A DNA stretch of 64,000 bases from Flavobacterium sp. 123 (GTDB lineage: Bacteria; Bacteroidota; Bacteroidia; Flavobacteriales; Flavobacteriaceae). The stretch lies in assembly GCF_003634825.1 (NCBI RefSeq), contig NZ_RBXD01000001.1:186001-250000 (forward strand). The letters run 5' to 3'. Of the stretch, positions 1 to 64,000 are shown piece by piece (the first letter of the stretch is position 1; each line of letters begins with the position of its first letter). A program made the translations under genes and the position numbers. The notes under the pieces are model-generated. The model was not told where the DNA came from. It saw only the letters and a list, made by a program, of their open reading frames with translations, and ran no database searches.

Positions 1-42
1 AGATAATTTAAATTAAAAATAACTTTTTCAAAACAAAAAAAC

Positions 43-363
43 ATGGAACAATTATTTGCCTACGGTACCTTAAAAGAAAAAGACATTCAAGAAACTATTT
101 TTGGCCGCATACTTAAAGGAACTCCTGAAACACTAGTTGGCTATGTTATCAATCAAATCCATATTGAAGAAGAATTTGGAGTAGCGCAATATCCTATTAT
201 TACGCCTACTCATAATCCCGAAGATACTATCAGCGGAATGCTGTACGAACTCACCGAAGCGCAATTACAACTAGCTGACACCTATGAAGGCTTGCATTAC
301 AAACGCATTCAAGTGCAATTGCAATCAAAACAAACGGCTTGGGTTTATAGCGCTACAACATAA
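43..363 (+). CDS. Gamma-glutamylcyclotransferase-like protein (AIG2/GGCT fold)
   Basis: A 106-residue protein with the GGCT-fold signature: the substrate-loop motif YGTL at residues 7-10 and a Glu at position 82 within TYEGLHYKR, where the family keeps its catalytic acid. Small bacterial members act on gamma-glutamyl amine or peptide substrates, but the actual substrate cannot be read from the sequence. No signal peptide, so it is cytoplasmic. It lies 54 bp upstream of trpA on the same strand and may be cotranscribed with the tryptophan genes that probably precede the window. The ATG at 43 fits the family N-terminus. The fold is well supported; the substrate is unknown. Confidence 0.85.
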   Translation: MEQLFAYGTLKEKDIQETIFGRILKGTPETLVGYVINQIHIEEEFGVAQYPIITPTHNPEDTISGMLYELTEAQLQLADTYEGLHYKRIQVQLQSKQTAWVYSATT

Positions 364-417
364 ATTAACACAAAAAAGATTCAAAAAGCAGATGCTAAAT
401 CTGATAAAAATAGAACA

Positions 418-1179
418 ATGAACAGAATACAACAAAAACTACAAGAAACAAAAACGATCCTTTCCATCTATTTCTCAGCGGGATATCCAAACTTAAATGA
501 CACCGTACAAATCATTCAGGATTTAGAAAAAAGCGGTGTAGATATGATTGAAATTGGATTACCTTTTAGCGATCCATTAGCTGATGGACCAACCATTCAA
601 GCTAGTTCTACCCAAGCGTTGCATAACGGAATGACCACACAAGTCTTGTTTGACCAATTAAAAGACATCCGCAAAACGGTTTCAATTCCGTTAGTAATCA
701 TGGGATATTTCAACCCAATGCTACAATACGGAATAGAGAATTTCTGCAAAAAATGTGCTGAAATTGGCATCGACGGATTAATCATTCCTGACCTTCCAGT
801 TGATGTATATGCGGAGGAATTCAAAGCAACTTTTGAGAAATACGGATTGCTGAATGTATTCTTAATTACACCACAAACTTCTGAAGAACGCATTCGTTTT
901 ATAGATAGCGTATCCGATGGATTTATTTACATGGTGAGTTCTGCAAGTGTTACGGGTTCACAATCTGGTTTTGGCAGCACTCAGGAAACTTATTTCAAAC
1001 GCATTGCGGATATGAATTTGAAAAACCCACAAGTAATCGGTTTTGGAATCAACAACAAAGAAACCTTCAACCAAGCCACACAATTTGCCAAAGGCGCTAT
1101 TATTGGTAGTGCTTTTATTACACATTTAACCGAAAAGGGTACTGGAAAAATTGAAGAATTTGTAAAAGCAATTCGATAA
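418..1179 (+). CDS. trpA: Tryptophan synthase alpha subunit
   Basis: A 253-residue TIM-barrel protein that cleaves indole-3-glycerol phosphate to indole and glyceraldehyde 3-phosphate, the indole then channelling to TrpB in the alpha2-beta2 complex. The catalytic pair is visible: Glu45 in MIEIGLPFSDP and Asp56 in PLADGP, matching Glu49 and Asp60 of the Salmonella enzyme. Length is normal. It is followed at once by a strong terminator, so it is the last gene of its operon, the usual place for trpA in Flavobacteriaceae. trpB should lie left of the window. Confidence 0.97.
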   Translation: MNRIQQKLQETKTILSIYFSAGYPNLNDTVQIIQDLEKSGVDMIEIGLPFSDPLADGPTIQASSTQALHNGMTTQVLFDQLKDIRKTVSIPLVIMGYFNPMLQYGIENFCKKCAEIGIDGLIIPDLPVDVYAEEFKATFEKYGLLNVFLITPQTSEERIRFIDSVSDGFIYMVSSASVTGSQSGFGSTQETYFKRIADMNLKNPQVIGFGINNKETFNQATQFAKGAIIGSAFITHLTEKGTGKIEEFVKAIR

Positions 1180-1203
1180 GAATAGTCCTTTTTATAGATT
1201 ACA

Positions 1204-1239
1204 AACGGCGTTTAAAGCAACTTTAAACGCCGTTTTTTT
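1204..1239 (+). terminator. Rho-independent terminator of trpA
   Basis: A perfect 14-bp stem (AACGGCGTTTAAAG / CTTTAAACGCCGTT) with a 3-nt CAA loop, running directly into a T tract. It closes the trp operon 24 bp after the trpA stop and isolates it from the accessory region that follows. Confidence 0.95.
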
Positions 1240-1550
1240 ATTTACATTGCATATTGTTTTTGTAAGTATTTTTTTATATATTTAGCTAAATAAATACTAG
1301 AGCCTTTTATGGCACAAAGCCAACCTTTTCCGGGTAGATTGGTGCCATTTTATGGCTGGTATAAACGAGCTGTAGGCAATCCCTCATAGTACGCTGCCTT
1401 ACCTCCCGAAGCTACCGGCAGAAAGCGGAAAATGGAATGAATTTTTAAAGAAAAACAATGCTTTACAAATAATTAATTTTCAAAACATTACAAAAACGTT
1501 AGTTAGAATTTTAAAAACGAATCGCTAAAAACAATTAAAACCAAAATATT
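1240..1550. other. Non-coding stretch with a GC-richer structured island (1301-1440)
   Basis: No full gene fits here. The flanks are plain AT-rich DNA, but 1301-1440 is about half G+C, unlike its surroundings. It can fold: ATGGCA at 1309 pairs with TGCCAT near 1344, with CCAA/TTGG stacked inside. It also contains a short frame from ATG 1309 broken by an in-frame TAG at 1387-1389 that stays open to TGA 1438-1440 (43 sense-like codons if the amber is ignored). I do not recognise the peptide. Near the right end, AACGTTAGTTAG (1496-1507) resembles the right ends of the repeats farther on and may be the left edge of the cassette-like region. Confidence 0.5.
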
Positions 1551-1964
1551 ATGAAAAAAATTATCATCTATGGAATTCTTGCTTTAATAGGTTTTTTTAT
1601 GAATTCTTGCACTAAAAGTGAAAATGAGGAAATTATTGGAAAATGGGATGACAATATTAAATTATCTCAAAAGACAGCAACTCTAAATTCTAGTGAGAAT
1701 TATATTACTATTACAACCGAATCAACATTTTGGTGGTTGGGTGGTATTTCTCTTAACAATAAAAATATTGAATTGACAGACGTTGAAAAACTTTCTAAAA
1801 ATTTTGTGATTACAAATTCAGATTTCCAAGTTGAACGAAAAGAAGATGGAAAAAAAATTATTATTACATTAAATCAAAACAATACTAATTCTGAAAGAAT
1901 TCTAGTTGTAAGTATGCAAAATGGAGATTATTTTGATGGGGTGAGAATAATACAAGCCAAATAA
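1551..1964 (+). CDS. Hypothetical lipoprotein, possibly BACON-like
   Basis: A 137-residue protein with a lipoprotein signal peptide: basic start, hydrophobic stretch and a lipobox ending at Cys20 (FMNSC). The rest is beta-rich, with the pattern KLSQKTATLNSSENYITI followed by a tryptophan pair (FWWLGG). This recalls the Ig-like BACON domain of Bacteroidota surface proteins, though the match is by eye only. It is the single gene of the first cassette-like unit and is followed within 6 bp by a repeat copy. No function can be assigned. Confidence 0.75.
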   Translation: MKKIIIYGILALIGFFMNSCTKSENEEIIGKWDDNIKLSQKTATLNSSENYITITTESTFWWLGGISLNNKNIELTDVEKLSKNFVITNSDFQVERKEDGKKIIITLNQNNTNSERILVVSMQNGDYFDGVRIIQAK

Positions 1965-2110
1965 AAAAACTGCCTACAACACTTGCTACAATTGATTTGG
2001 GCAATAGGCTTAATTTGAAAATGAGTTGTATTTGGGATGTTTAAGCAAATCCGAACACAAGGCTTAATTTTACCCGATCGCTTGGATATGCAATAAATTT
2101 CTCGCTAACG

Positions 2111-2136
2111 GATAGCGCAGAATTGCATTCTGTGCC
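2111..2136 (+). repeat. REP-like palindrome, left copy
   Basis: A 26-bp sequence repeated exactly, inverted, at 2413-2438. Internally it is itself a hairpin: GCGCAGAAT, loop TGC, ATTCTGTGC (nine pairs, one G-U wobble). Paired inverted REPs flanking a RAYT gene are the known layout of REP/RAYT modules. Confidence 0.8.
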
Positions 2137-2215
2137 CATAAACGAGAGTAGGAGAAATAAGAAAAATTACATACGACTAAACGATTTAGCTTTTTATGTA
2201 TCTTTAAAACAAAAA

Positions 2216-2451
2216 ATGTCAACAAATACAAAGCTACAACAACAGACGAAGCCTATTTTATAACCATAACAACAGTAGGTTGGATAGATATTTTTACACG
2301 ACTGATCCAAAAATATGTTATTACCAATACTTTAAAACATTGCCAAGAAAAGAAAGGTTTAGAACTAAATGCCTATTGTTTAATGTCGAGTCATTTACAT
2401 ATTTTATGTAAAGGCACAGAATGCAATTCTGCGCTATCTACATTAATTTAG
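2216..2451 (+). pseudogene. Remnant of a REP-associated tyrosine transposase (RAYT, Y1_Tnp)
   Basis: From ATG 2216 the frame begins MST and is lost at once. After restoring one missing base near 2225 it reads on as YKATTTDEAYFITITTVGW and later CLMSSHLHILCK, the hallmark N-terminal half of RAYT/IS200-type Y1 transposases, with the HUH-type HLH metal motif. Intact RAYTs run to about 180 residues and hold a catalytic Tyr farther on; both are missing. The coding similarity stops where the right REP copy (2413-2438) begins, and TAG at 2449-2451 ends the frame. Frameshifted and truncated, so inactive. Confidence 0.8.
2413..2438 (-). repeat. REP-like palindrome, right copy (inverted)
   Basis: Exact inverted match, 26 of 26 bases, to 2111-2136. 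It abuts the point where RAYT similarity ends and lies just left of the resumption of repeat A's right arm. Confidence 0.8.
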
Positions 2452-2515
2452 TACCAAACCCGCTGTAGTACCAGAACGTTATGTAAGATTCCAAAAAAAT
2501 ACGGAATAATTTGAA

Positions 2516-2538
2516 AAGTTACCATTTTTTGGTAACTT
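2516..2538. promoter_or_regulatory. Palindromic operator of parDE
   Basis: Inverted repeat AAGTTACC - 7 nt - GGTAACTT, centred 26 bp upstream of the parD start. Type II antitoxins of the ribbon-helix-helix class bind such palindromes to repress their own operon, so this is the likely site of ParD autoregulation. The palindrome is seen; binding is inferred. Confidence 0.65.
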
Positions 2539-2552
2539 AGCTAAAAAAAATT

Positions 2553-2804
2553 ATGGGACGAAATACTTCTATATCGCTTGGTAATCATTTCGAAAGTTTT
2601 ATCGAACACAGTATAAATGATGGAAGATTCAATAACGCAAGTGAAGTTATCAGAGCTGGTCTTCGTCTTTTAGAAGATGAGGAAAATAAAATTGTAGCTT
2701 TAAGAAAAGCTATTAATGATGGAATTGAAAGTGGACGTGCAGTAGATTTTGATGCTAAAAAACATCTTAACGTTTTAAAAGCAAGAAAAAAATCAAATGG
2801 CTAA
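2553..2804 (+). CDS. parD: Type II antitoxin, ParD family (ribbon-helix-helix)
   Basis: An 83-residue protein matching CopG/ParD antitoxins: an N-terminal beta strand (NTSISLGNHFESFI) followed by two helices with the family phrase GRFNNASEVIRAGLRLLEDEE, and a charged C-terminus for toxin wrapping. It should neutralise the ParE toxin encoded next and repress the operon as a DNA-bound dimer. The reading frame overlaps parE by 8 bp, implying translational coupling. It occupies one unit between repeat copies A and B. Confidence 0.92.
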   Translation: MGRNTSISLGNHFESFIEHSINDGRFNNASEVIRAGLRLLEDEENKIVALRKAINDGIESGRAVDFDAKKHLNVLKARKKSNG

Positions 2805-3090
2805 ATATTATTTAACAAATAAAGCTGTTGATGACTTAACTGAAATTTGGGATTATACAATCGAAACTTGGTCCGAAATGCAAGCTGAAAAGTATTATGA
2901 TTTACTTATGGCATCATGTGATGATTTAGCAAATAATCCAGAACTTGGTAGAAACTATGATATAGTTACGAAAGGAATATTAAGTTTTAAATCCGGTGAA
3001 CATATTATTTTCTACTCAATTATATCAAAGAACGAAATAGAAATTGCAAGAATTCTTCATGGAATGATGGATTTAAAAAGCAGACTATAA
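2797..3090 (+). CDS. parE: Type II toxin, ParE/RelE superfamily
   Basis: A 97-residue RelE-fold toxin: YYLTNKAVDDLTEIWDYT at the start and a central SCDDLANNPELGRNYD segment, with the terminal strand EIARILHGMMDL that families of ParE share. ParE toxins poison DNA gyrase; RelE toxins cleave mRNA. The pairing with ParD and the loop pattern favour ParE. It overlaps parD by 8 bp, and its stop is immediately followed by repeat B. Length is normal and it appears intact. Confidence 0.9.
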   Translation: MAKYYLTNKAVDDLTEIWDYTIETWSEMQAEKYYDLLMASCDDLANNPELGRNYDIVTKGILSFKSGEHIIFYSIISKNEIEIARILHGMMDLKSRL

Positions 3091-3242
3091 GGAACCTCAA
3101 ATAACAGCTACTACAATGGATTTGGGCATTAGGCTTAATGGAAAGATGGTCTTGTATTTGCAAATTTTAGTCTTTAACCGAAAAATAAATCTTAATTTAG
3201 AACCCAAACCCGCTGTAGTGCCAGAACGTAAGTGGCTATTCC
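3091..3242 (+). repeat. attC-like repeat copy B
   Basis: Intact copy starting at the base after the parE stop. Its outer left end (3091-3105) is complementary at 12 of 15 positions to 2478-2492, the start of the same gene unit. Inner left arm CTACAATGGATTTGGGC at 3110; right arm CCCAAACCCGCTGTAGTGCC ending in AGAACGTAAG. The right 55 or so bases are nearly identical to those of copy C. Confidence 0.8.
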
Positions 3243-3277
3243 AAATTTATAATGAAAAAATTAATAAAAATTAGCCT

Positions 3278-4402
3278 ATGAGTTCAAATGAAACACAGAA
3301 TAAAACAAAATGGATTTTAAAATTCACTTTAAGTTTTTTATCTATTGTGGGTGGAATCGACTCGGTGCTCCATATTATTTTACCTCTTTTTCCTTATAAA
3401 CTGAATCAATACATAATTCCAATTGGAATGTCCTCTTTGATTACTGGAATTGTTTTTTCAATTGGATTATCATTTTATTGGCATTATAAAGAAAAAAATG
3501 ATTTAATTGATTCTCAAAAGTATTATATCTGGCTTACTACTATTTTGCGATATTGGCTTGCTTTTTATATTTCTACATTTGGTTTTGAAAAACTATTTGA
3601 TGTCAATTTTGCCTATTCCTATCATATTGAAGATGCATTAGTTAATACATTAACTGGTCAAGAACTGACTTGGAAATATTATGGACATTCCTATTATTTA
3701 ACAGTCATTATTGGTTTATTTCAAATAATAGGCAGTATTCTTTTATTATTTAGACGCACCACTTTGTTGGGAGTACTAACTCTTTTACCTGTTCAAATCA
3801 ATATTCTATTGATTAATCTATTTTATGGAATTGGCCCACTTACTACTTTCACATCAATAATTATGGTAATAGGACTATCCTATTTATCCTTAGAAAGAAA
3901 AGAGGAAATAATTGATTTTTTTAGGCGTTATAAAAGCACATTACCTACCGTCGGAAATACAACATTGCGCAAATCAATACGTTTTTTGTGCATCTTAATT
4001 CCATTTCTATTTGTATTCTATTATAGTTATGATGTACGGAAATCAAAGAAATATTTCGGTAAATGGAAAGTCGAATCGATGACCCGTAATGGAAGAGTAA
4101 TTCTTGAAAATGAATGGCAAAAAGATACTTTAGCTTGGAAAACATTATATATAGAAGAAAGAGGAAAAATGTATTTTTGTCCAAATCCACACCTGTATTT
4201 GGATAGTATTTCAATACTTATGAAGTATCAATACGATGATGATAAAAATCAAAATTTCAAAGTTATATCCTTCGAAAAAAGCAGAAATAAACCTGATACA
4301 ATTCCTGTTCTTATTTCCAAATTTAAAGACAAATCAATGCAGTGGAAAATGATTTTATATAAAGACACTATTCAAATGGAATTGAAAAAAGTGAATCTTT
4401 AA
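3278..4402 (+). CDS. Multi-pass membrane protein, DoxX-like, with soluble C-terminal domain
   Basis: A 374-residue protein with about seven hydrophobic segments (roughly residues 12-34, 42-65, 85-104, 135-157, 163-186, 188-205 and 231-249), then a soluble domain of about 120 residues (YFGKWKVESM onward) resembling small lipocalin-like domains of Bacteroidota. The membrane part recalls DoxX-like proteins, including the phrase YWLAFYISTFGFEKLF. No catalytic motif is visible and I cannot assign a function. It is the only gene between repeat copies B and C. Confidence 0.7.
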   Translation: MSSNETQNKTKWILKFTLSFLSIVGGIDSVLHIILPLFPYKLNQYIIPIGMSSLITGIVFSIGLSFYWHYKEKNDLIDSQKYYIWLTTILRYWLAFYISTFGFEKLFDVNFAYSYHIEDALVNTLTGQELTWKYYGHSYYLTVIIGLFQIIGSILLLFRRTTLLGVLTLLPVQINILLINLFYGIGPLTTFTSIIMVIGLSYLSLERKEEIIDFFRRYKSTLPTVGNTTLRKSIRFLCILIPFLFVFYYSYDVRKSKKYFGKWKVESMTRNGRVILENEWQKDTLAWKTLYIEERGKMYFCPNPHLYLDSISILMKYQYDDDKNQNFKVISFEKSRNKPDTIPVLISKFKDKSMQWKMILYKDTIQMELKKVNL

Positions 4403-4406
4403 AAAA

Positions 4407-4553
4407 TGGACGCCTAAAAGCTACTACAACGGATTTGGGCTTTATGCTTAATTTAAAGTTAGTTTTGTTTTAGGAAGTTTAGTGATAACCGAAAAATAAA
4501 TCTTAATTTAGAACCCAAACCCGCTGTAGTACCAGAACGTTATAGGTGATTTT
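4407..4553 (+). repeat. attC-like repeat copy C
   Basis: Intact copy starting 4 bp after the membrane-protein stop. Inner arms CTACAACGGATTTGGGC (4424) and CCCAAACCCGCTGTAG (4514) pair almost fully. The right half is nearly identical to copy B over about 55 bases; the right end reads CCAGAACGTTATAGG. The crp start (4570) follows directly. Confidence 0.8.
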
Positions 4554-4569
4554 ATCACAACCCTACAAA

Positions 4570-5151
4570 ATGACAGAGATATTAAAACAGAACATATCAA
4601 AACATATCTCACTTTCCGAAATAGAAATGATGGACTTTTGCGGTTTATTTCAAAAAAAATCTATCAAGAAGAAAGAATTTTTATTACGAGAAGGTGAAAT
4701 TTGCAAATTTGAAGGTTTTGTTACAAAAGGTCTTTTCCGCGTATACCATATTGATAATAATGGCTTTGAGCAAGTACTATATTTCGCTATTGAAAATTGG
4801 TGGATTACAGATATGGACAGTTTTACTAACGAAAAACCATCAAATCTATACATTGAAGCATTAGAAGATAGCGAAGTGCTATTGATTTCAAAAAAAGACA
4901 AAGAATTTGCATATGAAAATTTACCCAAAATAGAAAAACTATTTAGGATAATGACCCAAAAGACGCACATTGCTTTACAACGCAGAATAATAGATAATTT
5001 GAGTAAAACTGCTGACCAACGTTACATTGATTTTATAGAAAAATATCCTCAACTTTTCCAAAGATTGACTAATCTTCATATAGCGGCTTACCTTGGTATC
5101 AGCCATGAATTTTTGAGTAAAATCAGAAAAAAAAATTCCATAAAAAAATAG
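4570..5151 (+). CDS. Crp/Fnr-family transcription regulator
   Basis: A 193-residue protein with an N-terminal cyclic-nucleotide-binding beta-barrel (ending near residue 110) and a C-terminal winged helix whose recognition region is LHIAAYLGISHEFLSKIRKK. It lacks the N-terminal cysteine cluster of oxygen-sensing FNR, so its ligand is unknown. The start is taken as ATG 4570 because the longer frame begins at GTG 4546 inside repeat C. A palindrome lies 15 bp after its stop, in front of the next gene, so it probably controls the downstream operon. It forms one cassette-like unit with the next three genes. Confidence 0.85.
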   Translation: MTEILKQNISKHISLSEIEMMDFCGLFQKKSIKKKEFLLREGEICKFEGFVTKGLFRVYHIDNNGFEQVLYFAIENWWITDMDSFTNEKPSNLYIEALEDSEVLLISKKDKEFAYENLPKIEKLFRIMTQKTHIALQRRIIDNLSKTADQRYIDFIEKYPQLFQRLTNLHIAAYLGISHEFLSKIRKKNSIKK

Positions 5152-5165
5152 ATACAAATTGATTT

Positions 5166-5211
5166 ATTGAACTTGTTCAATGTTTTTGAATATTGAATGA
5201 TTGCACCTTTG
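5166..5211 (+). promoter_or_regulatory. Palindrome plus -7-like element before the MBL operon
   Basis: ATTGAAC-TT-GTTCAAT (5166-5181) is a perfect 7-2-7 palindrome. A -7-like CACCTTTG (consensus TAnnTTTG, first base off) lies at 5204-5211. The palindrome centre is 37.5 bp from the last G, so near -41 from the expected start, the class II activator position. The adjacent Crp-type regulator is the obvious candidate. Confidence 0.5.
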
Positions 5212-5237
5212 CATCATTAATAGTGAAATTTTCAAAT

Positions 5238-6128
5238 ATGAAAAACAGTATTTCAAAAGTATTTTTAACAACTTTAATTTTATTCAATATGGAATCACAA
5301 GCACAAAGTTTCAAAACAATTGAAACCAAAGATCTAAAACTTCAAGTTTACAACGCATCAGAAAACAGTTTTGGTGTAGCATCGGTAATCGTAAGTGGCA
5401 AAACAGATGCCGTTTTAATCGACGCACAATTTACTTTGGAAGATGCCGAAAAAGTGGCTCAGGAAATTAAAAATTCTGGCAAAAAACTAACAACAATATT
5501 TGTTTCACACGGTGACCCTGATTTTTATTTCGGATTAGAAGTATTCAAAAAATATTTTCCCGAAGTTACAGCTTACGCATCACCTGCAACGGTTGAACAC
5601 ATAAAAGCGACCGCTCAAAAGAAATTAGAAGTTTGGGGCGAAAGACTGGGCAAAAACATAACATCAAATGTTATTTTGCCACAAGTTTTAAAAGGAAACA
5701 GCATAGAATTGGAAGGTCAGAGATTAGAAATAATTGGTTTGGAAGATTTTCCGAATAAAACTTTTGTTTGGATTCCTTCAATCAAAGCAGTTGTTGGCGG
5801 TATTAATGTGTTCGGAACTACTTTTCATCTTTGGATGGCAGATGCACAAACCCCAGAAGCTCGCAAAAATTGGATTGCGGTTTTAGACAAAATTGAAGCA
5901 CTACATCCTGAAATTGTAATTCCTGCTCACGCCAATTCTCAAAGCCCATTTGATATTAGTGCGGAAAAACATACTAAAAATTACATTCAATTTTACGAAG
6001 AAGCCTTGAAAACCAACAAAACTTCGGAGGTCTTAATCAAAGCCCTTAAAGCAAAATACCCTACATTAACTTTTGAAACCGCTTTAATGATTGGTGCAAA
6101 AGTAAACACTGGAGAAATGAAATGGTAA
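5238..6128 (+). CDS. Secreted metallo-beta-lactamase-fold hydrolase
   Basis: A 296-residue protein with a signal peptide ending near MESQAQS, then an MBL fold. Usual MBL zinc motif HxHxDH reads HGDPDF (in FVSHGDPDFYFG), so two or more first-site ligands are altered; the later motifs PAHAN and the strand WIPSIKAVVGG are retained. The family is often annotated only as MBL-fold hydrolase and is not a demonstrated beta-lactamase. Start at ATG 5238 is chosen because the signal peptide begins there. It is followed by two NTF2-like genes at 7 and 1 bp, so the three form an operon. Confidence 0.8.
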   Translation: MKNSISKVFLTTLILFNMESQAQSFKTIETKDLKLQVYNASENSFGVASVIVSGKTDAVLIDAQFTLEDAEKVAQEIKNSGKKLTTIFVSHGDPDFYFGLEVFKKYFPEVTAYASPATVEHIKATAQKKLEVWGERLGKNITSNVILPQVLKGNSIELEGQRLEIIGLEDFPNKTFVWIPSIKAVVGGINVFGTTFHLWMADAQTPEARKNWIAVLDKIEALHPEIVIPAHANSQSPFDISAEKHTKNYIQFYEEALKTNKTSEVLIKALKAKYPTLTFETALMIGAKVNTGEMKW

Positions 6129-6135
6129 AATAATA

Positions 6136-6582
6136 ATGTACAGCTTGGTAATGCTGTTGGCATTGTCAAGCTGTTATTTAAATAAAACAGCAATGACAAA
6201 TCTTGAAATTATAAAAAGCACTTACGAAGGAAAAACATCCGAAGAAAATGGCAAAAATTTGGATAAGTATGCAGCCGAGGATATCTATTGGACAGAAGCC
6301 AAGGGTTTTCCATATGCAGGAACTTATATTGGCATAGAAAACATTACCAAAAATGTTTTTAGTAGATTGGGAAGTGAATGGATTAATTATAAATTTACAC
6401 CTGAAGATTACATTGCTAGTGATGATAAAGTTGTTGCCTACGGAACTTACACAGGAACTTACAAGATTACAAACAAATCATTTACTGCAAGAGTAGCCCA
6501 CGTTTGGAAACTTAAAGACGGAAAAATAATTAGCTTTGAGCAGTTTGTGGATAGTAAAATCGTTAATAATTCAATGAAATAA
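6136..6582 (+). CDS. NTF2/SnoaL-like lipoprotein
   Basis: A 148-residue protein. The first 13 residues form a short lipoprotein signal with lipobox LALSSC. The mature part has the cone-shaped NTF2/SnoaL pattern: IIKSTYEGKTSEENGKNLDK, then DIYWTEAKGFPYAGTYIG and a terminal HVWKLKDGKIISFEQFVDS. Such folds are polyketide cyclases, dehydratases or small-molecule binders; the role here is unknown. It lies between the MBL gene and another NTF2-like gene. An internal ATG at 6193 (MTNLEIIKS) would give a cytoplasmic form, which is a real alternative start. Confidence 0.75.
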   Translation: MYSLVMLLALSSCYLNKTAMTNLEIIKSTYEGKTSEENGKNLDKYAAEDIYWTEAKGFPYAGTYIGIENITKNVFSRLGSEWINYKFTPEDYIASDDKVVAYGTYTGTYKITNKSFTARVAHVWKLKDGKIISFEQFVDSKIVNNSMK

Positions 6583-6583
6583 T

Positions 6584-7033
6584 ATGAAAAAAATTGTATT
6601 AATTGTTGTCGTATTTGTTTTTAGCATTTCGGCAAACGCACAAACCAAAAGAAATATAAAACAAGAAGAAGCCAACAAGAAATTAGTTGTTACATTTTAT
6701 CAGCAACTCATTGGTGACAAAGACGTAGTTGCAATTGATAAATTTTTGGATAACAATTTTATCACACACAATCCAACGATGCTAAATGGTAAAGAGCCTT
6801 TGAGAACAGCATTCTTAAAGGACTTTAGTAAAGCACCTAAAATAAAAATAGATTATAGGCACGTTGGAGCAGATGGGGATTTAGTTTTTTTACACATCAA
6901 AATGACCAGACCAGACGGAAAAGTGGAAGCAATTGCAGATATTTTCAAAATCAAGAACAATAAAATAATAGAAATGTGGGATGTTATACAAGAAGTTCCT
7001 GAAAATTCGGCAAATGAACATCCTATGTTTTAA
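6584..7033 (+). CDS. NTF2/SnoaL-like secreted protein
   Basis: A 149-residue protein with a Sec signal peptide ending SANAQ near residue 20. The mature region has the NTF2 arrangement: LVVTFYQQLIGDKDVVAIDK, THNPTMLNGKEPLR, then DIFKIKNNKIIEMWDVIQEVP. Homologous proteins are annotated as nuclear transport factor 2 family or SnoaL-like and have no fixed reaction. It starts 1 bp after the preceding stop, so it is translationally coupled to it. The stop is followed by a truncated repeat end (copy D), which closes the cassette-like region. Confidence 0.8.
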   Translation: MKKIVLIVVVFVFSISANAQTKRNIKQEEANKKLVVTFYQQLIGDKDVVAIDKFLDNNFITHNPTMLNGKEPLRTAFLKDFSKAPKIKIDYRHVGADGDLVFLHIKMTRPDGKVEAIADIFKIKNNKIIEMWDVIQEVPENSANEHPMF

Positions 7034-7039
7034 AAAAAA

Positions 7040-7075
7040 ACTGCCACTAACAGCCGTTTTGCGCAATTACGAATT
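7040..7075 (+). repeat. attC-like repeat copy D, left arm only
   Basis: After the last NTF2-like gene come ACTGCCACTAAC and AGCCGTTTTGCGCAATTACG, in the same position as the left arms of copies A to C. No right arm (AAACCCGCTG...AGAACGTT) follows. This marks where the array was truncated or where the chromosomal backbone resumes. Confidence 0.5.
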
Positions 7076-7090
7076 TGTGGTCTTTTTTTA

Positions 7091-7098
7091 TATCTTTG
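7091..7098 (+). promoter_or_regulatory. -7 promoter element of the GNAT gene
   Basis: TATCTTTG matches the Bacteroidota -7 consensus TAnnTTTG and ends 31 bp before the ATG at 7130. Confidence 0.6.
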
Positions 7099-7129
7099 AG
7101 AAGATTTAAACAGAAGAAAACTTCAGCAA

Positions 7130-7585
7130 ATGATACACTCCAAAAGAACCAATTCTGAAGATTCTGATTTTAAAAAATTGGTGGTTTTATTAGACCAACA
7201 TTTAGCCATTTTGGATGGTGAAGATCATGCCTTTTATTCCCAATTCGACACTCTTGATAATATCAATAATGTGGTGGTTTGCTATCAGGAATCCACCGCT
7301 ATAGGATGTGGCGCATTCAAAGTATACGATAGCAATACCGTTGAAATCAAACGAATGTTTGTTCATCCTGATTTTCGTGGAAAAGGAATTGCTAGTACCC
7401 TTTTAAAAGAACTTGAAAACTGGGCAACTGAATTTAATTATACCGCCTGCGTTTTAGAAACTGGCAAAAACAATCCAACCGCAATTCAATTGTATAACAA
7501 ATCTGGTTACCAAATAATTCCTAATTATGATCAATATGAAAATGTAGCAACTAGTGTCTGCATGAAAAAATTGATGTCTAAATAA
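7130..7585 (+). CDS. GNAT-family N-acetyltransferase
   Basis: A 151-residue GCN5-related acetyltransferase that transfers an acetyl group from acetyl-CoA. The CoA-binding motif A is clear: MFVHPDFRGKGIASTLL, with R-G-K-G at residues 83-86, and the later LYNKSGYQIIPNY matches motif B. Length is normal. The substrate cannot be predicted. It stands alone between the cassette-like region and the TetR efflux operon, with its own -7 element at 7091. Confidence 0.88.
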   Translation: MIHSKRTNSEDSDFKKLVVLLDQHLAILDGEDHAFYSQFDTLDNINNVVVCYQESTAIGCGAFKVYDSNTVEIKRMFVHPDFRGKGIASTLLKELENWATEFNYTACVLETGKNNPTAIQLYNKSGYQIIPNYDQYENVATSVCMKKLMSK

Positions 7586-7660
7586 AGTGCTTTTCTACTC
7601 CCCTTTTTACATTAAAAACAGATATTTTTCAAATGTTAAAAAAATGTTAATAAAAAATTA

Positions 7661-7695
7661 AACGACTGTTTAATTTAAACAGTTGTTTAATTTTG
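7661..7695 (+). promoter_or_regulatory. TetR operator overlapping the efflux operon promoter
   Basis: AACGACTGTTT (7661-7671) and AAACAGTTGTT (7677-7687) form an 11-bp inverted repeat with one mismatch and a 5-bp spacer, the size of TetR operators. The -7 element TAATTTTG (7688-7695) abuts it. A repressor bound here would block the core promoter of its own operon. Confidence 0.8.
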
Positions 7696-7718
7696 TACCA
7701 ATTAAAAAAAGTACTCCA

Positions 7719-8345
7719 TTGAAAAGCAATTTTAACGACAAACAAATTCAGATTCTCGAAGTGGCCGAAAGGTTATTTGCCGAGAAAGGATTTGATGGAA
7801 CTTCCATCCGAGATATTGCAAAAGAAGCAAAAATAAATATTGCAATGGTCTCGTATTACTTTGGTTCTAAAGAGCGCTTGTTAGAATCTTTAATTTTTTA
7901 CAGAACTTCAGATTTAAAAAATCAATTAGAGAATTTACTACAAGAAGATCTTGAGCCTATCGAGAAAATAAACAAGCTAATTGAACTCTACATTAATAGA
8001 ATCAATAGCAACCGTGGAATTTACAGAATTTTACATTTTGAATTCACTGCTAAAAAAAGAGATCAAAATCTTTTGGCTTTTTCTGAATTAAAAAAAGGAA
8101 ACTTAAAATCCTTAGAAGCCATCATAGAAGAAGGTCAAAAAAAAGGTGTATTCAGAAAAGACGTAATTATTCCGCTTATCACCCCTACTATTTTAGGAAC
8201 TTTTTTCCATTTTCATATGAACAAGCCTTTTTTTGAAAACTTGCTGAATTTGAAAACAGAAGCTCTATATAACAATTACATCAAAACAAATTTGACAAAG
8301 CACATTCAACAAACAATAAAAGCCCTTCTTATATATGAAAGTTAG
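7719..8345 (+). CDS. TetR-family repressor of the efflux operon
   Basis: A 208-residue TetR/AcrR regulator: N-terminal helix-turn-helix GTSIRDIAKEAKINIAMVSY then YFGSKERLLE (roughly residues 27-53) and an all-helical ligand domain. The start is taken at TTG 7719 (KSNFNDKQIQ), because the longer frame from 7683 runs through the palindromic operator and the -7 element, which cannot lie inside the message. It overlaps the tolC-like gene by 11 bp, and the order tetR-tolC-emrA-emrB shows that it represses its own export system until a toxic substrate binds. Confidence 0.9.
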   Translation: MKSNFNDKQIQILEVAERLFAEKGFDGTSIRDIAKEAKINIAMVSYYFGSKERLLESLIFYRTSDLKNQLENLLQEDLEPIEKINKLIELYINRINSNRGIYRILHFEFTAKKRDQNLLAFSELKKGNLKSLEAIIEEGQKKGVFRKDVIIPLITPTILGTFFHFHMNKPFFENLLNLKTEALYNNYIKTNLTKHIQQTIKALLIYES

Positions 8346-9672
8346 TCAATTAATGCTCTTTGGGGTGTTCCTTATTGGAATTCAATCCATTGAAGCACAA
8401 GAAAAAACAAGTTTAACGCTAGACGAAGCCATTCATTTGGCTTGGAACAAAAGCAATGAGGTTTCCTTAGCCAATACTAAAGTTAATTCTAAGAAATATG
8501 AATTAATTACGATAAAAAACAATCAATATCCTGATTTTAAAATTTCAGGGCAATACCAAAGATTGGCCAAAGCTTCTGTAAATTTAAAACTCAATCAAAA
8601 CAGCAACAGTAGCGGTAGTTCTGAACCTGCACCAGTTGTTGATCAATTAATGATTGGACAGGTTAATGCAAATCTTCCTGTTTTTGCTGGTTTTAAGATG
8701 CAAAATAACATCAAACTTCATGAAAATTTGTACCAAGCCGAAACTGCTTCTGCTACACAAACTAAAGAAGAAGTGGCAATGAAGGTCATAAACCATTACG
8801 CTAGTCTTTATAAAGCACAAAAAACAATTGAACTTTTGATCGAAAATCAAAAAAGAGCACAACAACGTGTTTTTGATTTTATAGAATTAGAAAAAAATGG
8901 GATTATTCCAAGAAATGATTTATTGAAATCACAATTGCAGGTTTCAAAAATTCAACTGTCCATTGATGAAGCAAATAACAATTTGAATATTGTCAATTAT
9001 TATTTAGTCACCCTGCTTAAATTACCTGCTGATACCAAATTAGAAGTTCGTGAAAGTGATTTTGCAAATTTCCAAATGACAAACATTCCTTCGGATGAAA
9101 AACCAGCATTAGAGAATCGTAAAGATTTACAAGCGGTTAAATTTCAAGAAAAAGCAAGTTTGGACAATGTAAAAATTGCCAAAGGATCTTATTATCCCTC
9201 TATTGCAATTGTTGGTGGATATACTTCTTTGGATTTAAAAAATGTAGTTACCGTTAAAAATGCAATGAATTTCGGTCTAGGTATTTCCTATGATTTGAGT
9301 TCTATTCTTAAAAATGGTACTTCGGTAAAACTAGCAGAAAGCAAAGTGCTTGAAGTACAAAATTCGCAAGCTATACTTACTGATTACATAAAAGTGCAAG
9401 TACAAAAAGCTATTGAAGATTATAATCTTGCCTTAAAACAAAATGAAGTTTATGGCGAAGCTGTAGCGCAAGCATCAGAGAATTATAGAATCATAAAAGA
9501 CAAATATGACAACGGCCTTTCGGATACAAATGATTTGCTGGAAGCCGATGTAGAACAATTAAGTTCAAACATAAATAAAGCACTCGCTAGAGCAAACATA
9601 ATTCAAAAATATTACGAATTACTATCTGTAACTGGACAATTATCACAAACTTTCAATCTTTCAAAAATATAA
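8335..9672 (+). CDS. TolC-family outer membrane efflux channel
   Basis: A 445-residue outer membrane factor with a signal peptide (cleavage near SIEAQ, residue 22) and the duplicated TolC pattern of long coiled coils, including SLTLDEAIHLAWNKSNEV at the N-terminus and the repeat half ending DLLEADVEQLSSNINKALAR. It would form the trimeric exit duct for the EmrAB-type pump encoded just downstream (3-bp gap to the adaptor). Length and architecture are normal. Confidence 0.93.
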   Translation: MKVSQLMLFGVFLIGIQSIEAQEKTSLTLDEAIHLAWNKSNEVSLANTKVNSKKYELITIKNNQYPDFKISGQYQRLAKASVNLKLNQNSNSSGSSEPAPVVDQLMIGQVNANLPVFAGFKMQNNIKLHENLYQAETASATQTKEEVAMKVINHYASLYKAQKTIELLIENQKRAQQRVFDFIELEKNGIIPRNDLLKSQLQVSKIQLSIDEANNNLNIVNYYLVTLLKLPADTKLEVRESDFANFQMTNIPSDEKPALENRKDLQAVKFQEKASLDNVKIAKGSYYPSIAIVGGYTSLDLKNVVTVKNAMNFGLGISYDLSSILKNGTSVKLAESKVLEVQNSQAILTDYIKVQVQKAIEDYNLALKQNEVYGEAVAQASENYRIIKDKYDNGLSDTNDLLEADVEQLSSNINKALARANIIQKYYELLSVTGQLSQTFNLSKI

Positions 9673-9675
9673 TCG

Positions 9676-10764
9676 ATGCCTCACATGGAAAAGAAAAAAA
9701 CAAATACCAAATTTATAATTATCCTAACGGCTTTAATAGTATTAGGAGGAACATATGGAGCTTATAAATACATCCATTCCTTGTCTCATGAGCAAACTGA
9801 TGATGCTCAAATCGAGAAAAAAATGAATCCAATAATCCCTCGTGTTTCTGGATATGTGGATAAAGTGTATATCAAAGACAATGATTATGTAAAGAAAGGG
9901 GATACTTTGTTTACTATTGACAAAAGAGATTATACTTTGAAAATTGAAGAAGCTAATGCTGCTATGATTGGAGCTGAAGGAAGTTTTGAAGTTTCAAAAG
10001 CGGACATTGGAGGCGCACTTGCAAGCATCGCTGTTTCTGATGCAAACGCAAAATCAGCAAGCGGAAATATTGAATCAGCAAAAATCAAATTAGGTCGTGT
10101 AACTAGTGATTACAACAGATACAATAACTTGTATAAAACCCACACTATTACTAAACAACAATACGAGCAAGCATTAGCTGCTAAACAAGAAGCAGAAAAC
10201 CAAGTACGTATTTTGCAACAACAAGAAAGAGCTAGCAACTTTCAAAAATCTGTAATTGAAGCTAAATCTAAAGTATCTAACAAACAAACTGAAGTAGCTG
10301 CTGCCAATATAAAAAGAGCAAAAGCAATGCTTGATGCTGCAAAATTGAACTTGACTTATACAGTTGTTACAGCTGCTATAGACGGACAAGTTTCTAAAAT
10401 CGATATTCAACCAGGACAATTAGTTCAAGCTGGACAATCTTTATTTTACATTATCAATAATACTGAAGCTTGGGTTGTTGCAAACTTTAAAGAAACGCAA
10501 CTAAACAAAATGGTTATTGGTCAAAAAGTTACTGTAAAAGTAGATGCTTATCCGGATTATGATTTTGAAGGTACAATTACTTCATTTTCTCCAGCTACAG
10601 GTTCTCGCTTTTCTTTACTTCCTCCTGATAATGCAACTGGAAATTTCGTAAAAACAATTCAAAGATTACCGGTGAAAATCAGCTTGAACACATCAAATGA
10701 TAAAGAAAAAATAAAATTATTACGTCCAGGTATGAATGTGGATGTGGATGTACATTTAAAATAA
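9676..10764 (+). CDS. emrA: Membrane fusion protein of an EmrAB-type pump (HlyD family)
   Basis: A 362-residue periplasmic adaptor anchored by one N-terminal transmembrane helix (about residues 14-33). It has a lipoyl-like half-motif (VSGYVDKVYIKDNDYVKKGD), a long alpha-hairpin (about 90-215), the second lipoyl half (AAIDGQVSKIDIQPGQLVQA) and a beta-barrel. It links the inner membrane EmrB-like transporter to the TolC-like channel. Start at ATG 9676 is used; ATG 9685 is equally possible. The next gene begins 1 bp after its stop. Confidence 0.93.
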   Translation: MPHMEKKKTNTKFIIILTALIVLGGTYGAYKYIHSLSHEQTDDAQIEKKMNPIIPRVSGYVDKVYIKDNDYVKKGDTLFTIDKRDYTLKIEEANAAMIGAEGSFEVSKADIGGALASIAVSDANAKSASGNIESAKIKLGRVTSDYNRYNNLYKTHTITKQQYEQALAAKQEAENQVRILQQQERASNFQKSVIEAKSKVSNKQTEVAAANIKRAKAMLDAAKLNLTYTVVTAAIDGQVSKIDIQPGQLVQAGQSLFYIINNTEAWVVANFKETQLNKMVIGQKVTVKVDAYPDYDFEGTITSFSPATGSRFSLLPPDNATGNFVKTIQRLPVKISLNTSNDKEKIKLLRPGMNVDVDVHLK

Positions 10765-10765
10765 A

Positions 10766-12349
10766 ATGGCGACACCAGTAGAAGATGATTTAGTAGAATA
10801 CGGCTACAGACGGGTTTTAATTACAATTACAGCGGTACTTTGTGCCTTGCTGGAAATTGTTGATACAACCATTGTTAATGTGGCGCTTACTAACATGAGA
10901 GGAAGTCTAGGCGCAACATTAAATGATGTGGCTTGGGTGATTACTGCTTATGCAATTGCGAATGTTATTGTTATTCCAATGACAAGCTGGCTTTCGCAAC
11001 AATTTGGTAGAAAAAATTATTTTGTTGCCTCCATTATTATATTTACCACAGCTTCATTTTTATGTGGAAATGCTACAAATATTTGGGAACTTATTATCTT
11101 CAGATTTATTCAAGGTCTTGGAGGTGGTGCTTTATTAGTAACTGCACAAACAATAATTACCGAAAGTTATCCTGTTGCAAAACGAGGAATGGCGCAAGCT
11201 ATTTATGGAATGGGTGTAATTGTTGGTCCTACACTTGGACCACCTTTAGGAGGTTATCTTGTAGATAATTTTTCTTGGCCATACATTTTTTACATCAATA
11301 TTCCGTTGGGAATTATGGCTGCTATTTTAGCTTTTACTTTCGTAAGAAGTCCAAAATACGGTGAAAAACTAAAAGCAAATCAAGTAGACTGGTTGGGAAT
11401 ATTTCTTCTAACCACTTTTATCGGATCCTTACAATTTGTTCTGGAGCACGGTCAACAAGATGATTGGTTTAACAATTCAACTATAACAGCTTTAAGCGTT
11501 ACCTCGGTTTTTGGTTTAGTACTTTTTGTTTGGAGAGAATTGACATACAAACATCCCATTGTAAATTTGAGTGTTTTAAAAGATGGAAACCTAAGAATTG
11601 GCGTTGTAATGTGCTTTATTTTAGGATTTGGACTTTATGGTTCTACTTTAATTATTCCTATTTATACGCAAGCTATCCTAGGATGGACAGCCACCGATGC
11701 GGGATTGTTATTGATTCCGGGTTCAATCACCACCGCGTTCATGATGCCTATTATTGGTAAAATGATACAACGTGGAATTCCGCAAGGATATATGGTTGGT
11801 GTAGGATTTTTAATTTTCTTTTTCTTCACTTTAATGATGTACAACCGAATGACACCTAGTACTGGTGTAGAACATTTATTTTGGCCATTAATTTTAAGAG
11901 GAATTGGATTAGGACTACTATTTGTACCTATTACCACATTATCGCTTTCTACATTAAAGGGAAAACATATTGGTGAAGGAGCTGCTTTTACAGGAATGAT
12001 GCGACAATTAGGAGGTTCGTTCGGTATTGCTATTATTACGACTTTCATCACGCGATTTACTCAAAAACACAGAATAGATTTAATTTCAAATCTAGACGCA
12101 AGCAAATTTGAGGTACAACAACGTGTTGCACTTTTGCAAAGAGGATTTATGTCCAAAGGGTTTAGTAGCAACGAAGCCTTGAAAAAAGCATATCAAATTA
12201 TCGATTATTCGGTTTTAAAACAAAGTACCGTTTTATCCTACATGGATATCTTTCTTTATCTAGGAATTTTATTTCTGTTTTGCATTCCTATTATCTTTTT
12301 AATTAAAAAAGGAAAAAACAAAGTTAATCCTGCTGATGCGATGCATTAA
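10766..12349 (+). CDS. emrB: DHA2-family drug:H+ antiporter (EmrB/QacA type)
   Basis: A 527-residue major facilitator with about 14 membrane spans. Signature features include motif D1 (LLEIVDTTIVNVALTNMRG), motif A (WLSQQFGRKN) and motif C (GMGVIVGPTLGPPLGGYL), which marks antiporters of the DHA2 group. Together with the preceding adaptor and TolC-like gene it makes a tripartite exporter. Substrates are probably hydrophobic toxins but cannot be read from the sequence. The operon ends at a strong hairpin 2 bp after the stop. Confidence 0.94.
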   Translation: MATPVEDDLVEYGYRRVLITITAVLCALLEIVDTTIVNVALTNMRGSLGATLNDVAWVITAYAIANVIVIPMTSWLSQQFGRKNYFVASIIIFTTASFLCGNATNIWELIIFRFIQGLGGGALLVTAQTIITESYPVAKRGMAQAIYGMGVIVGPTLGPPLGGYLVDNFSWPYIFYINIPLGIMAAILAFTFVRSPKYGEKLKANQVDWLGIFLLTTFIGSLQFVLEHGQQDDWFNNSTITALSVTSVFGLVLFVWRELTYKHPIVNLSVLKDGNLRIGVVMCFILGFGLYGSTLIIPIYTQAILGWTATDAGLLLIPGSITTAFMMPIIGKMIQRGIPQGYMVGVGFLIFFFFTLMMYNRMTPSTGVEHLFWPLILRGIGLGLLFVPITTLSLSTLKGKHIGEGAAFTGMMRQLGGSFGIAIITTFITRFTQKHRIDLISNLDASKFEVQQRVALLQRGFMSKGFSSNEALKKAYQIIDYSVLKQSTVLSYMDIFLYLGILFLFCIPIIFLIKKGKNKVNPADAMH

Positions 12350-12351
12350 AA

Positions 12352-12387
12352 CAAAAAGCCGATTTCAATATAGAAATCGGCTTTTTG
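12352..12387. terminator. Bidirectional terminator between emrB and yaaA
   Basis: A 15-bp perfect stem (CAAAAAGCCGATTTC / GAAATCGGCTTTTTG) with a 6-nt loop and A and T tracts on both sides. It serves the efflux operon on the plus strand and yaaA on the minus strand. Confidence 0.93.
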
Positions 12388-12406
12388 TTTATTTTAAAAT
12401 TCAATT

Positions 12407-13171
12407 TTATCGTGTAAAAACCAAGTGATTTCCTTTGGACAAATTAGCATCATATTGATACCCATCATAATTAAATCCTTTTAAATCATCTATTGTTTGC
12501 GCATTAGTATCTAAAATATAACGCACCATCATGCCTCTTGCTTTTTTTGCAAAAAAACTAATCACTTTCAATTTTCCATCTTTGTAATCTTTGAAATCCG
12601 GCGTAATAACAGGTACTTTTAATGCTTTTTCATCGACAGCAGAAAAATATTCATTACTAGCTAAATTGATAAACAATTCTCCTTTTTTAAGCTCCTTGTT
12701 CAATGCTTTGGTAATTATTGGCTTCCAAAATTCATATAAATTTTTGTTTTCACCAATGGGTAATTTGGTTCCCATTTCTAGGCGGTAAGCTTGAATTAAA
12801 TCCAAGGGTTTCAAGAGTCCGTATAAACCCGATAGGATTCGTAAACTAGCTTGCAAAGCATCTAACGCATCTGTTGGAATCGTATAAGCATCTAATCCTG
12901 TATACACATCCCCATCAAAAGCATAAACCGCTGGACGAGCATTAGTAGACTTAAAAGGTGTTTTCCAATTCTGATTGCGTTCCCAATTCAAATCCGCTAA
13001 CTTATCCGAAATACCCATCAAATCAGATAATTCCGCAGGTTTCTTTTGTTTCAAAACCTGATGAACTTGTTTGGATTCTTTTAAAAATGAAGGTTGGCTA
13101 AACACTTCTGTAGGTAATGCTTTCTCAAAATTCAAAGACTTGGCTGGTGATATAACGATTTTCATTGGCAA
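12407..13171 (-). CDS. yaaA: Peroxide stress protein YaaA (DUF328/UPF0246)
   Basis: A 254-residue protein of the YaaA family. It begins with the family signature MKIVISPAKSLNFE and has the conserved NLASNEYFSAVD segment and the C-terminal KKARGMMVRYI and FNYDGYQYD motifs. In E. coli YaaA limits intracellular free iron during peroxide stress and is a DNA-binding protein with a helix-hairpin-helix-like fold. Here it is a single-gene unit facing the efflux operon across a shared terminator. The ATG at 13171 or the one 6 bases inward (MKIVIS) both fit; the second matches the family start. Confidence 0.93.
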   Translation of the reverse strand: MPMKIVISPAKSLNFEKALPTEVFSQPSFLKESKQVHQVLKQKKPAELSDLMGISDKLADLNWERNQNWKTPFKSTNARPAVYAFDGDVYTGLDAYTIPTDALDALQASLRILSGLYGLLKPLDLIQAYRLEMGTKLPIGENKNLYEFWKPIITKALNKELKKGELFINLASNEYFSAVDEKALKVPVITPDFKDYKDGKLKVISFFAKKARGMMVRYILDTNAQTIDDLKGFNYDGYQYDANLSKGNHLVFTR

Positions 13172-13298
13172 TCCTATTGCAGTTTGTTTTTAGTAATAAT
13201 TCCAAAAGTACAAATTGAAATCAAGAAATAAGTAGCCTATAAATTGAATTGTTTAATAACGGAATAGATAAATCAAATTATCTGCCATTTTATTTATG

Positions 13299-13306
13299 TA
13301 TTTTTG
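13299..13306 (+). promoter_or_regulatory. -7 promoter element of the GNAT gene at 13336
   Basis: TATTTTTG fits TAnnTTTG and ends 30 bp before ATG 13336. It lies inside the longer possible frame starting at 13249, which argues against that upstream start. Confidence 0.6.
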
Positions 13307-13335
13307 AACATAAAAATAAAAGAAAAGCGCACTGC

Positions 13336-13854
13336 ATGAATACTATAGCGATTAAAAAAGTCTCATTATCAGATCTTGAACCCTTACAATCCATTTGCAA
13401 AACAACCTTTGTGGAAACTTTTGCAGACTTGAATACTCCCGAAAATATTGAAAATTACCTACATGAAAATTTCAGTGTTGCACAATTGAGTTCCGAAATC
13501 AACAATCCTAATTCTGATTTTTATTTGGCTTTTTCCGAATCAGAACCTATTGGCTATTTAAAAATAAATTTTAAAGATGCGCAAACCGAAGACATAACGG
13601 ACAACAGCTTAGAAATACAAAGAATCTATGTTGCACAAGCTTTCCACGGTAAAAAAATGGGGCAATTACTACTTGATAATGTCTTTACTATTGCAAAACA
13701 AACCGCTATTGATTATATTTGGCTAGGAGTTTGGGAAGAAAATCATCGTGCGATACAGTTTTATACTAAAAACGGTTTTGAAGTATTTGACAAACACCTT
13801 TTCATCCTTGGTGTTGACGAACAAACGGATTTATTAATGCGATTTAAACTTTAA
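13336..13854 (+). CDS. GNAT-family N-acetyltransferase
   Basis: A 172-residue GCN5-related acetyltransferase. Motif A reads LEIQRIYVAQAFHGKKMGQL, and a typical motif B follows (GVWEENHRAIQFYTKNGFE). This C-terminal pattern is that of small bacterial enzymes related to PaiA/RimI; the acceptor is unknown. The ATG at 13336 is chosen over the TTG at 13249 because of the promoter element between them. The next gene starts 1 bp after its stop, so the two are cotranscribed. Confidence 0.88.
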   Translation: MNTIAIKKVSLSDLEPLQSICKTTFVETFADLNTPENIENYLHENFSVAQLSSEINNPNSDFYLAFSESEPIGYLKINFKDAQTEDITDNSLEIQRIYVAQAFHGKKMGQLLLDNVFTIAKQTAIDYIWLGVWEENHRAIQFYTKNGFEVFDKHLFILGVDEQTDLLMRFKL

Positions 13855-13855
13855 A

Positions 13856-14629
13856 ATGGATTATTTCATTATTTGTATTGCTGCGCTAATTGGTTCTGGT
13901 TTAACCTTGTTCTCAGGATTCGGATTAGGAACTTTACTTGTTCCTGTATTCGGTTTATTTTTTCCAATAGAAATAGCAATCATTTTAACTGCAATTGTTC
14001 ATTTCTTAAACAACGTTTTCAAATTAGTATTATTAGGTAAAAGCGCCAATATCAATGTGGTATTACGCTTTGGGATTCCAGCCATCGTTTTTGCATTTCT
14101 TGGAGCCTATATTCTTTCCTTACTAACCGATACTCCTGCCTTAATGAATTATCAATTAGGAAGTCATAGGTTTGAAATCAAACCAATAAAATTGATTATT
14201 GGAATTGTCCTATTATTTTTCTCTTTGTTTGAAGTGATTCCAAGTTTGTCCAATTTACAATTTGATAAAAAATACCTGCCTATTGGTGGTGTCTTAAGTG
14301 GTTTTTTTGGTGGACTTTCGGGAAATCAAGGGGCTTTAAGGGCTGCTTTTTTAATCCGAGCTAATTTATCTAAACAATCTTTTATTGCAACAGGAGTAGT
14401 AATCGCGTGTCTGGTTGATATTTCAAGATTGAGTATTTATGCTGAAAAAATAATAAAACACCATACTAATTTTGATTATACTTTAATCACTTTGGCTACA
14501 CTTTCAGCATTTATCGGAGCCTATTTTGGTAACAAACTCTTGGCTAAAGTAACCGTTAAAACCATTCAAAATATAGTGACGGTAATGCTGATTCTGTTTT
14601 CCGTTTTATTGATATTAGGCATTCTTTAA
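13856..14629 (+). CDS. TauE/SafE-family sulfite or sulfoacetate exporter
   Basis: A 257-residue inner membrane protein with about seven or eight hydrophobic helices and the duplicated TauE/SafE (DUF81) organisation: FSGFGLGTLLVPVFGLFFP in the first half and GGVLSGFFGGLSGNQGALRA in the second. The family exports sulfur-containing anions; the true substrate is not known. It starts 1 bp after the acetyltransferase stop and lies 19 bp before an ABC ATPase gene. Confidence 0.85.
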   Translation: MDYFIICIAALIGSGLTLFSGFGLGTLLVPVFGLFFPIEIAIILTAIVHFLNNVFKLVLLGKSANINVVLRFGIPAIVFAFLGAYILSLLTDTPALMNYQLGSHRFEIKPIKLIIGIVLLFFSLFEVIPSLSNLQFDKKYLPIGGVLSGFFGGLSGNQGALRAAFLIRANLSKQSFIATGVVIACLVDISRLSIYAEKIIKHHTNFDYTLITLATLSAFIGAYFGNKLLAKVTVKTIQNIVTVMLILFSVLLILGIL

Positions 14630-14648
14630 ATATAATTTCTACAATTCA

Positions 14649-15899
14649 ATGCAAGATCAAACCCATTGGAATATACTATTATCAGATCAGGTTGACAAAA
14701 AAACCTTTATCGAAAATCTGCTTTCTGGTCAAGCCAAAACGCCATTGTCTATTTTAAATGGATTAAAAGGGATTCTTTTTTCAGATATTGCCATTCAAAA
14801 ATTCATAGCAAGAGAAGAACAATACGACAGTGTTGAAGCCGCTAATCCTGAATTAAACAGAAAACTACGCACTTTTTCTTCAGGAGAACAAAAGAAAGAG
14901 TTCTTGCAATACTGCCTAAATCAGCAACCAGATTATATTATTTTTGACAATCCTTTCGATCATTTGGACCAGGTTTCGAGAACAGTTCTAGCAACTTCTT
15001 TGGAAGAATTGTCCAATTCGATTACTATCATCCAACTCGTCAATCGTAAAACAGATTTTCTTTCATTTATCGAAAATAAAACACAAATTCGTGACAACTC
15101 ATTTGCCTTTAATCCTATTTCAGATCAAGATAACAAGACTAAAAAAATTACATCCCGAATTCCAGAACCTTTAATTCCATTTGAAGCTTCCGAAAATATC
15201 CTTGTCAAAATGGAAGGTATTTCCGTTCACTATAATGAGCAAAAAATTGTAGACCGAATCTTTTGGACTATTAAACAAGGAGAATTCTGGCAACTTATTG
15301 GCCCAAACGGTTCTGGAAAAAGTACGCTACTATCCATGATTACGGGAGATAATCCTAAAGGGTACGGACAAGAATTATATTTATTTGGGCAAAAAAAAGG
15401 CAGTGGCGAAAGTGTTTGGGATATCAAAAAGAAAATTGGAATTTTCTCGACCGCTATGACGGAACTTTTCAGAAGAAACCAAACAGTAGAAGAAATGATT
15501 TTGTCTGGTTTTTTTGATTCCATTGGTTTGTACATACAACCAACAGTTTTACAAAAACAAATAGTAAAACAATGGCTCGAAGTTATTGAAATGAGTTCTC
15601 TTAAAAACAAACATTTTAATAGTCTTTCATTAGGTCAGCAACGCGTTATTTTGATTGTGCGAGCCATTTTAAAACATCCTCCATTGGTAATTTTAGATGA
15701 ACCCATTGAAGGTTTAGACGATGAAAATGTAGCTTTAGTAATCCAACTTATCAACCTTTTGCAACAAGAAACCAATATGACAATTTTATACGTTTCGCAT
15801 AGTATAGAACCTACTCTTGCTCCCAATGCCATCTTTGAACTAACACCCGCTCAAAGCGGATCAACAGGAAAAGTAAAATTTCATTCCGATTACCATTAA
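14649..15899 (+). CDS. Soluble tandem ABC ATPase, ModF/PhrA-like
   Basis: A 416-residue protein with two ABC nucleotide-binding domains and no membrane segment. The second is complete: Walker A GPNGSGKST at about 218-226, signature SLGQQR near 327, and Walker B VILDEPIEGLDD near 346. The first keeps a signature-like FSSGEQ (about 75-80) and a Walker-B-like YIIFDNPFDHLD but has no Walker A, so it probably cannot hydrolyse ATP. This asymmetric layout is that of ModF (E. coli PhrA), whose role is unclear. No transporter partner is encoded nearby except the TauE-like protein. Confidence 0.85.
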   Translation: MQDQTHWNILLSDQVDKKTFIENLLSGQAKTPLSILNGLKGILFSDIAIQKFIAREEQYDSVEAANPELNRKLRTFSSGEQKKEFLQYCLNQQPDYIIFDNPFDHLDQVSRTVLATSLEELSNSITIIQLVNRKTDFLSFIENKTQIRDNSFAFNPISDQDNKTKKITSRIPEPLIPFEASENILVKMEGISVHYNEQKIVDRIFWTIKQGEFWQLIGPNGSGKSTLLSMITGDNPKGYGQELYLFGQKKGSGESVWDIKKKIGIFSTAMTELFRRNQTVEEMILSGFFDSIGLYIQPTVLQKQIVKQWLEVIEMSSLKNKHFNSLSLGQQRVILIVRAILKHPPLVILDEPIEGLDDENVALVIQLINLLQQETNMTILYVSHSIEPTLAPNAIFELTPAQSGSTGKVKFHSDYH

Positions 15900-15910
15900 A
15901 ACTGACACTT

Positions 15911-16291
15911 ATGAAAGAAAAAGAATCAAAAAACAACTCATTAGGCGTTGATCAATACTTACAAAATCTACCAGAAGACCAAAAAGAAGCATTGGAAAAA
16001 CTACGTCAAACAATCAAAACACTAGTGCCTGATGTGCAAGAATACCTAAGCTACAAAATGCCAGCCTACTATTACCACGGTATGATTGGCGGATTTGCCG
16101 CTTTTAAAAACCACTGCAGTTTCTTCCCTTGGGATTCCAAAACGGTTGAACAATTTAAAGAAGAATTAACTGGTTTTAAAACCTCAGCTGGAACGATACA
16201 ATTCACTCCCGAAAAACCGATTCCTAATGATTTATTAAAAAAAATTATTGAAAGACGTATAAAAGAAAATTTAAATAAATTGAAAAAATAG
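15911..16291 (+). CDS. DUF1801 (YdhG-like) protein
   Basis: A 126-residue protein with the DUF1801 core: YLQNLPEDQKEALEKLRQTI, then SYKMPAYYYHGMIGGFAAFK and the terminal PEKPIPNDLLKKIIERRIKE. The family resembles the frataxin-like Fe-binding YdhG proteins of Bacillus by fold only, and its function is unknown. It lies 11 bp after the ABC gene, apparently the last gene of that transcription unit. Confidence 0.85.
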   Translation: MKEKESKNNSLGVDQYLQNLPEDQKEALEKLRQTIKTLVPDVQEYLSYKMPAYYYHGMIGGFAAFKNHCSFFPWDSKTVEQFKEELTGFKTSAGTIQFTPEKPIPNDLLKKIIERRIKENLNKLKK

Positions 16292-16292
16292 A

Positions 16293-16328
16293 AATAGAAA
16301 AAGCCCCAGATTTGTGACTTTTTCTATT
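16293..16328. terminator. Hairpin between DUF1801 gene and rluD
   Basis: AATAGAAAAAG and CTTTTTCTATT pair over 11 bp with a 14-nt loop. On the minus strand the stem is followed by a T-rich tract. It overlaps the rluD stop. A convergent terminator is likely. Confidence 0.65.
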
Positions 16329-17361
16329 CTTCTGATTCTGTATTGTGTGATTTAGAGTAATTGCGCCATTTTTCGATGCAATCTTTAAAATCATCTGGTA
16401 GTTCTGTATCAAATCGCATCATCTCGCCAGTTACAGGATGAATAAATCCTAATGTTTTGGCGTGCAAAGCTTGTCTTGGTAAAGCTTTGAAACAGTTCTC
16501 TATAAATTGTTTGTATTTGGTAAAAGTCGTTCCTTTCAAAATCAAATGACCGCCGTAGCGTTCGTCATTAAACAACGGATGACCAATGTGTTTCATGTGC
16601 GCGCGAATCTGATGTGTTCTTCCTGTTTCAAGTTGGCAGGAAATCAAGGTCACGTATCCAAAACGCTCTAATACTTTATAATGTGTCACAGCAGGTTTCC
16701 CTATTTCAGGATCAGCAAAAACCGCCATTTGCATACGGTCTTTCAAGTGTCGCGCAAGGTTTCCTTCAATTGTTCCGTGGTCTTCAGTAACATTTCCCCA
16801 AACCAAAGCGATGTATTCCCTCTCGGAAGTCTTCGCTTCAAATTGCTTGGCGAGATGCGTCATAGCTGCTTCTGTTTTGGCAATTACTAAAAGTCCCGAA
16901 GTATCTTTGTCAATTCTATGAACTAATCCAGGACGTTCGCTACTGTTCATAGGTAAATTATCAAAATGATAAGCTAAGGCATGCACTAAAGTTCCCGTAT
17001 AATTTCCGTGACCAGGATGTACCACCATTCCAGGTTCTTTATTGATTAACAACAAAGCATCATCTTCATACACGATATTTAACGGAATATTCTCTGCTAT
17101 AATATGGTTTTCAAAAGGTGGATGTGAAAGCATTACACGCACTACATCAAAGGCTTTTACTTTGTAATTTGATTTAACAATAGCATCATTTACAAAAATA
17201 TTCCCTTCGGTAGCCGCATTCTGAATTTTATTTCGGGTTGCATTCTGAATCAATCCCATCAAATATTTATCAATTCGCAAAGGTGCTTGACCTTTAGGAA
17301 CCTCAAACCTGAAATGCTCAAATAATTCTTCTTCTAAATCTAATTCAATATTATTGTTCAT
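16324..17361 (-). CDS. rluD: 23S rRNA pseudouridine synthase, RluD family
   Basis: A 345-residue enzyme that isomerises uridines in rRNA. An N-terminal S4 RNA-binding domain occupies about residues 26-75, and the catalytic domain carries the signature HRIDKDTSG at 148-156 with the nucleophilic Asp151. RluD modifies 23S U1911/1915/1917; assignment within the RluA/C/D group is by resemblance. It overlaps the preceding PASTA gene by 11 bp, a pairing seen widely in Bacteroidota, with ddl next door. Confidence 0.92.
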   Translation of the reverse strand: MNNNIELDLEEELFEHFRFEVPKGQAPLRIDKYLMGLIQNATRNKIQNAATEGNIFVNDAIVKSNYKVKAFDVVRVMLSHPPFENHIIAENIPLNIVYEDDALLLINKEPGMVVHPGHGNYTGTLVHALAYHFDNLPMNSSERPGLVHRIDKDTSGLLVIAKTEAAMTHLAKQFEAKTSEREYIALVWGNVTEDHGTIEGNLARHLKDRMQMAVFADPEIGKPAVTHYKVLERFGYVTLISCQLETGRTHQIRAHMKHIGHPLFNDERYGGHLILKGTTFTKYKQFIENCFKALPRQALHAKTLGFIHPVTGEMMRFDTELPDDFKDCIEKWRNYSKSHNTESEE

Positions 17362-17977
17362 TTACTGGTGCTTCTTCTGTAGGAGTAGTTGTTGCTGTAC
17401 TATCCACTTGTGTTTCCTCTTCATAACTCACTTTTCCGTCGCCTAAAACCAAATCAATTTTTGATGATTTCAAGACACGCTCTCCGGGTTTTAGGTTTCT
17501 ACCTTTATAACGCATTTCTAAAACCATATCTTTTCCAAGATTCGGGATATAGGTTATCGTTCCTTCTTCAAGACCTAAAGCTTTTAAAGTTGGAACTGCT
17601 TCACGGTATGTTTTTTCAATTAAATCTGGTAATCGAACAGATGAATATCCTGAAGCATTAATTTTAATATATACTTTTCTACCTACTTTTACCTTTGTAC
17701 CTGGCAATGGATCTTGCTCAACAACAGTAAACTTAGGATAATCTCCCCTGAAATCAACACTATCCAAAAGCACATAATCCAAATCTAATTCATCCAGCTT
17801 CTCCTCTACTTGCTCCTCCGTCAATTTACTCAAATTAGGAACGGCTATTTCATGCCCATGATCCGTTGTAAAAGTCAACCAATGCATAAACAAATAACCC
17901 AAAACAGCAATAATAGCTAGAGCAATGAATACTTGCCCAAAAAACACTCGGCTAGTAAGATACTTACGTAAACTCAT
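17351..17977 (-). CDS. Membrane-anchored PASTA-domain protein
   Basis: A 208-residue protein with one transmembrane helix (about residues 12-33), then extracytoplasmic PASTA repeats, e.g. PNLSKLTEEQVEEKLDELDL and DLIEKTYREAVPTLKALGL, and an acidic, Thr/Glu-rich tail. PASTA domains bind muropeptides or peptidoglycan in kinases and PBPs, but no kinase domain is present here. The start is set at ATG 17977 because a -7 element (TATCTTTG at 18005-17998) lies inside the longer frame. It leads a two-gene operon with rluD. Confidence 0.88.
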   Translation of the reverse strand: MSLRKYLTSRVFFGQVFIALAIIAVLGYLFMHWLTFTTDHGHEIAVPNLSKLTEEQVEEKLDELDLDYVLLDSVDFRGDYPKFTVVEQDPLPGTKVKVGRKVYIKINASGYSSVRLPDLIEKTYREAVPTLKALGLEEGTITYIPNLGKDMVLEMRYKGRNLKPGERVLKSSKIDLVLGDGKVSYEEETQVDSTATTTPTEEAPVNEQ

Positions 17978-17997
17978 AAATTTATTTTTATATGTGG

Positions 17998-18005
17998 CAA
18001 AGATA
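17998..18005 (-). promoter_or_regulatory. -7 element of the PASTA-rluD operon
   Basis: TATCTTTG on the minus strand, ending 20 bp before ATG 17977, matches TAnnTTTG. Confidence 0.6.
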
Positions 18006-18051
18006 AAGCTATTTCGTTTCAAAAAAAATGATAATTTTGTTTAATAGTTTT

Positions 18052-18135
18052 TAGGAGCTATTTCCCGCTATCCGTTACAATCTTTTTATTTTTAAAGAAA
18101 AAATAAAAAGGATTTTCACTACTATCGGGGCTAGA
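18052..18135. repeat. Extragenic palindromic element upstream of ddl
   Basis: A compact element: AGGAGCTATTTCCCGCTATC on the left, a long A/T hairpin in the middle (AATCTTTTTATTTTT against AAAAATAAAAAGGATT, one bulge), and ATCGGGGCTAG on the right. The CCCG...CGGG arms oppose one another. It is non-coding, and I have the impression of similar sequences between Flavobacterium genes, so it may be a dispersed REP-like repeat. Only one copy is in this window. Confidence 0.45.
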
Positions 18136-18174
18136 AACAAATTGTTTTCAAGACCTTTTTGTTTTTGTAGCACA

Positions 18175-18211
18175 ACCTAAACTTTAAACTTTAAACTTTA
18201 AACCTTAAACT
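18175..18211 (+). repeat. 7-bp tandem repeat just upstream of ddl
   Basis: Three exact ACTTTAA units (18181-18201), flanked by imperfect copies (ACCTAA before, ACCTTAA and ACT after), ending 7 bp before the ddl ATG. Units of 7 bp can slip during replication. Confidence 0.85.
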
Positions 18212-18217
18212 ACAACA

Positions 18218-19192
18218 ATGAAAAACATTGCCATCATCATGGGCGGCTATTCCAGCGAATACAAAATATCACTGATTAGCGGAAACGTCGTATATCAATT
18301 TCTTGACAAAACTAAATACAACGGATTCAGAATCCATATTTTCAAAGAAAAATGGGTGTATATAGATGCCAATGACAACGAATTCCCTATCGATAAAAAT
18401 GATTTTTCAACAACTGTTGATGGAAACAAAATCAGTTTCGACTGTGTTTTCAATGCTATTCACGGAACTCCCGGCGAAGATGGATTAATGCAAGCCTATT
18501 TTGAGTTGTTGAATATTCCACAAACTGCTTGTGATTATTACCAAGCTGCCTTAACGTTCAACAAACGTGATTTACTTTCGGTACTGAAACCATACGGAAT
18601 CAAAACTGCTACTTCGTATTATTTAAACAAAGGAGATTTAATAAAAGCAGACGAAATTGTTGCAAAAGTAGGATTGCCTTGTTTTGTAAAACCAAATAAA
18701 GCAGGCTCAAGCTTCGGAATTTCAAAAGTAAAAACTGCTGCCGAATTACCAATCGCCATTGAAGTTGCTTACAAAGAAGACAATGAAATCATCATTGAAA
18801 GTTTCCTTGATGGTACCGAAGTTTCTGTAGGAGTTATCAATTATAAAGGAAACGTAACCGTTTTGCCAATAACCGAAATCGTTTCTGAGAATGATTTCTT
18901 TGATTACGAAGCTAAATATTTAGGTAAATCACAAGAAATAACACCTGCCAGAATCTCTGATGAAATGACTCAAAAAGTTGGCGAAATAGCCAAACGCGCT
19001 TACGAAGTTTTAAAAATGAGAGGATTCTCCCGAAGCGAATTTATCATTGTTGACGGTGAGCCACACATGCTCGAAATGAACACAATTCCAGGATTAACAA
19101 CCGAAAGTTTGATTCCACAACAAGCAAAAGCGGCTGGCATTTCATTGGAAGATTTGTTTACAAACGCAATCGAATTGGCTTTAAACAAATAA
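18218..19192 (+). CDS. ddl: D-alanine--D-alanine ligase
   Basis: A 324-residue ATP-grasp enzyme that makes D-Ala-D-Ala for peptidoglycan. Visible features include the N-terminal MGGYSSEYKISLISG loop (family pattern GGxSxExxIS), the DGxxQ-like segment HGTPGEDGLMQAYFELLN, the ATP-binding region PCFVKPNKAGSSFGISKVK, the RSEFI segment and the metal-ligand MLEMNTIPGLTTESL. Cytoplasmic. It is followed at 4 bp by a TMEM175-like channel gene and then by coaD. Confidence 0.96.
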   Translation: MKNIAIIMGGYSSEYKISLISGNVVYQFLDKTKYNGFRIHIFKEKWVYIDANDNEFPIDKNDFSTTVDGNKISFDCVFNAIHGTPGEDGLMQAYFELLNIPQTACDYYQAALTFNKRDLLSVLKPYGIKTATSYYLNKGDLIKADEIVAKVGLPCFVKPNKAGSSFGISKVKTAAELPIAIEVAYKEDNEIIIESFLDGTEVSVGVINYKGNVTVLPITEIVSENDFFDYEAKYLGKSQEITPARISDEMTQKVGEIAKRAYEVLKMRGFSRSEFIIVDGEPHMLEMNTIPGLTTESLIPQQAKAAGISLEDLFTNAIELALNK

Positions 19193-19196
19193 AAAC

Positions 19197-19772
19197 ATGA
19201 ATAAAAACAGACTTGAAGCCTTTAGCGATGGTGTTCTAGCAATCATTATCACGATAATGATTTTAGAAATAAAAGCTCCCGAAAGTAATAGTTTTGAATC
19301 CTTAAAACCTTTAATTCCGGTGTTTTTGAGTTATGTTTTGAGTTTTATTTATGTTGGTATCTATTGGAACAACCATCACCATATTTTTCAAGCTGTTAAA
19401 CAAGTTAACGGTTCTGTTTTATGGGGAAATCTTTTTTTGCTGTTTTGGTTATCACTAATTCCTTTTGCAACTAGCTGGATTGGTTCTCAACATTTTTCGG
19501 CAGTTCCTATGAGTCTTTATGGTTTTATTCTTTTTATGTGTGGCTTGTCCTATACTAGACTTCTGAAAAAAATTATAAAACTCGAAGGCAAGGATTCCCT
19601 TTTAGCTAAAGTAACCGAAAAAGATTATAAAGGTAAAATATCCTTAACTTTATATTTATTGGGAGTTCTATTGTCATTTGTTTCTGTTTGGATTTCTGGA
19701 TTGCTCTATTTTGCGGTTGCTCTATTATGGATTGTTCCTAATACGAGAATCGAAAAACAAATAATAAATTAA
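19197..19772 (+). CDS. TMEM175-family potassium channel-like protein
   Basis: A 191-residue inner membrane protein with about six hydrophobic helices and the family hallmark RLEAFSDGVLAIIITIMILE near the N-terminus (the RxxxFSD motif that forms the filter region of TMEM175 channels). Bacterial homologues are tetrameric, K+-permeable channels. It lies between ddl and coaD with 4-bp and 7-bp gaps, so it is cotranscribed with both; the physiological link is unknown. Confidence 0.85.
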   Translation: MNKNRLEAFSDGVLAIIITIMILEIKAPESNSFESLKPLIPVFLSYVLSFIYVGIYWNNHHHIFQAVKQVNGSVLWGNLFLLFWLSLIPFATSWIGSQHFSAVPMSLYGFILFMCGLSYTRLLKKIIKLEGKDSLLAKVTEKDYKGKISLTLYLLGVLLSFVSVWISGLLYFAVALLWIVPNTRIEKQIIN

Positions 19773-19779
19773 AATTAAA

Positions 19780-20250
19780 ATGAGAAAAGCCATATTTCCG
19801 GGTTCTTTTGATCCCATCACTTTAGGTCATGAAGACATCATCAAAAGAGGAATTTCACTTTTTGACGAAATTGTAATTGCCATTGGGGTAAATCACGAAA
19901 AAAAGTACATGTTTTCATTAGAAGAAAGGAAGCGCTTCATTGAGGAAACCTTCAAAGATGAGCCCAAAGTAAAAGTGATAACTTATGAAGGCTTAACTAT
20001 TGATTTATGCCATAAAATTGACGCAAATTTTATTTTGCGTGGACTGCGTAATCCTGCTGATTTTGAATTTGAAAAAGCCATTGCACATACCAATCGAAGG
20101 TTGTCAAAAATTGAAACCGTGTTTTTGTTAACTGCTGCCAGAACTTCTTATATCAGTTCTAGTATTGTACGAGATGTAATTAGAAATCATGGGGAGTACC
20201 AAATGCTTGTGCCTGATGCAGTAAGAGTAAAACAGACTCCTGAAATATAA
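19780..20250 (+). CDS. coaD: Phosphopantetheine adenylyltransferase
   Basis: A 156-residue nucleotidyltransferase that makes dephospho-CoA from ATP and 4'-phosphopantetheine in coenzyme A synthesis. It has the T/HxGH-type motif FPGSFDPITLGHEDI (His17) and the C-terminal SYISSSIVRDV that corresponds to the ISSTxxR motif. Length is normal. Third gene of the ddl operon. Confidence 0.97.
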   Translation: MRKAIFPGSFDPITLGHEDIIKRGISLFDEIVIAIGVNHEKKYMFSLEERKRFIEETFKDEPKVKVITYEGLTIDLCHKIDANFILRGLRNPADFEFEKAIAHTNRRLSKIETVFLLTAARTSYISSSIVRDVIRNHGEYQMLVPDAVRVKQTPEI

Positions 20251-20300
20251 ATTTGTAAAAAGCACTATTTAGCGTTACTTTCGCCAAAAAATTAAGACTA

Positions 20301-20879
20301 ATGAGTTTAGATAGAGAATTAAACAAAAGAAGTGGTGGCCAATGTGAATTGTGTACTGCTACTGAAAACCTAAAAGAATATGTTGTTTTACCTACCAAAA
20401 AAGGAGGTCTTGACGAAAGTATTTTTGCTTGCAGCACTTGTATTGACCAAATAGAAAACCCTGATAAAGTTGATTTAAACCACTGGAGATGTTTGAATGA
20501 CAGTATGTGGAGCGAACAAACACCTGTACAAGTTGTGGCTTGGAGGATGTTAAGCAGAATGCGTGCAGCTGGATGGCCGCAAGAATTACTTGACATGATG
20601 TACTTAGACGAAGACACTTTAGAATGGGCACAAGCAACTGGCGAAGGAGAAGATGATGAAAACAAAATTATCCACCGCGATAGCAACGGAGTAATCTTAG
20701 AACATGGTGATTCAGTTGTTTTAATCAAAGATTTAAAAGTAAAAGGCTCAAGCATGGTCGCTAAACAAGGAACTGCTGTTCGTAATATCCGTTTAGATCA
20801 CGAAAATGCTGAATATATTGAAGGAAAAGTGGATGGTCAACAAATTGTTATTATCACACAATACGTGAAGAAAATATAA
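20301..20879 (+). CDS. phnA: PhnA/YjdM-family zinc-ribbon protein
   Basis: A 192-residue protein with an N-terminal zinc ribbon (Cys15, Cys18, Cys44, Cys47 in CELC and CSTC) and a C-terminal beta-barrel PhnA domain (RDSNGVILEHGDSVVLIKDL then VKGSSMVAKQGTAVR). E. coli YjdM is about 111 residues; the extra ~80 residues here (about 50-130) sit between the two parts. The name PhnA comes from the phosphonate operon in which it was found, but its role there is unproven. It lies 51 bp after coaD. Confidence 0.88.
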   Translation: MSLDRELNKRSGGQCELCTATENLKEYVVLPTKKGGLDESIFACSTCIDQIENPDKVDLNHWRCLNDSMWSEQTPVQVVAWRMLSRMRAAGWPQELLDMMYLDEDTLEWAQATGEGEDDENKIIHRDSNGVILEHGDSVVLIKDLKVKGSSMVAKQGTAVRNIRLDHENAEYIEGKVDGQQIVIITQYVKKI

Positions 20880-20883
20880 AATC

Positions 20884-21001
20884 CAGTAATCAGTGATCAG
20901 AAAAAAAGTGATCAGTTACCTACCAAAATAAAAAATCGTTAACCGAAATTCAATTTTCTGTTAACGATTTTTTTTTACTGAACACTAAAAACTGATTACT
21001 G
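20884..21001. repeat. Nested inverted and direct repeats around the phnA terminator
   Basis: CAGTAATCAG (20884-20893) recurs inverted as CTGATTACTG (20992-21001), enclosing the terminator. ACTGAACACTA occurs twice (from about 20977 and 20998), and GTGATCAG occurs twice near 20893-20916. The whole looks like a degenerate intergenic repeat unit. Confidence 0.6.
20931..20972. terminator. Terminator hairpin downstream of phnA
   Basis: AAAAATCGTTAAC and GTTAACGATTTTT form a 13-bp stem, loop 16 nt, followed by more T residues. It is symmetrical enough to serve dbpA on the other strand too. Confidence 0.9.
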
Positions 21002-21010
21002 AACACTAGC

Positions 21011-22357
21011 CTACTCCTCCTCTTTCTTAATCACTTTTCGGGCCACTTCAATTTTGAATTTTTTTCCTTTCATTTTTTCATCTCGAACATTTTGAAGCAG
21101 TTCTTTTACTTTATTGTATTTAACAGCTGCAAACGAAATAAAATCTTTAACTTCAATTAGTCCTAAATCTCCTTTTTCGAGTTTCCCTTTTTGAGAAAAG
21201 AACCCTACAATATCAATTTTATTCAATTTGTTTTTCTTTCCACCGCTAATATAAATAGTTTGAAATTCAGGCGGTTTAGGTAATGTTGTAACGTTTTCTA
21301 CCTTGAAAACTTCCATAGAATAATCAATATAATCTAGTTTTTTCTCACTTTCATGGGCAACAATATAAGCTGTTCCAGAAGCTAACATACGTGCTGTACG
21401 TCCGTTTCTATGTGTGAATTCATCTTCTTTGGATGGCAAATGATAATGTATAACATGATTCATTTCTGGAATATCAAGTCCACGAGCTGCTAAATCAGTA
21501 GTCACTAAATAACTTACGCTTCCGTTTCTAAACTGAATTAAAGCACGCTCTCTTTCATCTTGATCCATTCCACCATGATAATAAGTCGAATAAATTCCTT
21601 TTTCGTTAAGAGTATCGCTAATTCGTTCTGCGGCATCACGATGATTACAAAAAATAATGGCTGATTGTGATTTCAACGAACAAATCAAATTAAACAAACT
21701 TCCTATTTTATCTTTTTCTTTTGAAACAACTAATTTCATAGAAAGATTAGATTCTTGTTCGTTTTCTGGAATGAAATCTAAAATTGTTGGATTCACCACA
21801 CGAGTATATTTTGGAATCTCAATATCAGAAGTTGCCGAAACTAAAACTCGTTTGTTCAATTTCGTAAGTTTTCCAATAATAAATGACATTTGCTCATGGA
21901 AACCCAATTGCAACGATTTATCAAACTCGTCCAAAATTAAAGTCTGAATTTTATCTACACGAAAAGTTCCTCTATCAATATGATCCGCAATTCGTCCCGG
22001 AGTTCCTATCAAAACAGCAGGTGGATTACTCAAATTCTTGATTTCAGTATCAATGGAATGTCCACCGTAGCATACATTTACTTTATAATCCGTTCCCATT
22101 TTTTTCCAAACTTGCTCAATTTGCAAACCTAATTCACGAGAAGGAACTAAAATTAAACATTGAACCGATAAAATTTCAGGCTGCAACATTTCTAAAATTG
22201 GCAACAAAAAAGCGAGTGTTTTACCAGAACCTGTTGGAGAAAGTAATAATACGTTGTTATCATTCAGGATTGTATCTTGCGCTACTTCCTGCATTTCATT
22301 CAGGCTTTCGATGCCTAAATTTAATAAAATATTGTTGGAATGGTGTTTCTTATTCAT
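21011..22357 (-). CDS. dbpA: DEAD-box RNA helicase, DbpA-like
   Basis: A 448-residue RNA helicase: Q-motif region at residues 16-30, Walker A SPTGSGKT at 40-47, motif Ib TPGR, Walker B ILDEFDKSL with DEFD (143-146) in place of DEAD, SAT motif VSATSD, and motif VI HRNGRTARM. The C-terminal domain (about 375-440) matches the DbpA RNA-binding fold (DIVGFFSQKGKLEKGDLGLIEV), which targets 23S rRNA hairpin 92 in E. coli. The -7 element lies 5 bp from the ATG, so the transcript may be leaderless. Confidence 0.92.
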   Translation of the reverse strand: MNKKHHSNNILLNLGIESLNEMQEVAQDTILNDNNVLLLSPTGSGKTLAFLLPILEMLQPEILSVQCLILVPSRELGLQIEQVWKKMGTDYKVNVCYGGHSIDTEIKNLSNPPAVLIGTPGRIADHIDRGTFRVDKIQTLILDEFDKSLQLGFHEQMSFIIGKLTKLNKRVLVSATSDIEIPKYTRVVNPTILDFIPENEQESNLSMKLVVSKEKDKIGSLFNLICSLKSQSAIIFCNHRDAAERISDTLNEKGIYSTYYHGGMDQDERERALIQFRNGSVSYLVTTDLAARGLDIPEMNHVIHYHLPSKEDEFTHRNGRTARMLASGTAYIVAHESEKKLDYIDYSMEVFKVENVTTLPKPPEFQTIYISGGKKNKLNKIDIVGFFSQKGKLEKGDLGLIEVKDFISFAAVKYNKVKELLQNVRDEKMKGKKFKIEVARKVIKKEEE

Positions 22358-22361
22358 TTTG

Positions 22362-22369
22362 CAAAGGTA
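22362..22369 (-). promoter_or_regulatory. -7 element of dbpA
   Basis: TACCTTTG on the minus strand matches TAnnTTTG. Its last G (22362) is 5 bp from the A of the start codon, leaving almost no 5' untranslated region. Confidence 0.7.
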
Positions 22370-22408
22370 AAATGAATTCCGAGTTATGTAACATGAATAT
22401 TAAAATAA

Positions 22409-22433
22409 AAAAGCTCCTATTTCAGGAGCTTTT
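22409..22433. terminator. Terminator of the NUDIX gene
   Basis: AAAAGCTCCT, 5-nt loop, AGGAGCTTTT. On the minus strand it is followed by a T-rich tract. The stem overlaps the NUDIX stop codon at 22417-22419. Confidence 0.85.
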
Positions 22434-23019
22434 CTTCTTCAAATAATAATTTTATGTTTTCGTAGGAGTTTTTTAAGGCTTCCTTGATTTGTTCTGGATT
22501 AAGCCAAGCTACTTTTTCAATTCCTTCTTCTAATTGACCTTGTGGAGTTCCTTCAAAATCAGATTGCATTTCAAACCAATGGGTGATTTTTAATTTATAT
22601 TTTCCATTGCGTTTAAAAACATGATAGGTTTTTTGAAGCTTTTTAGTTACTGTTAGTTTATTAACTCCTGTTTCCTCTTCAACTTCACGCATGGCTGTTG
22701 CCTCAATTTCTTCCCCTTTTTCGATGCCTCCTTTAGGCAAATCCCACTTTCCATTTCTGAAAATAAATAAAATCTCCCCTTTTTTATTGTAAACAAAACC
22801 TCCTCCAGCTTTACAAACAGGTATTTTAGCTTTCAAAGTTTTCATAATTTCTTTCTCATCTGGATGATATAGATAGGCTTTTTGAATTTTATTTTGGAAA
22901 ATTTTAATTATAAGTTGCTCTATATCAATACTCTCAAGTAGGAATAACTGAAAATTAGTTTCCTTTGAGATTTGATTTGTCAAAAAAAGTGGTTTGTCGT
23001 TAACAAAAACTTTATACAT
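22417..23019 (-). CDS. NUDIX hydrolase
   Basis: A 200-residue protein with a complete NUDIX box at residues 97-119 (GGIEKGEEIEATAMREVEEE then TG), which coordinates Mg2+ and cleaves nucleoside diphosphates linked to X. The N-terminal 65 residues form an extra domain (MYKVFVNDKPLFLTN) common in Bacteroidota homologues. The substrate is unknown. The start is set at ATG 23019: the longer frame would run across pyrE. It is divergent from pyrE with only 7 bp between the start codons. Confidence 0.88.
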   Translation of the reverse strand: MYKVFVNDKPLFLTNQISKETNFQLFLLESIDIEQLIIKIFQNKIQKAYLYHPDEKEIMKTLKAKIPVCKAGGGFVYNKKGEILFIFRNGKWDLPKGGIEKGEEIEATAMREVEEETGVNKLTVTKKLQKTYHVFKRNGKYKLKITHWFEMQSDFEGTPQGQLEEGIEKVAWLNPEQIKEALKNSYENIKLLFEEEKLLK

Positions 23020-23022
23020 TTG
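22993..23022 (+). promoter_or_regulatory. pyrE promoter (-33 TTTG and -7 TAnnTTTG)
   Basis: TTTG at 22993-22996 and TACATTTG at 23015-23022 are separated by 18 bp. The last G is 5 bp from the pyrE ATG (23027). The -33 box lies inside the divergent NUDIX coding sequence and the -7 box spans its start codon. Confidence 0.75.
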
Positions 23023-23026
23023 TATT

Positions 23027-23668
23027 ATGATTTTTAATAAAGATACAGCCGAAAAAACAGCCGAATTGCTTTTGCAAATAAATGCAATTAAATTGAATCC
23101 AGGAAATCCTTTTACATGGGCTTCAGGATGGAAATCGCCAATATACTGCGATAATCGATTAATACTCTCATTTCCAGCCATAAGAAATTATGTTCGAGAT
23201 GAGTTTGCTAAAAACATTGAAAAACAATTTGGAAAACCTGATGTTATTGCTGGTGTAGCCACTGGAGCAATAGGAATTGGAATGCTTGTAGCGGAAAGTT
23301 TAGGCCTTCCATTTGTATACGTGCGCCCAGAACCAAAAAAACACGGAAGACAAAACCAAGTTGAAGGTTTCTTGCAAAAAGGACAAAATGTAGTAGTTGT
23401 AGAAGATTTAATCAGTACTGGAAACAGCAGTTTACTAGCTGTTGAAGCCTTACACGAGGCTGGAGCCAACGTTAAAGGAATGGCAGCCATATTTACGTAT
23501 GGTTTTGGAGTAGCTGAAGAAAACTTTAAAAACGCTCATGTTGACTTATATACGTTAAGTAATTACCAAAATTTATTGAATTTGGCTGTAGCCAAAAAAT
23601 ATATTACAGAAGAAGAAGAGCAAACTTTGAGAGAATGGAGTGTTAGCCCATCTACTTGGGGAGTATAA
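23027..23668 (+). CDS. pyrE: Orotate phosphoribosyltransferase
   Basis: A 213-residue enzyme that joins orotate to PRPP to make OMP in pyrimidine synthesis. The PRPP-binding loop is visible as VVVVEDLISTGNSSLLAVEA, and the family segments WASGWKSPIYCDNR and YVRPEPKKHGRQNQVEG are present. The start is ATG 23027 (MIFNKDTAEK), not the upstream frame, because the -7 element lies just before it. Expected transcription start is at or next to the start codon, so translation is probably leaderless. Confidence 0.96.
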   Translation: MIFNKDTAEKTAELLLQINAIKLNPGNPFTWASGWKSPIYCDNRLILSFPAIRNYVRDEFAKNIEKQFGKPDVIAGVATGAIGIGMLVAESLGLPFVYVRPEPKKHGRQNQVEGFLQKGQNVVVVEDLISTGNSSLLAVEALHEAGANVKGMAAIFTYGFGVAEENFKNAHVDLYTLSNYQNLLNLAVAKKYITEEEEQTLREWSVSPSTWGV

Positions 23669-23701
23669 ATTTAGATTTATTTCATCATAAATAACACACA
23701 C

Positions 23702-24094
23702 ATGAACTTAGAAAGCCCTAAAGTTACTGTCGAAAAATCAGCTCAACAATTATTTGATTTATTGAGTGATGTAAAAAATTTCGAGAAATTAATGCCAGAA
23801 AACATAGCTAAATTTGAAGTTATTGGTGACGATGCTTTTATTTTTGGATTGAAAGGTATGCCTGAAATAAAACTAAAAATGAAAGAAAAAGTAGCGCCAA
23901 ACAAAATAGTTTTGGGAGCTGCTAGCGATAAACTTCCATTTACTTTAGTAGCCAATATTGATGCAGTTACCGAGAACTCAAGCGATGTAAAACTTGATTT
24001 TGAAGGAGAGTTCAACCCAATGATGGCTATGATGATTAAAGGCCCTATTAGTAAATTTATAGAAACATTAGCCATAAATATGGCAAAATTATAA
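23702..24094 (+). CDS. SRPBCC-family protein
   Basis: A 130-residue protein with a START/Bet v1-like (SRPBCC) pattern: KVTVEKSAQQLFDLLSDVKN at the N-terminus and a helix at the C-terminus (GPISKFIETLAINMAKL). Such folds bind hydrophobic ligands. No enzyme motif is visible, so the function is unknown. It lies 33 bp after pyrE and is probably cotranscribed; a terminator follows. Confidence 0.82.
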   Translation: MNLESPKVTVEKSAQQLFDLLSDVKNFEKLMPENIAKFEVIGDDAFIFGLKGMPEIKLKMKEKVAPNKIVLGAASDKLPFTLVANIDAVTENSSDVKLDFEGEFNPMMAMMIKGPISKFIETLAINMAKL

Positions 24095-24116
24095 AATACA
24101 GATTTCCAAAACTAAA

Positions 24117-24159
24117 ATGTTTAAGATTTGAGAGCTTCTCAATCTTAAACATTTTTTTT
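24117..24159 (+). terminator. Terminator between SRPBCC gene and birA
   Basis: ATGTTTAAGATT pairs with AATCTTAAACAT (12 bp, small inner extension TGAG/CTC), followed by eight T residues. Confidence 0.9.
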
Positions 24160-24886
24160 AATATAACATTTGAATTTCTTTAATATCAAATTCAGCTATA
24201 CGATCATCTTCAAGAAGTATTCGAAGCTTACCAATAGCAGAAACACCTTGAATAATTCCCATAAAGTTTTGATTATTTTGATCTGAAAAAGCCATCGGAA
24301 TTCCTTTTTTAAATAATCTATTGGTATAATTATCCCAAAAAACAGCTGCTTTTTTATTCCACTCGCTTAACTTTTTCTCTAGATTTTCTACTATTAAGAA
24401 CAAAAGTTCTTCTTTGTCAAAAAACCTTTCACAAATAACCGCTAAAGAAGATGCTTTGGGCAAATTATCAAAATTAGTTTGGTTCACATTAAGCCCTAAT
24501 CCTACAACAGAAAGAATAGTTCCATCACTCTTGATACTATTTTCAATAAGAATGCCACCGATTTTTTTATTGTATGACAGAATGTCGTTTGGCCATTTAA
24601 TGCTTAAATCTGGAATATTTATGGATTCTAACGTTTCAATAACGGCAAGAGAAACCGCAATATTGAGATTAAAAATTAGATTAATATCAAACAAATAATC
24701 CTTTATCAAAATACTCATTATTAGATTTTTACCAACCTCAGAAGACCATTCAGAACCCATTTGCCCTTTTCCTTTTGTCTGATTTTCTGCCGTAACAACT
24801 GTAAAGTTTTCTAGATCTTGTTTGTTCGACAACGCTTTAAGGAATTCATTTGTGGAATCTATGGCATCGAGTTTGATTAGCTTCAT
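24158..24886 (-). CDS. birA: Biotin--[acetyl-CoA-carboxylase] ligase
   Basis: A 242-residue enzyme that adenylates biotin and attaches it to the biotin carboxyl carrier protein. It has the catalytic-loop motif TKGKGQMGSEW, the WPNDI segment (IKWPNDILSYNKKIGGILIE) that binds biotinyl-AMP, and a small C-terminal domain. There is no N-terminal helix-turn-helix, so it is a pure class I ligase with no repressor function. It is a single gene, divergent from rsfS. Confidence 0.93.
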   Translation of the reverse strand: MKLIKLDAIDSTNEFLKALSNKQDLENFTVVTAENQTKGKGQMGSEWSSEVGKNLIMSILIKDYLFDINLIFNLNIAVSLAVIETLESINIPDLSIKWPNDILSYNKKIGGILIENSIKSDGTILSVVGLGLNVNQTNFDNLPKASSLAVICERFFDKEELLFLIVENLEKKLSEWNKKAAVFWDNYTNRLFKKGIPMAFSDQNNQNFMGIIQGVSAIGKLRILLEDDRIAEFDIKEIQMLY

Positions 24887-24983
24887 ATATATTTTTTTGT
24901 GAAACAGAATTTAATATTATGTTAAGGTTCAAAAATAATCACAAAAAATGGTAACTTTACAAACTTATATATAAAAATAATTC

Positions 24984-25355
24984 ATGGCGAAAAAGACTAT
25001 AAATAATGATGTTCTATTGGCGAATATCATCAAAGGAATCGAGGAAGTAAAAGGAAATGACATTACTATTCTAGATTTAAGAGAAATAGATACTGCAGTT
25101 TGCGACTATTTTATCATCTGCAACGGAAATTCAAATACTCAAGTTAACGCCATTGTAAACTCCATACAAAAAACAGTTTCAAAAGAATTAAAAGACAAGC
25201 CTTGGCATGTTGAAGGGACAGATAATGCAGAATGGGTACTTATGGATTACGTAAATATTGTAGTTCATGTATTCCAAAAACATATTCGCGAATACTACAA
25301 CATCGAAAGTCTTTGGGGTGATGCAAAAATCACTACAATCGAAAACAAATACTAA
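24984..25355 (+). CDS. rsfS: Ribosome silencing factor
   Basis: A 123-residue Iojap/RsfS protein that binds ribosomal protein uL14 and blocks joining of the subunits during nutrient shortage. Conserved features are DYFIICNGNSNTQVNAI and AEWVLMDYVNIVVHVF. It lies 14 bp upstream of ftsH, so the two are cotranscribed, as in many Bacteroidota. Confidence 0.95.
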   Translation: MAKKTINNDVLLANIIKGIEEVKGNDITILDLREIDTAVCDYFIICNGNSNTQVNAIVNSIQKTVSKELKDKPWHVEGTDNAEWVLMDYVNIVVHVFQKHIREYYNIESLWGDAKITTIENKY

Positions 25356-25369
25356 AGAAACACAATCTA

Positions 25370-27295
25370 ATGGCTAAAGATAATAATCCAAATTCGAATA
25401 AATTTAAAGTAAGTCCTTGGTTAATTTACACCGCAATTCTGCTTATTTTCTTATTCATAAGCTTTGCGACTGGAGGATCTAGTTTACAAGAACCAGCTCA
25501 ATTGACTTCTTCAAAATTCAACAATTATTTAGAAAAAGGTCAAATTGAAAAAGTAATTGTTTACAATAAAACGGAAGCCGAAGTCTATTTGACTGCTACT
25601 GCACTAAAAGACAAAGCACACGAAAAAGTATCTAAAGATGTTTTTGATAGACCAAATAAAGGGCCGCATTATACCCTTGAAATTGGTAATGATCAGATAT
25701 TTCAAAATAAATTAGAGAAAGCAGTAAACGAAGGAAAATTAAAAGATTTTAACTTCCTACAAAAAAACAATTGGAGTGATATTCTAATCAGTTTATTGCC
25801 TATCATCATCATAATCGCAGTTTGGATTTTCATCATGAGAAAAATGTCTGGCGGTGGAAGTGGCGGTGGCGGACAGATTTTCAACATTGGAAAATCTAAA
25901 GCTAAACTTTTTGATGAAAAAACAGATATCAAAACAACTTTCAAAGATGTAGCTGGTTTAGAAGGAGCTAAAGAAGAAATTCAAGAAATTGTTGAATTTC
26001 TTAAAAATCCTGAAAAATATACCAATCTAGGAGGTAAAATCCCAAAAGGAGCGCTGCTTGTAGGTCCTCCGGGAACTGGGAAAACATTATTAGCAAAAGC
26101 CGTAGCCGGTGAAGCTCAAGTTCCTTTCTTCTCGTTATCAGGTTCTGATTTCGTAGAAATGTTTGTAGGAGTTGGTGCCTCTCGTGTACGTGATTTGTTT
26201 AAACAAGCTAAAGAAAAATCACCGGCTATCATTTTTATCGATGAAATTGATGCTGTGGGTAGAGCTAGAGGTAAAAGTAATATGTCAGGTGGAAATGACG
26301 AGCGCGAAAACACCTTGAATCAATTACTAACTGAAATGGATGGTTTTGGTACTAATTCAAACGTAATTGTATTAGCTGCAACAAACAGAGCGGATGTTCT
26401 TGATAAAGCCTTAATGCGTGCAGGTCGTTTTGACAGACAAATTTTTGTTGACTTACCAGACATTAGAGAGCGTGCAGAAATTTTTAAAGTTCACCTTGCG
26501 CCTTTGAAAAAAATTGAAGGTCTTGACACTGACTTTTTAGCCAAACAAACTCCTGGTTTCTCTGGGGCTGATATTGCAAATGTTTGTAATGAAGCAGCTT
26601 TAATTGCAGCAAGAAACAACAAAACTGCAGTTGACAAACAAGATTTCTTGGATGCTGTAGACAGAATTGTTGGTGGACTTGAAAAGAAAAATAAAATTGT
26701 AACTCCTGAAGAAAAGAAAGCAATTGCTATTCATGAAGCTGGACACGCAACAGTTAGCTGGATGCTAGAACATGCTGCTCCACTAATAAAAGTAACAATT
26801 GTTCCAAGAGGACAAAGTCTTGGTGCTGCTTGGTATTTACCAGAAGAACGTTTAATTGTTCGTCCAGACCAAATGCTAGATGAAATGTGTGCTACTATGG
26901 GCGGAAGAGCTGCCGAGAAAGTAACTTTCAACAGGATTTCAACTGGTGCTTTAAGTGATTTAGAAAAAGTTACTAAACAAGCAAGAGCAATGGTTACCGT
27001 TTACGGATTGAATGAAAAAATAGGTAATGTAACGTATTATGATTCAACTGGTCAAAGCGAATACAGTTTTTCAAAACCGTATTCTGAAGAAACAGCCAAA
27101 GTTATAGACGAAGAAATTTCAACACTTATCGAAAGTCAATACCAAAGAGCTATTCAAATTTTAGAAGAAAACAAAGACAAATTAAACCAACTTGCCGATA
27201 TATTAATCGAAAAAGAAGTTATTTTTAAAGACGATTTAGAAGCTATTTTTGGCAAGAGAGATTTTGATAAAAATCTTGAAGAAGTTGTCTCTTAG
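25370..27295 (+). CDS. ftsH: ATP-dependent zinc metalloprotease FtsH
   Basis: A 641-residue inner membrane protease. Two transmembrane segments flank a periplasmic domain (about residues 15-35 and 140-158). The AAA domain has Walker A GPPGTGKT near 235-242, Walker [11 protein letters not shown] and the second region of homology ([10 protein letters not shown]). The metalloprotease site HEAGH is at 455-459. It degrades misfolded membrane proteins and regulators. The glycine-rich hinge (GGGSGGGG) before the AAA domain is typical for the phylum. Confidence 0.97.
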
Positions 27296-27318
27296 AAACC
27301 AAAATATTTAATTATTTA

Positions 27319-27368
27319 TAAAATCTTAATTCAAAAATCACTTTTGAATTAAGATTTTTTTATCTTTG
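27319..27368 (+). terminator. ftsH terminator fused to the next gene's -7 element
   Basis: AAATCTTAATTCAAAA pairs with TTTTGAATTAAGATTT (16 bp or more, 5-nt loop), then a T run. The run passes directly into TATCTTTG (27361-27368), a -7 element for the LUD gene starting at 27409. Confidence 0.88.
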
Positions 27369-27408
27369 AACGTTTTCCAATAACGTATAAAGTAGTTCGA
27401 CATAAATT

Positions 27409-28011
27409 ATGAGTCTTTTTAAAAAATTTTTTGGTTCTACCAATCCAACCTCGGAAGAGGAAAAAGAAAAAGAATACAACAAGTCCTTTGCTGATATAAA
27501 TATGTCAATAGATGAGCAATTCATCTATAACTTCAAAAAAAACGGAGGTAAATTTTTATACTGCGAAAATACAGACGAAGTCAAAGAACAGTTTGAAAAT
27601 ATATTAGAAGAAAATGATTGGTTTGAGAGCGAAGTGTTATGCTATGACCCAAAACTCTTTGATATGTTGGATGAAAATAAACTTATTTACAACAAACCTT
27701 TACATCCTAAATTTCTTCTTGCTAGTTGTGAGAATTTAATTGCTGAAGAAGGATCTATTTTATTCTCTTCAAAACAAATCAAGCAACACAAACCAAACGA
27801 ATTACCCGTAAATATTATAGTTTTAGCTACTACAAGTCAAATTCTTGGAGCTAAAAGTGATGGTCTTAGCGCAATCAAAAAGAAATACGAAAGAGATTAT
27901 CCTACAAATATCACTACGATAAAATATTTTGAAAAAGCAAAAGAAGAAGATTTCACACAATACGGAAGTTCAGCGAAAAATCTTTATTTATTGCTTCTAG
28001 AAGATCTTTAA
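27409..28011 (+). CDS. LUD-domain (LutC/YkgG-like) protein
   Basis: A 200-residue protein with the LUD fold found in the LutB/LutC lactate-oxidation proteins: GGKFLYCENTDEVKEQFENI, the strand LLASCENLIAEEGSILFSS, and HKPNELPVNIIVLATTSQI. The iron-sulfur subunits LutA/LutB are not nearby, so a lactate role is not supported here; stand-alone LUD proteins of this type are conserved but uncharacterised. It begins the LUD-cdsA-psd-ACBP transcription unit with a 1-bp gap to cdsA. Confidence 0.82.
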   Translation: MSLFKKFFGSTNPTSEEEKEKEYNKSFADINMSIDEQFIYNFKKNGGKFLYCENTDEVKEQFENILEENDWFESEVLCYDPKLFDMLDENKLIYNKPLHPKFLLASCENLIAEEGSILFSSKQIKQHKPNELPVNIIVLATTSQILGAKSDGLSAIKKKYERDYPTNITTIKYFEKAKEEDFTQYGSSAKNLYLLLLEDL

Positions 28012-28012
28012 G

Positions 28013-28903
28013 ATGAATGAAACGCTTAAAAGAGGAATTTCTGGTGCTATTTACATTGCACTGCTGTTATCTTCTATCCTATTTTCAACTGAAAGTTTTA
28101 TAATTCTATTTGGGATTTTTCTAATCATTGCTACTTATGAGTTTTGCAATCTGATTCAGTTGAATAAAATTTTCCCTCTTTTTTTTGTGGCTCTTTTTTA
28201 CACCTCTATTTCTTTAATAAGTTTTTATAAAACTGAAACTGAAAATTATATTAATAGAATTCAGAATAAAAACATCAAAATAGACTTAGATATTGATCAA
28301 GTTAATATTATACTATTAATTATAACATTAATAGTTTCTATAAAATGTATCGTATTCTTATTTGATGATACTGCTCAATCCTTAAGTAAATTATCAAAAT
28401 ATGTCTATTTATTAGGATATATCTTGTTGCCTTTTGTTTTCATCACTAAAATATCATTTGGAATTAATGATTACAATCCAAAAATTATTATTGGATTATT
28501 TATTTTGATATGGACTAACGACACCTTTGCCTATTTGGTTGGTAAGTCCATTGGAAAACATAAGTTATTAGAACGAATTTCTCCTAAAAAAACAATTGAA
28601 GGATTCATTGGAGGAGTTGTATTTGCAGTCTTCACGGGGTTTTTAATTTCAAAATTATATATTAAAGCAAGTCCTAGTTTTAGCGGAAAATCAATTTTAA
28701 TTTGGACAAGCATTGCATTAATAGTTGGGATATTTGGAACTATTGGGGACTTAATTGAATCTAAATTTAAACGAATTGCTGGCATAAAAGACAGCGGAAA
28801 AATAATGCCTGGACACGGAGGCATTCTAGATCGACTAGATAGTGTTATATTTGTAGCACCAATTGTATATTTATTTTATCAACTTTTACCATATGTTTCA
28901 TAA
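28013..28903 (+). CDS. cdsA: Phosphatidate cytidylyltransferase
   Basis: A 296-residue membrane enzyme that makes CDP-diacylglycerol from phosphatidic acid and CTP, the branch point of phospholipid synthesis. About eight hydrophobic spans are present, and the C-terminal family signature SKFKRIAGIKDSGKIMPGHG continues with GILDRLDS. It overlaps psd by 11 bp, so the genes for phosphatidylethanolamine synthesis are coupled. Confidence 0.95.
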   Translation: MNETLKRGISGAIYIALLLSSILFSTESFIILFGIFLIIATYEFCNLIQLNKIFPLFFVALFYTSISLISFYKTETENYINRIQNKNIKIDLDIDQVNIILLIITLIVSIKCIVFLFDDTAQSLSKLSKYVYLLGYILLPFVFITKISFGINDYNPKIIIGLFILIWTNDTFAYLVGKSIGKHKLLERISPKKTIEGFIGGVVFAVFTGFLISKLYIKASPSFSGKSILIWTSIALIVGIFGTIGDLIESKFKRIAGIKDSGKIMPGHGGILDRLDSVIFVAPIVYLFYQLLPYVS

Positions 28904-29546
28904 AGAAGGGACTCAAAGTATTTTATTTGGCACATTGTTTACTGCCATAGTATTGTTATTAGCTGACAATTTTATTGACACAAACTGGGTCAAAATGGGA
29001 ATCCAAATTATAACATTGTTATTTTTGATTATCATTTTACAATTTTTCAGAAATCCACAACGAACTTTCACACTTAATGAAAACCAAATCCTTTCTCCTG
29101 TAGATGGAAAAGTAGTTGTAATAGAAGAAGTTTTTGAAAGCGAATATTTCAAAGACAATCGTTTACAGGTTTCTATATTCATGTCGCCAATAAATGTTCA
29201 CGTAACTCGTTATGCACTTGGTGGATTAGTGAAATTTAGCAAATACCACCCTGGTAAGTTCTTAGTGGCTTGGCACCCAAAAGCGAGCGAAGAAAACGAA
29301 AGAACAACTGTAGTCATTGAAAATAAAACTTTCGGTGCTGTTTTATACAGACAAATTGCTGGAGCTTTGGCAAGACGAATTGTAAATTACGCTGAAGAAG
29401 GAATGCAAGTAATACAAGGAACTGATGCCGGTTTTATAAAATTTGGCTCAAGAGTAGATTTATTTTTGCCTATTGGTACACCTATAAATGTAGTTTTAAA
29501 TCAAAAAGCTATTGGTGGAAAAACTATTATTGCTACAAAAGCTTAA
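28893..29546 (+). CDS. psd: Phosphatidylserine decarboxylase, short type
   Basis: A 217-residue enzyme that makes phosphatidylethanolamine. It has N-terminal membrane helices (about 9-50) and the self-cleavage site FGSRVD (Gly185-Ser186), where Ser becomes the pyruvoyl group; SPVDGKVVVIEE and MSPINVHVTRY are the other family motifs. The short length places it in the Psd-archaeal/related type. The start is taken at ATG 28893 (MFHKEGTQ); the longer frame begins inside cdsA without support. The stop overlaps the start of the ACBP gene (TAATG). Confidence 0.94.
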   Translation: MFHKEGTQSILFGTLFTAIVLLLADNFIDTNWVKMGIQIITLLFLIIILQFFRNPQRTFTLNENQILSPVDGKVVVIEEVFESEYFKDNRLQVSIFMSPINVHVTRYALGGLVKFSKYHPGKFLVAWHPKASEENERTTVVIENKTFGAVLYRQIAGALARRIVNYAEEGMQVIQGTDAGFIKFGSRVDLFLPIGTPINVVLNQKAIGGKTIIATKA

Positions 29547-29821
29547 TGATTGAAAAGGATTTAGATACACGATTTGCTGAAGCTGTTGAAATAGCTTCTA
29601 AGATGACACAAGCGTCTTTACCACAAGATGTGCAGTTGCGTCTTTATGCCTTTTATAAACAAGCTACTTTTGGAACTGCTAAATACAATCTTTCGGATAA
29701 TTTTGACTTAAGAAATGCGTTTAAAACTAATGCTTGGATACAAATAAGCCATATTTCTATTGAAGAAGCTAAAGAACAGTATATTGAAATTATAAATTCT
29801 CTTGTTGACAAAATAAAATAA
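29546..29821 (+). CDS. Acyl-CoA-binding protein
   Basis: A 91-residue ACBP: FAEAVEIASKMTQASLPQDV, then LRLYAFYKQATFGTA and the terminal segment AWIQISHISIEEAKEQYIEI. These match the four-helix ACBP fold that binds long-chain acyl-CoA (the YxxYKQATxG motif is intact). ACBP is rare in bacteria overall but recurrent in Bacteroidota. It overlaps psd by one base and lies in a phospholipid-synthesis unit, which suggests it delivers or buffers acyl-CoA for this pathway (inference). Confidence 0.93.
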   Translation: MIEKDLDTRFAEAVEIASKMTQASLPQDVQLRLYAFYKQATFGTAKYNLSDNFDLRNAFKTNAWIQISHISIEEAKEQYIEIINSLVDKIK

Positions 29822-29823
29822 CC

Positions 29824-30585
29824 ATGAAAAGAATTGTTTTTTTACTACTTTTTACGTCTTTACTTTCTTGTAATAAAAAAAAATATACTGAAGTTGTAGA
29901 GGTTCCTTTACCAACTGCACAAGAAAAAGTTTCGGTAGGAATTCCTGATGATGTTAAAGCGGATGACGGCTCCTTTTTATTAGATAAATTGCCGTATAAC
30001 TATGATGCTTTATCTCCAAATATATCTGCGCTAACTTTAGAGATGCACTATTCTAAGCATTATTTGGCTTACACCAATAATTTGAACAAAGCAATTGCGG
30101 GTACTCCATTGGAGAATTTAACTATAGAAGAAGTTTTACATCAATTAGACATAAATGATCCTAATGTAAGAAACAATGCTGGAGGTTTTTACAATCATTC
30201 CTTATATTGGAAATGTATGGCTCCAAAAAACGGTGGACAGCCTACTGATTCATTAGCAGAAGCTATTACTCGAGATTTTGGATCTTTTGAAGATTTTAAA
30301 ACCTTATTCAAAGAAGAAGCTACTAAACAATTTGGCTCTGGATGGACTTGGTTAATTGTAGATCGATCAGGCAAATTACAGGTTACAAATACACAAAATC
30401 AAGACAATCCATTAATGAGGAATGCACTTATGCCCGGAACTCCTATTTTAGCTTTAGACGACTGGGAACACGCTTATTATCTTGACTACCAATACAAAAG
30501 AAAAAATTATATTGACGCTTTTTTTACTATAATCAATTGGAAGCAAGTTGGCGAAAATTATGATGCAGCTATTAAAACTAAATAA
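29824..30585 (+). CDS. sodA: Exported superoxide dismutase (Fe/Mn), lipoprotein
   Basis: A 253-residue Fe/Mn superoxide dismutase with a lipoprotein signal: lipobox LLSC, Cys16. Mature part begins about residue 55 with LPYNYDALSPN. Metal ligands are visible: His in MHYSKHYLAYTNN, His in NNAGGFYNHSLYW, then Asp and His in DDWEHAYYLDY. Length minus the leader is normal. It would protect the cell envelope rather than the cytoplasm. Fe versus Mn use cannot be decided by eye. Two bp after the ACBP gene. Confidence 0.9.
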   Translation: MKRIVFLLLFTSLLSCNKKKYTEVVEVPLPTAQEKVSVGIPDDVKADDGSFLLDKLPYNYDALSPNISALTLEMHYSKHYLAYTNNLNKAIAGTPLENLTIEEVLHQLDINDPNVRNNAGGFYNHSLYWKCMAPKNGGQPTDSLAEAITRDFGSFEDFKTLFKEEATKQFGSGWTWLIVDRSGKLQVTNTQNQDNPLMRNALMPGTPILALDDWEHAYYLDYQYKRKNYIDAFFTIINWKQVGENYDAAIKTK

Positions 30586-30586
30586 T

Positions 30587-30621
30587 AAAAAAAGGGGAAA
30601 TATTTATTTCCCCTTTTTTTT
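30587..30621. terminator. Bidirectional terminator between sodA and amylase gene
   Basis: AAAAAAAGGGGAAA, loop TATTTA, TTTCCCCTTTTTTTT. Symmetrical, so it serves both convergent genes. Confidence 0.95.
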
Positions 30622-30642
30622 ATGAATTTATCTTTTAAAGAA

Positions 30643-32511
30643 TTACAACTTATAAATAAATGATTCTGATGGCGCAATTGTAATTTGCACTTTTCCTTCA
30701 CCATCGATTACTTTTAAGTCCAAACTACTTTTTTTATACAACTGATCTGTAATAGTATAAACTCCATCTTTTAAGTTCCATTTTTGAATAATATCTTTAG
30801 GTACTTTCAATTCAAAATGGCTAGTGTGTACTGCCGAAAAATTAGCTACAATTATTAATTTCTCTGTCTCAGACCAACGTACATAGGAATATACTTCTGG
30901 GTAATATCCTTCTGTTGCATACCGATTTAAACCATGTATTTCTTGGTAGTTACCCATTAACGCAGGACTTTCCAAAGTAAAATTTAGCAGTCTTTTATAG
31001 AAATCACGCAAGTCTTTTTCAGATTGTGACAATTGTCCGCCATCAAATTTACCGCCATTCATCCAGCGTTGGTGATTTGGCACTCCAACATAATCAAAAA
31101 TAGATGTTCTAGAATGAGTTCCGAAACCTCCATTTTCATTTCCAGCTTCTCCAACTTCCTGACCAAAATAAATCATCGTAGGCGATGTGCTTATAGTGGC
31201 AGAAACAACCATTAACGGTTTCCCTTTTTCTGGTGTTCCGGCAAATTCTGGACTAGCTAAACGTTGTTCGTCATGATTATCCAAAAAATGCAACATGTGA
31301 TGTTCAATATCAGCCATCCCATTTTGAATACTAATAATAGGATCGGTTTGACTTTTTCCTTGAACAATTTCCTTTAATTTATCGTACAATTCTACTTTAT
31401 CATACAAATAGTCCATTTTTCCTAAACGGATGTAATTTCTATACTCGTTTGGATTATAAACTTCTGCCAATAAAAAAGCATCAGGATTTTTTACTTTAAT
31501 CGCTGAATTCATGTAGCTCCAAAATTCATACGGCACCATTTCGGCCATATCATATCGGAAACCATCAACCCCTTTTCCTAACCAATATTCTGCTATAGAA
31601 CGGAATTTTTTCCAAGAATCAGGAACGTCTTTTCCTTTCCAAAAATCAAAATGTTCTTGACACGATTTTGTATCAAAACCAGCTGGAAGTTCTGGAAAAT
31701 CTTTAGTCCCATCAGGACGAATTCCATAATTTACCTTTACCGTTTCATACCAATCGTTTCGATCTGGTTTTGCTAAACGAGAACCATTCCCTGTCCATTT
31801 TGCTGGGAACTCTTCAAATTTACCATCTGTAAGTGGATTACTTTCACCATTTAATGGCTTATCAATATTAGGAACTTCAAAACGAGTATTTGGAATGTAA
31901 TAAAAATTATTGTCGCGTTTGTATTCAACAGTAACATCATCATCAGCACCAAAATCTCTTACCCCTTTTGGATTGTTTTTACCTTCGTATTTTCGAGCCA
32001 CATGATTAGGAACAATATCAATAATCACTTTCAATCCCGCCTTGTGTGTTCTTTTTATTAAAGCTTCGAATTCTTTCAATCGATTTGCTGGATTAACTGC
32101 TAAATCCGGGTTTACATTGTAATAATCTTTGACTGCATATGGAGAACCTGCTCTACCTTTGACTACATCCGGATCATCATTTGAAATTCCTATAGCTGTA
32201 TAATCATTAATCAAAGCATGATGAGGAACACCTGTAAACCAAATATGAGAAACTCCTAAGCCTTTTATTTCATTTAATGCCTTATCCGTAAAATCATTAA
32301 ACTTCCCTACCCCATTTTCTTCAATAGTTCCCCATGGTTTGTTAGTTGTGTTCGTATTACCAAATAATCGGGTAAAAACCTGATATACTACAGCTTTCTT
32401 TTCAGAAACAGTCTCTTTATTATTTTCACTCATTTTTAAATCTTTTGTTTTACAAGCTGTAGCCAAAAGCATCATACTTATTCCTGCAACAATAGTTATT
32501 TTTTTTATCAT
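30643..32511 (-). CDS. GH13 alpha-amylase, surface or periplasmic lipoprotein
   Basis: A 622-residue glycoside hydrolase of family 13. The lipoprotein signal has lipobox LLATAC (Cys20). The catalytic residues appear in the usual order: nucleophile Asp in DGFRYDMAE (about 319), acid/base Glu in LLAEVYNP (about 349) and transition-state Asp in LDNHDEQR (about 413); VIIDIVPNHV is region I. A C-terminal beta-sandwich follows. Bacteroidota use such enzymes on starch, often in sus-type loci, but no susC/susD genes are near, so it stands alone. Confidence 0.92.
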   Translation of the reverse strand: MIKKITIVAGISMMLLATACKTKDLKMSENNKETVSEKKAVVYQVFTRLFGNTNTTNKPWGTIEENGVGKFNDFTDKALNEIKGLGVSHIWFTGVPHHALINDYTAIGISNDDPDVVKGRAGSPYAVKDYYNVNPDLAVNPANRLKEFEALIKRTHKAGLKVIIDIVPNHVARKYEGKNNPKGVRDFGADDDVTVEYKRDNNFYYIPNTRFEVPNIDKPLNGESNPLTDGKFEEFPAKWTGNGSRLAKPDRNDWYETVKVNYGIRPDGTKDFPELPAGFDTKSCQEHFDFWKGKDVPDSWKKFRSIAEYWLGKGVDGFRYDMAEMVPYEFWSYMNSAIKVKNPDAFLLAEVYNPNEYRNYIRLGKMDYLYDKVELYDKLKEIVQGKSQTDPIISIQNGMADIEHHMLHFLDNHDEQRLASPEFAGTPEKGKPLMVVSATISTSPTMIYFGQEVGEAGNENGGFGTHSRTSIFDYVGVPNHQRWMNGGKFDGGQLSQSEKDLRDFYKRLLNFTLESPALMGNYQEIHGLNRYATEGYYPEVYSYVRWSETEKLIIVANFSAVHTSHFELKVPKDIIQKWNLKDGVYTITDQLYKKSSLDLKVIDGEGKVQITIAPSESFIYKL

Positions 32512-32726
32512 ACAAAATATTATTTGGGGTAATCTGAATTATTTTACAGATATCCTATTTTTTAGAACATCAATTTATAAAATTAATATTTTTTTTCCAC
32601 TTCATCGGTATCTACTCACATTAAGAAATCCTAAGCAATTACTACAACGAAAGAGTTCGCTTTTTTGTTGACAACTAAGGCATTCTAAAAAATAAAAAAC
32701 AATTGCGCTTTACACCTTTATAAATA

Positions 32727-32748
32727 AATCCTAATATGGATTAGGATT
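32727..32748. promoter_or_regulatory. Perfect palindrome upstream of the OstA-like gene
   Basis: AATCCTAAT - ATGG - ATTAGGATT, 9-bp arms, centred 48 bp before the start at 32786. There is no T tract, so an operator or an RNA hairpin in the leader is more likely than a terminator. Confidence 0.5.
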
Positions 32749-32785
32749 GTATCCTTTTTCATAAATTTGACAAAAATTAAATCCA

Positions 32786-34417
32786 TTGAAGAAATACTTA
32801 TTTTTCATACATTGTTTCCTTTTGCTAAGCATCAATTTAGTTTTGGCGCAAGCTCCAAAAAAAATCATGGTCGAACATTCGGATTTCGCAGATGTGAATC
32901 AAGTTGAAATGCCAGATGCCTTTTTACTTACCGGAAATGTACGTGTTAACCATGACGGAGTGGTCCTTACTTGTAACAAAGCGTATTATTTCCAAAAAGA
33001 AAACTACATAAAAGCCTTTGGTAATGTACAATTAGTTCAAGGAGATACGCTGTTTTTAAACAGTAAATACGCCGAATATAATGGTAATGTAAAAAAAGCT
33101 TTTGCTACGGGAGATGCCGTTATGAGTTCCCCAGATGCTACTCTAGTTACAGATACTCTAAACTTTGATAGAAATACTCAAGAAGTATATTATAATACTC
33201 AAGGAACTATCACAAACAGACAGAATACATTAGCCAGCAAATCAGGCAGGTATTATGTTAGTGAGAAAAAATTCCAGTTTTTGACAGCCGTTACCATTAC
33301 AAATCCTACCTATGTCATAAAATCAAATCATTTGGATTATTATAGTAATTCAGGACATTCTTATTTATTAGGGCCGTCAACTATTACAAGTAAAGCCAAT
33401 TATATTTATACCGAAAAAGGGTTTTATGATACCAAAAAAAATCTAGCCCATTTTCTCAATAAATCCTATATAAAATATAACGACCGATTAATAAAAGGCG
33501 ACAGTTTATACTACGATCGAAATCGGGAATTTGCCTCGGCAAGCAGAAATGTAAAAATAACAGACTCTATTAATCGTGGAATTATTAAAGGTAATTATGC
33601 CGAACTATACAAGAAAAAAGATTCTATGTATGTAACCAAAAGAGCTGTGGCCGTAAACTTTGTAGAAAATGATTCGGTTTACATTCATGGCAAAAAATTA
33701 ATGGTTACTGGAAAAGAAGGCAACCGAATTATACGTGCTTTCAATAATGTCCGATTTTACAAAAAAGACATGAGTGGAAAATGTGATTCTATTTATTCCA
33801 GTTCCAAAACCGCTTTGACCAAATTAATTGGAAACCCAATACTTTGGAATGGTGAAAACCAAATCACCGGAGACATTATGCATCTTATAGGAAATAATAG
33901 TACTCAAAAACTAGATTCGCTCAAAGTGCTTAACAATACATTTCTAGTCTCAAAAGACACCTTAGGCACGGGCTATAATCAGGTAAAAGGACAAAATCTT
34001 TTTGGGAAGTTTGAAGAGGGAAAATTACACGATGTTGATATTATAAAAAACACAGAAGTAATCTATTACATGCGAAATGATGCCAAAGAACTCATTGGTA
34101 TAAACAAAAATGTAAGCAGCAAAATCAATCTGGTTTTTGATAAAAATGCGGTAGAAACCATTACTTTTTTCAAGCAAGTTGACGGAACGCTTTATCCTGA
34201 AAAAGATTTACCAGAAAATGCCCGAAAACTTCGCGGGTTAGTCTGGCGAGGTGAGGAACGAATAAAATCGAAAGATGATATTTTTCCTCCCGAAGAAAAC
34301 GAAGACAATGAAAAAATTGCGAAACAAAGCAAAGCCGAAAATGCCAAGAAAAATATTCCGATGAAAGTCAGAAAAGAAACCTTGGATTACGATAAAAAGA
34401 AAGGAAAGAGTAAGTAA
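32786..34417 (+). CDS. OstA/LptA-like outer membrane biogenesis protein
   Basis: A 543-residue periplasmic protein with a signal peptide (cleavage near LVLAQ, residue 22) and OstA-like beta-jellyroll repeats: LLTGNVRVNHDGVVLTCNKA, YIKAFGNVQLVQGDTLFLN, and similar units to about residue 460. It ends in a basic Lys-rich tail. LptA bridges lipopolysaccharide across the periplasm; this long Bacteroidota form has an unclear role but probably serves envelope assembly. No LptC or LptD is seen in the window. Confidence 0.85.
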   Translation: MKKYLFFIHCFLLLSINLVLAQAPKKIMVEHSDFADVNQVEMPDAFLLTGNVRVNHDGVVLTCNKAYYFQKENYIKAFGNVQLVQGDTLFLNSKYAEYNGNVKKAFATGDAVMSSPDATLVTDTLNFDRNTQEVYYNTQGTITNRQNTLASKSGRYYVSEKKFQFLTAVTITNPTYVIKSNHLDYYSNSGHSYLLGPSTITSKANYIYTEKGFYDTKKNLAHFLNKSYIKYNDRLIKGDSLYYDRNREFASASRNVKITDSINRGIIKGNYAELYKKKDSMYVTKRAVAVNFVENDSVYIHGKKLMVTGKEGNRIIRAFNNVRFYKKDMSGKCDSIYSSSKTALTKLIGNPILWNGENQITGDIMHLIGNNSTQKLDSLKVLNNTFLVSKDTLGTGYNQVKGQNLFGKFEEGKLHDVDIIKNTEVIYYMRNDAKELIGINKNVSSKINLVFDKNAVETITFFKQVDGTLYPEKDLPENARKLRGLVWRGEERIKSKDDIFPPEENEDNEKIAKQSKAENAKKNIPMKVRKETLDYDKKKGKSK

Positions 34418-34472
34418 TACATAACTATCTTTAGATTAAATAGCTCTCCAACAAACGATTAAACAAAAAACC

Positions 34473-35672
34473 GTGAACACCGATTTCATAAAATACCAAG
34501 CGCAAACCTCACCATATCCTTTAGGTATGGAAGTTTCTCACGCTATAGGTTCTTATATTTACGACACAAACAATAAAAAATATCTAGATTTTGTGGCTGG
34601 GGTTTCGGCCTGTTCCCTGGGACATCAACATCCAAGAGTCAACCATGCCATAAAAGAACAATTAGACAAATATTCGCATGTGATGGTTTATGGTGAATAT
34701 TCACAGAGTCCAGCAGTTGAATATTGCAAACTAATGGCTTCGCTCCTACCAGCTCCGCTTAACAAAACTTATTTAGTCAATTCTGGCACAGAAGCTATTG
34801 AAGGCGCCTTAAAACTCGCCCGACGAACAACTGGAAGAAGCCAATTAATATCGTGTCACAATGCCTATCATGGCAATACTATGGGATCCATGAGTGTTAT
34901 GGGATTTGAAGAACGTAAACAAGTTTTTCGCCCTTTAATTCCTGATGTTGATTTCATTACGTTCAACAACGAAGATGATTTAGAAAAAATAACTACTAAA
35001 ACAGCTGGAATTATTCTAGAAACCATTCAAGGTGGCGCAGGATTTATTCAGCCAGAAAATGATTTTCTCACAAAAGTACGTCAACGCTGTACTGAAGTAG
35101 GCGCTATAATGATTCTAGACGAAATCCAACCGGGTTTTGGACGAACAGGGAAACTTTTTGGATTCCAAAATTATGATGTGGTTCCTGATATTGTCGTTAT
35201 GGGAAAAGGAATGGGTGGCGGAATGCCAGTAGGTGCTTTCACCGCTTCATCAGCAATGATGGACTTGTTAAGCAACAACCCAAAACTTGGTCATATCACC
35301 ACTTTTGGTGGACATCCTGTCATTGCGTCAGCCTGTTTGGCGACTTTGCAGGAAATAACTGAGACAAATTTAATGTCAGAAGCACTTGACAAAGAAAAGC
35401 TATTCAGAAGCCTTTTGGTACATCCTTTGATAGAAGAAATAAGAGGAAAAGGATTAATGCTTGCCGCAATGACCAAAAGTGCCGATATCACTAACGAAGT
35501 GATTTTGAAATGTCAAGACAAAGGATTGATTTTATTCTGGTTACTATTTGAAGGTTGCGCTATCCGTATTACCCCTCCACTAACTATTTCTGATGAAGAA
35601 ATACGTGAGGGCTGTGCAATAATCCTTGAAGTTATGGACGAAATCCAATTGAAAGTCAACACTAGTAATTAA
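34473..35672 (+). CDS. Class III aminotransferase
   Basis: A 399-residue PLP enzyme: NSGTEAIEGALKLARRTTGR (phosphate-binding region), AYHGNTMGSMSVMG, ILDEIQPGFGRTGKLF and the PLP-lysine in VVMGKGMGGGMPVG (Lys near 244). The family includes ornithine, acetylornithine and 4-aminobutyrate aminotransferases; the exact substrate is not clear from these motifs. The start is a GTG at 34473, in an A-rich context. It lies 55 bp after the OstA-like gene. Confidence 0.9.
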   Translation: MNTDFIKYQAQTSPYPLGMEVSHAIGSYIYDTNNKKYLDFVAGVSACSLGHQHPRVNHAIKEQLDKYSHVMVYGEYSQSPAVEYCKLMASLLPAPLNKTYLVNSGTEAIEGALKLARRTTGRSQLISCHNAYHGNTMGSMSVMGFEERKQVFRPLIPDVDFITFNNEDDLEKITTKTAGIILETIQGGAGFIQPENDFLTKVRQRCTEVGAIMILDEIQPGFGRTGKLFGFQNYDVVPDIVVMGKGMGGGMPVGAFTASSAMMDLLSNNPKLGHITTFGGHPVIASACLATLQEITETNLMSEALDKEKLFRSLLVHPLIEEIRGKGLMLAAMTKSADITNEVILKCQDKGLILFWLLFEGCAIRITPPLTISDEEIREGCAIILEVMDEIQLKVNTSN

Positions 35673-35798
35673 TATATTCTACCTGTCAATTTCTTTTTTC
35701 TTTTGTTAATTAAATTGTTCACAACAATTAGAAACTTCCCTCACAACTAGAGAACGATTTCCTAATTTTAATTAGGCCAAATTCAAAATAATTATAGT

Positions 35799-37196
35799 AT
35801 GCAATTAAGCAACGAAGAAGAAGATTATAACTTATCGCTGTCTAAATTTGAGTCGATGTTAAAAACTAACAAAGTACTCTTTTTTGACTCCGAGGAATTT
35901 GAAGAAATTATCCTTCATTACCTCGACATAGGTAAGGCCGCTTTGGCAAAAAAAGCCCTAAAACTAGCATTAGAACAACATCCAAAATCTACTGGATTGA
36001 AATTAGTCCAAGTTGAAATGCTTGTTTACGATGACAAACTTGACGTAGCCGAAAAGCTATTAAACGAATTGTATGCCATTGAACCAACAAACGAAGAAAT
36101 TTACATTCAAAAAGCGAATATTTACTCTAAAAGAGACCAGCACGAAAAAGCGGTTGAATTACTAAAAATAGCGTTACAATATACAGATGATTATGCTGAT
36201 GTCTATAATTTAATAGGCATGGAATATCTATTCATGGATAATCTCGAAATGGCAAAAGAAAGCTTTATAAAATGTCTAGAAGAAGATTTTGAAGATCAAT
36301 CTGCTTTGTACAACGTAGTATACTGCTATGAATTTCTGGATCAAAATCTAGATGCTATCGCCTATTTGAATACCTACATCAACAAAAATCCTTATAGCGA
36401 AATTGCTTGGCACCAAATGGGTCGTTTGTACTACGGTGTCAAAGATTATGAAAATGCCATTCGTGCTTTTGACTACGCTACACTTATCGATGATGAATTC
36501 CTAGGTGCTTTTATGGAAAAAGCAAAAGCCTTCGAACGCTTGAAAAAATATGAAGAAGCCATTGAAAGTTACAACAGAACTATCGAGTTAGACGACGCTA
36601 CTTCTTATGCTTTATTACGAATAGGAAAATGCTATGAAAGATTAGGCAACAAAGTTTTAGCGCTTAAATATTTCAACAAAACTGTACACGAAGATCCTCT
36701 TTTAGACAAAGGTTGGATTGCAATTACGGATTTCTATGTGCGCCAAAAGAACTTTCAAAAAGCATTATTTTATGTAAATAAAGCCTTAGCGATTGACAAT
36801 CAAAACCGTTTGTATTGGAAACGTTTTGCGACTATAAACAAACAAATGAACTTTTTTGAAGAAGCGGAATTTGGCTATAGAAAAGCAGTTGAATTTGGTG
36901 ACTATCAATTAGACACTTGGTTGTTTTGGGTAGATATTTTACAATTTTTAGGCGAATTCGAAAGTGCTATTCAAACGTTGTTACAAGCATCCGAATATTT
37001 CCCTGAGGAAAACGAAGTGGAATACCGTTTAGCAGGATTGTATTTTATGATTCAAGAAGATACCAAAGCTAAATTTCATTTAAGTAATGCCATGCGTTTG
37101 AATTTTGACAATTATGTGCTTATCGAGGATTTATTTCCTGTGGTTTGGGCTAGAAAAATGGTACAAAATTACATTGCAAAACATAAAAAATTATAA
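35799..37196 (+). CDS. Tetratricopeptide-repeat protein
   Basis: A 465-residue protein made almost wholly of TPR helices, about ten units, e.g. NEEIYIQKANIYSKRDQHEK, AEVYNLIGMEY-like and AWHQMGRLYYGVKDYENAIR. There is no signal peptide and no enzyme motif. It acts presumably as a protein-interaction scaffold. It ends in TAATG, overlapping aroE, a conserved pairing in Flavobacteriaceae. Confidence 0.9.
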   Translation: MQLSNEEEDYNLSLSKFESMLKTNKVLFFDSEEFEEIILHYLDIGKAALAKKALKLALEQHPKSTGLKLVQVEMLVYDDKLDVAEKLLNELYAIEPTNEEIYIQKANIYSKRDQHEKAVELLKIALQYTDDYADVYNLIGMEYLFMDNLEMAKESFIKCLEEDFEDQSALYNVVYCYEFLDQNLDAIAYLNTYINKNPYSEIAWHQMGRLYYGVKDYENAIRAFDYATLIDDEFLGAFMEKAKAFERLKKYEEAIESYNRTIELDDATSYALLRIGKCYERLGNKVLALKYFNKTVHEDPLLDKGWIAITDFYVRQKNFQKALFYVNKALAIDNQNRLYWKRFATINKQMNFFEEAEFGYRKAVEFGDYQLDTWLFWVDILQFLGEFESAIQTLLQASEYFPEENEVEYRLAGLYFMIQEDTKAKFHLSNAMRLNFDNYVLIEDLFPVVWARKMVQNYIAKHKKL

Positions 37197-37945
37197 TGAC
37201 TGAAATCGCAAGAAAACGTTTTGGTTTACTCGGCCGCAACATCAATTATTCATTCTCCAGAGGCTATTTTACTGAGAAATTTGAAAAAGAAAAACGAGAA
37301 GGATATACCTACGAAAATTTTGACATTCAAGCAATTGAATCCTTTTTAGAGATAATAAAAAACAACGATCACTTGAGCGGAATGAATGTTACCATTCCGT
37401 ATAAAGAATCCGTAATGCCATTTTTAGATAAATTATCTAAGAAAGCAAGCAAAATTGGAGCTGTAAATACTATTAAATTTACCAAAAAAGGAAAATTAAA
37501 AGGCTACAATACGGATTATTATGGTTTCAAAAAATCATTAGAACCCTTGTTAGAACCACATCATAAAAAAGCCCTAATTCTTGGAACTGGTGGCGCTTCA
37601 AAGGGTGTAGCTTTTGCGTTAGAAGAATTAGGTATTGCCTATACTTTTGTTTCTCGACAAGCAAGTGAGAATGCACTAGGATACAATCAAATCACGGATT
37701 TAGTTTTTGACGAATACCAAATCATCATTAACTCAACTCCTGTGGGAACAAGCCCAAATACGGAAGCTTATCCTGAAATACCATATGAATTTTTCACAAA
37801 AAAACATATCGCTTACGACTTGATTTACAATCCTGCAGAAACGCAGTTTTTGAAAAGAGCTAAGAATCAGGGAGCAAAAACCAAAAATGGTTTAGATATG
37901 CTCATTTTTCAAGCAGAAAAGGCATGGGAAATTTGGAATAAATAA
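37196..37945 (+). CDS. aroE: Shikimate dehydrogenase
   Basis: A 249-residue NADP-dependent enzyme of aromatic amino acid synthesis. The substrate-binding Lys is in NVTIPYKESVMP, and the Rossmann motif reads LGTGGASKGVAFAL. STPVGTSP and the terminal GLDMLIFQAEKAWEIW match the family. It overlaps the TPR gene by one base, so translation is coupled. Confidence 0.95.
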   Translation: MTEIARKRFGLLGRNINYSFSRGYFTEKFEKEKREGYTYENFDIQAIESFLEIIKNNDHLSGMNVTIPYKESVMPFLDKLSKKASKIGAVNTIKFTKKGKLKGYNTDYYGFKKSLEPLLEPHHKKALILGTGGASKGVAFALEELGIAYTFVSRQASENALGYNQITDLVFDEYQIIINSTPVGTSPNTEAYPEIPYEFFTKKHIAYDLIYNPAETQFLKRAKNQGAKTKNGLDMLIFQAEKAWEIWNK

Positions 37946-37948
37946 TAT

Positions 37949-37966
37949 CAAGCTTCGCTAAGCTTG
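37949..37966. other. Short hairpin after aroE
   Basis: CAAGCTT - CGCT - AAGCTTG, a 7-bp stem with a 4-nt loop, 3 bp after the aroE stop. No T tract follows, so termination is doubtful; it may protect the 3' end of the message. Confidence 0.5.
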
Positions 37967-38019
37967 GGGACATTGACTTCCATTTTACATCAAACCGTAA
38001 ATCCAATAATGAATTTATA

Positions 38020-39147
38020 ATGATAATCCCATTTTCAGCAAATATTTCCGAAGATATTCTTATTGATTTAAAGACGAGAATCGAAAACACACGTTGGACA
38101 GACGAAATAACTAATTCAAATTGGAGTTATGGAACAAGTCTTTCCTTTATGAAAGAATTATCTAATTATTGGCTTAACAATTTTGATTGGAGAAAAGTCG
38201 AAGCAGAAATAAATTCGTTTCCAAATTTCATTGCAAATATTGATGGTCACGAAATTCATTTTATTCATGTAAAAGGAAAAGGGAAAAAATCTATTCCGCT
38301 AATTATTACCCACGGTTGGCCAGGCTCATTTATTGAAATGATGAAACTCATCCCTTTATTAACTGATCATGAAAATGTCTCTTTTGATTTAGTTATTCCT
38401 TCTATAGTTGGTTTTGGCTATTCAAGTGCGAGTAAAGTTGAGGGCTGTAATTCGGAGTTTGTTGCTGATTTATGGCAGAAATTAATGCTAGAATTAGGTT
38501 ATAAACAATACGGAGCACAAGGCGGAGATATTGGTTCAGGAATAAGTACCTGGCTATCTTTAAAATATCCCGAGACCGTAATTGGCTTGCATCTAAACTA
38601 CATTTCGGGATCTTACAAACCTTACTTAAAAGAGGGGGAACAACCAACTGACGAAGTCATAGCATTTCAAAAATTTGTACAGAATTGGGCATCCAAAGAA
38701 GGTGCTTATTCCTATATTCAAAGTACAAAACCGCAAACTTTGGCCTATGGTTTAAATGATTCGCCAATTGGATTGTGTGCTTGGATTATAGAAAAATTTA
38801 ATGCTTGGAGTGATAACAACGGAACTATTAATACTGTTTTCTCAAACGATGAATTGCTTGCAAACGTAACATTATATTGGATTACTCAAACTATTCATTC
38901 ATCAATCCGAATGTATAATGAAAACAGTAAACATCCGCTACAATTTAGAGAAAACGATTATGTAAAAATTCCTGTTGGATTCGCAAAATTCCCAAAAGAA
39001 TTGCCAATACCCCCACGATCTTATATTGAGAAAGGTTTCAATATTACTCATTGGACAGAAATGCCATCTGGCGGACATTTTGCTGCAATGGAACAACCAA
39101 AATTATTAGCAAGTGACATAAAGAAGTTTTTTGAAAGTTTGATATAA
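38020..39147 (+). CDS. Epoxide hydrolase family protein (alpha/beta hydrolase with EHN domain)
   Basis: A 375-residue cytoplasmic hydrolase. The N-terminal EHN domain (residues 1-100; IPFSANISEDILIDLKTRIE) precedes an alpha/beta fold with the oxyanion-hole motif HGWPGSF, nucleophile Asp in GAQGGDIGSGIS (about 170), and catalytic His in SGGHFAAME (about 351). This is the order in microsomal-type epoxide hydrolases. The natural substrate is unknown. Confidence 0.9.
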   Translation: MIIPFSANISEDILIDLKTRIENTRWTDEITNSNWSYGTSLSFMKELSNYWLNNFDWRKVEAEINSFPNFIANIDGHEIHFIHVKGKGKKSIPLIITHGWPGSFIEMMKLIPLLTDHENVSFDLVIPSIVGFGYSSASKVEGCNSEFVADLWQKLMLELGYKQYGAQGGDIGSGISTWLSLKYPETVIGLHLNYISGSYKPYLKEGEQPTDEVIAFQKFVQNWASKEGAYSYIQSTKPQTLAYGLNDSPIGLCAWIIEKFNAWSDNNGTINTVFSNDELLANVTLYWITQTIHSSIRMYNENSKHPLQFRENDYVKIPVGFAKFPKELPIPPRSYIEKGFNITHWTEMPSGGHFAAMEQPKLLASDIKKFFESLI

Positions 39148-39257
39148 TTACTAAATTTAATTTCTGGCAAATGAAATATAAATTGAATAAAGAGTATTCA
39201 CAGATTTTTAAAAAAATTTTTCCTTATCCTATCATTAACTATTAAAACCAATTATCA

Positions 39258-39800
39258 ATGAAAAAAATAACATTTCTAACTTTTTTAGTTTTGCTATTTG
39301 CTTCTTGTAATAAAGATGAAAATACCATCCCAATTTCTGAACCCCTAACTTTTGAGCCCAATTTATTACTCAAAGGCTGGTCATACGACACCATCTTATG
39401 GAATGGAACGATTTATCTTTATGACCATAACCCGGACTGTAATAGGGATTATTTTGGGTTTAGAAACAATGAAGGACAAGTATATCAGTTTGAAGAGACG
39501 AATTTTACAAATAGTTATTGCTCTACTAATACTACTGTTTTAAGATGGGAACCTATTGGAAATCATATCAATTTTTATTTTGGAACACCCAAAGTAGATG
39601 AATTTCAAATAATTTCATTGACTGACAATCTTTTTACTTTTGCCATTGATAGAGATATCGACAAAAATGGTAAAAAAGAACATTTAATAATTACAGCAAT
39701 ACCTTATGATCCTTATAATTCTTATGGGGTAAAAGCAAAAAAAAATCAAAATCTAAAAATATTTCCAGCAAAATTGCATATTAATAATTCCAAAATTTAG
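39258..39800 (+). CDS. Hypothetical lipoprotein
   Basis: A 180-residue protein with a lipoprotein signal peptide: lipobox FASC, Cys17. The mature part is beta-rich with no motif I recognise; two cysteines (in NPDCNRD and NSYCSTN) may form a disulphide. A monocistronic gene between the epoxide hydrolase and the DUF349 protein. The function is unknown. Confidence 0.75.
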   Translation: MKKITFLTFLVLLFASCNKDENTIPISEPLTFEPNLLLKGWSYDTILWNGTIYLYDHNPDCNRDYFGFRNNEGQVYQFEETNFTNSYCSTNTTVLRWEPIGNHINFYFGTPKVDEFQIISLTDNLFTFAIDRDIDKNGKKEHLIITAIPYDPYNSYGVKAKKNQNLKIFPAKLHINNSKI

Positions 39801-39932
39801 TGTAGCCAAACCGCTTCAAAAAAGATAGTTTTTCAACGTAAAATCACTATAAATAGGGGATTTATTTTGTAGTTTGATAGTCCTTTAGTATCTTTCGCAT
39901 TCAATAAAATAGAAACCTTACACATTGAAAAA

Positions 39933-41867
39933 ATGTTAGAAGAAAAGAATGATAACCTGCCTATGGCAGAAGGAAGTTTAGTTAATAATTCCACAGAATC
40001 TGCTGCATCTGAAACTCCAGTTTTGGAAAATACAGCCGTGCCTGAAACCGAAAATCAAACCGTAATTGACGCTATTGCTGAAACAAATGCAGAAGAAAGT
40101 GAAGATGAAACGCTGAAAGAACGACACGATATTCCGATGCAGGATTATGATGCTTTACCGTTAGAATCACTTGTAGAAGAATTGAAAAATTTAGTTACAA
40201 ATGAAAAAGTAATGTCGGTTAAGGATCATGTGGAAGAAATCAAAAAAGCATTCTTAACCAAATACAATCACCTTATTGAGGAGAAAAAAGAGGAATTTCT
40301 TGCTGAAAATCAAGATCCAAACGAAGAATTTCAATACCATTCTCCATTAAAAACAAAATTTGATCAACTTTATTCTATCTTTAAAGACAATAGAAATACA
40401 CATTTCAAAAGCTTACAAACCAATCTAAAAACTAATTTAGAAAATAGATTAGCTATTGTAGAAGAATTAAAAGAGTTGATTAACCCTCAAGAAAACATCA
40501 AAGATACCTTAAAACAATTCAATGATTTAAGAGAAAGATGGAAAAACGCAGGGCCAATTCCTAAAGACAAATACAATCACGTTTGGAATAACTATCATTT
40601 TCATGTAGAAAATTTTTACGATTATTTACACTTAGATAGAGAAGCTAGAGATTTAGATTTCAAGCATAATTTAGAGCAAAAACAAAAAATAGTAACTCGC
40701 GTTGAAGAGTTATTGAAAGAAGCTGATGTAAACAAAGCTTTTAGAGAATTACAAGATTTACACCGCATTTGGAAAGAAGATATCGGCCCTGTTTCTAGAG
40801 AACATCGTGATGAAATCTGGAATAAATTTAGTGATTTGACTAAACAAATGCATGATAAACGCGAAGTTTTGTTCGAAAATTTAAGAGGAACTGAACTTGA
40901 AAATCTTGAAAAGAAAAAAGAAATAATCGCTAAAATTGAAGTTTTGGCTACCGAAAAAGTGAATGCACATTCACAATGGTTGACACAAATAGAAAAAGTA
41001 GAAGCGTTACGTAACGCGTTTTTCTCAGCGGGTAAAGTTCCTGCGGATTTAAATGAGCAAACATGGGCAGCCTTCAAAACTGCAGTTAGAAACTTTAATA
41101 GTTTCAAGAACTCTTTTTACAAAGACATCAAAAAAGATCAAAACGATAATTTGAGCAAAAAAACAGCTCTTGTTGCCAAAGCTAAAGAATTACAAGAAAG
41201 TGTTGATTTTGCTGCAACTACTCCTATCATGAAGCAAATTCAGGAAGAGTGGAAACAAATTGGTCATGTTCCAAGAAAATACTCAGATAAAATCTGGAAA
41301 GAATTTAAAGATGCATGCAACCATTATTTTGACAAACTAAAAGAACAAAAGAACGAGGAAAACGGTGAAGAAGTAGAAGCTTTTGACAACAAAAAAGCTT
41401 ATTTAGAAAAACTAAGAGCGTTTCAATTGACAGGTGACCATAAAACGGATTTGGATGCCATCAAATTGCATATTGAAACTTGGAAAAATTTCGGAAAAGT
41501 TCCATTCCCAAGAAGACATATCGAAGGCAAATTCAATAAAATTCTTGATGCCCTTTTTGAAAAATTAAGTTTGAGCAAGAAAGATACTGAAATGATGCGT
41601 TTTTCTAATAGAATGGATCATCTATCTGAAAGTAATGATACCAGAAAATTAGATAATGAAAAGATTTTCTTAATGCGAAAAATTGAAGAAGTTCAAAATG
41701 AAATTTTCCAGTTAGAAAATAACATTCAATTTTTCACGAACACTCGAAATGCTAAAAAAGAGAATTCAATTGTTCTAGAAGTACGAAAAAATATAGCAAT
41801 TCATAAAGAAAGTCTTGATGTTTGGAAAGAAAAACTAAAGCAATTAAGAAATTTAAAACAAGAATAA
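39933..41867 (+). CDS. DUF349 protein, long and coiled-coil rich
   Basis: A 644-residue cytoplasmic protein. After an acidic, low-complexity N-terminus (to about 70) there are about five DUF349 units, each with the pattern W+xAG or WKxIGxVxRKYSDKIWKEF (for example RWKNAGPIPKDKYNHVWNNY and EWKQIGHVPRKYSDKIWKEF). The ends are charged and helical. The function of DUF349 proteins is not established. A strong terminator follows 25 bp after the stop. Confidence 0.88.
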   Translation: MLEEKNDNLPMAEGSLVNNSTESAASETPVLENTAVPETENQTVIDAIAETNAEESEDETLKERHDIPMQDYDALPLESLVEELKNLVTNEKVMSVKDHVEEIKKAFLTKYNHLIEEKKEEFLAENQDPNEEFQYHSPLKTKFDQLYSIFKDNRNTHFKSLQTNLKTNLENRLAIVEELKELINPQENIKDTLKQFNDLRERWKNAGPIPKDKYNHVWNNYHFHVENFYDYLHLDREARDLDFKHNLEQKQKIVTRVEELLKEADVNKAFRELQDLHRIWKEDIGPVSREHRDEIWNKFSDLTKQMHDKREVLFENLRGTELENLEKKKEIIAKIEVLATEKVNAHSQWLTQIEKVEALRNAFFSAGKVPADLNEQTWAAFKTAVRNFNSFKNSFYKDIKKDQNDNLSKKTALVAKAKELQESVDFAATTPIMKQIQEEWKQIGHVPRKYSDKIWKEFKDACNHYFDKLKEQKNEENGEEVEAFDNKKAYLEKLRAFQLTGDHKTDLDAIKLHIETWKNFGKVPFPRRHIEGKFNKILDALFEKLSLSKKDTEMMRFSNRMDHLSESNDTRKLDNEKIFLMRKIEEVQNEIFQLENNIQFFTNTRNAKKENSIVLEVRKNIAIHKESLDVWKEKLKQLRNLKQE

Positions 41868-41891
41868 CTTTCTAAAGTTGTTTAAAAACAG

Positions 41892-41924
41892 AACCTCTAT
41901 CTTTAATCAGATAGAGGTTTTTTT
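41892..41924 (+). terminator. Terminator of the DUF349 gene
   Basis: AACCTCTATCT, loop TTAATC, AGATAGAGGTT, then a T run: 11-bp perfect stem. Confidence 0.95.
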
Positions 41925-41940
41925 ATAAAAAAATAATAGG

Positions 41941-41984
41941 ATGATAAATATCATTTTAATATTTGGCAAGTCGTATTACTTTTG
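41941..41984 (+). promoter_or_regulatory. FNR-like operator and -7 element of hemN
   Basis: ATGAT-AAAT-ATCAT (41941-41954), a perfect 5-4-5 palindrome centred at 41947.5. The -7 element TACTTTTG is at 41977-41984. Centre to last G is 36.5 bp, near -41 from the expected start, the position of a class II activator. The same geometry recurs at ccoS and ccoI. Confidence 0.8.
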
Positions 41985-42003
41985 AATATTAAAATGATTT
42001 GCC

Positions 42004-43368
42004 ATGAAAAATTCACTAATACAAAAATACAACGTTCCGGGACCAAGATACACCAGCTATCCTACAGTTCCATACTGGAATGAAGCCGATTTTTCATATG
42101 AGATTTGGTTAGAAACACTAAAGAAATCATTTGAAGAAAGCAATTCTAAAGAAGGAATTAGTCTTTATATCCACTTGCCTTTTTGTGAAAGCATGTGCAC
42201 ATTTTGCGGGTGTAACAAACGCATAACTAAGAATCATGATGTTGAAAACCCTTATATAGAAGCTATTTTAAAAGAATGGACTTTGTATTGCAAAATTCTT
42301 GGGGAAAAACCAACAATAAAAGAGATTCATTTAGGCGGAGGAACCCCAACATTTTTTTCGACAAAAAATTTGGAAGACCTAATCAATGGTATTTTTTCAC
42401 ATGCTAACAGAGCCGAAAATTATGAATTCAGCTTTGAAGGACATCCAAACAATACCACTCATGCACATCTAAAAAAATTATTCGATTTAGGCTTTAGAAG
42501 AGTCAGTTTTGGCGTTCAGGATTATTCTGCTAAAGTACAGAAAGCGATACATCGAGAACAACCCTTCCATAATGTGGCAAAAGTGACTTTTTGGGCTAGA
42601 GAAATAGGATATACATCCATAGGTCATGACATTATTTTTGGATTGCCTTTTCAGGAAATTGAAGATGTTATTGATACTGTCGAAAAAACAAAATCGCTAC
42701 AACCCGACCGACTTGCTTTTTATAGCTACGCTCACGTACCATGGATAAAAGGAAACGGACAAAGAGGGTTTAATGACGAGGACATTCCAAAAGACGACAA
42801 GAAAAGACAACTTTACGAAATAGGAAAACATCTTTTGTATGAAAATGATTATCACGAAATTGGTATGGATCATTTTGCATTAAAAACAGACAGTCTTTTT
42901 AAATCTTTTGAAGAAGGAAAATTACATCGCAATTTTATGGGATACAGCTCTTCTAAAACACAACTAATGATTGGTTTGGGAGTTTCGTCAATTAGTGATA
43001 GTTGGTATAGTTTTGCTCAAAACGTAAAAAACTTGGAAGATTATTATCAAATATTAGAATGGGATAAATTACCCGTTTTTAGAGGACATTTATTAACCAA
43101 TGAAGATTTAATTATTAGAAAACATATTTTGAATTTAATGTGTAAATTTGAAACAAGCTGGGCTACTAAAGATAGTTATTTTGAAGAAGTTCCAACTATT
43201 TTAAACCAACTTGAAGAAATGGAAAAAGACGGATTAGTGCTTTTAAATAATGAAGGAATTACGGTTACTGAAGCAGGAAAACCATTTGTTCGAAACATCT
43301 GTATGGCTTTTGATTTACTTCTAAAAAGAAAAGCTCCAGAGACTGCTCTTTTTTCTATGACAGTCTAA
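42004..43368 (+). CDS. hemN: Oxygen-independent coproporphyrinogen III oxidase
   Basis: A 454-residue radical-SAM enzyme that decarboxylates coproporphyrinogen III to protoporphyrinogen IX without oxygen. The radical-SAM cysteines are Cys61, Cys65, Cys68 with Cys70 (FCESMCTFCGC), as in true HemN rather than HemW. Further motifs are LGGGTPTFF and GFRRVSFGVQDY. The FNR-like site at -41 and the location beside the cbb3 oxidase genes fit a role in heme supply at low oxygen. Confidence 0.95.
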   Translation: MKNSLIQKYNVPGPRYTSYPTVPYWNEADFSYEIWLETLKKSFEESNSKEGISLYIHLPFCESMCTFCGCNKRITKNHDVENPYIEAILKEWTLYCKILGEKPTIKEIHLGGGTPTFFSTKNLEDLINGIFSHANRAENYEFSFEGHPNNTTHAHLKKLFDLGFRRVSFGVQDYSAKVQKAIHREQPFHNVAKVTFWAREIGYTSIGHDIIFGLPFQEIEDVIDTVEKTKSLQPDRLAFYSYAHVPWIKGNGQRGFNDEDIPKDDKKRQLYEIGKHLLYENDYHEIGMDHFALKTDSLFKSFEEGKLHRNFMGYSSSKTQLMIGLGVSSISDSWYSFAQNVKNLEDYYQILEWDKLPVFRGHLLTNEDLIIRKHILNLMCKFETSWATKDSYFEEVPTILNQLEEMEKDGLVLLNNEGITVTEAGKPFVRNICMAFDLLLKRKAPETALFSMTV

Positions 43369-43387
43369 AATAGAATAGATATAAAAA

Positions 43388-43420
43388 AGAAAAGCACACT
43401 TTAAAGTGTGCTTTTCTTTT
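43388..43420. terminator. Bidirectional terminator between hemN and DUF465 gene
   Basis: A near-perfect palindrome AAAAGCACACTTT / AAAGTGTGCTTTT, 13-bp arms, with A and T tracts at each end. Confidence 0.95.
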
Positions 43421-43436
43421 TTATATTATTGAGGGA

Positions 43437-43670
43437 TTACTGTTTGTTTAACATTGAAAATATTTCATCTTTAATAAAAAGCATTCTAGCTTTCAAAACA
43501 TGAGTATACTCATCTGTAACAACATCTACTCCAGTATTAATTCGATGCACTTCATGTTCTAATTCATCGTATTCATCAAACAATTCTCTGAAGTGATCGT
43601 CTTCAACCTTCATCTGATGTATTTTTTCCTGATATTCAGGAAATTCGTGTAATAAATCGTGTCTTCCCAT
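43437..43670 (-). CDS. DUF465 (YdcH-like) protein
   Basis: A 77-residue helical protein matching the YdcH/DUF465 hairpin: FPEYQEKIHQMKVEDDHFRE, then LFDEYDELEHEVHRIN and the terminal helix LKARMLFIKDEIFSML. It is a small coiled-coil protein of unknown function and probably forms its own unit downstream of the cbb3 cluster, 43 bp after the next gene in the minus direction. Confidence 0.85.
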   Translation of the reverse strand: MGRHDLLHEFPEYQEKIHQMKVEDDHFRELFDEYDELEHEVHRINTGVDVVTDEYTHVLKARMLFIKDEIFSMLNKQ

Positions 43671-43712
43671 TTTACTTTTAATTTAAGTTAATAAAAGAAA
43701 CATTATTTTGTT

Positions 43713-44414
43713 TTAATGGCAATTGGGATTTTGTTGTACAAATAAACTCATGTTTGCTGGAGAAACGTAAGGAATCCCTAACCCTAGTCCTCTCAAAATA
43801 AATAACACCCCAATAAGTACCGCAACATACGGAATTGCTTTTTGAATTTTATTTCGAATAGGAACGGTTAAAAACGAATTCAAATAAACTACACTACTCA
43901 TCATAGGAACAGTTCCTAATCCAAATAGCAACATATATACAACCCCATAACCCGGACTTTGCATTGCTATTGCTCCAAATAAAGCGACGTATACCATGCC
44001 ACAGGGTAAGAATCCATTGAGTAATCCAATGGTAAATAATGATTTATAACTTCTATTTTTAAATTGACTCCCTAAAGTAGCCTTCATCTTTAAAATTAAT
44101 TTAAAAATAGGTTTTGAGAAATTGTATAGCGCCAATTTTTTCTCCGGTATCAGAATGACTAAAATCATAGCAACACCTATGAATATAGACAGTTTTTGTT
44201 GTATCCCAGCCAGGAAGAATCCTTTTCCTAACAATCCAAAAACAAGACCAATAGTTGCATAAGCGGATAATCTTCCTAGATGATACGTAACAATTTGAGT
44301 TACTTTTTTGGCCTGATTATTCCTGTCAACAGGAAGCATCATAGCAATTGGCCCACACATTCCTATGCAGTGCAAACTACTTATTAAGCCAAAAAAGAAA
44401 GCTGAGTAAAGCAT
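43713..44414 (-). CDS. TauE/DsbD_2-like membrane protein of the cbb3 cluster
   Basis: A 233-residue protein with about six transmembrane helices. The N-terminal motif HCIGMCGP (Cys16, Cys20) and the later LNGFLPCGMVYVAL are the family's hallmark, found in DsbD_2/CcdA-like proteins that are usually annotated as sulfite exporter TauE/SafE. In many bacteria this gene sits beside ccoGHIS genes, which suggests a role in copper or redox handling during cbb3 oxidase assembly (inference). It lies 64 bp after fixH. Confidence 0.8.
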   Translation of the reverse strand: MLYSAFFFGLISSLHCIGMCGPIAMMLPVDRNNQAKKVTQIVTYHLGRLSAYATIGLVFGLLGKGFFLAGIQQKLSIFIGVAMILVILIPEKKLALYNFSKPIFKLILKMKATLGSQFKNRSYKSLFTIGLLNGFLPCGMVYVALFGAIAMQSPGYGVVYMLLFGLGTVPMMSSVVYLNSFLTVPIRNKIQKAIPYVAVLIGVLFILRGLGLGIPYVSPANMSLFVQQNPNCH

Positions 44415-44478
44415 TTATTATAATCTGAGGTTAAAGAATCGAAAAATAAAAATTACATTCCTCCTTTCGAGTTCAAAA

Positions 44479-44928
44479 CTAATTTATATAAATTATTTCT
44501 TTGGTCAAATATGATTTTCCTTCATTTTGCCATTCCATATTAATATCCCAACGACCGCCTACCAAACTTTTTTTAGGTATGAGCAAAGTGTGACCAGAAA
44601 GCGAAATCGGAACTTCAAAATCTAGTTTTTTGTTAGACGGTCTATATAGGGACACATTTCCTTTTATTTCATTGGGAATAAACACCTCTGGAAAAGTGAC
44701 TAAAATGCCCTCTGAAGTAGATTTTATTGATGGTTTTTGAGCTAAATCATGCGCATTTTGAACCCTTACCATTTCATCACCAAAATGAGCGTCATGTTTA
44801 TAATATTCCTCAACAACTAACTCATTATCATATTTTGAATTTGATTGTACTTTAAAAACAAAATATAATATGAATGACATGAATAATGCAAAAGCAATTA
44901 CAACGCCTGTTCCCCAATTGAATTTCAT
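44479..44928 (-). CDS. ccoH: FixH/CcoH-family protein
   Basis: A 149-residue single-span membrane protein: N-terminal helix GTGVVIAFALFMSFILYF (about residues 6-25), then a periplasmic beta domain ending GGRWDINMEWQNEGKSYL, the family pattern. FixH/CcoH is needed for assembly and stability of cbb3 oxidase. It follows ccoG by 29 bp and belongs to the same cluster. Confidence 0.9.
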   Translation of the reverse strand: MKFNWGTGVVIAFALFMSFILYFVFKVQSNSKYDNELVVEEYYKHDAHFGDEMVRVQNAHDLAQKPSIKSTSEGILVTFPEVFIPNEIKGNVSLYRPSNKKLDFEVPISLSGHTLLIPKKSLVGGRWDINMEWQNEGKSYLTKEIIYIN

Positions 44929-44957
44929 TATTTTTTATTTAAATTTTTATTATTTGA

Positions 44958-46376
44958 TTAATCAAAACTTCTTGGACTTAAGAAACTAGTTGTACTAGTT
45001 TCAATTTTTTTATCACCATTATATACTTCAATCTGCAATTTAGTTTTGTCACTTTGTAACAAATATTGATTGATTTCAATAAATAAAGTTCCTCCATCCA
45101 TACCTTGTTTAGGCACTTTGAAATCTTGTTTTCCTACTACTTTTAAAGTCCCTTTAATACCGACTAATTTAAAATGAATGTCATTAAAATCAGTGTTGGT
45201 TTTATTAATGATTTTAAAAGTATAAATATTACTTATATTATCTCCTTTGTGCTGAAACAACTGCCCTGGTAATCTTAAAAAGGTGGCTTCAACCTCAGTT
45301 CTCAAGAATAATAAACCAATTAGAATTCCCGTCAAAATAAATAAGACAGCGGAATATCCTTTCATTCTGGCTGTAAATTTGAACTTAGATTTTTTCTCTA
45401 TTTCATCTTCTGATGCATATCGAATCAATCCTTTTGGCAATCCAACACCTTCCATAATTGTATCACATTCATCGATACAAGCGGTGCAATTTACACACTC
45501 TAATTGAGTTCCATTACGAATATCAATTCCTGTTGGGCAAACATGCACACATTGTTTACAATCGATACAATCTCCTTTGCCTGTTAAGGCTCTGTCTTCT
45601 TGCTTATTGAATTTTGCACGACCAACTTCTTTTTCACCGCGGACAAAATCATAAGCTACATTTATTGATTTATTGTCTAACAAAACCCCTTGTAATCTTC
45701 CGTAAGGGCAAGCTATTATACACACTTGTTCTCTAAACCAAGCAAATATAAAATAGAATACTCCAGTAAAAATGAGTAAAGCAATTAATGTGCTTATATT
45801 GTTCTCTGGCCCTTCTTCAATCATTTTGAACAATTCATCACTACCGATTAAATACGCTAAAAATACATTAGCAATAAAAAAAGATATGATAAGAAAGATA
45901 AACCATTTAACACCTTTTTTTCTTATTTTTTCGGCATTCCATTCTTGTTTACTCAAACGAATTTGAGCACCACGATCTCCTTCAATCCAATATTCTATTC
46001 TTCGGAAAACCATTTCTAAAAAGATAGTCTGTGGACAAATCCATCCACAAAATATACGTCCAAAAATTACCGTAAAAAGAATAACGAAAACGACACCAAC
46101 AATCATGAAAAGAACAAAGAGATAAAAATCTTGGGGCCAAAAAGGAAATCCGAAAATATTAAATCTTCTTTCTAAGACATTAAACATCATGAACTGATTG
46201 CCATTAATCTTTATGAACGGATTAGCAACTAAAATAATTAACAAGAAATAACTAATCCATTTCCTGTAATCATAAAATTTTCCGGAAGGTTTTTTAGGAA
46301 AAATAAATTTTCTATTCCCTTCTTCGTCAATAGTTCCTATGGTATCTCTAAAAGCTTCGTCTGGTAATTTTGACAT
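44958..46376 (-). CDS. ccoG: cbb3 oxidase accessory protein CcoG (FixG/RdxA)
   Basis: A 472-residue membrane protein with five or so helices. It carries the CGWICPQT motif (CxxxC) and a bacterial ferredoxin pair (CIDCKQCVHVCP then CVNCTACIDEC) that hold two [4Fe-4S] clusters, and a C-terminal Ig-like domain. CcoG reduces Cu(II) for insertion into CcoN. A 14-bp hairpin separates it from ccoP. Confidence 0.94.
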   Translation of the reverse strand: MSKLPDEAFRDTIGTIDEEGNRKFIFPKKPSGKFYDYRKWISYFLLIILVANPFIKINGNQFMMFNVLERRFNIFGFPFWPQDFYLFVLFMIVGVVFVILFTVIFGRIFCGWICPQTIFLEMVFRRIEYWIEGDRGAQIRLSKQEWNAEKIRKKGVKWFIFLIISFFIANVFLAYLIGSDELFKMIEEGPENNISTLIALLIFTGVFYFIFAWFREQVCIIACPYGRLQGVLLDNKSINVAYDFVRGEKEVGRAKFNKQEDRALTGKGDCIDCKQCVHVCPTGIDIRNGTQLECVNCTACIDECDTIMEGVGLPKGLIRYASEDEIEKKSKFKFTARMKGYSAVLFILTGILIGLLFLRTEVEATFLRLPGQLFQHKGDNISNIYTFKIINKTNTDFNDIHFKLVGIKGTLKVVGKQDFKVPKQGMDGGTLFIEINQYLLQSDKTKLQIEVYNGDKKIETSTTSFLSPRSFD

Positions 46377-46390
46377 GTGTTTTATATTTT

Positions 46391-46426
46391 AAAAGACCAA
46401 TTTCACATTTGAGAAATTGGTCTTTT
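46391..46426 (-). terminator. Hairpin between ccoP and ccoG
   Basis: AAAAGACCAATTTC and GAAATTGGTCTTTT make a perfect 14-bp stem with an 8-nt loop; on the minus strand it is followed by only a short T-rich tract. It probably causes partial termination or RNA processing, so that the structural genes are expressed more than the assembly genes. Confidence 0.75.
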
Positions 46427-46433
46427 TATTTTT

Positions 46434-47333
46434 TTATTTTGCTGGGGTTGCAGCTGCATCCTCAACCCAAATTTCTCCATCTGGTGCTTTTGGATCTTTT
46501 GGATTACTCCCTTTTAAAGAGATAACATAACTGGCAACTTTTTGTATTTCTTTCGGTTTAAGTGTTCCTTTCCAGGCAATCATTCCTTTTCCATCACGAC
46601 CACCATTAGTAATGGTATGAAACAAGTTCTTAATTCCACCACCTAGAATCCAATTGTCATCTGTCAAGTTCGGTCCAATTTGTCCACCAGCATCTGCTCT
46701 GTGACAAGCAGCACAATTAGTTTCAAATATAGTTTTACCTTCTGCTAAGTCGGCTCCTTCTGTCAATAAGGTAACCGTTTTTTCATCCATTAAATCTGGA
46801 GCAGTTTTCATATACTCAGCCACTTCAATTTTAGCTTGAGCCATTTCTTTTTTAAGTTCCATTTCTTGATTATCAGCACCCAAAATTTCAAAACGAACTA
46901 GGTAAACAATCGAAAATAGGATACAAGCATAGAATAAATATACCCACCATGGTGGTAAATTGTTATCTAACTCTTTAATGCCATCATAATCATGATCTAA
47001 TAATAGTTGACCTTCATTTTCAATTGGTTCTGATTTAGTCAAGCTTTTTACTAATTTCTCATACCACTGACTTTCTTTAAAACTAGTGGCACTTGCAGCT
47101 TCTAATTTTGCTTTTTGCTCATCTGTCAATAATTGGTATGTGATTTTATCAATGGCACTAATTGTAATTTCTATTGCTATCAAAAGAAATAAAAATACAA
47201 ATAAGAAAACGGAGACCATTGGGAACTTTATAAAAGCTGGCCTATCTCCAGAGTCTACAAAATACTCCATTGCTGCAAATACAGCAAAAAAGATAAGGGG
47301 GACTCTAACATATACTGGGATTAATTTTTTCAT
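46434..47333 (-). CDS. ccoP: cbb3 cytochrome c oxidase subunit III, monoheme
   Basis: A 299-residue c-type cytochrome. It has two N-terminal membrane segments (about 38-58 and 130-148) and one heme-c site CAACH (207-211) with a Met ligand candidate in GMIAWKG. Proteobacterial CcoP is diheme; only one CxxCH is found here. It delivers electrons from cytochrome c to CcoNO. It lies 19 bp after ccoQ. Confidence 0.93.
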   Translation of the reverse strand: MKKLIPVYVRVPLIFFAVFAAMEYFVDSGDRPAFIKFPMVSVFLFVFLFLLIAIEITISAIDKITYQLLTDEQKAKLEAASATSFKESQWYEKLVKSLTKSEPIENEGQLLLDHDYDGIKELDNNLPPWWVYLFYACILFSIVYLVRFEILGADNQEMELKKEMAQAKIEVAEYMKTAPDLMDEKTVTLLTEGADLAEGKTIFETNCAACHRADAGGQIGPNLTDDNWILGGGIKNLFHTITNGGRDGKGMIAWKGTLKPKEIQKVASYVISLKGSNPKDPKAPDGEIWVEDAAATPAK

Positions 47334-47352
47334 TTTCTAAATTTTTAAAAAA

Positions 47353-47532
47353 TTATATTGTTTGATTGTCATTCAATGGGATTTGGCTCATCTCTTCTAT
47401 TTTTTCTTTCTTATAAGAGAAAACCCATAGACCAAGTCCTACAAAAAACAAAAAGAAGATTAATAACGATAGTATCGGATAAATCGCAACTCCTGCGATG
47501 GTTTCCATATTGTGTTTTATTTGTTCAAACAT
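47353..47532 (-). CDS. ccoQ: cbb3 oxidase small subunit CcoQ
   Basis: A 59-residue single-span protein that is easily missed because of its size. Reading from ATG 47532: MFEQIKHNMETIAGVAIYP, then a hydrophobic stretch LSLLIFFLFFVGLGLWVF, then a charged tail ending in TAA at 47353-47355. Placement between ccoNO and ccoP, length and the one-helix/charged-tail form fit CcoQ (FixQ). It stabilises the CcoP-CcoNO interaction. Gaps are 11 bp and 19 bp. Confidence 0.88.
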   Translation of the reverse strand: MFEQIKHNMETIAGVAIYPILSLLIFFLFFVGLGLWVFSYKKEKIEEMSQIPLNDNQTI

Positions 47533-47543
47533 GACTATATTAT

Positions 47544-49721
47544 TTATTCTTTTACTTTAATATCTGTTCCTAATCGTTGAATATAAGCTATTAATGCTAC
47601 GATTTCTCTTTCATTCATTGGCACAAATTTCTCTCCTTTTGCATCCGCTTTTTTCTTGCTATCATCATAACTTTTTACAAAGTCTGGATCATTTTTCAAA
47701 CTTTCTTCAATAGAAATAGCTTGAGCTCTTAAATCTTTTTGAGCATTCGCAACTTGCGCGGCAGTATAAGGTACTCCTAAAGTAACCATTGCTTCCATTT
47801 TCTTTTGAGTCATAGAAACATCCATTGCTTTGTTATCAAACAACCATTTGTACCCTGGCATAATTGAACCTGCAGAAATACTTTGTGGACTCCAGAAGTG
47901 GTTGAAATGCCAGTTATCATTGTATTTACCACCTACTCTTAACAAGTCTGGACCGGTACGTTTAGAACCCCAAAGGAATGGATGATCGTATACAAATTCA
48001 CCTGCTTTAGATTGTGGTCCATATCGTTCCACTTCACTACGGAAAGGACGAACTGACTGAGAGTGACATCCTACACAACCTTCACGAATGTATAAATCAC
48101 GCCCTTCTAACTCTAATGGAGAATATGGTTTTACACTTGCAATAGTAGGGATATTAGATTTCACCATAATAGTAGGCACAATCTGAATAATTCCTCCAAT
48201 TAAAATAGCTACTGTAGCCAAAAGTGTTAACTGAATAGGTTTTCTTTCTAACCAAGGGTGGAATTTTTCTCCTTTAACTCTTCCTGCACTAATTTTTACT
48301 AATTCAGGTGCTTCGGCTAATTCATCTTCAATTGCAGAACCTGCTTTTACCGTTTTGATAATATTATAAACTAACACAAACATTCCTGTTAAGTATAATG
48401 TTCCTCCTACAGCTCTCATCCAATACATTGGCATAATTTGAGTTACTGTTTCAAGGAAGTTACCATACGTTAAAGTTCCGTCTGGATTAAATTGTTTCCA
48501 CATTGAAGCCTGTAAAAACCCTGCAACATACATTGGAAGTGTGTATAATATAATTCCTAATGTACCAATCCAAAAGTGGAAATTAGCTAATTTAATAGAG
48601 TATAAAGTACTTTTTGTCATACGTGGAATCAACCAATAAATCATACCAAAGGCCATGAATCCATTCCAAGCTAAAGCTCCAACGTGAACGTGTGCAATAA
48701 TCCAATCCGTATAATGCGCAATAGCATTTACATTTTTAAGAGACAACATTGGTCCTTCAAAAGTAGCCATCCCATAACCAGTAATAGCAACTACGAAGAA
48801 TTTCAAAACAGGATCAACACGAACTTTATCCCAAACTCCTCTCAAAGTCAATAATCCGTTTATCATACCTCCCCAAGATGGAGCAATCAACATGATTGAA
48901 AACACAACTCCTAAATTCTGTGCCCAAGTTGGCAATGCAGAATACAATAAGTGGTGTGGTCCAGCCCAGATATAAATAAAAATCAAAGACCAGAAGTGAA
49001 CAATAGAAAGTCTATAAGAATATACTGGACGATTAGCTGCTTTTGGAACAAAATAATACATCAATCCTAAAAATGGTGTAGTCAAGAAAAAGGCAACAGC
49101 ATTATGTCCGTACCACCATTGAACTAAAGCATCTTGAACCCCTGCATATACAGAATAACTTTTCATTGCTGAAACAGGTAATTCTAAACTATTGAAAATA
49201 TGTAAAACAGCTACAGTTACAAATGTTGCCAAATAAAACCAGATTGCTACATATAAATGACGCTCTCTTCTTTTTATCATGGTTCCAATCATGTTAATAC
49301 CAAATACAACCCAAATTAACGCAATTGCAATATCAATTGGCCATTCTAATTCGGCATATTCCTTTGAAGTACTAAAACCTAAAGGCAATGAAACAGCTGC
49401 GGCAACAATGATTAATTGCCAACCCCAAAAGTTTAGATTACTCAAGAAATCACTAAACATCCTTGCTTTTAATAACCTTTGCGTCGAATAGTAAACCCCT
49501 GCAAACATAGCGTTTCCTACAAAGGCAAAAATAACTGCATTGGTGTGTAAAGGTCTCAATCTACCAAAACTTAACCACGAAATTCCGTCAGTTAGGTTTG
49601 GAAAAAGAAACATAATAGCCAGAATAAGTCCAACTAACATTCCCACTACACCAAAAACAATGGTGGCGTAAATGAATTTCTTTACAATTTTGTTGTCGTA
49701 ATAAAATTGTTGCATTTCCAT
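47544..49721 (-). CDS. ccoN: cbb3 cytochrome c oxidase, fused subunits I and II
   Basis: A 725-residue fusion of CcoN and CcoO. The N-terminal part (about 1-480) is a 12-helix heme-copper oxidase with the conserved histidines (for example VQWWYGHNAVAFF and YTDWIIAHVHVGAL). The C-terminal part is a membrane-anchored cytochrome c with the heme site CVGCHSQSV near residue 550, as in CcoO. In Proteobacteria these are two proteins; the fusion is typical of Bacteroidota. It reduces O2 to water at very low oxygen. Confidence 0.96.
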   Translation of the reverse strand: MEMQQFYYDNKIVKKFIYATIVFGVVGMLVGLILAIMFLFPNLTDGISWLSFGRLRPLHTNAVIFAFVGNAMFAGVYYSTQRLLKARMFSDFLSNLNFWGWQLIIVAAAVSLPLGFSTSKEYAELEWPIDIAIALIWVVFGINMIGTMIKRRERHLYVAIWFYLATFVTVAVLHIFNSLELPVSAMKSYSVYAGVQDALVQWWYGHNAVAFFLTTPFLGLMYYFVPKAANRPVYSYRLSIVHFWSLIFIYIWAGPHHLLYSALPTWAQNLGVVFSIMLIAPSWGGMINGLLTLRGVWDKVRVDPVLKFFVVAITGYGMATFEGPMLSLKNVNAIAHYTDWIIAHVHVGALAWNGFMAFGMIYWLIPRMTKSTLYSIKLANFHFWIGTLGIILYTLPMYVAGFLQASMWKQFNPDGTLTYGNFLETVTQIMPMYWMRAVGGTLYLTGMFVLVYNIIKTVKAGSAIEDELAEAPELVKISAGRVKGEKFHPWLERKPIQLTLLATVAILIGGIIQIVPTIMVKSNIPTIASVKPYSPLELEGRDLYIREGCVGCHSQSVRPFRSEVERYGPQSKAGEFVYDHPFLWGSKRTGPDLLRVGGKYNDNWHFNHFWSPQSISAGSIMPGYKWLFDNKAMDVSMTQKKMEAMVTLGVPYTAAQVANAQKDLRAQAISIEESLKNDPDFVKSYDDSKKKADAKGEKFVPMNEREIVALIAYIQRLGTDIKVKE

Positions 49722-49723
49722 AA

Positions 49724-49915
49724 TTAAATTTGTTTTTCTTCTGTTGTTTGTATTGATTTTGGATTGTTAATTTTGAGCTCATCGTCAAAAAGCATTCTGA
49801 CAGATGGCGTATAATCATCGTCATACTGACCTGTTTTTACTGCTCGAATAAAAGCAACAAAAAAGCCAATAGCAACTACGATACTAATGGAGATTAATAA
49901 ATATATAACACTCAT
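49724..49915 (-). CDS. ccoS: cbb3 oxidase maturation protein CcoS
   Basis: A 63-residue protein with one transmembrane helix (SVIYLLISISIVVAIGFFVA) and a short charged tail, the CcoS pattern. It is needed to insert heme b and copper into the oxidase. The gene heads the cbb3 operon (2-bp gap to ccoNO) and is controlled from the FNR-like site at 49964. Confidence 0.92.
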   Translation of the reverse strand: MSVIYLLISISIVVAIGFFVAFIRAVKTGQYDDDYTPSVRMLFDDELKINNPKSIQTTEEKQI

Positions 49916-49933
49916 ACCTTAAAATTATGTTAA

Positions 49934-49977
49934 CAAAATTAGTTTTTGAATCTCGCAAAAAACATGACATTTATCAT
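49934..49977 (-). promoter_or_regulatory. FNR-like operator and -7 element of the cbb3 operon
   Basis: On the minus strand, ATGAT-AAAT-GTCAT (49977-49964) is centred at 49970.5, and the -7 element TAATTTTG occupies 49941-49934. Centre to last G is 36.5 bp, identical to hemN and ccoI. Confidence 0.82.
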
Positions 49978-50034
49978 GATTAAAGCATTATGATAAATTT
50001 ATACAAAAATTTAATACAAAAATATCCTTTATTG

Positions 50035-52437
50035 CTATTTCCTACTTGCGAAGTAATTACTCATCAATGTCACAAAGCTCACTATTGTAATGGTACTCAG
50101 CGGCATAATGATTGCAGCTACCAAAGGCAACAAATTTCCGGTTACCGCAAAAGATAATCCAACCACATTATATAATAATGAAAGAGTAAAACTCATTTTG
50201 ATAGTTGTGATTGCTTTTTTAGATAATTTCAAGAAATAACTTAATTTTTGGAACTCATTAGCATCCAAAATAGCATCGCAAGCAGGCGAAAAAACATTCA
50301 CATTTTCGGAAATAGAAATTCCTACATTACTTTGTGCCAAAGCTCCAGCATCATTCAATCCATCACCAACCATCATAACATTTTTACCTTCATCTTGCAA
50401 CTTTTTGATGAACTCTAATTTCTGTTCAGGTTTTTGATTAAAGATTAATTCGGTTCCTTTTGGCAAAAGCATTTCTAAAGTATCTCGTTCGCCTTCATTA
50501 TCACCTGACAAAACTTTGATTTGGTAATTTACATTCAAATTCTGAAAAAGCTCCGCCAAGCCTTCTCTATATTGATTATTAAAAACGTATTTACCATAAT
50601 AGACTTCGTTTATTTTAACATGAACAGAAGTCCTCTCCCCAACCCTCTCCAAAGGAGATGGAGCTGAAAATGGCAAAGTAGAATTTTGAAAAATAAAATC
50701 GTAAGAACCAATTCGAATTATATTTTCTTCTATTTGAGCTAAAATTCCTTTACCTGTTATTTCTTGAAAATCAGTTATTTTTACTTTTTTCATTTCAGGT
50801 AAAAAATCATATAACATCCTACTTAATGGATGGTTAGATGCTCTAAGTACATTTTTAATGATCAAAAGATTTTCCTCCGAAAGTGCTTTTCCTTCATACG
50901 AAATATTAGATTTCTTATTGGTGGTTATGGTTCCTGTTTTGTCAAAAACTATTGTATCAACTTTTGCTAATTGTTCAATCACCAAAGCATTCTTGAGATA
51001 GAATTTCTTCTTGCCCAAAATACGCAATATGTTTCCGGTTGTAAAAGGAGCTGTTAATGCTAATGCACAAGGACAAGCCACAATAAGAACTGCCGTAAAA
51101 ACATTGAAAGCCGTATTTACATCAATAAAAATCCAATATCCAAAGCCAGCAAAAGCTATTAATAATAATATTGGAGTAAAATATCTAGATATTCTATCCG
51201 TAATCGTTTTGTGTTTTTGTTCTACATTCTTTTGGAACACATCATTACTCCATAATTGGGTCAAATAACTTTGTGAAACTGAATGCAAAACTTCCATTTC
51301 AATCACTTTTCCTATTTGTTTTCCTCCTGCAAAAATCTTGTTACCTGATTTTTTAGTAATCGGGATTGCTTCTCCGGTAACAAAACTATAATCTATTTCA
51401 GCTTTTTCGGAAATCAAAATGCCATCAACTGGAATAAGTTCTTGGTTTCTAATTAATAATCGATCTCCTTTTTGAATATCATAAACGGGCACGCTTTCTT
51501 CGGAAGTAGCATTAATACGGGTAATTGCTATTGGAAAATACGATTTAAAATCTCTTTCGAAACTCAAAAAACTATAGGTTTTAATTTGGAACATTTTCCC
51601 TAAAAGCATAAAGAAAATCAAGCCCGTTAAGCTGTCGAAAAAACCTGAACCATAATCCATGACAATATCAACTGTACTTCTAATAAACATCACAACAATC
51701 CCTAAAGCTATAGGAATATCGATATTAAGCATTTTAGCTTTGATGCTTTTGTAGGCTGAAACATAATAACCACTTGCCGAATAAAAGAAACTTGGTAAAG
51801 ACAATATAAAAATCAACCAACGAAAAAAACCGCGGTATTGATCTAGCCAATATTCTTTTACCTCAAAATATTCTGGGAATGAAAGCAGCATAATATTACC
51901 GAAACAAAAAAAGGCCACACCCAATTTATAAGTCAAACTTCGGTCAACATTATTGCTTCCAGTCTCGTAATTTTCTAAGCTTATATAGGGTTCGTAACCA
52001 ATGGAGCTTAATAAATAAACAATGGTTTTAAGTGAAACTATCTCTGGATTATAAGTGACACGTACTTTCTTTTCGGGAAAATTAACTTGTGAAGTACTTA
52101 TTCCCTTTTGAAGACGCTGTAGATTTTCCAAAATCCAAATACACGAGCTACAATGAATATGAGGAATGTTAAGTGAAATAATTTCGGTTGAATCCTCTTG
52201 GAATTCCAACAGTTTTGAAACAATACTTTCATTGTCTAAAAAATCATATTTACCATTAATATCTTGCGGGGTTGCTCCAGGCGATTTTTCAAAATCATAA
52301 TAGCATGTCATATCATTGAGACTGAAAATTTCGTACACGGTTTTACAACCATTACAACAAAATTCTTTGTCATCAAATATAATTTCTTCAGCTTTTACAA
52401 TATCTAAACCACAATGGAAACAGTTTTGTCTGTCCAT
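50035..52437 (-). CDS. ccoI: Copper P1B-type ATPase CcoI
   Basis: An 800-residue heavy-metal ATPase. The N-terminus has Cys-rich motifs (CFHCG, FCCNGC) and a metal-binding HCSSCIWI; then come eight transmembrane helices, the ion-path CPC (VACPCALAL), phosphorylation site DKTGTITT and the hinge GDGLNDAGAL. It exports or delivers copper to the cbb3 site for assembly. About 17 residues near 582-600 (containing APSPLERVGER) look like an in-frame insertion; see findings. Regulated from the 52491 palindrome. Confidence 0.94.
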   Translation of the reverse strand: MDRQNCFHCGLDIVKAEEIIFDDKEFCCNGCKTVYEIFSLNDMTCYYDFEKSPGATPQDINGKYDFLDNESIVSKLLEFQEDSTEIISLNIPHIHCSSCIWILENLQRLQKGISTSQVNFPEKKVRVTYNPEIVSLKTIVYLLSSIGYEPYISLENYETGSNNVDRSLTYKLGVAFFCFGNIMLLSFPEYFEVKEYWLDQYRGFFRWLIFILSLPSFFYSASGYYVSAYKSIKAKMLNIDIPIALGIVVMFIRSTVDIVMDYGSGFFDSLTGLIFFMLLGKMFQIKTYSFLSFERDFKSYFPIAITRINATSEESVPVYDIQKGDRLLIRNQELIPVDGILISEKAEIDYSFVTGEAIPITKKSGNKIFAGGKQIGKVIEMEVLHSVSQSYLTQLWSNDVFQKNVEQKHKTITDRISRYFTPILLLIAFAGFGYWIFIDVNTAFNVFTAVLIVACPCALALTAPFTTGNILRILGKKKFYLKNALVIEQLAKVDTIVFDKTGTITTNKKSNISYEGKALSEENLLIIKNVLRASNHPLSRMLYDFLPEMKKVKITDFQEITGKGILAQIEENIIRIGSYDFIFQNSTLPFSAPSPLERVGERTSVHVKINEVYYGKYVFNNQYREGLAELFQNLNVNYQIKVLSGDNEGERDTLEMLLPKGTELIFNQKPEQKLEFIKKLQDEGKNVMMVGDGLNDAGALAQSNVGISISENVNVFSPACDAILDANEFQKLSYFLKLSKKAITTIKMSFTLSLLYNVVGLSFAVTGNLLPLVAAIIMPLSTITIVSFVTLMSNYFASRK

Positions 52438-52462
52438 AAATCTTTGCTCATTTTACCTGTTA

Positions 52463-52508
52463 CAAAGGTTGTTAATTGAATTAGTTAAAAATATGACTTT
52501 TGTCATAT
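52463..52508 (-). promoter_or_regulatory. FNR-like operator and -7 element of ccoI
   Basis: ATATGAC-TTTT-GTCATAT (52491-52508), a perfect 7-4-7 palindrome centred at 52499.5. On the minus strand a degenerate -7 element AACCTTTG ends at 52463, so centre to last G is again 36.5 bp. The palindrome also lies upstream of the divergent fnr gene. Confidence 0.75.
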
Positions 52509-52523
52509 AATTGTTTAAATTTG
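52491..52523 (+). promoter_or_regulatory. Regulator promoter with overlapping FNR-like operator
   Basis: The -7 element TAAATTTG (52516-52523) lies only 23.5 bp from the centre of the 52491-52508 palindrome. A protein bound there would cover the -33 region, so negative autoregulation is likely. Confidence 0.6.
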
Positions 52524-52597
52524 CAGTACAAATTAGGACTTATTTTGTAGAATATATTAGACCTGTTTTGTAGAACAAGTAAAGCCCCTTTCTTATT

Positions 52598-53278
52598 ATG
52601 AGTAAATGTGAACAATGTATTGTTAGAGAATTCAGTTCTTTGAAAGCACTTAATAAAGATGAACTAGTAAAACTAGCGGAATGTAAATCATCTCACACAG
52701 TCAAAAAAGGAGATGTTATCTTTGAAGAAGGAGAAACAATCAATGGTATTTATTGCGTCAAAGATGGTATTTGTAAACTAACAAAACTGAGCCCTAACGG
52801 AAAAGATCATATTGTCAAATTGATTAAAAAAGGCGAGCTATTAGGGCAACGTTCTTTAATTAGTGACGAACCCGTAAACCTAAGTGCGATTGCTCTTGAG
52901 GACATGGAAGTATGCTTTATTCCTAAAAATGAGGTGATGGGATTTTTTGATAAAAACAATCAGTTCTCTATGAATGTCATGAAAACTATTTGTGGCGATC
53001 TTAAAGAAGCGGATGATCATATGGTTAATATGGCTCAAAAAACCGTTAAAGAAAGACTGGCCGAAACATTACTTTACTTGCTAGATACTTTTGGAAAAAA
53101 TGAAGATAACACTTTGAAAGTCCAGCTTTCAAGAGATGAATTAGCTAGCATGATTGGTACTGCTACCGAAAGTTGTATTCGTTTATTATCCGATTTTAAT
53201 AAATTAGGATTAATTGAATTGTCTGGTAAAAAAATTATTTTAAAAGACATTAATAAATTAAAAAAAATAGCGGACTAA
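52598..53278 (+). CDS. fnr: Crp/Fnr-family regulator of the microaerobic regulon
   Basis: A 226-residue Crp/Fnr protein. N-terminal cysteines CEQC (residues 4 and 7) and Cys29 (LAECKSS) suggest a redox or Fe-S-sensing site, with a further Cys in GIYCVKDGICK; the four-Cys spacing is not identical to E. coli FNR. The cNMP-fold ends near 120, and the C-terminal winged helix is VQLSRDELASMIGTATESCI. The ATGAY-N4-RTCAT palindromes before hemN, ccoS and ccoI are the probable targets, but sensor chemistry is not shown. Confidence 0.88.
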   Translation: MSKCEQCIVREFSSLKALNKDELVKLAECKSSHTVKKGDVIFEEGETINGIYCVKDGICKLTKLSPNGKDHIVKLIKKGELLGQRSLISDEPVNLSAIALEDMEVCFIPKNEVMGFFDKNNQFSMNVMKTICGDLKEADDHMVNMAQKTVKERLAETLLYLLDTFGKNEDNTLKVQLSRDELASMIGTATESCIRLLSDFNKLGLIELSGKKIILKDINKLKKIAD

Positions 53279-53292
53279 ACGCTAAACTATAA

Positions 53293-53330
53293 AATGAAGC
53301 AAAAGAGTACTAAAGCTTTTTTGCTTCATT
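53293..53330. terminator. Bidirectional terminator between fnr and mazG
   Basis: AATGAAGCAAAA and TTTTGCTTCATT, 12-bp stem, loop 14 nt. It overlaps the mazG stop codon. Confidence 0.85.
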
Positions 53331-54083
53331 CCAAAAAACATCCATTTCAGCAAGCGTCATATCCATTAGTGGTTTACCTAATTCTCCTGCTTTGCTTTCG
53401 AGATATTGAAATCTTTTAATGAATTTTTTATTGGTTCTTTCTAAAGCGTCTTCGGGATTTACATTCAAAAATCGGGCGTAATTAATCATGGAGAATAACA
53501 CATCGCCAAATTCAGCTTCTATTTTATCCTGATTTTTAGCATCAACCTCAACTTGTAATTCCTGTAATTCCTCTTGAACTTTATCCCAAACTTGATGAGG
53601 CTCTTCCCAGTCAAAACCTACACCTTTTACTTTATCTTGAATACGACTCGCTTTTACTAATGCAGGCAAACTTTTAGGAACTCCTTCAAGCACTGATTTT
53701 TTACCTTCTTTCAATTTCAGTTTTTCCCAATTTTGCTTTACTTCTTCTTCGTCTTTTACCACAACATCACTATAAATATGAGGATGACGATGAATCAATT
53801 TTTCGCAGATTTCATTACACACATCCGCCATGTCAAAATCGCCTGTTTCACTTCCTATTTTAGAATAAAAAACAATGTGCAATAATAAATCCCCCAATTC
53901 TCTCTTAACCTCACTTAAATCATTATCCAAAATAGCATCGCCTAATTCATAGGTTTCTTCTATGGTTAAATGACGTAAACTTTGCATGGTTTGCTTTTTA
54001 TCCCAAGGACATTTTTCGCGCAAATCATCCATAATATTCAATAATCTTTCAAAAGCCTGAAGTTGATGTGTTCTTGAGTTCAT
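53310..54083 (-). CDS. mazG: Nucleoside triphosphate pyrophosphohydrolase MazG
   Basis: A 257-residue enzyme with two MazG domains. Metal-binding glutamates are in LTIEETYELGDAILDND (first domain) and EAEFGDVLFSMINYAR (second). It hydrolyses NTPs to NMP and pyrophosphate, guarding the nucleotide pool. It lies downstream of the DUF5606 gene with a hairpin between, so it is probably a separate unit. Confidence 0.93.
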   Translation of the reverse strand: MNSRTHQLQAFERLLNIMDDLREKCPWDKKQTMQSLRHLTIEETYELGDAILDNDLSEVKRELGDLLLHIVFYSKIGSETGDFDMADVCNEICEKLIHRHPHIYSDVVVKDEEEVKQNWEKLKLKEGKKSVLEGVPKSLPALVKASRIQDKVKGVGFDWEEPHQVWDKVQEELQELQVEVDAKNQDKIEAEFGDVLFSMINYARFLNVNPEDALERTNKKFIKRFQYLESKAGELGKPLMDMTLAEMDVFWNEAKKL

Positions 54084-54106
54084 TGTTTGAGTGGTTTTTG
54101 TAAAAA

Positions 54107-54143
54107 TAAAAAAATCCTGTCAAGAAATCATCTCAACAGGATT
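54107..54143 (-). terminator. Terminator downstream of the DUF5606 gene
   Basis: On the minus strand AATCCTGT and ACAGGATT form an 8-bp stem, loop 15 nt, followed by a T run (A run on the plus strand at 54108-54114). Confidence 0.8.
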
Positions 54144-54164
54144 AAATATAATCTATAAAATCAA

Positions 54165-54638
54165 TTATGCTTTTTTCGCTTTAGCTTTTTTTGGTTTCTC
54201 TTCAGCTACAACTTCATCAGCTACAGATACGTCAACACTTTGTGCCGCTGGAGCTTCGTCAGTAACTAAACCTTTATTTTGTAGCATATTATACCAATTC
54301 AACACTTTTTTGATGTCAGAAGGATACACTCTTTCTTCATCATAATCAGGTAAAATTTCTTTAAAATAAGCTGCTAATGTAGCATTATCTGATTTATGAG
54401 AAATGGCTTGTTCTTTGTTTTCTTTTTTAGCAATGTTTGACATTATTTCTGACAAAGGTTTTTCGCCTTCGTACGTATAAATTGAAATCTCAGACAATAA
54501 ACTTACATTACTTTTTAAGTTCACTGTAATTCTTTTTCCATCCAATAACGATTCTGCAACAAAACCAGTACGTGTTTGTACTTTTAATACATATAAACCT
54601 GGTTTCCCAGAAATTGCTAATATTTTTTCTAAATTCAT
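54165..54638 (-). CDS. DUF5606-family protein
   Basis: A 157-residue protein with the DUF5606 N-terminus NLEKILAISGKPGLYVLKVQ, a beta-rich core to about residue 50, then a helical part (NATLAAYFKEILPDYDEERV) and an acidic-to-basic low-complexity tail ending KPKKAKAKKA. The function is unknown; the family is confined mainly to Bacteroidota and usually precedes or follows def, as here (82 bp). Confidence 0.85.
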   Translation of the reverse strand: MNLEKILAISGKPGLYVLKVQTRTGFVAESLLDGKRITVNLKSNVSLLSEISIYTYEGEKPLSEIMSNIAKKENKEQAISHKSDNATLAAYFKEILPDYDEERVYPSDIKKVLNWYNMLQNKGLVTDEAPAAQSVDVSVADEVVAEEKPKKAKAKKA

Positions 54639-54720
54639 GCTTGTTTAATTATTATTAAGAATTCAATTATTTTTTTCTTTAACCCAAAAACCATACCAAG
54701 ACGGCACAATTAAAGTGTTT

Positions 54721-55308
54721 TTATCTTCCTTTTTTACCGAAAAATTTCATTCGGTATTCTTGAAAAGTCTTTCCTTCCAAGATGTTTTTTAATTTCTTTT
54801 GAATCAATCGCTTCTTAAGTGATGAGATTTTATCTGTAAATAAAATACCTTCGATATGATCGTATTCGTGTTGAATCACTCTGGCAATTAAGCCATCAAA
54901 AACTTCGGTTTTCATCACAAAATCTTCTTCACAATATTCAATAGTTATCGTTGGATTTCTATAAACATCTTCTCTGACATCCGGAATGCTCAAACAACCT
55001 TCGTTAAAAGCCCATTCTTCCCCTTCTTCTTTAATCATTCTAGCATTGATAAATGTTTTTTTGAACCCTTTCAAGTTTTTTTGTTCCGTTTCTTCTAGAT
55101 CATCATCATCACTAAAAGGAGTTGTGTCGATTACAAATAAACGCAACGCTAATCCTATCTGTGGTGCAGCAAGTCCTACTCCGTATGCATTATACATAGT
55201 TTCGTACATATTAGCGATAGTTTCTTTTAAGTTAGGATGCTCTGGTGTAAGATTTCCCCCTACTTTTCTTAAAACGGGATCGCCATAACCTATAATTGGT
55301 AAAATCAT
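54721..55308 (-). CDS. def: Peptide deformylase
   Basis: A 195-residue metalloenzyme that removes the N-formyl group from nascent proteins. All three motifs are intact: GVGLAAPQIG (motif 1), EGCLSIP (motif 2, metal-binding Cys) and QHEYDHIEG (motif 3, HExxH-type). In other Flavobacteriaceae def commonly neighbours ruvX; here YccS and mqo lie between them. Confidence 0.96.
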   Translation of the reverse strand: MILPIIGYGDPVLRKVGGNLTPEHPNLKETIANMYETMYNAYGVGLAAPQIGLALRLFVIDTTPFSDDDDLEETEQKNLKGFKKTFINARMIKEEGEEWAFNEGCLSIPDVREDVYRNPTITIEYCEEDFVMKTEVFDGLIARVIQHEYDHIEGILFTDKISSLKKRLIQKKLKNILEGKTFQEYRMKFFGKKGR

Positions 55309-55370
55309 TATTCTTATATTAAGTATTATATACTGAAAACTTAGTGTGTATTGCCCTTGATTTCAGTCTG

Positions 55371-55378
55371 CAAAAATA
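55371..55378 (-). promoter_or_regulatory. -7 element upstream of def
   Basis: TATTTTTG on the minus strand, last G about 63 bp before the def ATG, matches TAnnTTTG. Confidence 0.5.
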
Positions 55379-55471
55379 GTAAAAAAATAAACAATCAATT
55401 ATCTCTAAATGATAATTAAATTTAGTTGTTAATTCAATTTGGAATATTCCCAAAACAAATGGCACAATTCT

Positions 55472-55479
55472 TACCTTTG
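55472..55479 (+). promoter_or_regulatory. -7 element of the YccS-like gene
   Basis: TACCTTTG ends 18 bp before ATG 55497. Because it lies directly before the GTG at 55482, transcription would start at or after that GTG, which favours ATG 55497. Confidence 0.6.
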
Positions 55480-55496
55480 TAGTGAATATATCCCAT

Positions 55497-57710
55497 ATGA
55501 TTGATCAAATTCAAAAATTCACTGAAAGCACAAATTTCACTAATGCTTTAAAAATAACTATTGCTGCAGTTATACCCGTTTTATTGTTTACATTTTTAGG
55601 TGATTTTCAAATGGGATTTACAATAGCTCTTGGTGCTTTCTTTACCTATCCAGGTGATATCCCTAGTAGTCCAAAACACAAGATTAATGGAATCCTTTTT
55701 ACTGCAGTATTAGTCTCAGTTGCGAACCTTATTATAAATATTGTTTATCCTTACCCCTACTTTTTTTATCCCGTTTTTGTCACTTCAGTGTTTTTTCTAG
55801 CCATGTTATCGGTTTACGGACAACGAACAACTTTAGTTTCGTTTTCGGCATTACTTGCTGTTTCATTGGCATTTGCACATATTAATACAGGCTGGGCAAT
55901 GATTCAACATTCCCTTTTAATACTAATTGGAGGCTTATTTTACCTTTTAGTTTCATTAATTTTTCATTACATAAGACCTTATCGTTATGTTGAATTACAA
56001 ACGGTATCTTGCATTCAACTTACAGCAAAATACTTAAAACTTCGCGGGGACCTTTGGTCACCTGACGCTGATAAAAAAGCAATAATCGAAAAGCAATTAC
56101 ATCTTCAAGTTGAAATTAATGCTATACACCAAAACATAAGAGAAGTTCTAATAAGCAATCATAAAAATTCAGGTTCTTCCAATCAAAATCGAAAATTACT
56201 AATTGTATTTGTTTCCTTGGTCGAAATCTTAGAACTAGCCTTGTCTACTTCTTTTGATCACAATAAATTACACCTAAAATTTAGTGAGTATCCAAATGTT
56301 TTGGCTACTTACCAAAAGTTAGCTTATAATTTAGCATCAAATTTAAAACAGTTATCGAAAAGCGTAAAAAACAAACAGAAATTCACGCCAAAGCACAATC
56401 TTATTAAGAATCTAAATGATTTGGAACTTGCTATCGTAGCTTATGAAAATCATCTCGGGAAAATTGCCGCTTCCGAAGGTGTTTTTATGCTAACAACTAT
56501 GTTGCAATATGCTGAAAAACAAATCGAGAAAATAAAAATTGTTGAACGCGCATTTTCATTGGCAATTCTTTCGCAAGATCTAAAAGGTAAAGACAAAGAT
56601 TTAGAGAAATTTCTAACTCCACAACATTATCTTTGGAGTACACTGATTGAAAATTTAAGTTTTTCATCAACGCTTTTCAGACATTCTTTGAGATTAACCA
56701 TTACTATTTTGATTGGGTTTATAATTGGTAAAATATTGCCTTTTCAAAATGTATATTGGATTTTACTTACTATCTCAGTTATCATGAGACCTGGTTATGG
56801 ATTAACCAAAGAGAGATCCTTCAATAGAATTTTAGGTACTATTTTAGGCGGTTTAATCGCTTTTGGTATTCTTTATTTTATTCACAATAATATTATAATT
56901 AGCATATTCACAATTCTTTCTATGCTTTTAGGATTTTCATTTACGCAAACTAATTATAAAATCAGTGCCACTTTTGTTACGATGTATATTGTTTTCATAT
57001 ATGGAATTCTGACTCCAAATGTAGGGACAGTAATCCAATATCGAATTTTAGACACATTAGTTGGGGCTATTCTAGCTTTCTTATCCAATCACTTTTTGTG
57101 GCCTTCGTGGGAATTTTTGAATATTCCGGTTTATCTAAAGAAATCAATCAAGGCAAATCAAAATTACTTGAAAGAAATTTCTATTTTTTACAACAAAAAA
57201 GGAACCGTTTCAACATCCTATCGCTTAGCACGAAAAAATGCTTTTATTGAAATTGGAAATCTTATGGCTTCTTTCCAAAGAATGGCGCAAGAGCCTAAAT
57301 CAAAACAAAAACAATTGCCACAGGTTTATAAATTGGCTGTTCTAAATCATACACTTTTATCATCATCCGCTTCATTGGGAACCTATATTCAATCCCACAA
57401 AACAACAAGAGCTTCAGAAGCTTTTAATGTTGTGGTAGATACAGTCATAAAAAATCTAGATAATGCAATTGCGCTCTTAGAGGAAAATACAATTCATCCT
57501 CAAGAAAGCATCACAAAAACTGATTTGGCGCTTCGTTTCACCGAATTAAAAAACATTCGTGCAAGAGAATTAAAAGAAGGAAATACAATAGATGAAGAAG
57601 CTTTTTTATTGAAAATGCAAGAAGCACAATTGATTATAGAACAATTAATTTGGCTTACAAATTTGTCTGAGAATATTGTAAAAACCACAAAGACATTACT
57701 TGATTCCTAA
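55497..57710 (+). CDS. yccS: FUSC/YccS-family membrane protein
   Basis: A 737-residue inner membrane protein with two clusters of membrane helices (about residues 20-160 and 395-525) separated by a soluble helical region. The second cluster contains the FUSC motif TISVIMRPGYGLTKERSFNR followed by ILGTILGGLIAF. The family is a putative aromatic acid or toxic-compound exporter (AaeB, YccS, YhfK), but no substrate is known for this form. A C-terminal coiled segment follows. Confidence 0.88.
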   Translation: MIDQIQKFTESTNFTNALKITIAAVIPVLLFTFLGDFQMGFTIALGAFFTYPGDIPSSPKHKINGILFTAVLVSVANLIINIVYPYPYFFYPVFVTSVFFLAMLSVYGQRTTLVSFSALLAVSLAFAHINTGWAMIQHSLLILIGGLFYLLVSLIFHYIRPYRYVELQTVSCIQLTAKYLKLRGDLWSPDADKKAIIEKQLHLQVEINAIHQNIREVLISNHKNSGSSNQNRKLLIVFVSLVEILELALSTSFDHNKLHLKFSEYPNVLATYQKLAYNLASNLKQLSKSVKNKQKFTPKHNLIKNLNDLELAIVAYENHLGKIAASEGVFMLTTMLQYAEKQIEKIKIVERAFSLAILSQDLKGKDKDLEKFLTPQHYLWSTLIENLSFSSTLFRHSLRLTITILIGFIIGKILPFQNVYWILLTISVIMRPGYGLTKERSFNRILGTILGGLIAFGILYFIHNNIIISIFTILSMLLGFSFTQTNYKISATFVTMYIVFIYGILTPNVGTVIQYRILDTLVGAILAFLSNHFLWPSWEFLNIPVYLKKSIKANQNYLKEISIFYNKKGTVSTSYRLARKNAFIEIGNLMASFQRMAQEPKSKQKQLPQVYKLAVLNHTLLSSSASLGTYIQSHKTTRASEAFNVVVDTVIKNLDNAIALLEENTIHPQESITKTDLALRFTELKNIRARELKEGNTIDEEAFLLKMQEAQLIIEQLIWLTNLSENIVKTTKTLLDS

Positions 57711-57719
57711 AATCAAAAA

Positions 57720-57755
57720 AGGTGCTGAATTAGATAAAATCTAAAAACAGCACCT
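57720..57755. terminator. Terminator between YccS-like gene and mqo
   Basis: AGGTGCTG and CAGCACCT, 8 bp, with inner TTAGAT/ATCTAA making a long interrupted hairpin. Flanked by A and T tracts, so convergent termination is likely. Confidence 0.8.
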
Positions 57756-57773
57756 CAATCTTTATTAACAATT

Positions 57774-59270
57774 CTAACTATTCAATTTTAAAACTTCAGC
57801 AGTTTCTTTTCTGATTTTGTCTAATAATTCTGGGTTTTCATTTAAAGCCTGACCAAATGAAGGAATCATAACTTTTAGTTTATCCTGCCATTCTTTTGAC
57901 TTTAATTCCTCTTTAAAACATCTTCCTACCAAGTCAATCATAATTGAAACCGCAGTTGAAGCACCTGGAGAAGCACCTAATAATACGGATAAAGTTCCAT
58001 CAGCAGTTGTAATCACTTCAGTACCAAACTCCAAAACTCCACCTTCTTTTTCGTCTTTTTTTATAACTTGAACCCTTTGCCCTGCTCTTTCAATTTTCCA
58101 ATCTTTTGATCTAGCACCAGGAACATATTCTCTTAAAGCAGCGATTCTATCTTTTGGTTTTAATCGAACTTGTTCAATCAAATATTTTGTAAGTGGAATA
58201 TTTTTATAACCCGCAACAACCATCGGAATAATGTTGTTAGGCTTTATTGACATTGGCAAATCAGAATATTTCCCGTTTTTCAAGAAGCGAGTAGAGAAGC
58301 CCGCAAAAGGACCAAAAAGCAACGCTTTTTCTCCGTTTATCATTCGAGAATCAATATGTGGAACAGACATCGGTGGTGCTCCTACGCTTGCTTTACCGTA
58401 TACCTTTGCTTCGTGTTTAGCAATTACTTCTGGATTAGTACATTTAAGCCATTGTCCGCTTACAGGAAACCCTCCATATCCATTTCCTTCTGGAACATTT
58501 GCTTTCGCTAATAATGGCAAAGAACCTCCGCCAGCACCAATAAAAACAAATTTGGTATATGCTTTTTTCTTTTGGCCTGTAGCCAAATCTGTGATTTTGA
58601 TTCTCCAAGATTTATCCTCACGTTGTCTCATTTTTTTAACTTCGTGATTGAAATGCATCGTTACCCCTTCTTGTTTCGTCAAATAGTTGAACATGCTTCT
58701 GGTTAACGCTCCAAAATTTACATCTGTACCAATTTCCATAGAAGTGGCTGCAATTTCTTCCGTTCCTTTTCTACCTTCCATAACTAGAGGCATCCATTCT
58801 TTTATTTTAGAAGGATCTGTACTGAAAAGCATGTCTTTAAAAAGAGGGTTTGATTGTAAGGTTTCAAATCTCTTTTTTAGATACTCCACGTTTTTATCTC
58901 CCCAAACAAAACTCATGTGAGGAATTCCTTTTATAAATTTTTCAGGTGATGAAACTTTATTTTGTTGTACTAAATAAGCCCAAAACTGGCGAGAAACCTC
59001 AAAAGATTCTGCTATACTTATTGCTTTTTTAGGATTAATGCTTCCATCTTCCCCTTCTGGTGTGTAATTTAATTCGCAAAATGCGGAATGACCTGTACCA
59101 GCATTGTTCCAAGCATCAGAACTTTCTGCGGCAGCAATATCTAATCTTTCAAAAATATCGATTTTTATATCTGGTTGTAATTCTTTCAAAATTACTCCAA
59201 GTGTAGCACTCATAATCCCGGCACCAATAAGAACTACTTCTGAATTTAAACGAATGGTTGTATCTGGCAT
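57774..59270 (-). CDS. mqo: Malate:quinone oxidoreductase
   Basis: A 498-residue FAD enzyme that oxidises malate to oxaloacetate and passes electrons to the quinone pool. The FAD-binding motif VVLIGAGIMSATLGVILKEL is at residues 12-31, and the segments SSDAWNNAGTGHSAFCELNY and LLGASPGASTAVSIMIDL are family signatures. No membrane segment, so it is a peripheral enzyme. It serves aerobic respiration alongside the cbb3 oxidase. Confidence 0.95.
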   Translation of the reverse strand: MPDTTIRLNSEVVLIGAGIMSATLGVILKELQPDIKIDIFERLDIAAAESSDAWNNAGTGHSAFCELNYTPEGEDGSINPKKAISIAESFEVSRQFWAYLVQQNKVSSPEKFIKGIPHMSFVWGDKNVEYLKKRFETLQSNPLFKDMLFSTDPSKIKEWMPLVMEGRKGTEEIAATSMEIGTDVNFGALTRSMFNYLTKQEGVTMHFNHEVKKMRQREDKSWRIKITDLATGQKKKAYTKFVFIGAGGGSLPLLAKANVPEGNGYGGFPVSGQWLKCTNPEVIAKHEAKVYGKASVGAPPMSVPHIDSRMINGEKALLFGPFAGFSTRFLKNGKYSDLPMSIKPNNIIPMVVAGYKNIPLTKYLIEQVRLKPKDRIAALREYVPGARSKDWKIERAGQRVQVIKKDEKEGGVLEFGTEVITTADGTLSVLLGASPGASTAVSIMIDLVGRCFKEELKSKEWQDKLKVMIPSFGQALNENPELLDKIRKETAEVLKLNS

Positions 59271-59289
59271 AATAATAATTTAAAAGCCG

Positions 59290-59297
59290 CAAATTTA
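59290..59297 (-). promoter_or_regulatory. -7 element of mqo
   Basis: TAAATTTG on the minus strand; last G (59290) is 20 bp before ATG 59270. Confidence 0.6.
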
Positions 59298-59391
59298 CTT
59301 CATTTTTTTAAAAAAAATATAACAAACAATTGTTAAAAAGTGGTAATTTTAAAAGAGATAATATCTTCTAAATAAGACAAAAAAGAGGGTT

Positions 59392-59808
59392 TTAAAACGC
59401 TTTTCGAGACAAATAATCTTGCAGCATTATAGTTGCCGAAATCTCATCTATCAATGCTTTATTTTGGCGTTTTTTCTTACTAAGACCACTATCAATCATC
59501 GTTTGAAAAGCTATTTTGGAAGTAAAACGTTCATCAACACGAATGACTTTCATATCTGGAAAATGATTGGTAAAATGAGTTACAAATCCTTTAATAATAG
59601 AAGCACTTTCGGATGGTTGCCCATTCATTTGTTTAGGCTCTCCAATAAGAACTGCTTCTACTTTTTCTTTCGAAAAATAGTCTTTCAAAAAAGCAATCGC
59701 AGTTTGTGAAGGTATTGTAGTTAAGCCTGAAGCAATAATTTGCATCTCATCAGTTACGGCAATGCCAGTACGTTTTTGTCCATAATCGATTGCGAGAATT
59801 CTTGGCAT
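59392..59808 (-). CDS. ruvX: Putative Holliday junction resolvase RuvX/YqgF
   Basis: A 138-residue RNase H-fold protein: catalytic Asp in the first strand (ILAIDYGQKRTGIAVTDE), the GEPKQMNGQPS loop, VDERFTS and the terminal DEISATIMLQDYL with a further acidic residue. YqgF homologues act in 16S rRNA 5'-end processing in E. coli; the Holliday junction role is less sure. Length is normal. Confidence 0.93.
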   Translation of the reverse strand: MPRILAIDYGQKRTGIAVTDEMQIIASGLTTIPSQTAIAFLKDYFSKEKVEAVLIGEPKQMNGQPSESASIIKGFVTHFTNHFPDMKVIRVDERFTSKIAFQTMIDSGLSKKKRQNKALIDEISATIMLQDYLSRKAF

Positions 59809-59845
59809 ATTATTTAAAAAAAGGTTTTATTATAAAGTAATAAAG

Positions 59846-60508
59846 CTAAAATAATACTGTTTTAGCAAATACGCCTACATTATTAACATTTATTTTTAAA
59901 GGACCATAGGAATCCCAATTATAACCTATCCCAAAAACCATATTTTTATATCCCAAACCAAGTCGTGTATCACAATAACTTCTATCATGATCGTTATTTT
60001 GAATGTTGAAATTATACAAGCCTCTCAATTGAGTATAAAGATTCAATTTATCATTTATTTTTGGTTGGTATTCTATAGAGGCATACGTTTCAAAAAACTG
60101 ATTGTTCGAAAAATACATTGTGGGTACAACAACCAGCATAATCCCTTTAATATGTTGAGCAAACACCAATCCTAACAAAGCTCTTTTACCAAAAGCTGGA
60201 TTTAAAGCCAAACCACCATTTAGTGCAATTGAATTGAAAATTTTACAGGTAATAGAAACTGGCACCATTATACCTGTTTTTGTTTCTTTAGTAATATTAT
60301 AATCTGAAGTCAAGGAAGCTATTAAAGAATATCCCCATTTACTTCCCGCAGCAAACGGTTTATTTATAGATGTTTGAAAAGCCATACGGGTGTTTCCAAA
60401 TAAAATTTCTACAGGAATTGGCTGACTTTGATTATTTAATTTTGGAGCTTCCTGAGCGGATATCGAATTAAAAAAAATAAAACAAGAAAGGAAAAAGAAA
60501 TATTTCAT
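59846..60508 (-). CDS. Outer membrane beta-barrel protein, hypothetical
   Basis: A 220-residue protein with a signal peptide (FFNSISAQ, residue 19) and an alternating beta-strand pattern rich in aromatic residues, ending in Phe (AKTVLF), which is usual for outer membrane barrels. About eight to ten strands fit. No substrate can be inferred. It lies 37 bp upstream of ruvX on the same strand. Confidence 0.75.
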   Translation of the reverse strand: MKYFFFLSCFIFFNSISAQEAPKLNNQSQPIPVEILFGNTRMAFQTSINKPFAAGSKWGYSLIASLTSDYNITKETKTGIMVPVSITCKIFNSIALNGGLALNPAFGKRALLGLVFAQHIKGIMLVVVPTMYFSNNQFFETYASIEYQPKINDKLNLYTQLRGLYNFNIQNNDHDRSYCDTRLGLGYKNMVFGIGYNWDSYGPLKINVNNVGVFAKTVLF

Positions 60509-60698
60509 AAAATAAAATTTTGCGTGTTAATTGAATATTTTATGGACATTTAATATCATAATTAGATATACAATTCAAAAATATTTACTTAAAAAGTGGC
60601 GAATTTAATAAATTACTACTTTCAACTCTCATTTAATTTAAAAAATAAAAAAAACATTTTTTATAACAAATTACACCTCTTTGTTTCTGTTTTCAGCT

Positions 60699-60728
60699 TT
60701 TGACAATTCCTTAAAAAAGTTATCTTTG
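60699..60728 (+). promoter_or_regulatory. dapD promoter
   Basis: TTTG at 60699-60702 and TATCTTTG at 60721-60728 are separated by 18 bp, the spacing also seen before pyrE. The last G is 19 bp before ATG 60747. Confidence 0.75.
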
Positions 60729-60746
60729 CTAAAAATTTATCAAACT

Positions 60747-61562
60747 ATGAACTCGTTACAAACAATTATAGAACAAGCTTGGGAAAATAGAGCTTTATTA
60801 CAAGAAACTACAACTACTAATGCTATTAGAGAAGTTATCGAATTATTAGACTATGGAAAATTACGCGTTGCAGAACCAAAAGGTGATGGATGGCAAGTAA
60901 ACGAATGGGTAAAAAAAGCGGTAGTAATGTACTTCCCTATTCAAAAAATGGAAACATTAGAATCTGGAATTTTCGAATACCATGACAAAATGTTACTAAA
61001 AAGAGGCTATGCTGAAAAAGGAATTCGTGTAGTTCCTAATGCAGTAGCACGTTACGGAGCCTATATTTCTAGCGGTGTTATTTTGATGCCAAGTTATGTA
61101 AATATTGGTGCTTATGTTGACGAAGGAACTATGGTTGATACCTGGGCTACAGTAGGAAGTTGTGCTCAAATAGGTAAAAACGTTCACTTAAGTGGTGGTG
61201 TTGGAATTGGCGGAGTCCTTGAACCTTTACAAGCTGCTCCAGTAATCATTGAAGATGGTGCTTTTGTAGGTTCTCGTTGTATTGTTGTTGAAGGAGTTCA
61301 TGTGGGTAAAGAAGCAGTTCTTGGTGCTAATGTGTGCTTAACTGCATCAACAAAAATCATCGATGTAACTGGTGACGAACCTGTTGAAATGAAAGGTTTT
61401 GTTCCTGCTCGTTCAGTAGTAATTCCGGGAAGTTATACTAAAAAATTCGCTGCTGGTGAATTTCAAGTTCCTTGTGCTTTAATCATTGGAACTCGTAAGC
61501 CTTCAACAGATTTGAAAACATCTTTGAATAACGCTTTACGCGAATATGACGTAGCTGTTTAA
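60747..61562 (+). CDS. dapD: 2,3,4,5-tetrahydropyridine-2,6-dicarboxylate N-succinyltransferase
   Basis: A 271-residue enzyme of lysine and diaminopimelate synthesis that transfers succinyl from succinyl-CoA to tetrahydrodipicolinate. A left-handed beta-helix of hexapeptide repeats (for example VNIGAYVDEGTMVDTWATVG) is clear, after an N-terminal helical domain, and LSGGVGIGGVLEP is a family motif. The start is ATG 60747 (MNSLQTIIEQAW) since the promoter lies inside the longer frame from 60681. Terminator 30 bp after the stop. Confidence 0.96.
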   Translation: MNSLQTIIEQAWENRALLQETTTTNAIREVIELLDYGKLRVAEPKGDGWQVNEWVKKAVVMYFPIQKMETLESGIFEYHDKMLLKRGYAEKGIRVVPNAVARYGAYISSGVILMPSYVNIGAYVDEGTMVDTWATVGSCAQIGKNVHLSGGVGIGGVLEPLQAAPVIIEDGAFVGSRCIVVEGVHVGKEAVLGANVCLTASTKIIDVTGDEPVEMKGFVPARSVVIPGSYTKKFAAGEFQVPCALIIGTRKPSTDLKTSLNNALREYDVAV

Positions 61563-61592
61563 TACTTCTATAATAAAAAAATATTGTATATT

Positions 61593-61617
61593 CCTCCCTT
61601 AAACGGGAGGTTTTTTT
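61593..61617 (+). terminator. Terminator between dapD and the GT9 gene
   Basis: CCTCCC, loop TTAAAC, GGGAGG, then seven T residues (61611-61617). Only 5 bp separate the T run from the next ATG. Confidence 0.88.
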
Positions 61618-61622
61618 ATGCT

Positions 61623-62693
61623 ATGAAAATACTGGTTATACAACAAAAAATGATTGGCGATGTCTTGATAAGCAGCATTATATGCAACAATTTGCGTATA
61701 GCTTATCCTAATGCTCATATTGATTATTTGGTTTACGAATCAACTACTCCTGTTCTGGAAGGAAATCCTAACATTGATACTATCATCCTGTTTCAGGAAA
61801 AACACCGTAATAGCAAAAAAGAATTATTAAAATTAGCTTTTCAGATTCGTGCCAATAAATACGACTTATTAATTGACGCTTATTCAAAACTGGAAAGTTG
61901 GCTCATAGTTTTATTGAGCGGTGCCAAAAGAAAAATATCGTATAAAAAACCTGGACGAACTTTTTTATACACCGACAATGTACCTTTTGAAGCATTTCCA
62001 AAAACAAATTTAGGCTTGGCTATTGAAAGAAGACTTTCGTTATTAGAACCTTTGCATTTGTCAATACCGATTGATCCTTTGCCAAAATTGTTCGTAACCG
62101 AAAAAGAAAAACAAGAAGCAAAAGCACTTTTTGAAGAGCATAAGGTTCAAAAAGACAGAAAAACAATTTTAATCAGTCTTTTAGGAAGTGAAAAACTAAA
62201 AACATATCCTTTAGAGTATATGGCTAAAGTAGTTGATACCATTGCCGATAATCAAGATGTAAATATTTTGTTTAACTATTTTCCAAAACAAATTGATGAT
62301 GCGCGAATCGTTTTTAATAGCTGTAAACCTGAAACGCAACAAAAAATTTATTTTGATATATTAGGTGGTCAACTCCGAGGATTTATTGGCATTATGAATC
62401 AATGTGACATGATTATTGGAAATGATGGAGGAGCTATAAATATGGGAAAAGCATTGAATAAGCCTTCTTTTACTATATTTTCGCCTTGGATTGAAAAGAA
62501 AATATGGGCTACTTTTGAAGATGGAATCCAAAATATTTCAGTTCATTTAAATGATTTCAAACCTGAATTATTTAAATCGAAAACAGAAAAAGAACTCAAA
62601 AAAGAAGCACTGGATTTATATCAAGAATTCACACCTGATTTATTCAAAACTGAAATAGAAACTTTTTTAAAACAGAATATTTCTAATATTTAA
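61623..62693 (+). CDS. Glycosyltransferase family 9 (heptosyltransferase-like)
   Basis: A 356-residue GT-B enzyme: N-terminal MKILVIQQKMIGDVLISSII and the C-terminal nucleotide-binding segment IGNDGGAINMGKALNKPSFT, which correspond to the GT9 ADP-heptose-binding regions. Enzymes of this group build lipopolysaccharide core; whether ADP-heptose is the donor in this organism is not known. The start is taken at ATG 61623. It begins 5 bp after a terminator T run, so it may need read-through or a promoter inside the hairpin region. Confidence 0.88.
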   Translation: MKILVIQQKMIGDVLISSIICNNLRIAYPNAHIDYLVYESTTPVLEGNPNIDTIILFQEKHRNSKKELLKLAFQIRANKYDLLIDAYSKLESWLIVLLSGAKRKISYKKPGRTFLYTDNVPFEAFPKTNLGLAIERRLSLLEPLHLSIPIDPLPKLFVTEKEKQEAKALFEEHKVQKDRKTILISLLGSEKLKTYPLEYMAKVVDTIADNQDVNILFNYFPKQIDDARIVFNSCKPETQQKIYFDILGGQLRGFIGIMNQCDMIIGNDGGAINMGKALNKPSFTIFSPWIEKKIWATFEDGIQNISVHLNDFKPELFKSKTEKELKKEALDLYQEFTPDLFKTEIETFLKQNISNI

Positions 62694-62697
62694 AAAA

Positions 62698-63477
62698 GTG
62701 AATACAAGAAGCCTCCAAATAAACAAAGTGCCTATTAGTGCCTTAATAATTACTTTCAATGAAGAAGAAAATATTGAAGCGGTAATTAATGATTTGGATT
62801 TTGCAACGGAGATTCTAGTAATTGATTCTTTCAGTACTGACCAAACAACAAAAATTGCTGCATCATTCAAGAATGTAAAGGTGATTCAGCATCCTTTTGA
62901 AAATTATGCCGCTCAAAGAAATTTTGCTTTAAGTTTAGCTTCAAATTCTTGGATACTTTTTCTTGATGCTGATGAAAGATTAACTCCAAAACTTAAAGAG
63001 GAAATAATTCAGATTACGAATAAAAAAGAGAGTCATTCCGCTTATTATTGCTACAGAACTTTTATGTTCAAAAACACCAAATTACGTTTTAGTGGTTGGC
63101 AAACGGATAAAATTTTTAGACTTTTCAAGAAAGATGAAGCACACTATACTTCACAGAAAATTGTTCATGAAAAATTAATTGTGAATGGGACTACTGGAAA
63201 ATTAAAAAACAAACTCGTTCACTTTTCCTATAAAGATTATTCAAGTTATCAGCAAAAAATGATTTTTTATGGTCAATTAAAAGCAAAAGAAGAATTTAAT
63301 AAAGGAACCAGACCTACTCTTTTCCACTTTTATATTAGACCTTTATACCACTTTTTATACCTATATATAATTCGGTTAGGAATTCTTGATGGAAGTAATG
63401 GAATTACAATTTGTTATTTAAATGCATATAGTATTTACGTTCGATTTCAGGAACTTAAAAAAACACAGTTAAATTAA
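62698..63477 (+). CDS. Glycosyltransferase family 2
   Basis: A 259-residue GT-A enzyme with the family motifs VPISALIITFNEEENIEAVI, LVIDSFSTDQT and the metal-binding DADERLTP (DXD); C-terminal aromatic residues may form a membrane anchor. This group includes WaaE/KdtX-like core glucosyltransferases, consistent with its neighbours: the heptosyltransferase-like gene (4-bp gap) and the LPS-kinase-like gene. The start is a GTG at 62698; an alternative start is not obvious. Confidence 0.88.
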   Translation: MNTRSLQINKVPISALIITFNEEENIEAVINDLDFATEILVIDSFSTDQTTKIAASFKNVKVIQHPFENYAAQRNFALSLASNSWILFLDADERLTPKLKEEIIQITNKKESHSAYYCYRTFMFKNTKLRFSGWQTDKIFRLFKKDEAHYTSQKIVHEKLIVNGTTGKLKNKLVHFSYKDYSSYQQKMIFYGQLKAKEEFNKGTRPTLFHFYIRPLYHFLYLYIIRLGILDGSNGITICYLNAYSIYVRFQELKKTQLN

Positions 63478-64000
63478 GATTTCCAGAATTTCAATTTCTT
63501 TTTCATTCGCTGTTTTTGAGCAAATTTTTCTTGAAAATCATTTGTTGCTTGCCACATTTTTTCGAAAACCAAATCACTTGATTGAGCATACTGTTTTGCA
63601 TATTCATCGCTCATAATAGCAATCATTTCTTTTTTTGGTGTAAGCCTGCTCAAATTTTTCATTCGTAAATCAAAGTCCATTGATTCATGAAAATTCATTC
63701 GGTTTAAATCCACTAAATAGAAGCTATATTGCCCTTCTGAAACTTTTTTAATCAGTGTATTCCCAGGAGAATGATCAAGAAACTCAATTCCTTTTTGATG
63801 TAAATCATAGGAAAACTTAGTGAATTGTCTTAAAATATTTTCATGATCAGCATATTCTGGCATTTCAACTAATTCTCTAAAAGTCAATTCCGTAACCAGA
63901 TGTTCACTAGCATAATAACTTTCTTTTAATCCAAGCCAATTGTAATTTTCAACATAGGCAATGGGTTGTGGTGTCCCTATTCCTCTTTCCAATAAAATTG
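63474..64000 (-). CDS. Lipopolysaccharide kinase-like (KdkA/InaA type), partial at the window end
   Basis: The 3' part of a protein kinase-fold gene; its 5' end lies beyond 64000. The frame is open to the edge and reads LLERGIGTPQPIAYVE at its left, so the start shown by a short reading would be false. Visible features are FLDHSPGNTLI, the catalytic loop with the HxxPGN pattern, and YLVDLNRMNF, the DFG-like metal-binding segment. A Kdo or core-phosphorylating role fits the neighbouring glycosyltransferases. It meets the GT2 gene tail to tail with a 4-bp overlap. Confidence 0.8.
   Translation of the reverse strand, partial: ILLERGIGTPQPIAYVENYNWLGLKESYYASEHLVTELTFRELVEMPEYADHENILRQFTKFSYDLHQKGIEFLDHSPGNTLIKKVSEGQYSFYLVDLNRMNFHESMDFDLRMKNLSRLTPKKEMIAIMSDEYAKQYAQSSDLVFEKMWQATNDFQEKFAQKQRMKKKLKFWKS

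Follow-up and report, generated by a model that had tools for sequence, protein, structure and literature searches.

Integrons, including superintegrons, combine a gene for an integrase of the IntI clade, which has an additional domain, with an adjoining attI site and with cassettes made of a gene plus an attC site; the R' and R'' sequences at a cassette's own ends are complementary, and the attC hairpin has extrahelical bases on one arm. Integron recombination is reported to need the additional domain, by which IntegronFinder also recognizes IntI (PMC9668308), and complete integrons are reported to be rare in Bacteroidota (PMC9024848). Clusters of attC sites that have no integrase are known as CALIN, and Xer recombinases (XerC/D, archaeal XerA), which act at dif, are conserved in almost all genomes. 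The locus described here, from Flavobacterium sp. 123, lies in a 64-kb stretch of DNA that was analysed as a whole and is called the window below. It is very probably a platform without a recombinase of its own, belonging to an integron-like system of Bacteroidota in which a linked Xer-like recombinase appears to move the cassettes. A description of such a system was not found in the literature searched.

Positions 1259 to 7080 of the window are best read as a headless, decaying cassette platform, with a remnant of a recombinase gene, an attI-like site and four cassettes (Table 1); it adjoins trpA and appears to have lost its recombinase. The original prediction had noticed copies of a repeat of about 150 bp between unrelated genes on the same strand, and both the repeats with their arms and the unrelated, one-strand genes are found where it placed them. 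The left part of the repeat occurs three times (1977, 3102, 4415), as does the right part (2454, 3204, 4515), and copies B and C, described as nearly identical at their right ends, agree there at 91% over 66 nt. Copy A is interrupted by an insertion, and D retains the left arm only, about 80% identical to a site of the recombinase-linked array described below. The start of the array, formerly put at 1495, has to be moved upstream, as the attI-like site already precedes it. The position of this site was taken from its position in relatives; over 112 bp it is 86% identical (E 3e-30) to the part of locus L052 that begins at the recombinase stop codon and takes in the attI-like site, and similarity is also found in L051 and L064. 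Pfam assigns PF03693 and PF05016 to parD and parE, and PF00027, PF00753, PF12680 and PF07366 to the genes of cassette 4; the lipoprotein of cassette 1 and the protein of cassette 3, whose DoxX label stems from the original prediction, have no Pfam match. A reading frame inside the insertion presumably resembles a transposase fragment.

Table 1. Parts of the cassette platform in the window
Feature	Position	Strand	Content
Recombinase-gene remnant, then attI-like site	1259..1369	+	Remnant TTTGTAA; exchange point set after G1369
Cassette 1	1370..2478	+	Predicted lipoprotein gene 1551-1964; interrupted attC-like site A 1972-2478
Insertion inside site A	2111..2438	.	Flanked by perfect 26-nt inverted repeat (2111-2136 / 2413-2438)
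Cassette 2	2479..3228	+	Toxin-antitoxin pair parD 2553-2804, parE 2797-3090; attC-like site B (R1 match 3094-3237)
Cassette 3	3229..4539	+	Gene for a DoxX-like membrane protein 3278-4402; attC-like site C, matched by R1 at 4407-4548
Cassette 4	4540..7080	+	Crp/Fnr-like 4570-5151; metallo-beta-lactamase-fold 5193-6128; SnoaL/NTF2-like 6136-6582 and 6584-7033; truncated site D (7043-7080), reduced to its left arm

Sites were detected with a finder that requires ACGTT and complementary arms, and with a covariance model, R1. For the latter the 147 finder sites were reduced to 57 non-redundant ones, 34 of suitable length and locus, and finally 30, none of them from the window. As the sites were picked by arm complementarity, covariation is partly circular and the pair counts of the R1 set lean towards structure. 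In the window R1 scored copy C at 88.3 bits and copy B at 83.7; in A it matched the left part (1969-2106), at 24.1 bits. Its other matches in the 64 kb were C on the reverse strand (E 0.63) and two more (E 3.1 and 5.2). Rfam gave three matches in the first 9 kb, all below the gathering score. The start of cassette 1, GCTGTAGGC, is complementary to its own end, GCCTACAAC, at 8 of 9 bases, and the ends of cassettes 2, 3 and 4 match at 7, 4 and 6 of 9. Because the array has decayed in this way its ends lack the integron core motifs, which bears out the earlier remark that they do not exactly fit RYYYAAC/GTTRRRY; intact arrays elsewhere carry AAC and GTT at their sites, and complementary R' and R'' at the ends of most cassettes.

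Such arrays are found in the same genome and in relatives. On the same contig a second array lies directly 3' of a gene for a 347-residue tyrosine recombinase, and cassette 3 has a near-copy in this recombinase-linked array (97.8% over 1212 bp, L012 5470-4259), the similarity running from the exchange point into the left arm of the site. The search of related genomes proposed with the original prediction showed that the repeat is not private to this strain: 88 of 101 genomes of the genus, its own included, have a site at E <= 0.001, between genes that are unrelated, so that the neighbours are not constant, and a tyrosine recombinase does stand at the head of many arrays. The largest, in a genome of the same genus, has 241 one-strand sites in a row over 176 kb behind a relative of the recombinase; the longer ORF is on the array strand in 205 of its 239 cassettes and on the opposite strand in 2, with no ORF in 32. 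Six pairs of its cassettes are 100% identical though not adjacent, and upstream of them the similarity covers about the site only.

The closest rival is an ordinary integron, in which the recombinase would be a divergent IntI without its former extra domain and the sites would be degenerate attC. Its layout and GTT end would be the same and its spacer lengths similar, and the integron-integrase profile does match the enzyme, at 207.6 bits; this score is nevertheless below the cut-off of 265, and the alignment has a gap at the IntI-specific insertion. The insertion is absent from all 38 family members and present in all 31 IntI, with 56-57 residues where IntI has 98. In a quick tree of 109 of 151 rows IntI formed one clade (100) with the family outside, and an AU test on a tree of 37 rows rejected a joint clade of the two (p 2.5e-7); the broken or partial L060, L062, L072 and L078 were excluded from the insertion count and the quick tree. 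As had been stated for the window, no IntI gene is there, and neither its whole genome nor 12 further array-bearing genomes contain an IntI over the cut-off. The best matches of the recombinase are NF040815 in NCBIfam and 4a8e, a XerC-like enzyme that we take to be archaeal, in the PDB.

The sites tell the same two kinds apart. Extrahelical bases on the left arm occur in 29 of 29 classical attC sites (one with both arms), taken from 7 of 12 IntI loci, vs 8 of 147 new ones, and in 38 of the 147 an extra base is confined to the right arm. The new sites, of 130-175 nt, do have a hairpin stem, in which fixed mismatches mostly replace the left-arm extrahelical bases (profile of 78 distinct stems, each with 12 or more matches out of 18). 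A covariance model of one type barely detects the other: R1 had no match in the 12 IntI loci, and R2, built from 19 of 28 classical sites with one 198-nt site omitted from the reference list, gave one weak match in 9 sources. An ordinary integron is on these grounds unlikely, and we rate the arrays as a case of integron-type gene capture by a different, non-IntI recombinase. Spacers are alike in both kinds, mostly 1-2 nt on the left and 5-6 nt on the right, and the idea that the central spacer mirrors that of classical attC was dropped for this reason.

The finder detects downstream sites at 24 of 42 recombinase loci, one on the other strand at 2 and none upstream, where mostly 1.5 kb was covered (shuffled controls preserved base composition only). 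R1 adds L052, L056, L073 and L048, and a partial match in L060. Neither method finds sites at 13 of the 42, five of whose contigs end within 0.3 kb; L082, L086, L087 and L088 have the recombinase and zero sites in more than 15 kb by both. A scan of contigs gave at least 80 loci, R1 being applied to 43 of those, and among the 80 listed 18 have downstream sites and one a minus-strand site only. In 15 of the 24 loci the first cassette begins between +92 and +106 nt from the recombinase stop, and an attI-like site that contains TATAWACNAG precedes it in 15 of 24; in five more the start is at +147 to +207, and L053, L066, L072 and L090 lie outside the attI positions of both groups. By position this site adjoins the recombinase gene as attI does, and its attI-like function is putative.

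Could the host XerC/XerD move the cassettes, as they do for hairpin phages, with the linked recombinase a mere passenger? Matches at E <= 1e-30 occur in 98 of 101 genomes, so that XerC/XerD-like enzymes are widespread and could act; those of family-free genomes, mostly 31-36% identical and about 300 aa long, we infer to be XerC-like. Stems without extrahelical bases recall the XerCD-used hairpin of CTXphi as PMC4792948 describes it. The recombinase is absent, moreover, from the genomes of many arrays: 12 of the 47 genomes without it (E <= 1e-50) still have at least 10 sites, so array and enzyme are often apart. Against this stand the near-fixed distance of the array start 3' of the recombinase with its conserved attI-like site, and the number of sites, counted with R1 among the best 32 scored candidates per genome (best 150 in the scan including the window's own genome), which follows the presence of the linked recombinase (p 5e-7; 101 genomes); it is zero in 3 of the 54 genomes with the recombinase. 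The linked enzyme resembles Xer in having no IntI-like insertion. Unlike Xer, it heads multi-cassette arrays with an attI-like site of their own, usually has an N-terminal extension, and is array-linked and patchy, with a best match at E <= 1e-50 in 54 of 101 genomes. Host XerC/XerD as the movers are thus a shade less probable even than an ordinary integron.

The recombinase-linked cassette system is further supported by the cassette ends. All six variable bases match between a cassette's own start and end in 74 of 95 cassettes; at the same linear site the figure is 6 of 95, and for mispaired ends it is 35 of 922. In the 176-kb array 216 of 239 are perfect over the six, vs 17 of 239 and 2193 of 56882. 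This private complementarity is what excisable circles would need. A MITE- or REP-like repeat family, spread between genes by another mobile element without cassette exchange, might account for the sites at 687393 and 2182726 of the same genome, far from both known arrays, but is highly improbable when complementarity joins the two ends of each gene unit and is near background at the repeat itself, and when 241 sites stand in a row on one strand behind one gene.

In its complete form, the cassette system would have the gene of an Xer-like tyrosine recombinase, then an attI-like site with a promoter-like motif about 100-200 nt 3' of the stop, and then one-strand cassettes, each closing with a hairpin-forming site. 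The recombinase would cut inside the invariant GTT, by analogy with integrons between the G and the TT. A cassette could leave as a circle, its start GTTNNNNNN and its end, the reverse complement, rejoining to a full hairpin, and be inserted at attI, the hairpin serving as a folded single strand. Fixed mismatches, at positions 5 and 14 of the stem, and not extrahelical bases would set the strand. A candidate for the promoter-like motif, TAnnTTTG, lies between +12 and +16 in 10 loci of 15 and is absent from 5; in the window the + strand has it 61 times in 64 kb. The recombinase copy near dnaK may have acted in trans on the platform in the window.

The system appears to be widespread in Flavobacterium-like bacteria, its cassettes moved by a non-IntI recombinase. 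It shares with integrons the recombinase gene with adjacent attI-like site and one-strand cassettes with hairpin sites, the GTT junctions, privately complementary ends, clusters that lack a recombinase, a cassette with a toxin-antitoxin pair and an array of more than 200 cassettes; it differs in an enzyme outside the IntI clade, without the insertion and with an N-terminal extension, and in sites with fixed mismatches, mostly without left-arm extrahelical bases. The window array resembles CALIN in having no recombinase inside the window, but differs in the type of its sites, which is not that of classical attC, and in retaining the attI-like site. Both readings offered by the original prediction, an attC-like cluster without integrase and an undescribed cassette-exchange system of Bacteroidota, thus apply, the recombinase being lost locally from an array of a system that has its own non-IntI recombinase. 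Since IntegronFinder recognizes IntI by the additional domain, such arrays would be scored as integrase-less or missed. We lean towards the view that gene capture of the integron type evolved twice, here with an Xer-like enzyme without the IntI domain, hairpins without classical extrahelical bases, strand choice by mismatches, superarrays of more than 200 cassettes across Bacteroidota and several headless attI platforms served in trans, the window among them. If true, gene-capture platforms of the integron kind arose more than once. The system would add to Bacteroidota a large stock of mobile genes, most of them unknown, and makes testable by which route an Xer-type enzyme came to act on folded single-stranded sites and what keeps recombination one-way.

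Two further candidate traits were dropped. An array 3' of the recombinase is not unique, as R2 puts sites 3' in the IntI loci L202, L204, L207 and L208; in seven IntI loci they are 5' of the integrase. A HARP-like identity of the N-terminal extension had nothing above the Pfam cut-off, the best score being DUF5710 with 17.9 bits (cut-off 26.5) in 1 of 7 stretches. In a plasmid array, a group II intron and an IS110 element are found at the left edge of the sites.

The repeats of the window are real and, as originally predicted, set apart a lipoprotein gene, the parDE pair, a DoxX-like gene and a Crp/MBL/SnoaL/SnoaL group, four units in all. The array start given in that prediction overlooked a stretch ahead of it that shares 86% identity across 112 bp with L052, a locus from a same-genus genome, where it runs from the recombinase stop codon through the attI-like site preceding the first cassette; L051 and L064 match as well. 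It follows that the window retains the final bases of a recombinase gene and, ahead of its four cassettes, the attI-like site of that gene, the rest of which has been lost. The array is worn: site A, which closes the first cassette, is interrupted by an insertion whose ends form a perfect inverted repeat of 26 nt and whose inner frame appears to resemble a REP-associated transposase fragment, site D of the fourth cassette consists of a left arm only, and the four cassette starts match their own ends at 8, 7, 4 and 6 of 9 bases.

The array lies between trpA and tetR, genes spaced by 93-342 bp in L246, L247, L248 and L251 and further apart in L244 and L245; in the remaining 8 of 14 relatives tetR was absent from the flank examined beside trpA. 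A GNAT gene lies between array and tetR; it had no match in the flank examined beside trpA in the 14 relatives (tblastn, 1e-8) and is possibly part of the insertion. Another genome, G005, has an attI-like site at the same place (77% over 109 bp) with no recombinase in the 30 kb examined (tblastn, 1e-3), and its array resembles that of the window in sites and attI only. The window is a decayed, headless platform of the cassette system described below.

Coordinates of features in the window, the rest of its genome and other loci
Feature	Source	Position	Strand
Recombinase gene end and attI-like site	window	1259-1369	
Insertion in site A	window	2111-2438	
GNAT gene	window	7130-7585	
Array-linked recombinase	own genome	2,436,823-2,437,863	
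Distant site	own genome	687393-687532	+
Distant site	own genome	2182726-2182864	-
Recombinase, ~590 residues	L230	4117-5829	
Recombinase, ~590 residues	L231	2308-4011	
Five-copy recombinase, one copy	G045:C1	195685-196527	
Group II introns and IS110 beside sites	L090	20260-24577, 29043-29634	opposite to sites

As checks, the original prediction proposed searching relatives with a covariance model of the repeats and looking for a tyrosine recombinase linked to arrays; sites in relatives and a linked recombinase were both found. Orthologs of an Xer-like recombinase, usually with an N-terminal extension, occur at 59-83% identity in 34 of 101 same-genus genomes, the strain's own included, and relatives at 38-51% in 20 more (hand counts). 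A motif finder combining ACGTT with arm complementarity located sites downstream of 24 of 42 recombinase loci, upstream of none (stretches mostly of 1.5 kb), and a single opposite-strand site in two; it found none in 55 kb of the window and in shuffled sequence (0/65 and 0/185 motifs). The covariance model, built from 30 sites outside the window, added four recombinase loci with sites and matched in part at one more. Applied to 43 of at least 80 named loci, it gave 50 matches: one upstream, two on the opposite strand and 47 downstream on the same strand. The 47 are spread over 16 loci, including those of Flavobacterium aciduliphilum, F. enshiense, Algoriphagus ornithinivorans, Algibacter onchidii and Winogradskyella ursingii. 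In Chryseobacterium sp. SNU WT5 a recombinase of 69% identity and an array are plasmid-borne.

Genomes with the recombinase (E <= 1e-50, n=54) have a median of 18.5 sites versus 3 in those without (n=47; p 5e-7; counts from the best 32 scored candidates per genome). Against the reading count 12 of the 47 with at least ten sites, 3 of the 54 that lack any, and the recombinase loci L082, L086, L087 and L088, where neither finder nor model located a site in more than 15 kb. A search with the family profile across 198 genomes of the phylum gave a best match at E <= 1e-80 in about 69 of them (hand count), and many of these recombinases are without the N-terminal extension.

Among 24 loci with a first site, the first cassette begins 92-106 nt after the stop codon, following TATAWACNAG, in 15, and ten of these carry TAnnTTTG, presumably the Bacteroidota -7 type motif, at +12 to +16. 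In five loci of a second group (L080, L081, L083-L085) the distance is 147-207 nt and another sequence precedes the cassette, and L053, L066, L072 and L090 fit neither group. As in the window, the attI-like head is retained in all four arrays examined from three recombinase-less genomes; a fourth genome (G004, L232) retains a 3' piece of the recombinase gene.

The strain's own genome, a single contig of 2.92 Mb, gave four matches to tyrosine recombinases, one of which, of 347 residues, is followed by an array on the same strand. Judging by named relatives, the strain probably belongs to Flavobacterium. The DoxX-like cassette of the window recurs there with 97.8% identity over 1212 bp, from the exchange point to within the left arm of the site, and a 700-bp cassette body stands twice in tandem, 100% identical. 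Two same-type sites, among the listed matches of 11, lie distant from both arrays. The largest array, in the complete same-genus genome G073 (3.46 Mb), lies directly 3' of the recombinase and spans 176 kb, with 241 sites on one strand and 3 on the other and an identical right arm in 235 of the 241. The longer ORF (>=60 aa) lies on the array strand in 205 of 239 cassettes and on the other in 2 (none in 32), and Pfam searches with 75 of 176 cassette proteins gave few matches, to 14 families with one or two members each.

If a unit were excised as a circle, its two ends would have to rejoin into one site. In 74 of 95 cassettes the start (GTTNNNNNN) is fully complementary to the cassette's own end over the six variable positions, compared with 6/95 for halves of the same linear site and 35/922 for starts and other cassettes' ends; the G073 figures are 216/239, 17/239 and 2193/56882. 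Identical cassettes lie far apart in G073 (numbers 108/205, 134/231, 156/214, 158/210, 9/163 and 57/174), their upstream similarity being limited to roughly the site of 120-140 nt; in three near-identical pairs it extends over ~370 nt and hence takes in part of the preceding unit. The data confine the cut to the invariant GTT, and by analogy it may be placed between G and TT. The system appears to work like an integron.

The recombinases, however, differ from the integron integrase IntI: the KGxKDR-to-HxLRH interval is 56-57 residues in the family (38/38) but 98 in IntI (31/31, IntI1 included), IntI forms a single clade (100) separate from the family in a quick tree, and a tree test rejected a joint clade (p 2.5e-7). 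Among NCBIfam models NF040815, named 'site-specific tyrosine recombinase/integron integrase', scored best, with 225.2 bits against a cut-off of 220; integrase_gron gave 207.6 bits, under its cut-off of 265. IntI exceeded the cut-off in none of 12 genomes carrying new-type arrays and in 84 of the 296 searched phylum-wide (L171-L200, L202-L213), which served as same-phylum controls. Note that this is more than a published integron survey suggests, and that four of the IntI loci have sites 3' of intI.

The sites differ as well. Extra bases stand in the left arm only in 28 of 29 classical sites from seven IntI loci (both arms in one), but among 147 new sites in the left arm only in 7, the right only in 38, both in 1 and neither in 101; the two kinds have similar spacers. 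Of 78 distinct stems, 77 lack a pair at position 14, with A on the left and C on the right in 74; at position 5, T/G stands in 53 and C/G in 17. The new-site model had no match in 12 IntI loci; a classical attC model found 43 sites in ten IntI loci, training sites included, and a single weak match (E 0.007) in nine new-family sources. In classical integrons extrahelical bases are reported to favour one strand and block a second exchange, while XerCD is said to be without I2-like domains and the CTXphi stem without extrahelical bases (PMC4792948). The new system likewise misses domain and bases together, a coherent joint absence.

By two defining features that were tested, the system falls outside the integron family in its current definition. 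Among the papers listed by our literature search, with bioRxiv and most subscription journals outside it, none describes such a system. IntegronFinder 2.0 reports one complete integron in Bacteroidetes proper, in Salinibacter ruber (PMC9024848), and a review counts Bacteroidota among integron-bearing phyla (PMC8618304).

Read by eye, the sequence of the Chryseobacterium plasmid array (L090) shows a group II intron adjoining one site on its left and an IS110 element interrupting another at its left edge; a second intron copy is equally spaced from a third. Both element classes include members targeting attC. The long recombinases of L230 and L231 are followed by same-kind sites on the same strand, their N-terminal part resembling, by eye, three copies of the WS..W extension. 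G045 holds, in addition to two array-type recombinases, a 328-residue tyrosine recombinase in five nearly equal-scoring copies. In an alignment of the L080 and L053 recombinases the N-terminal extensions are alike and the catalytic parts different, which suggests that array recombinases may have recombined with one another.
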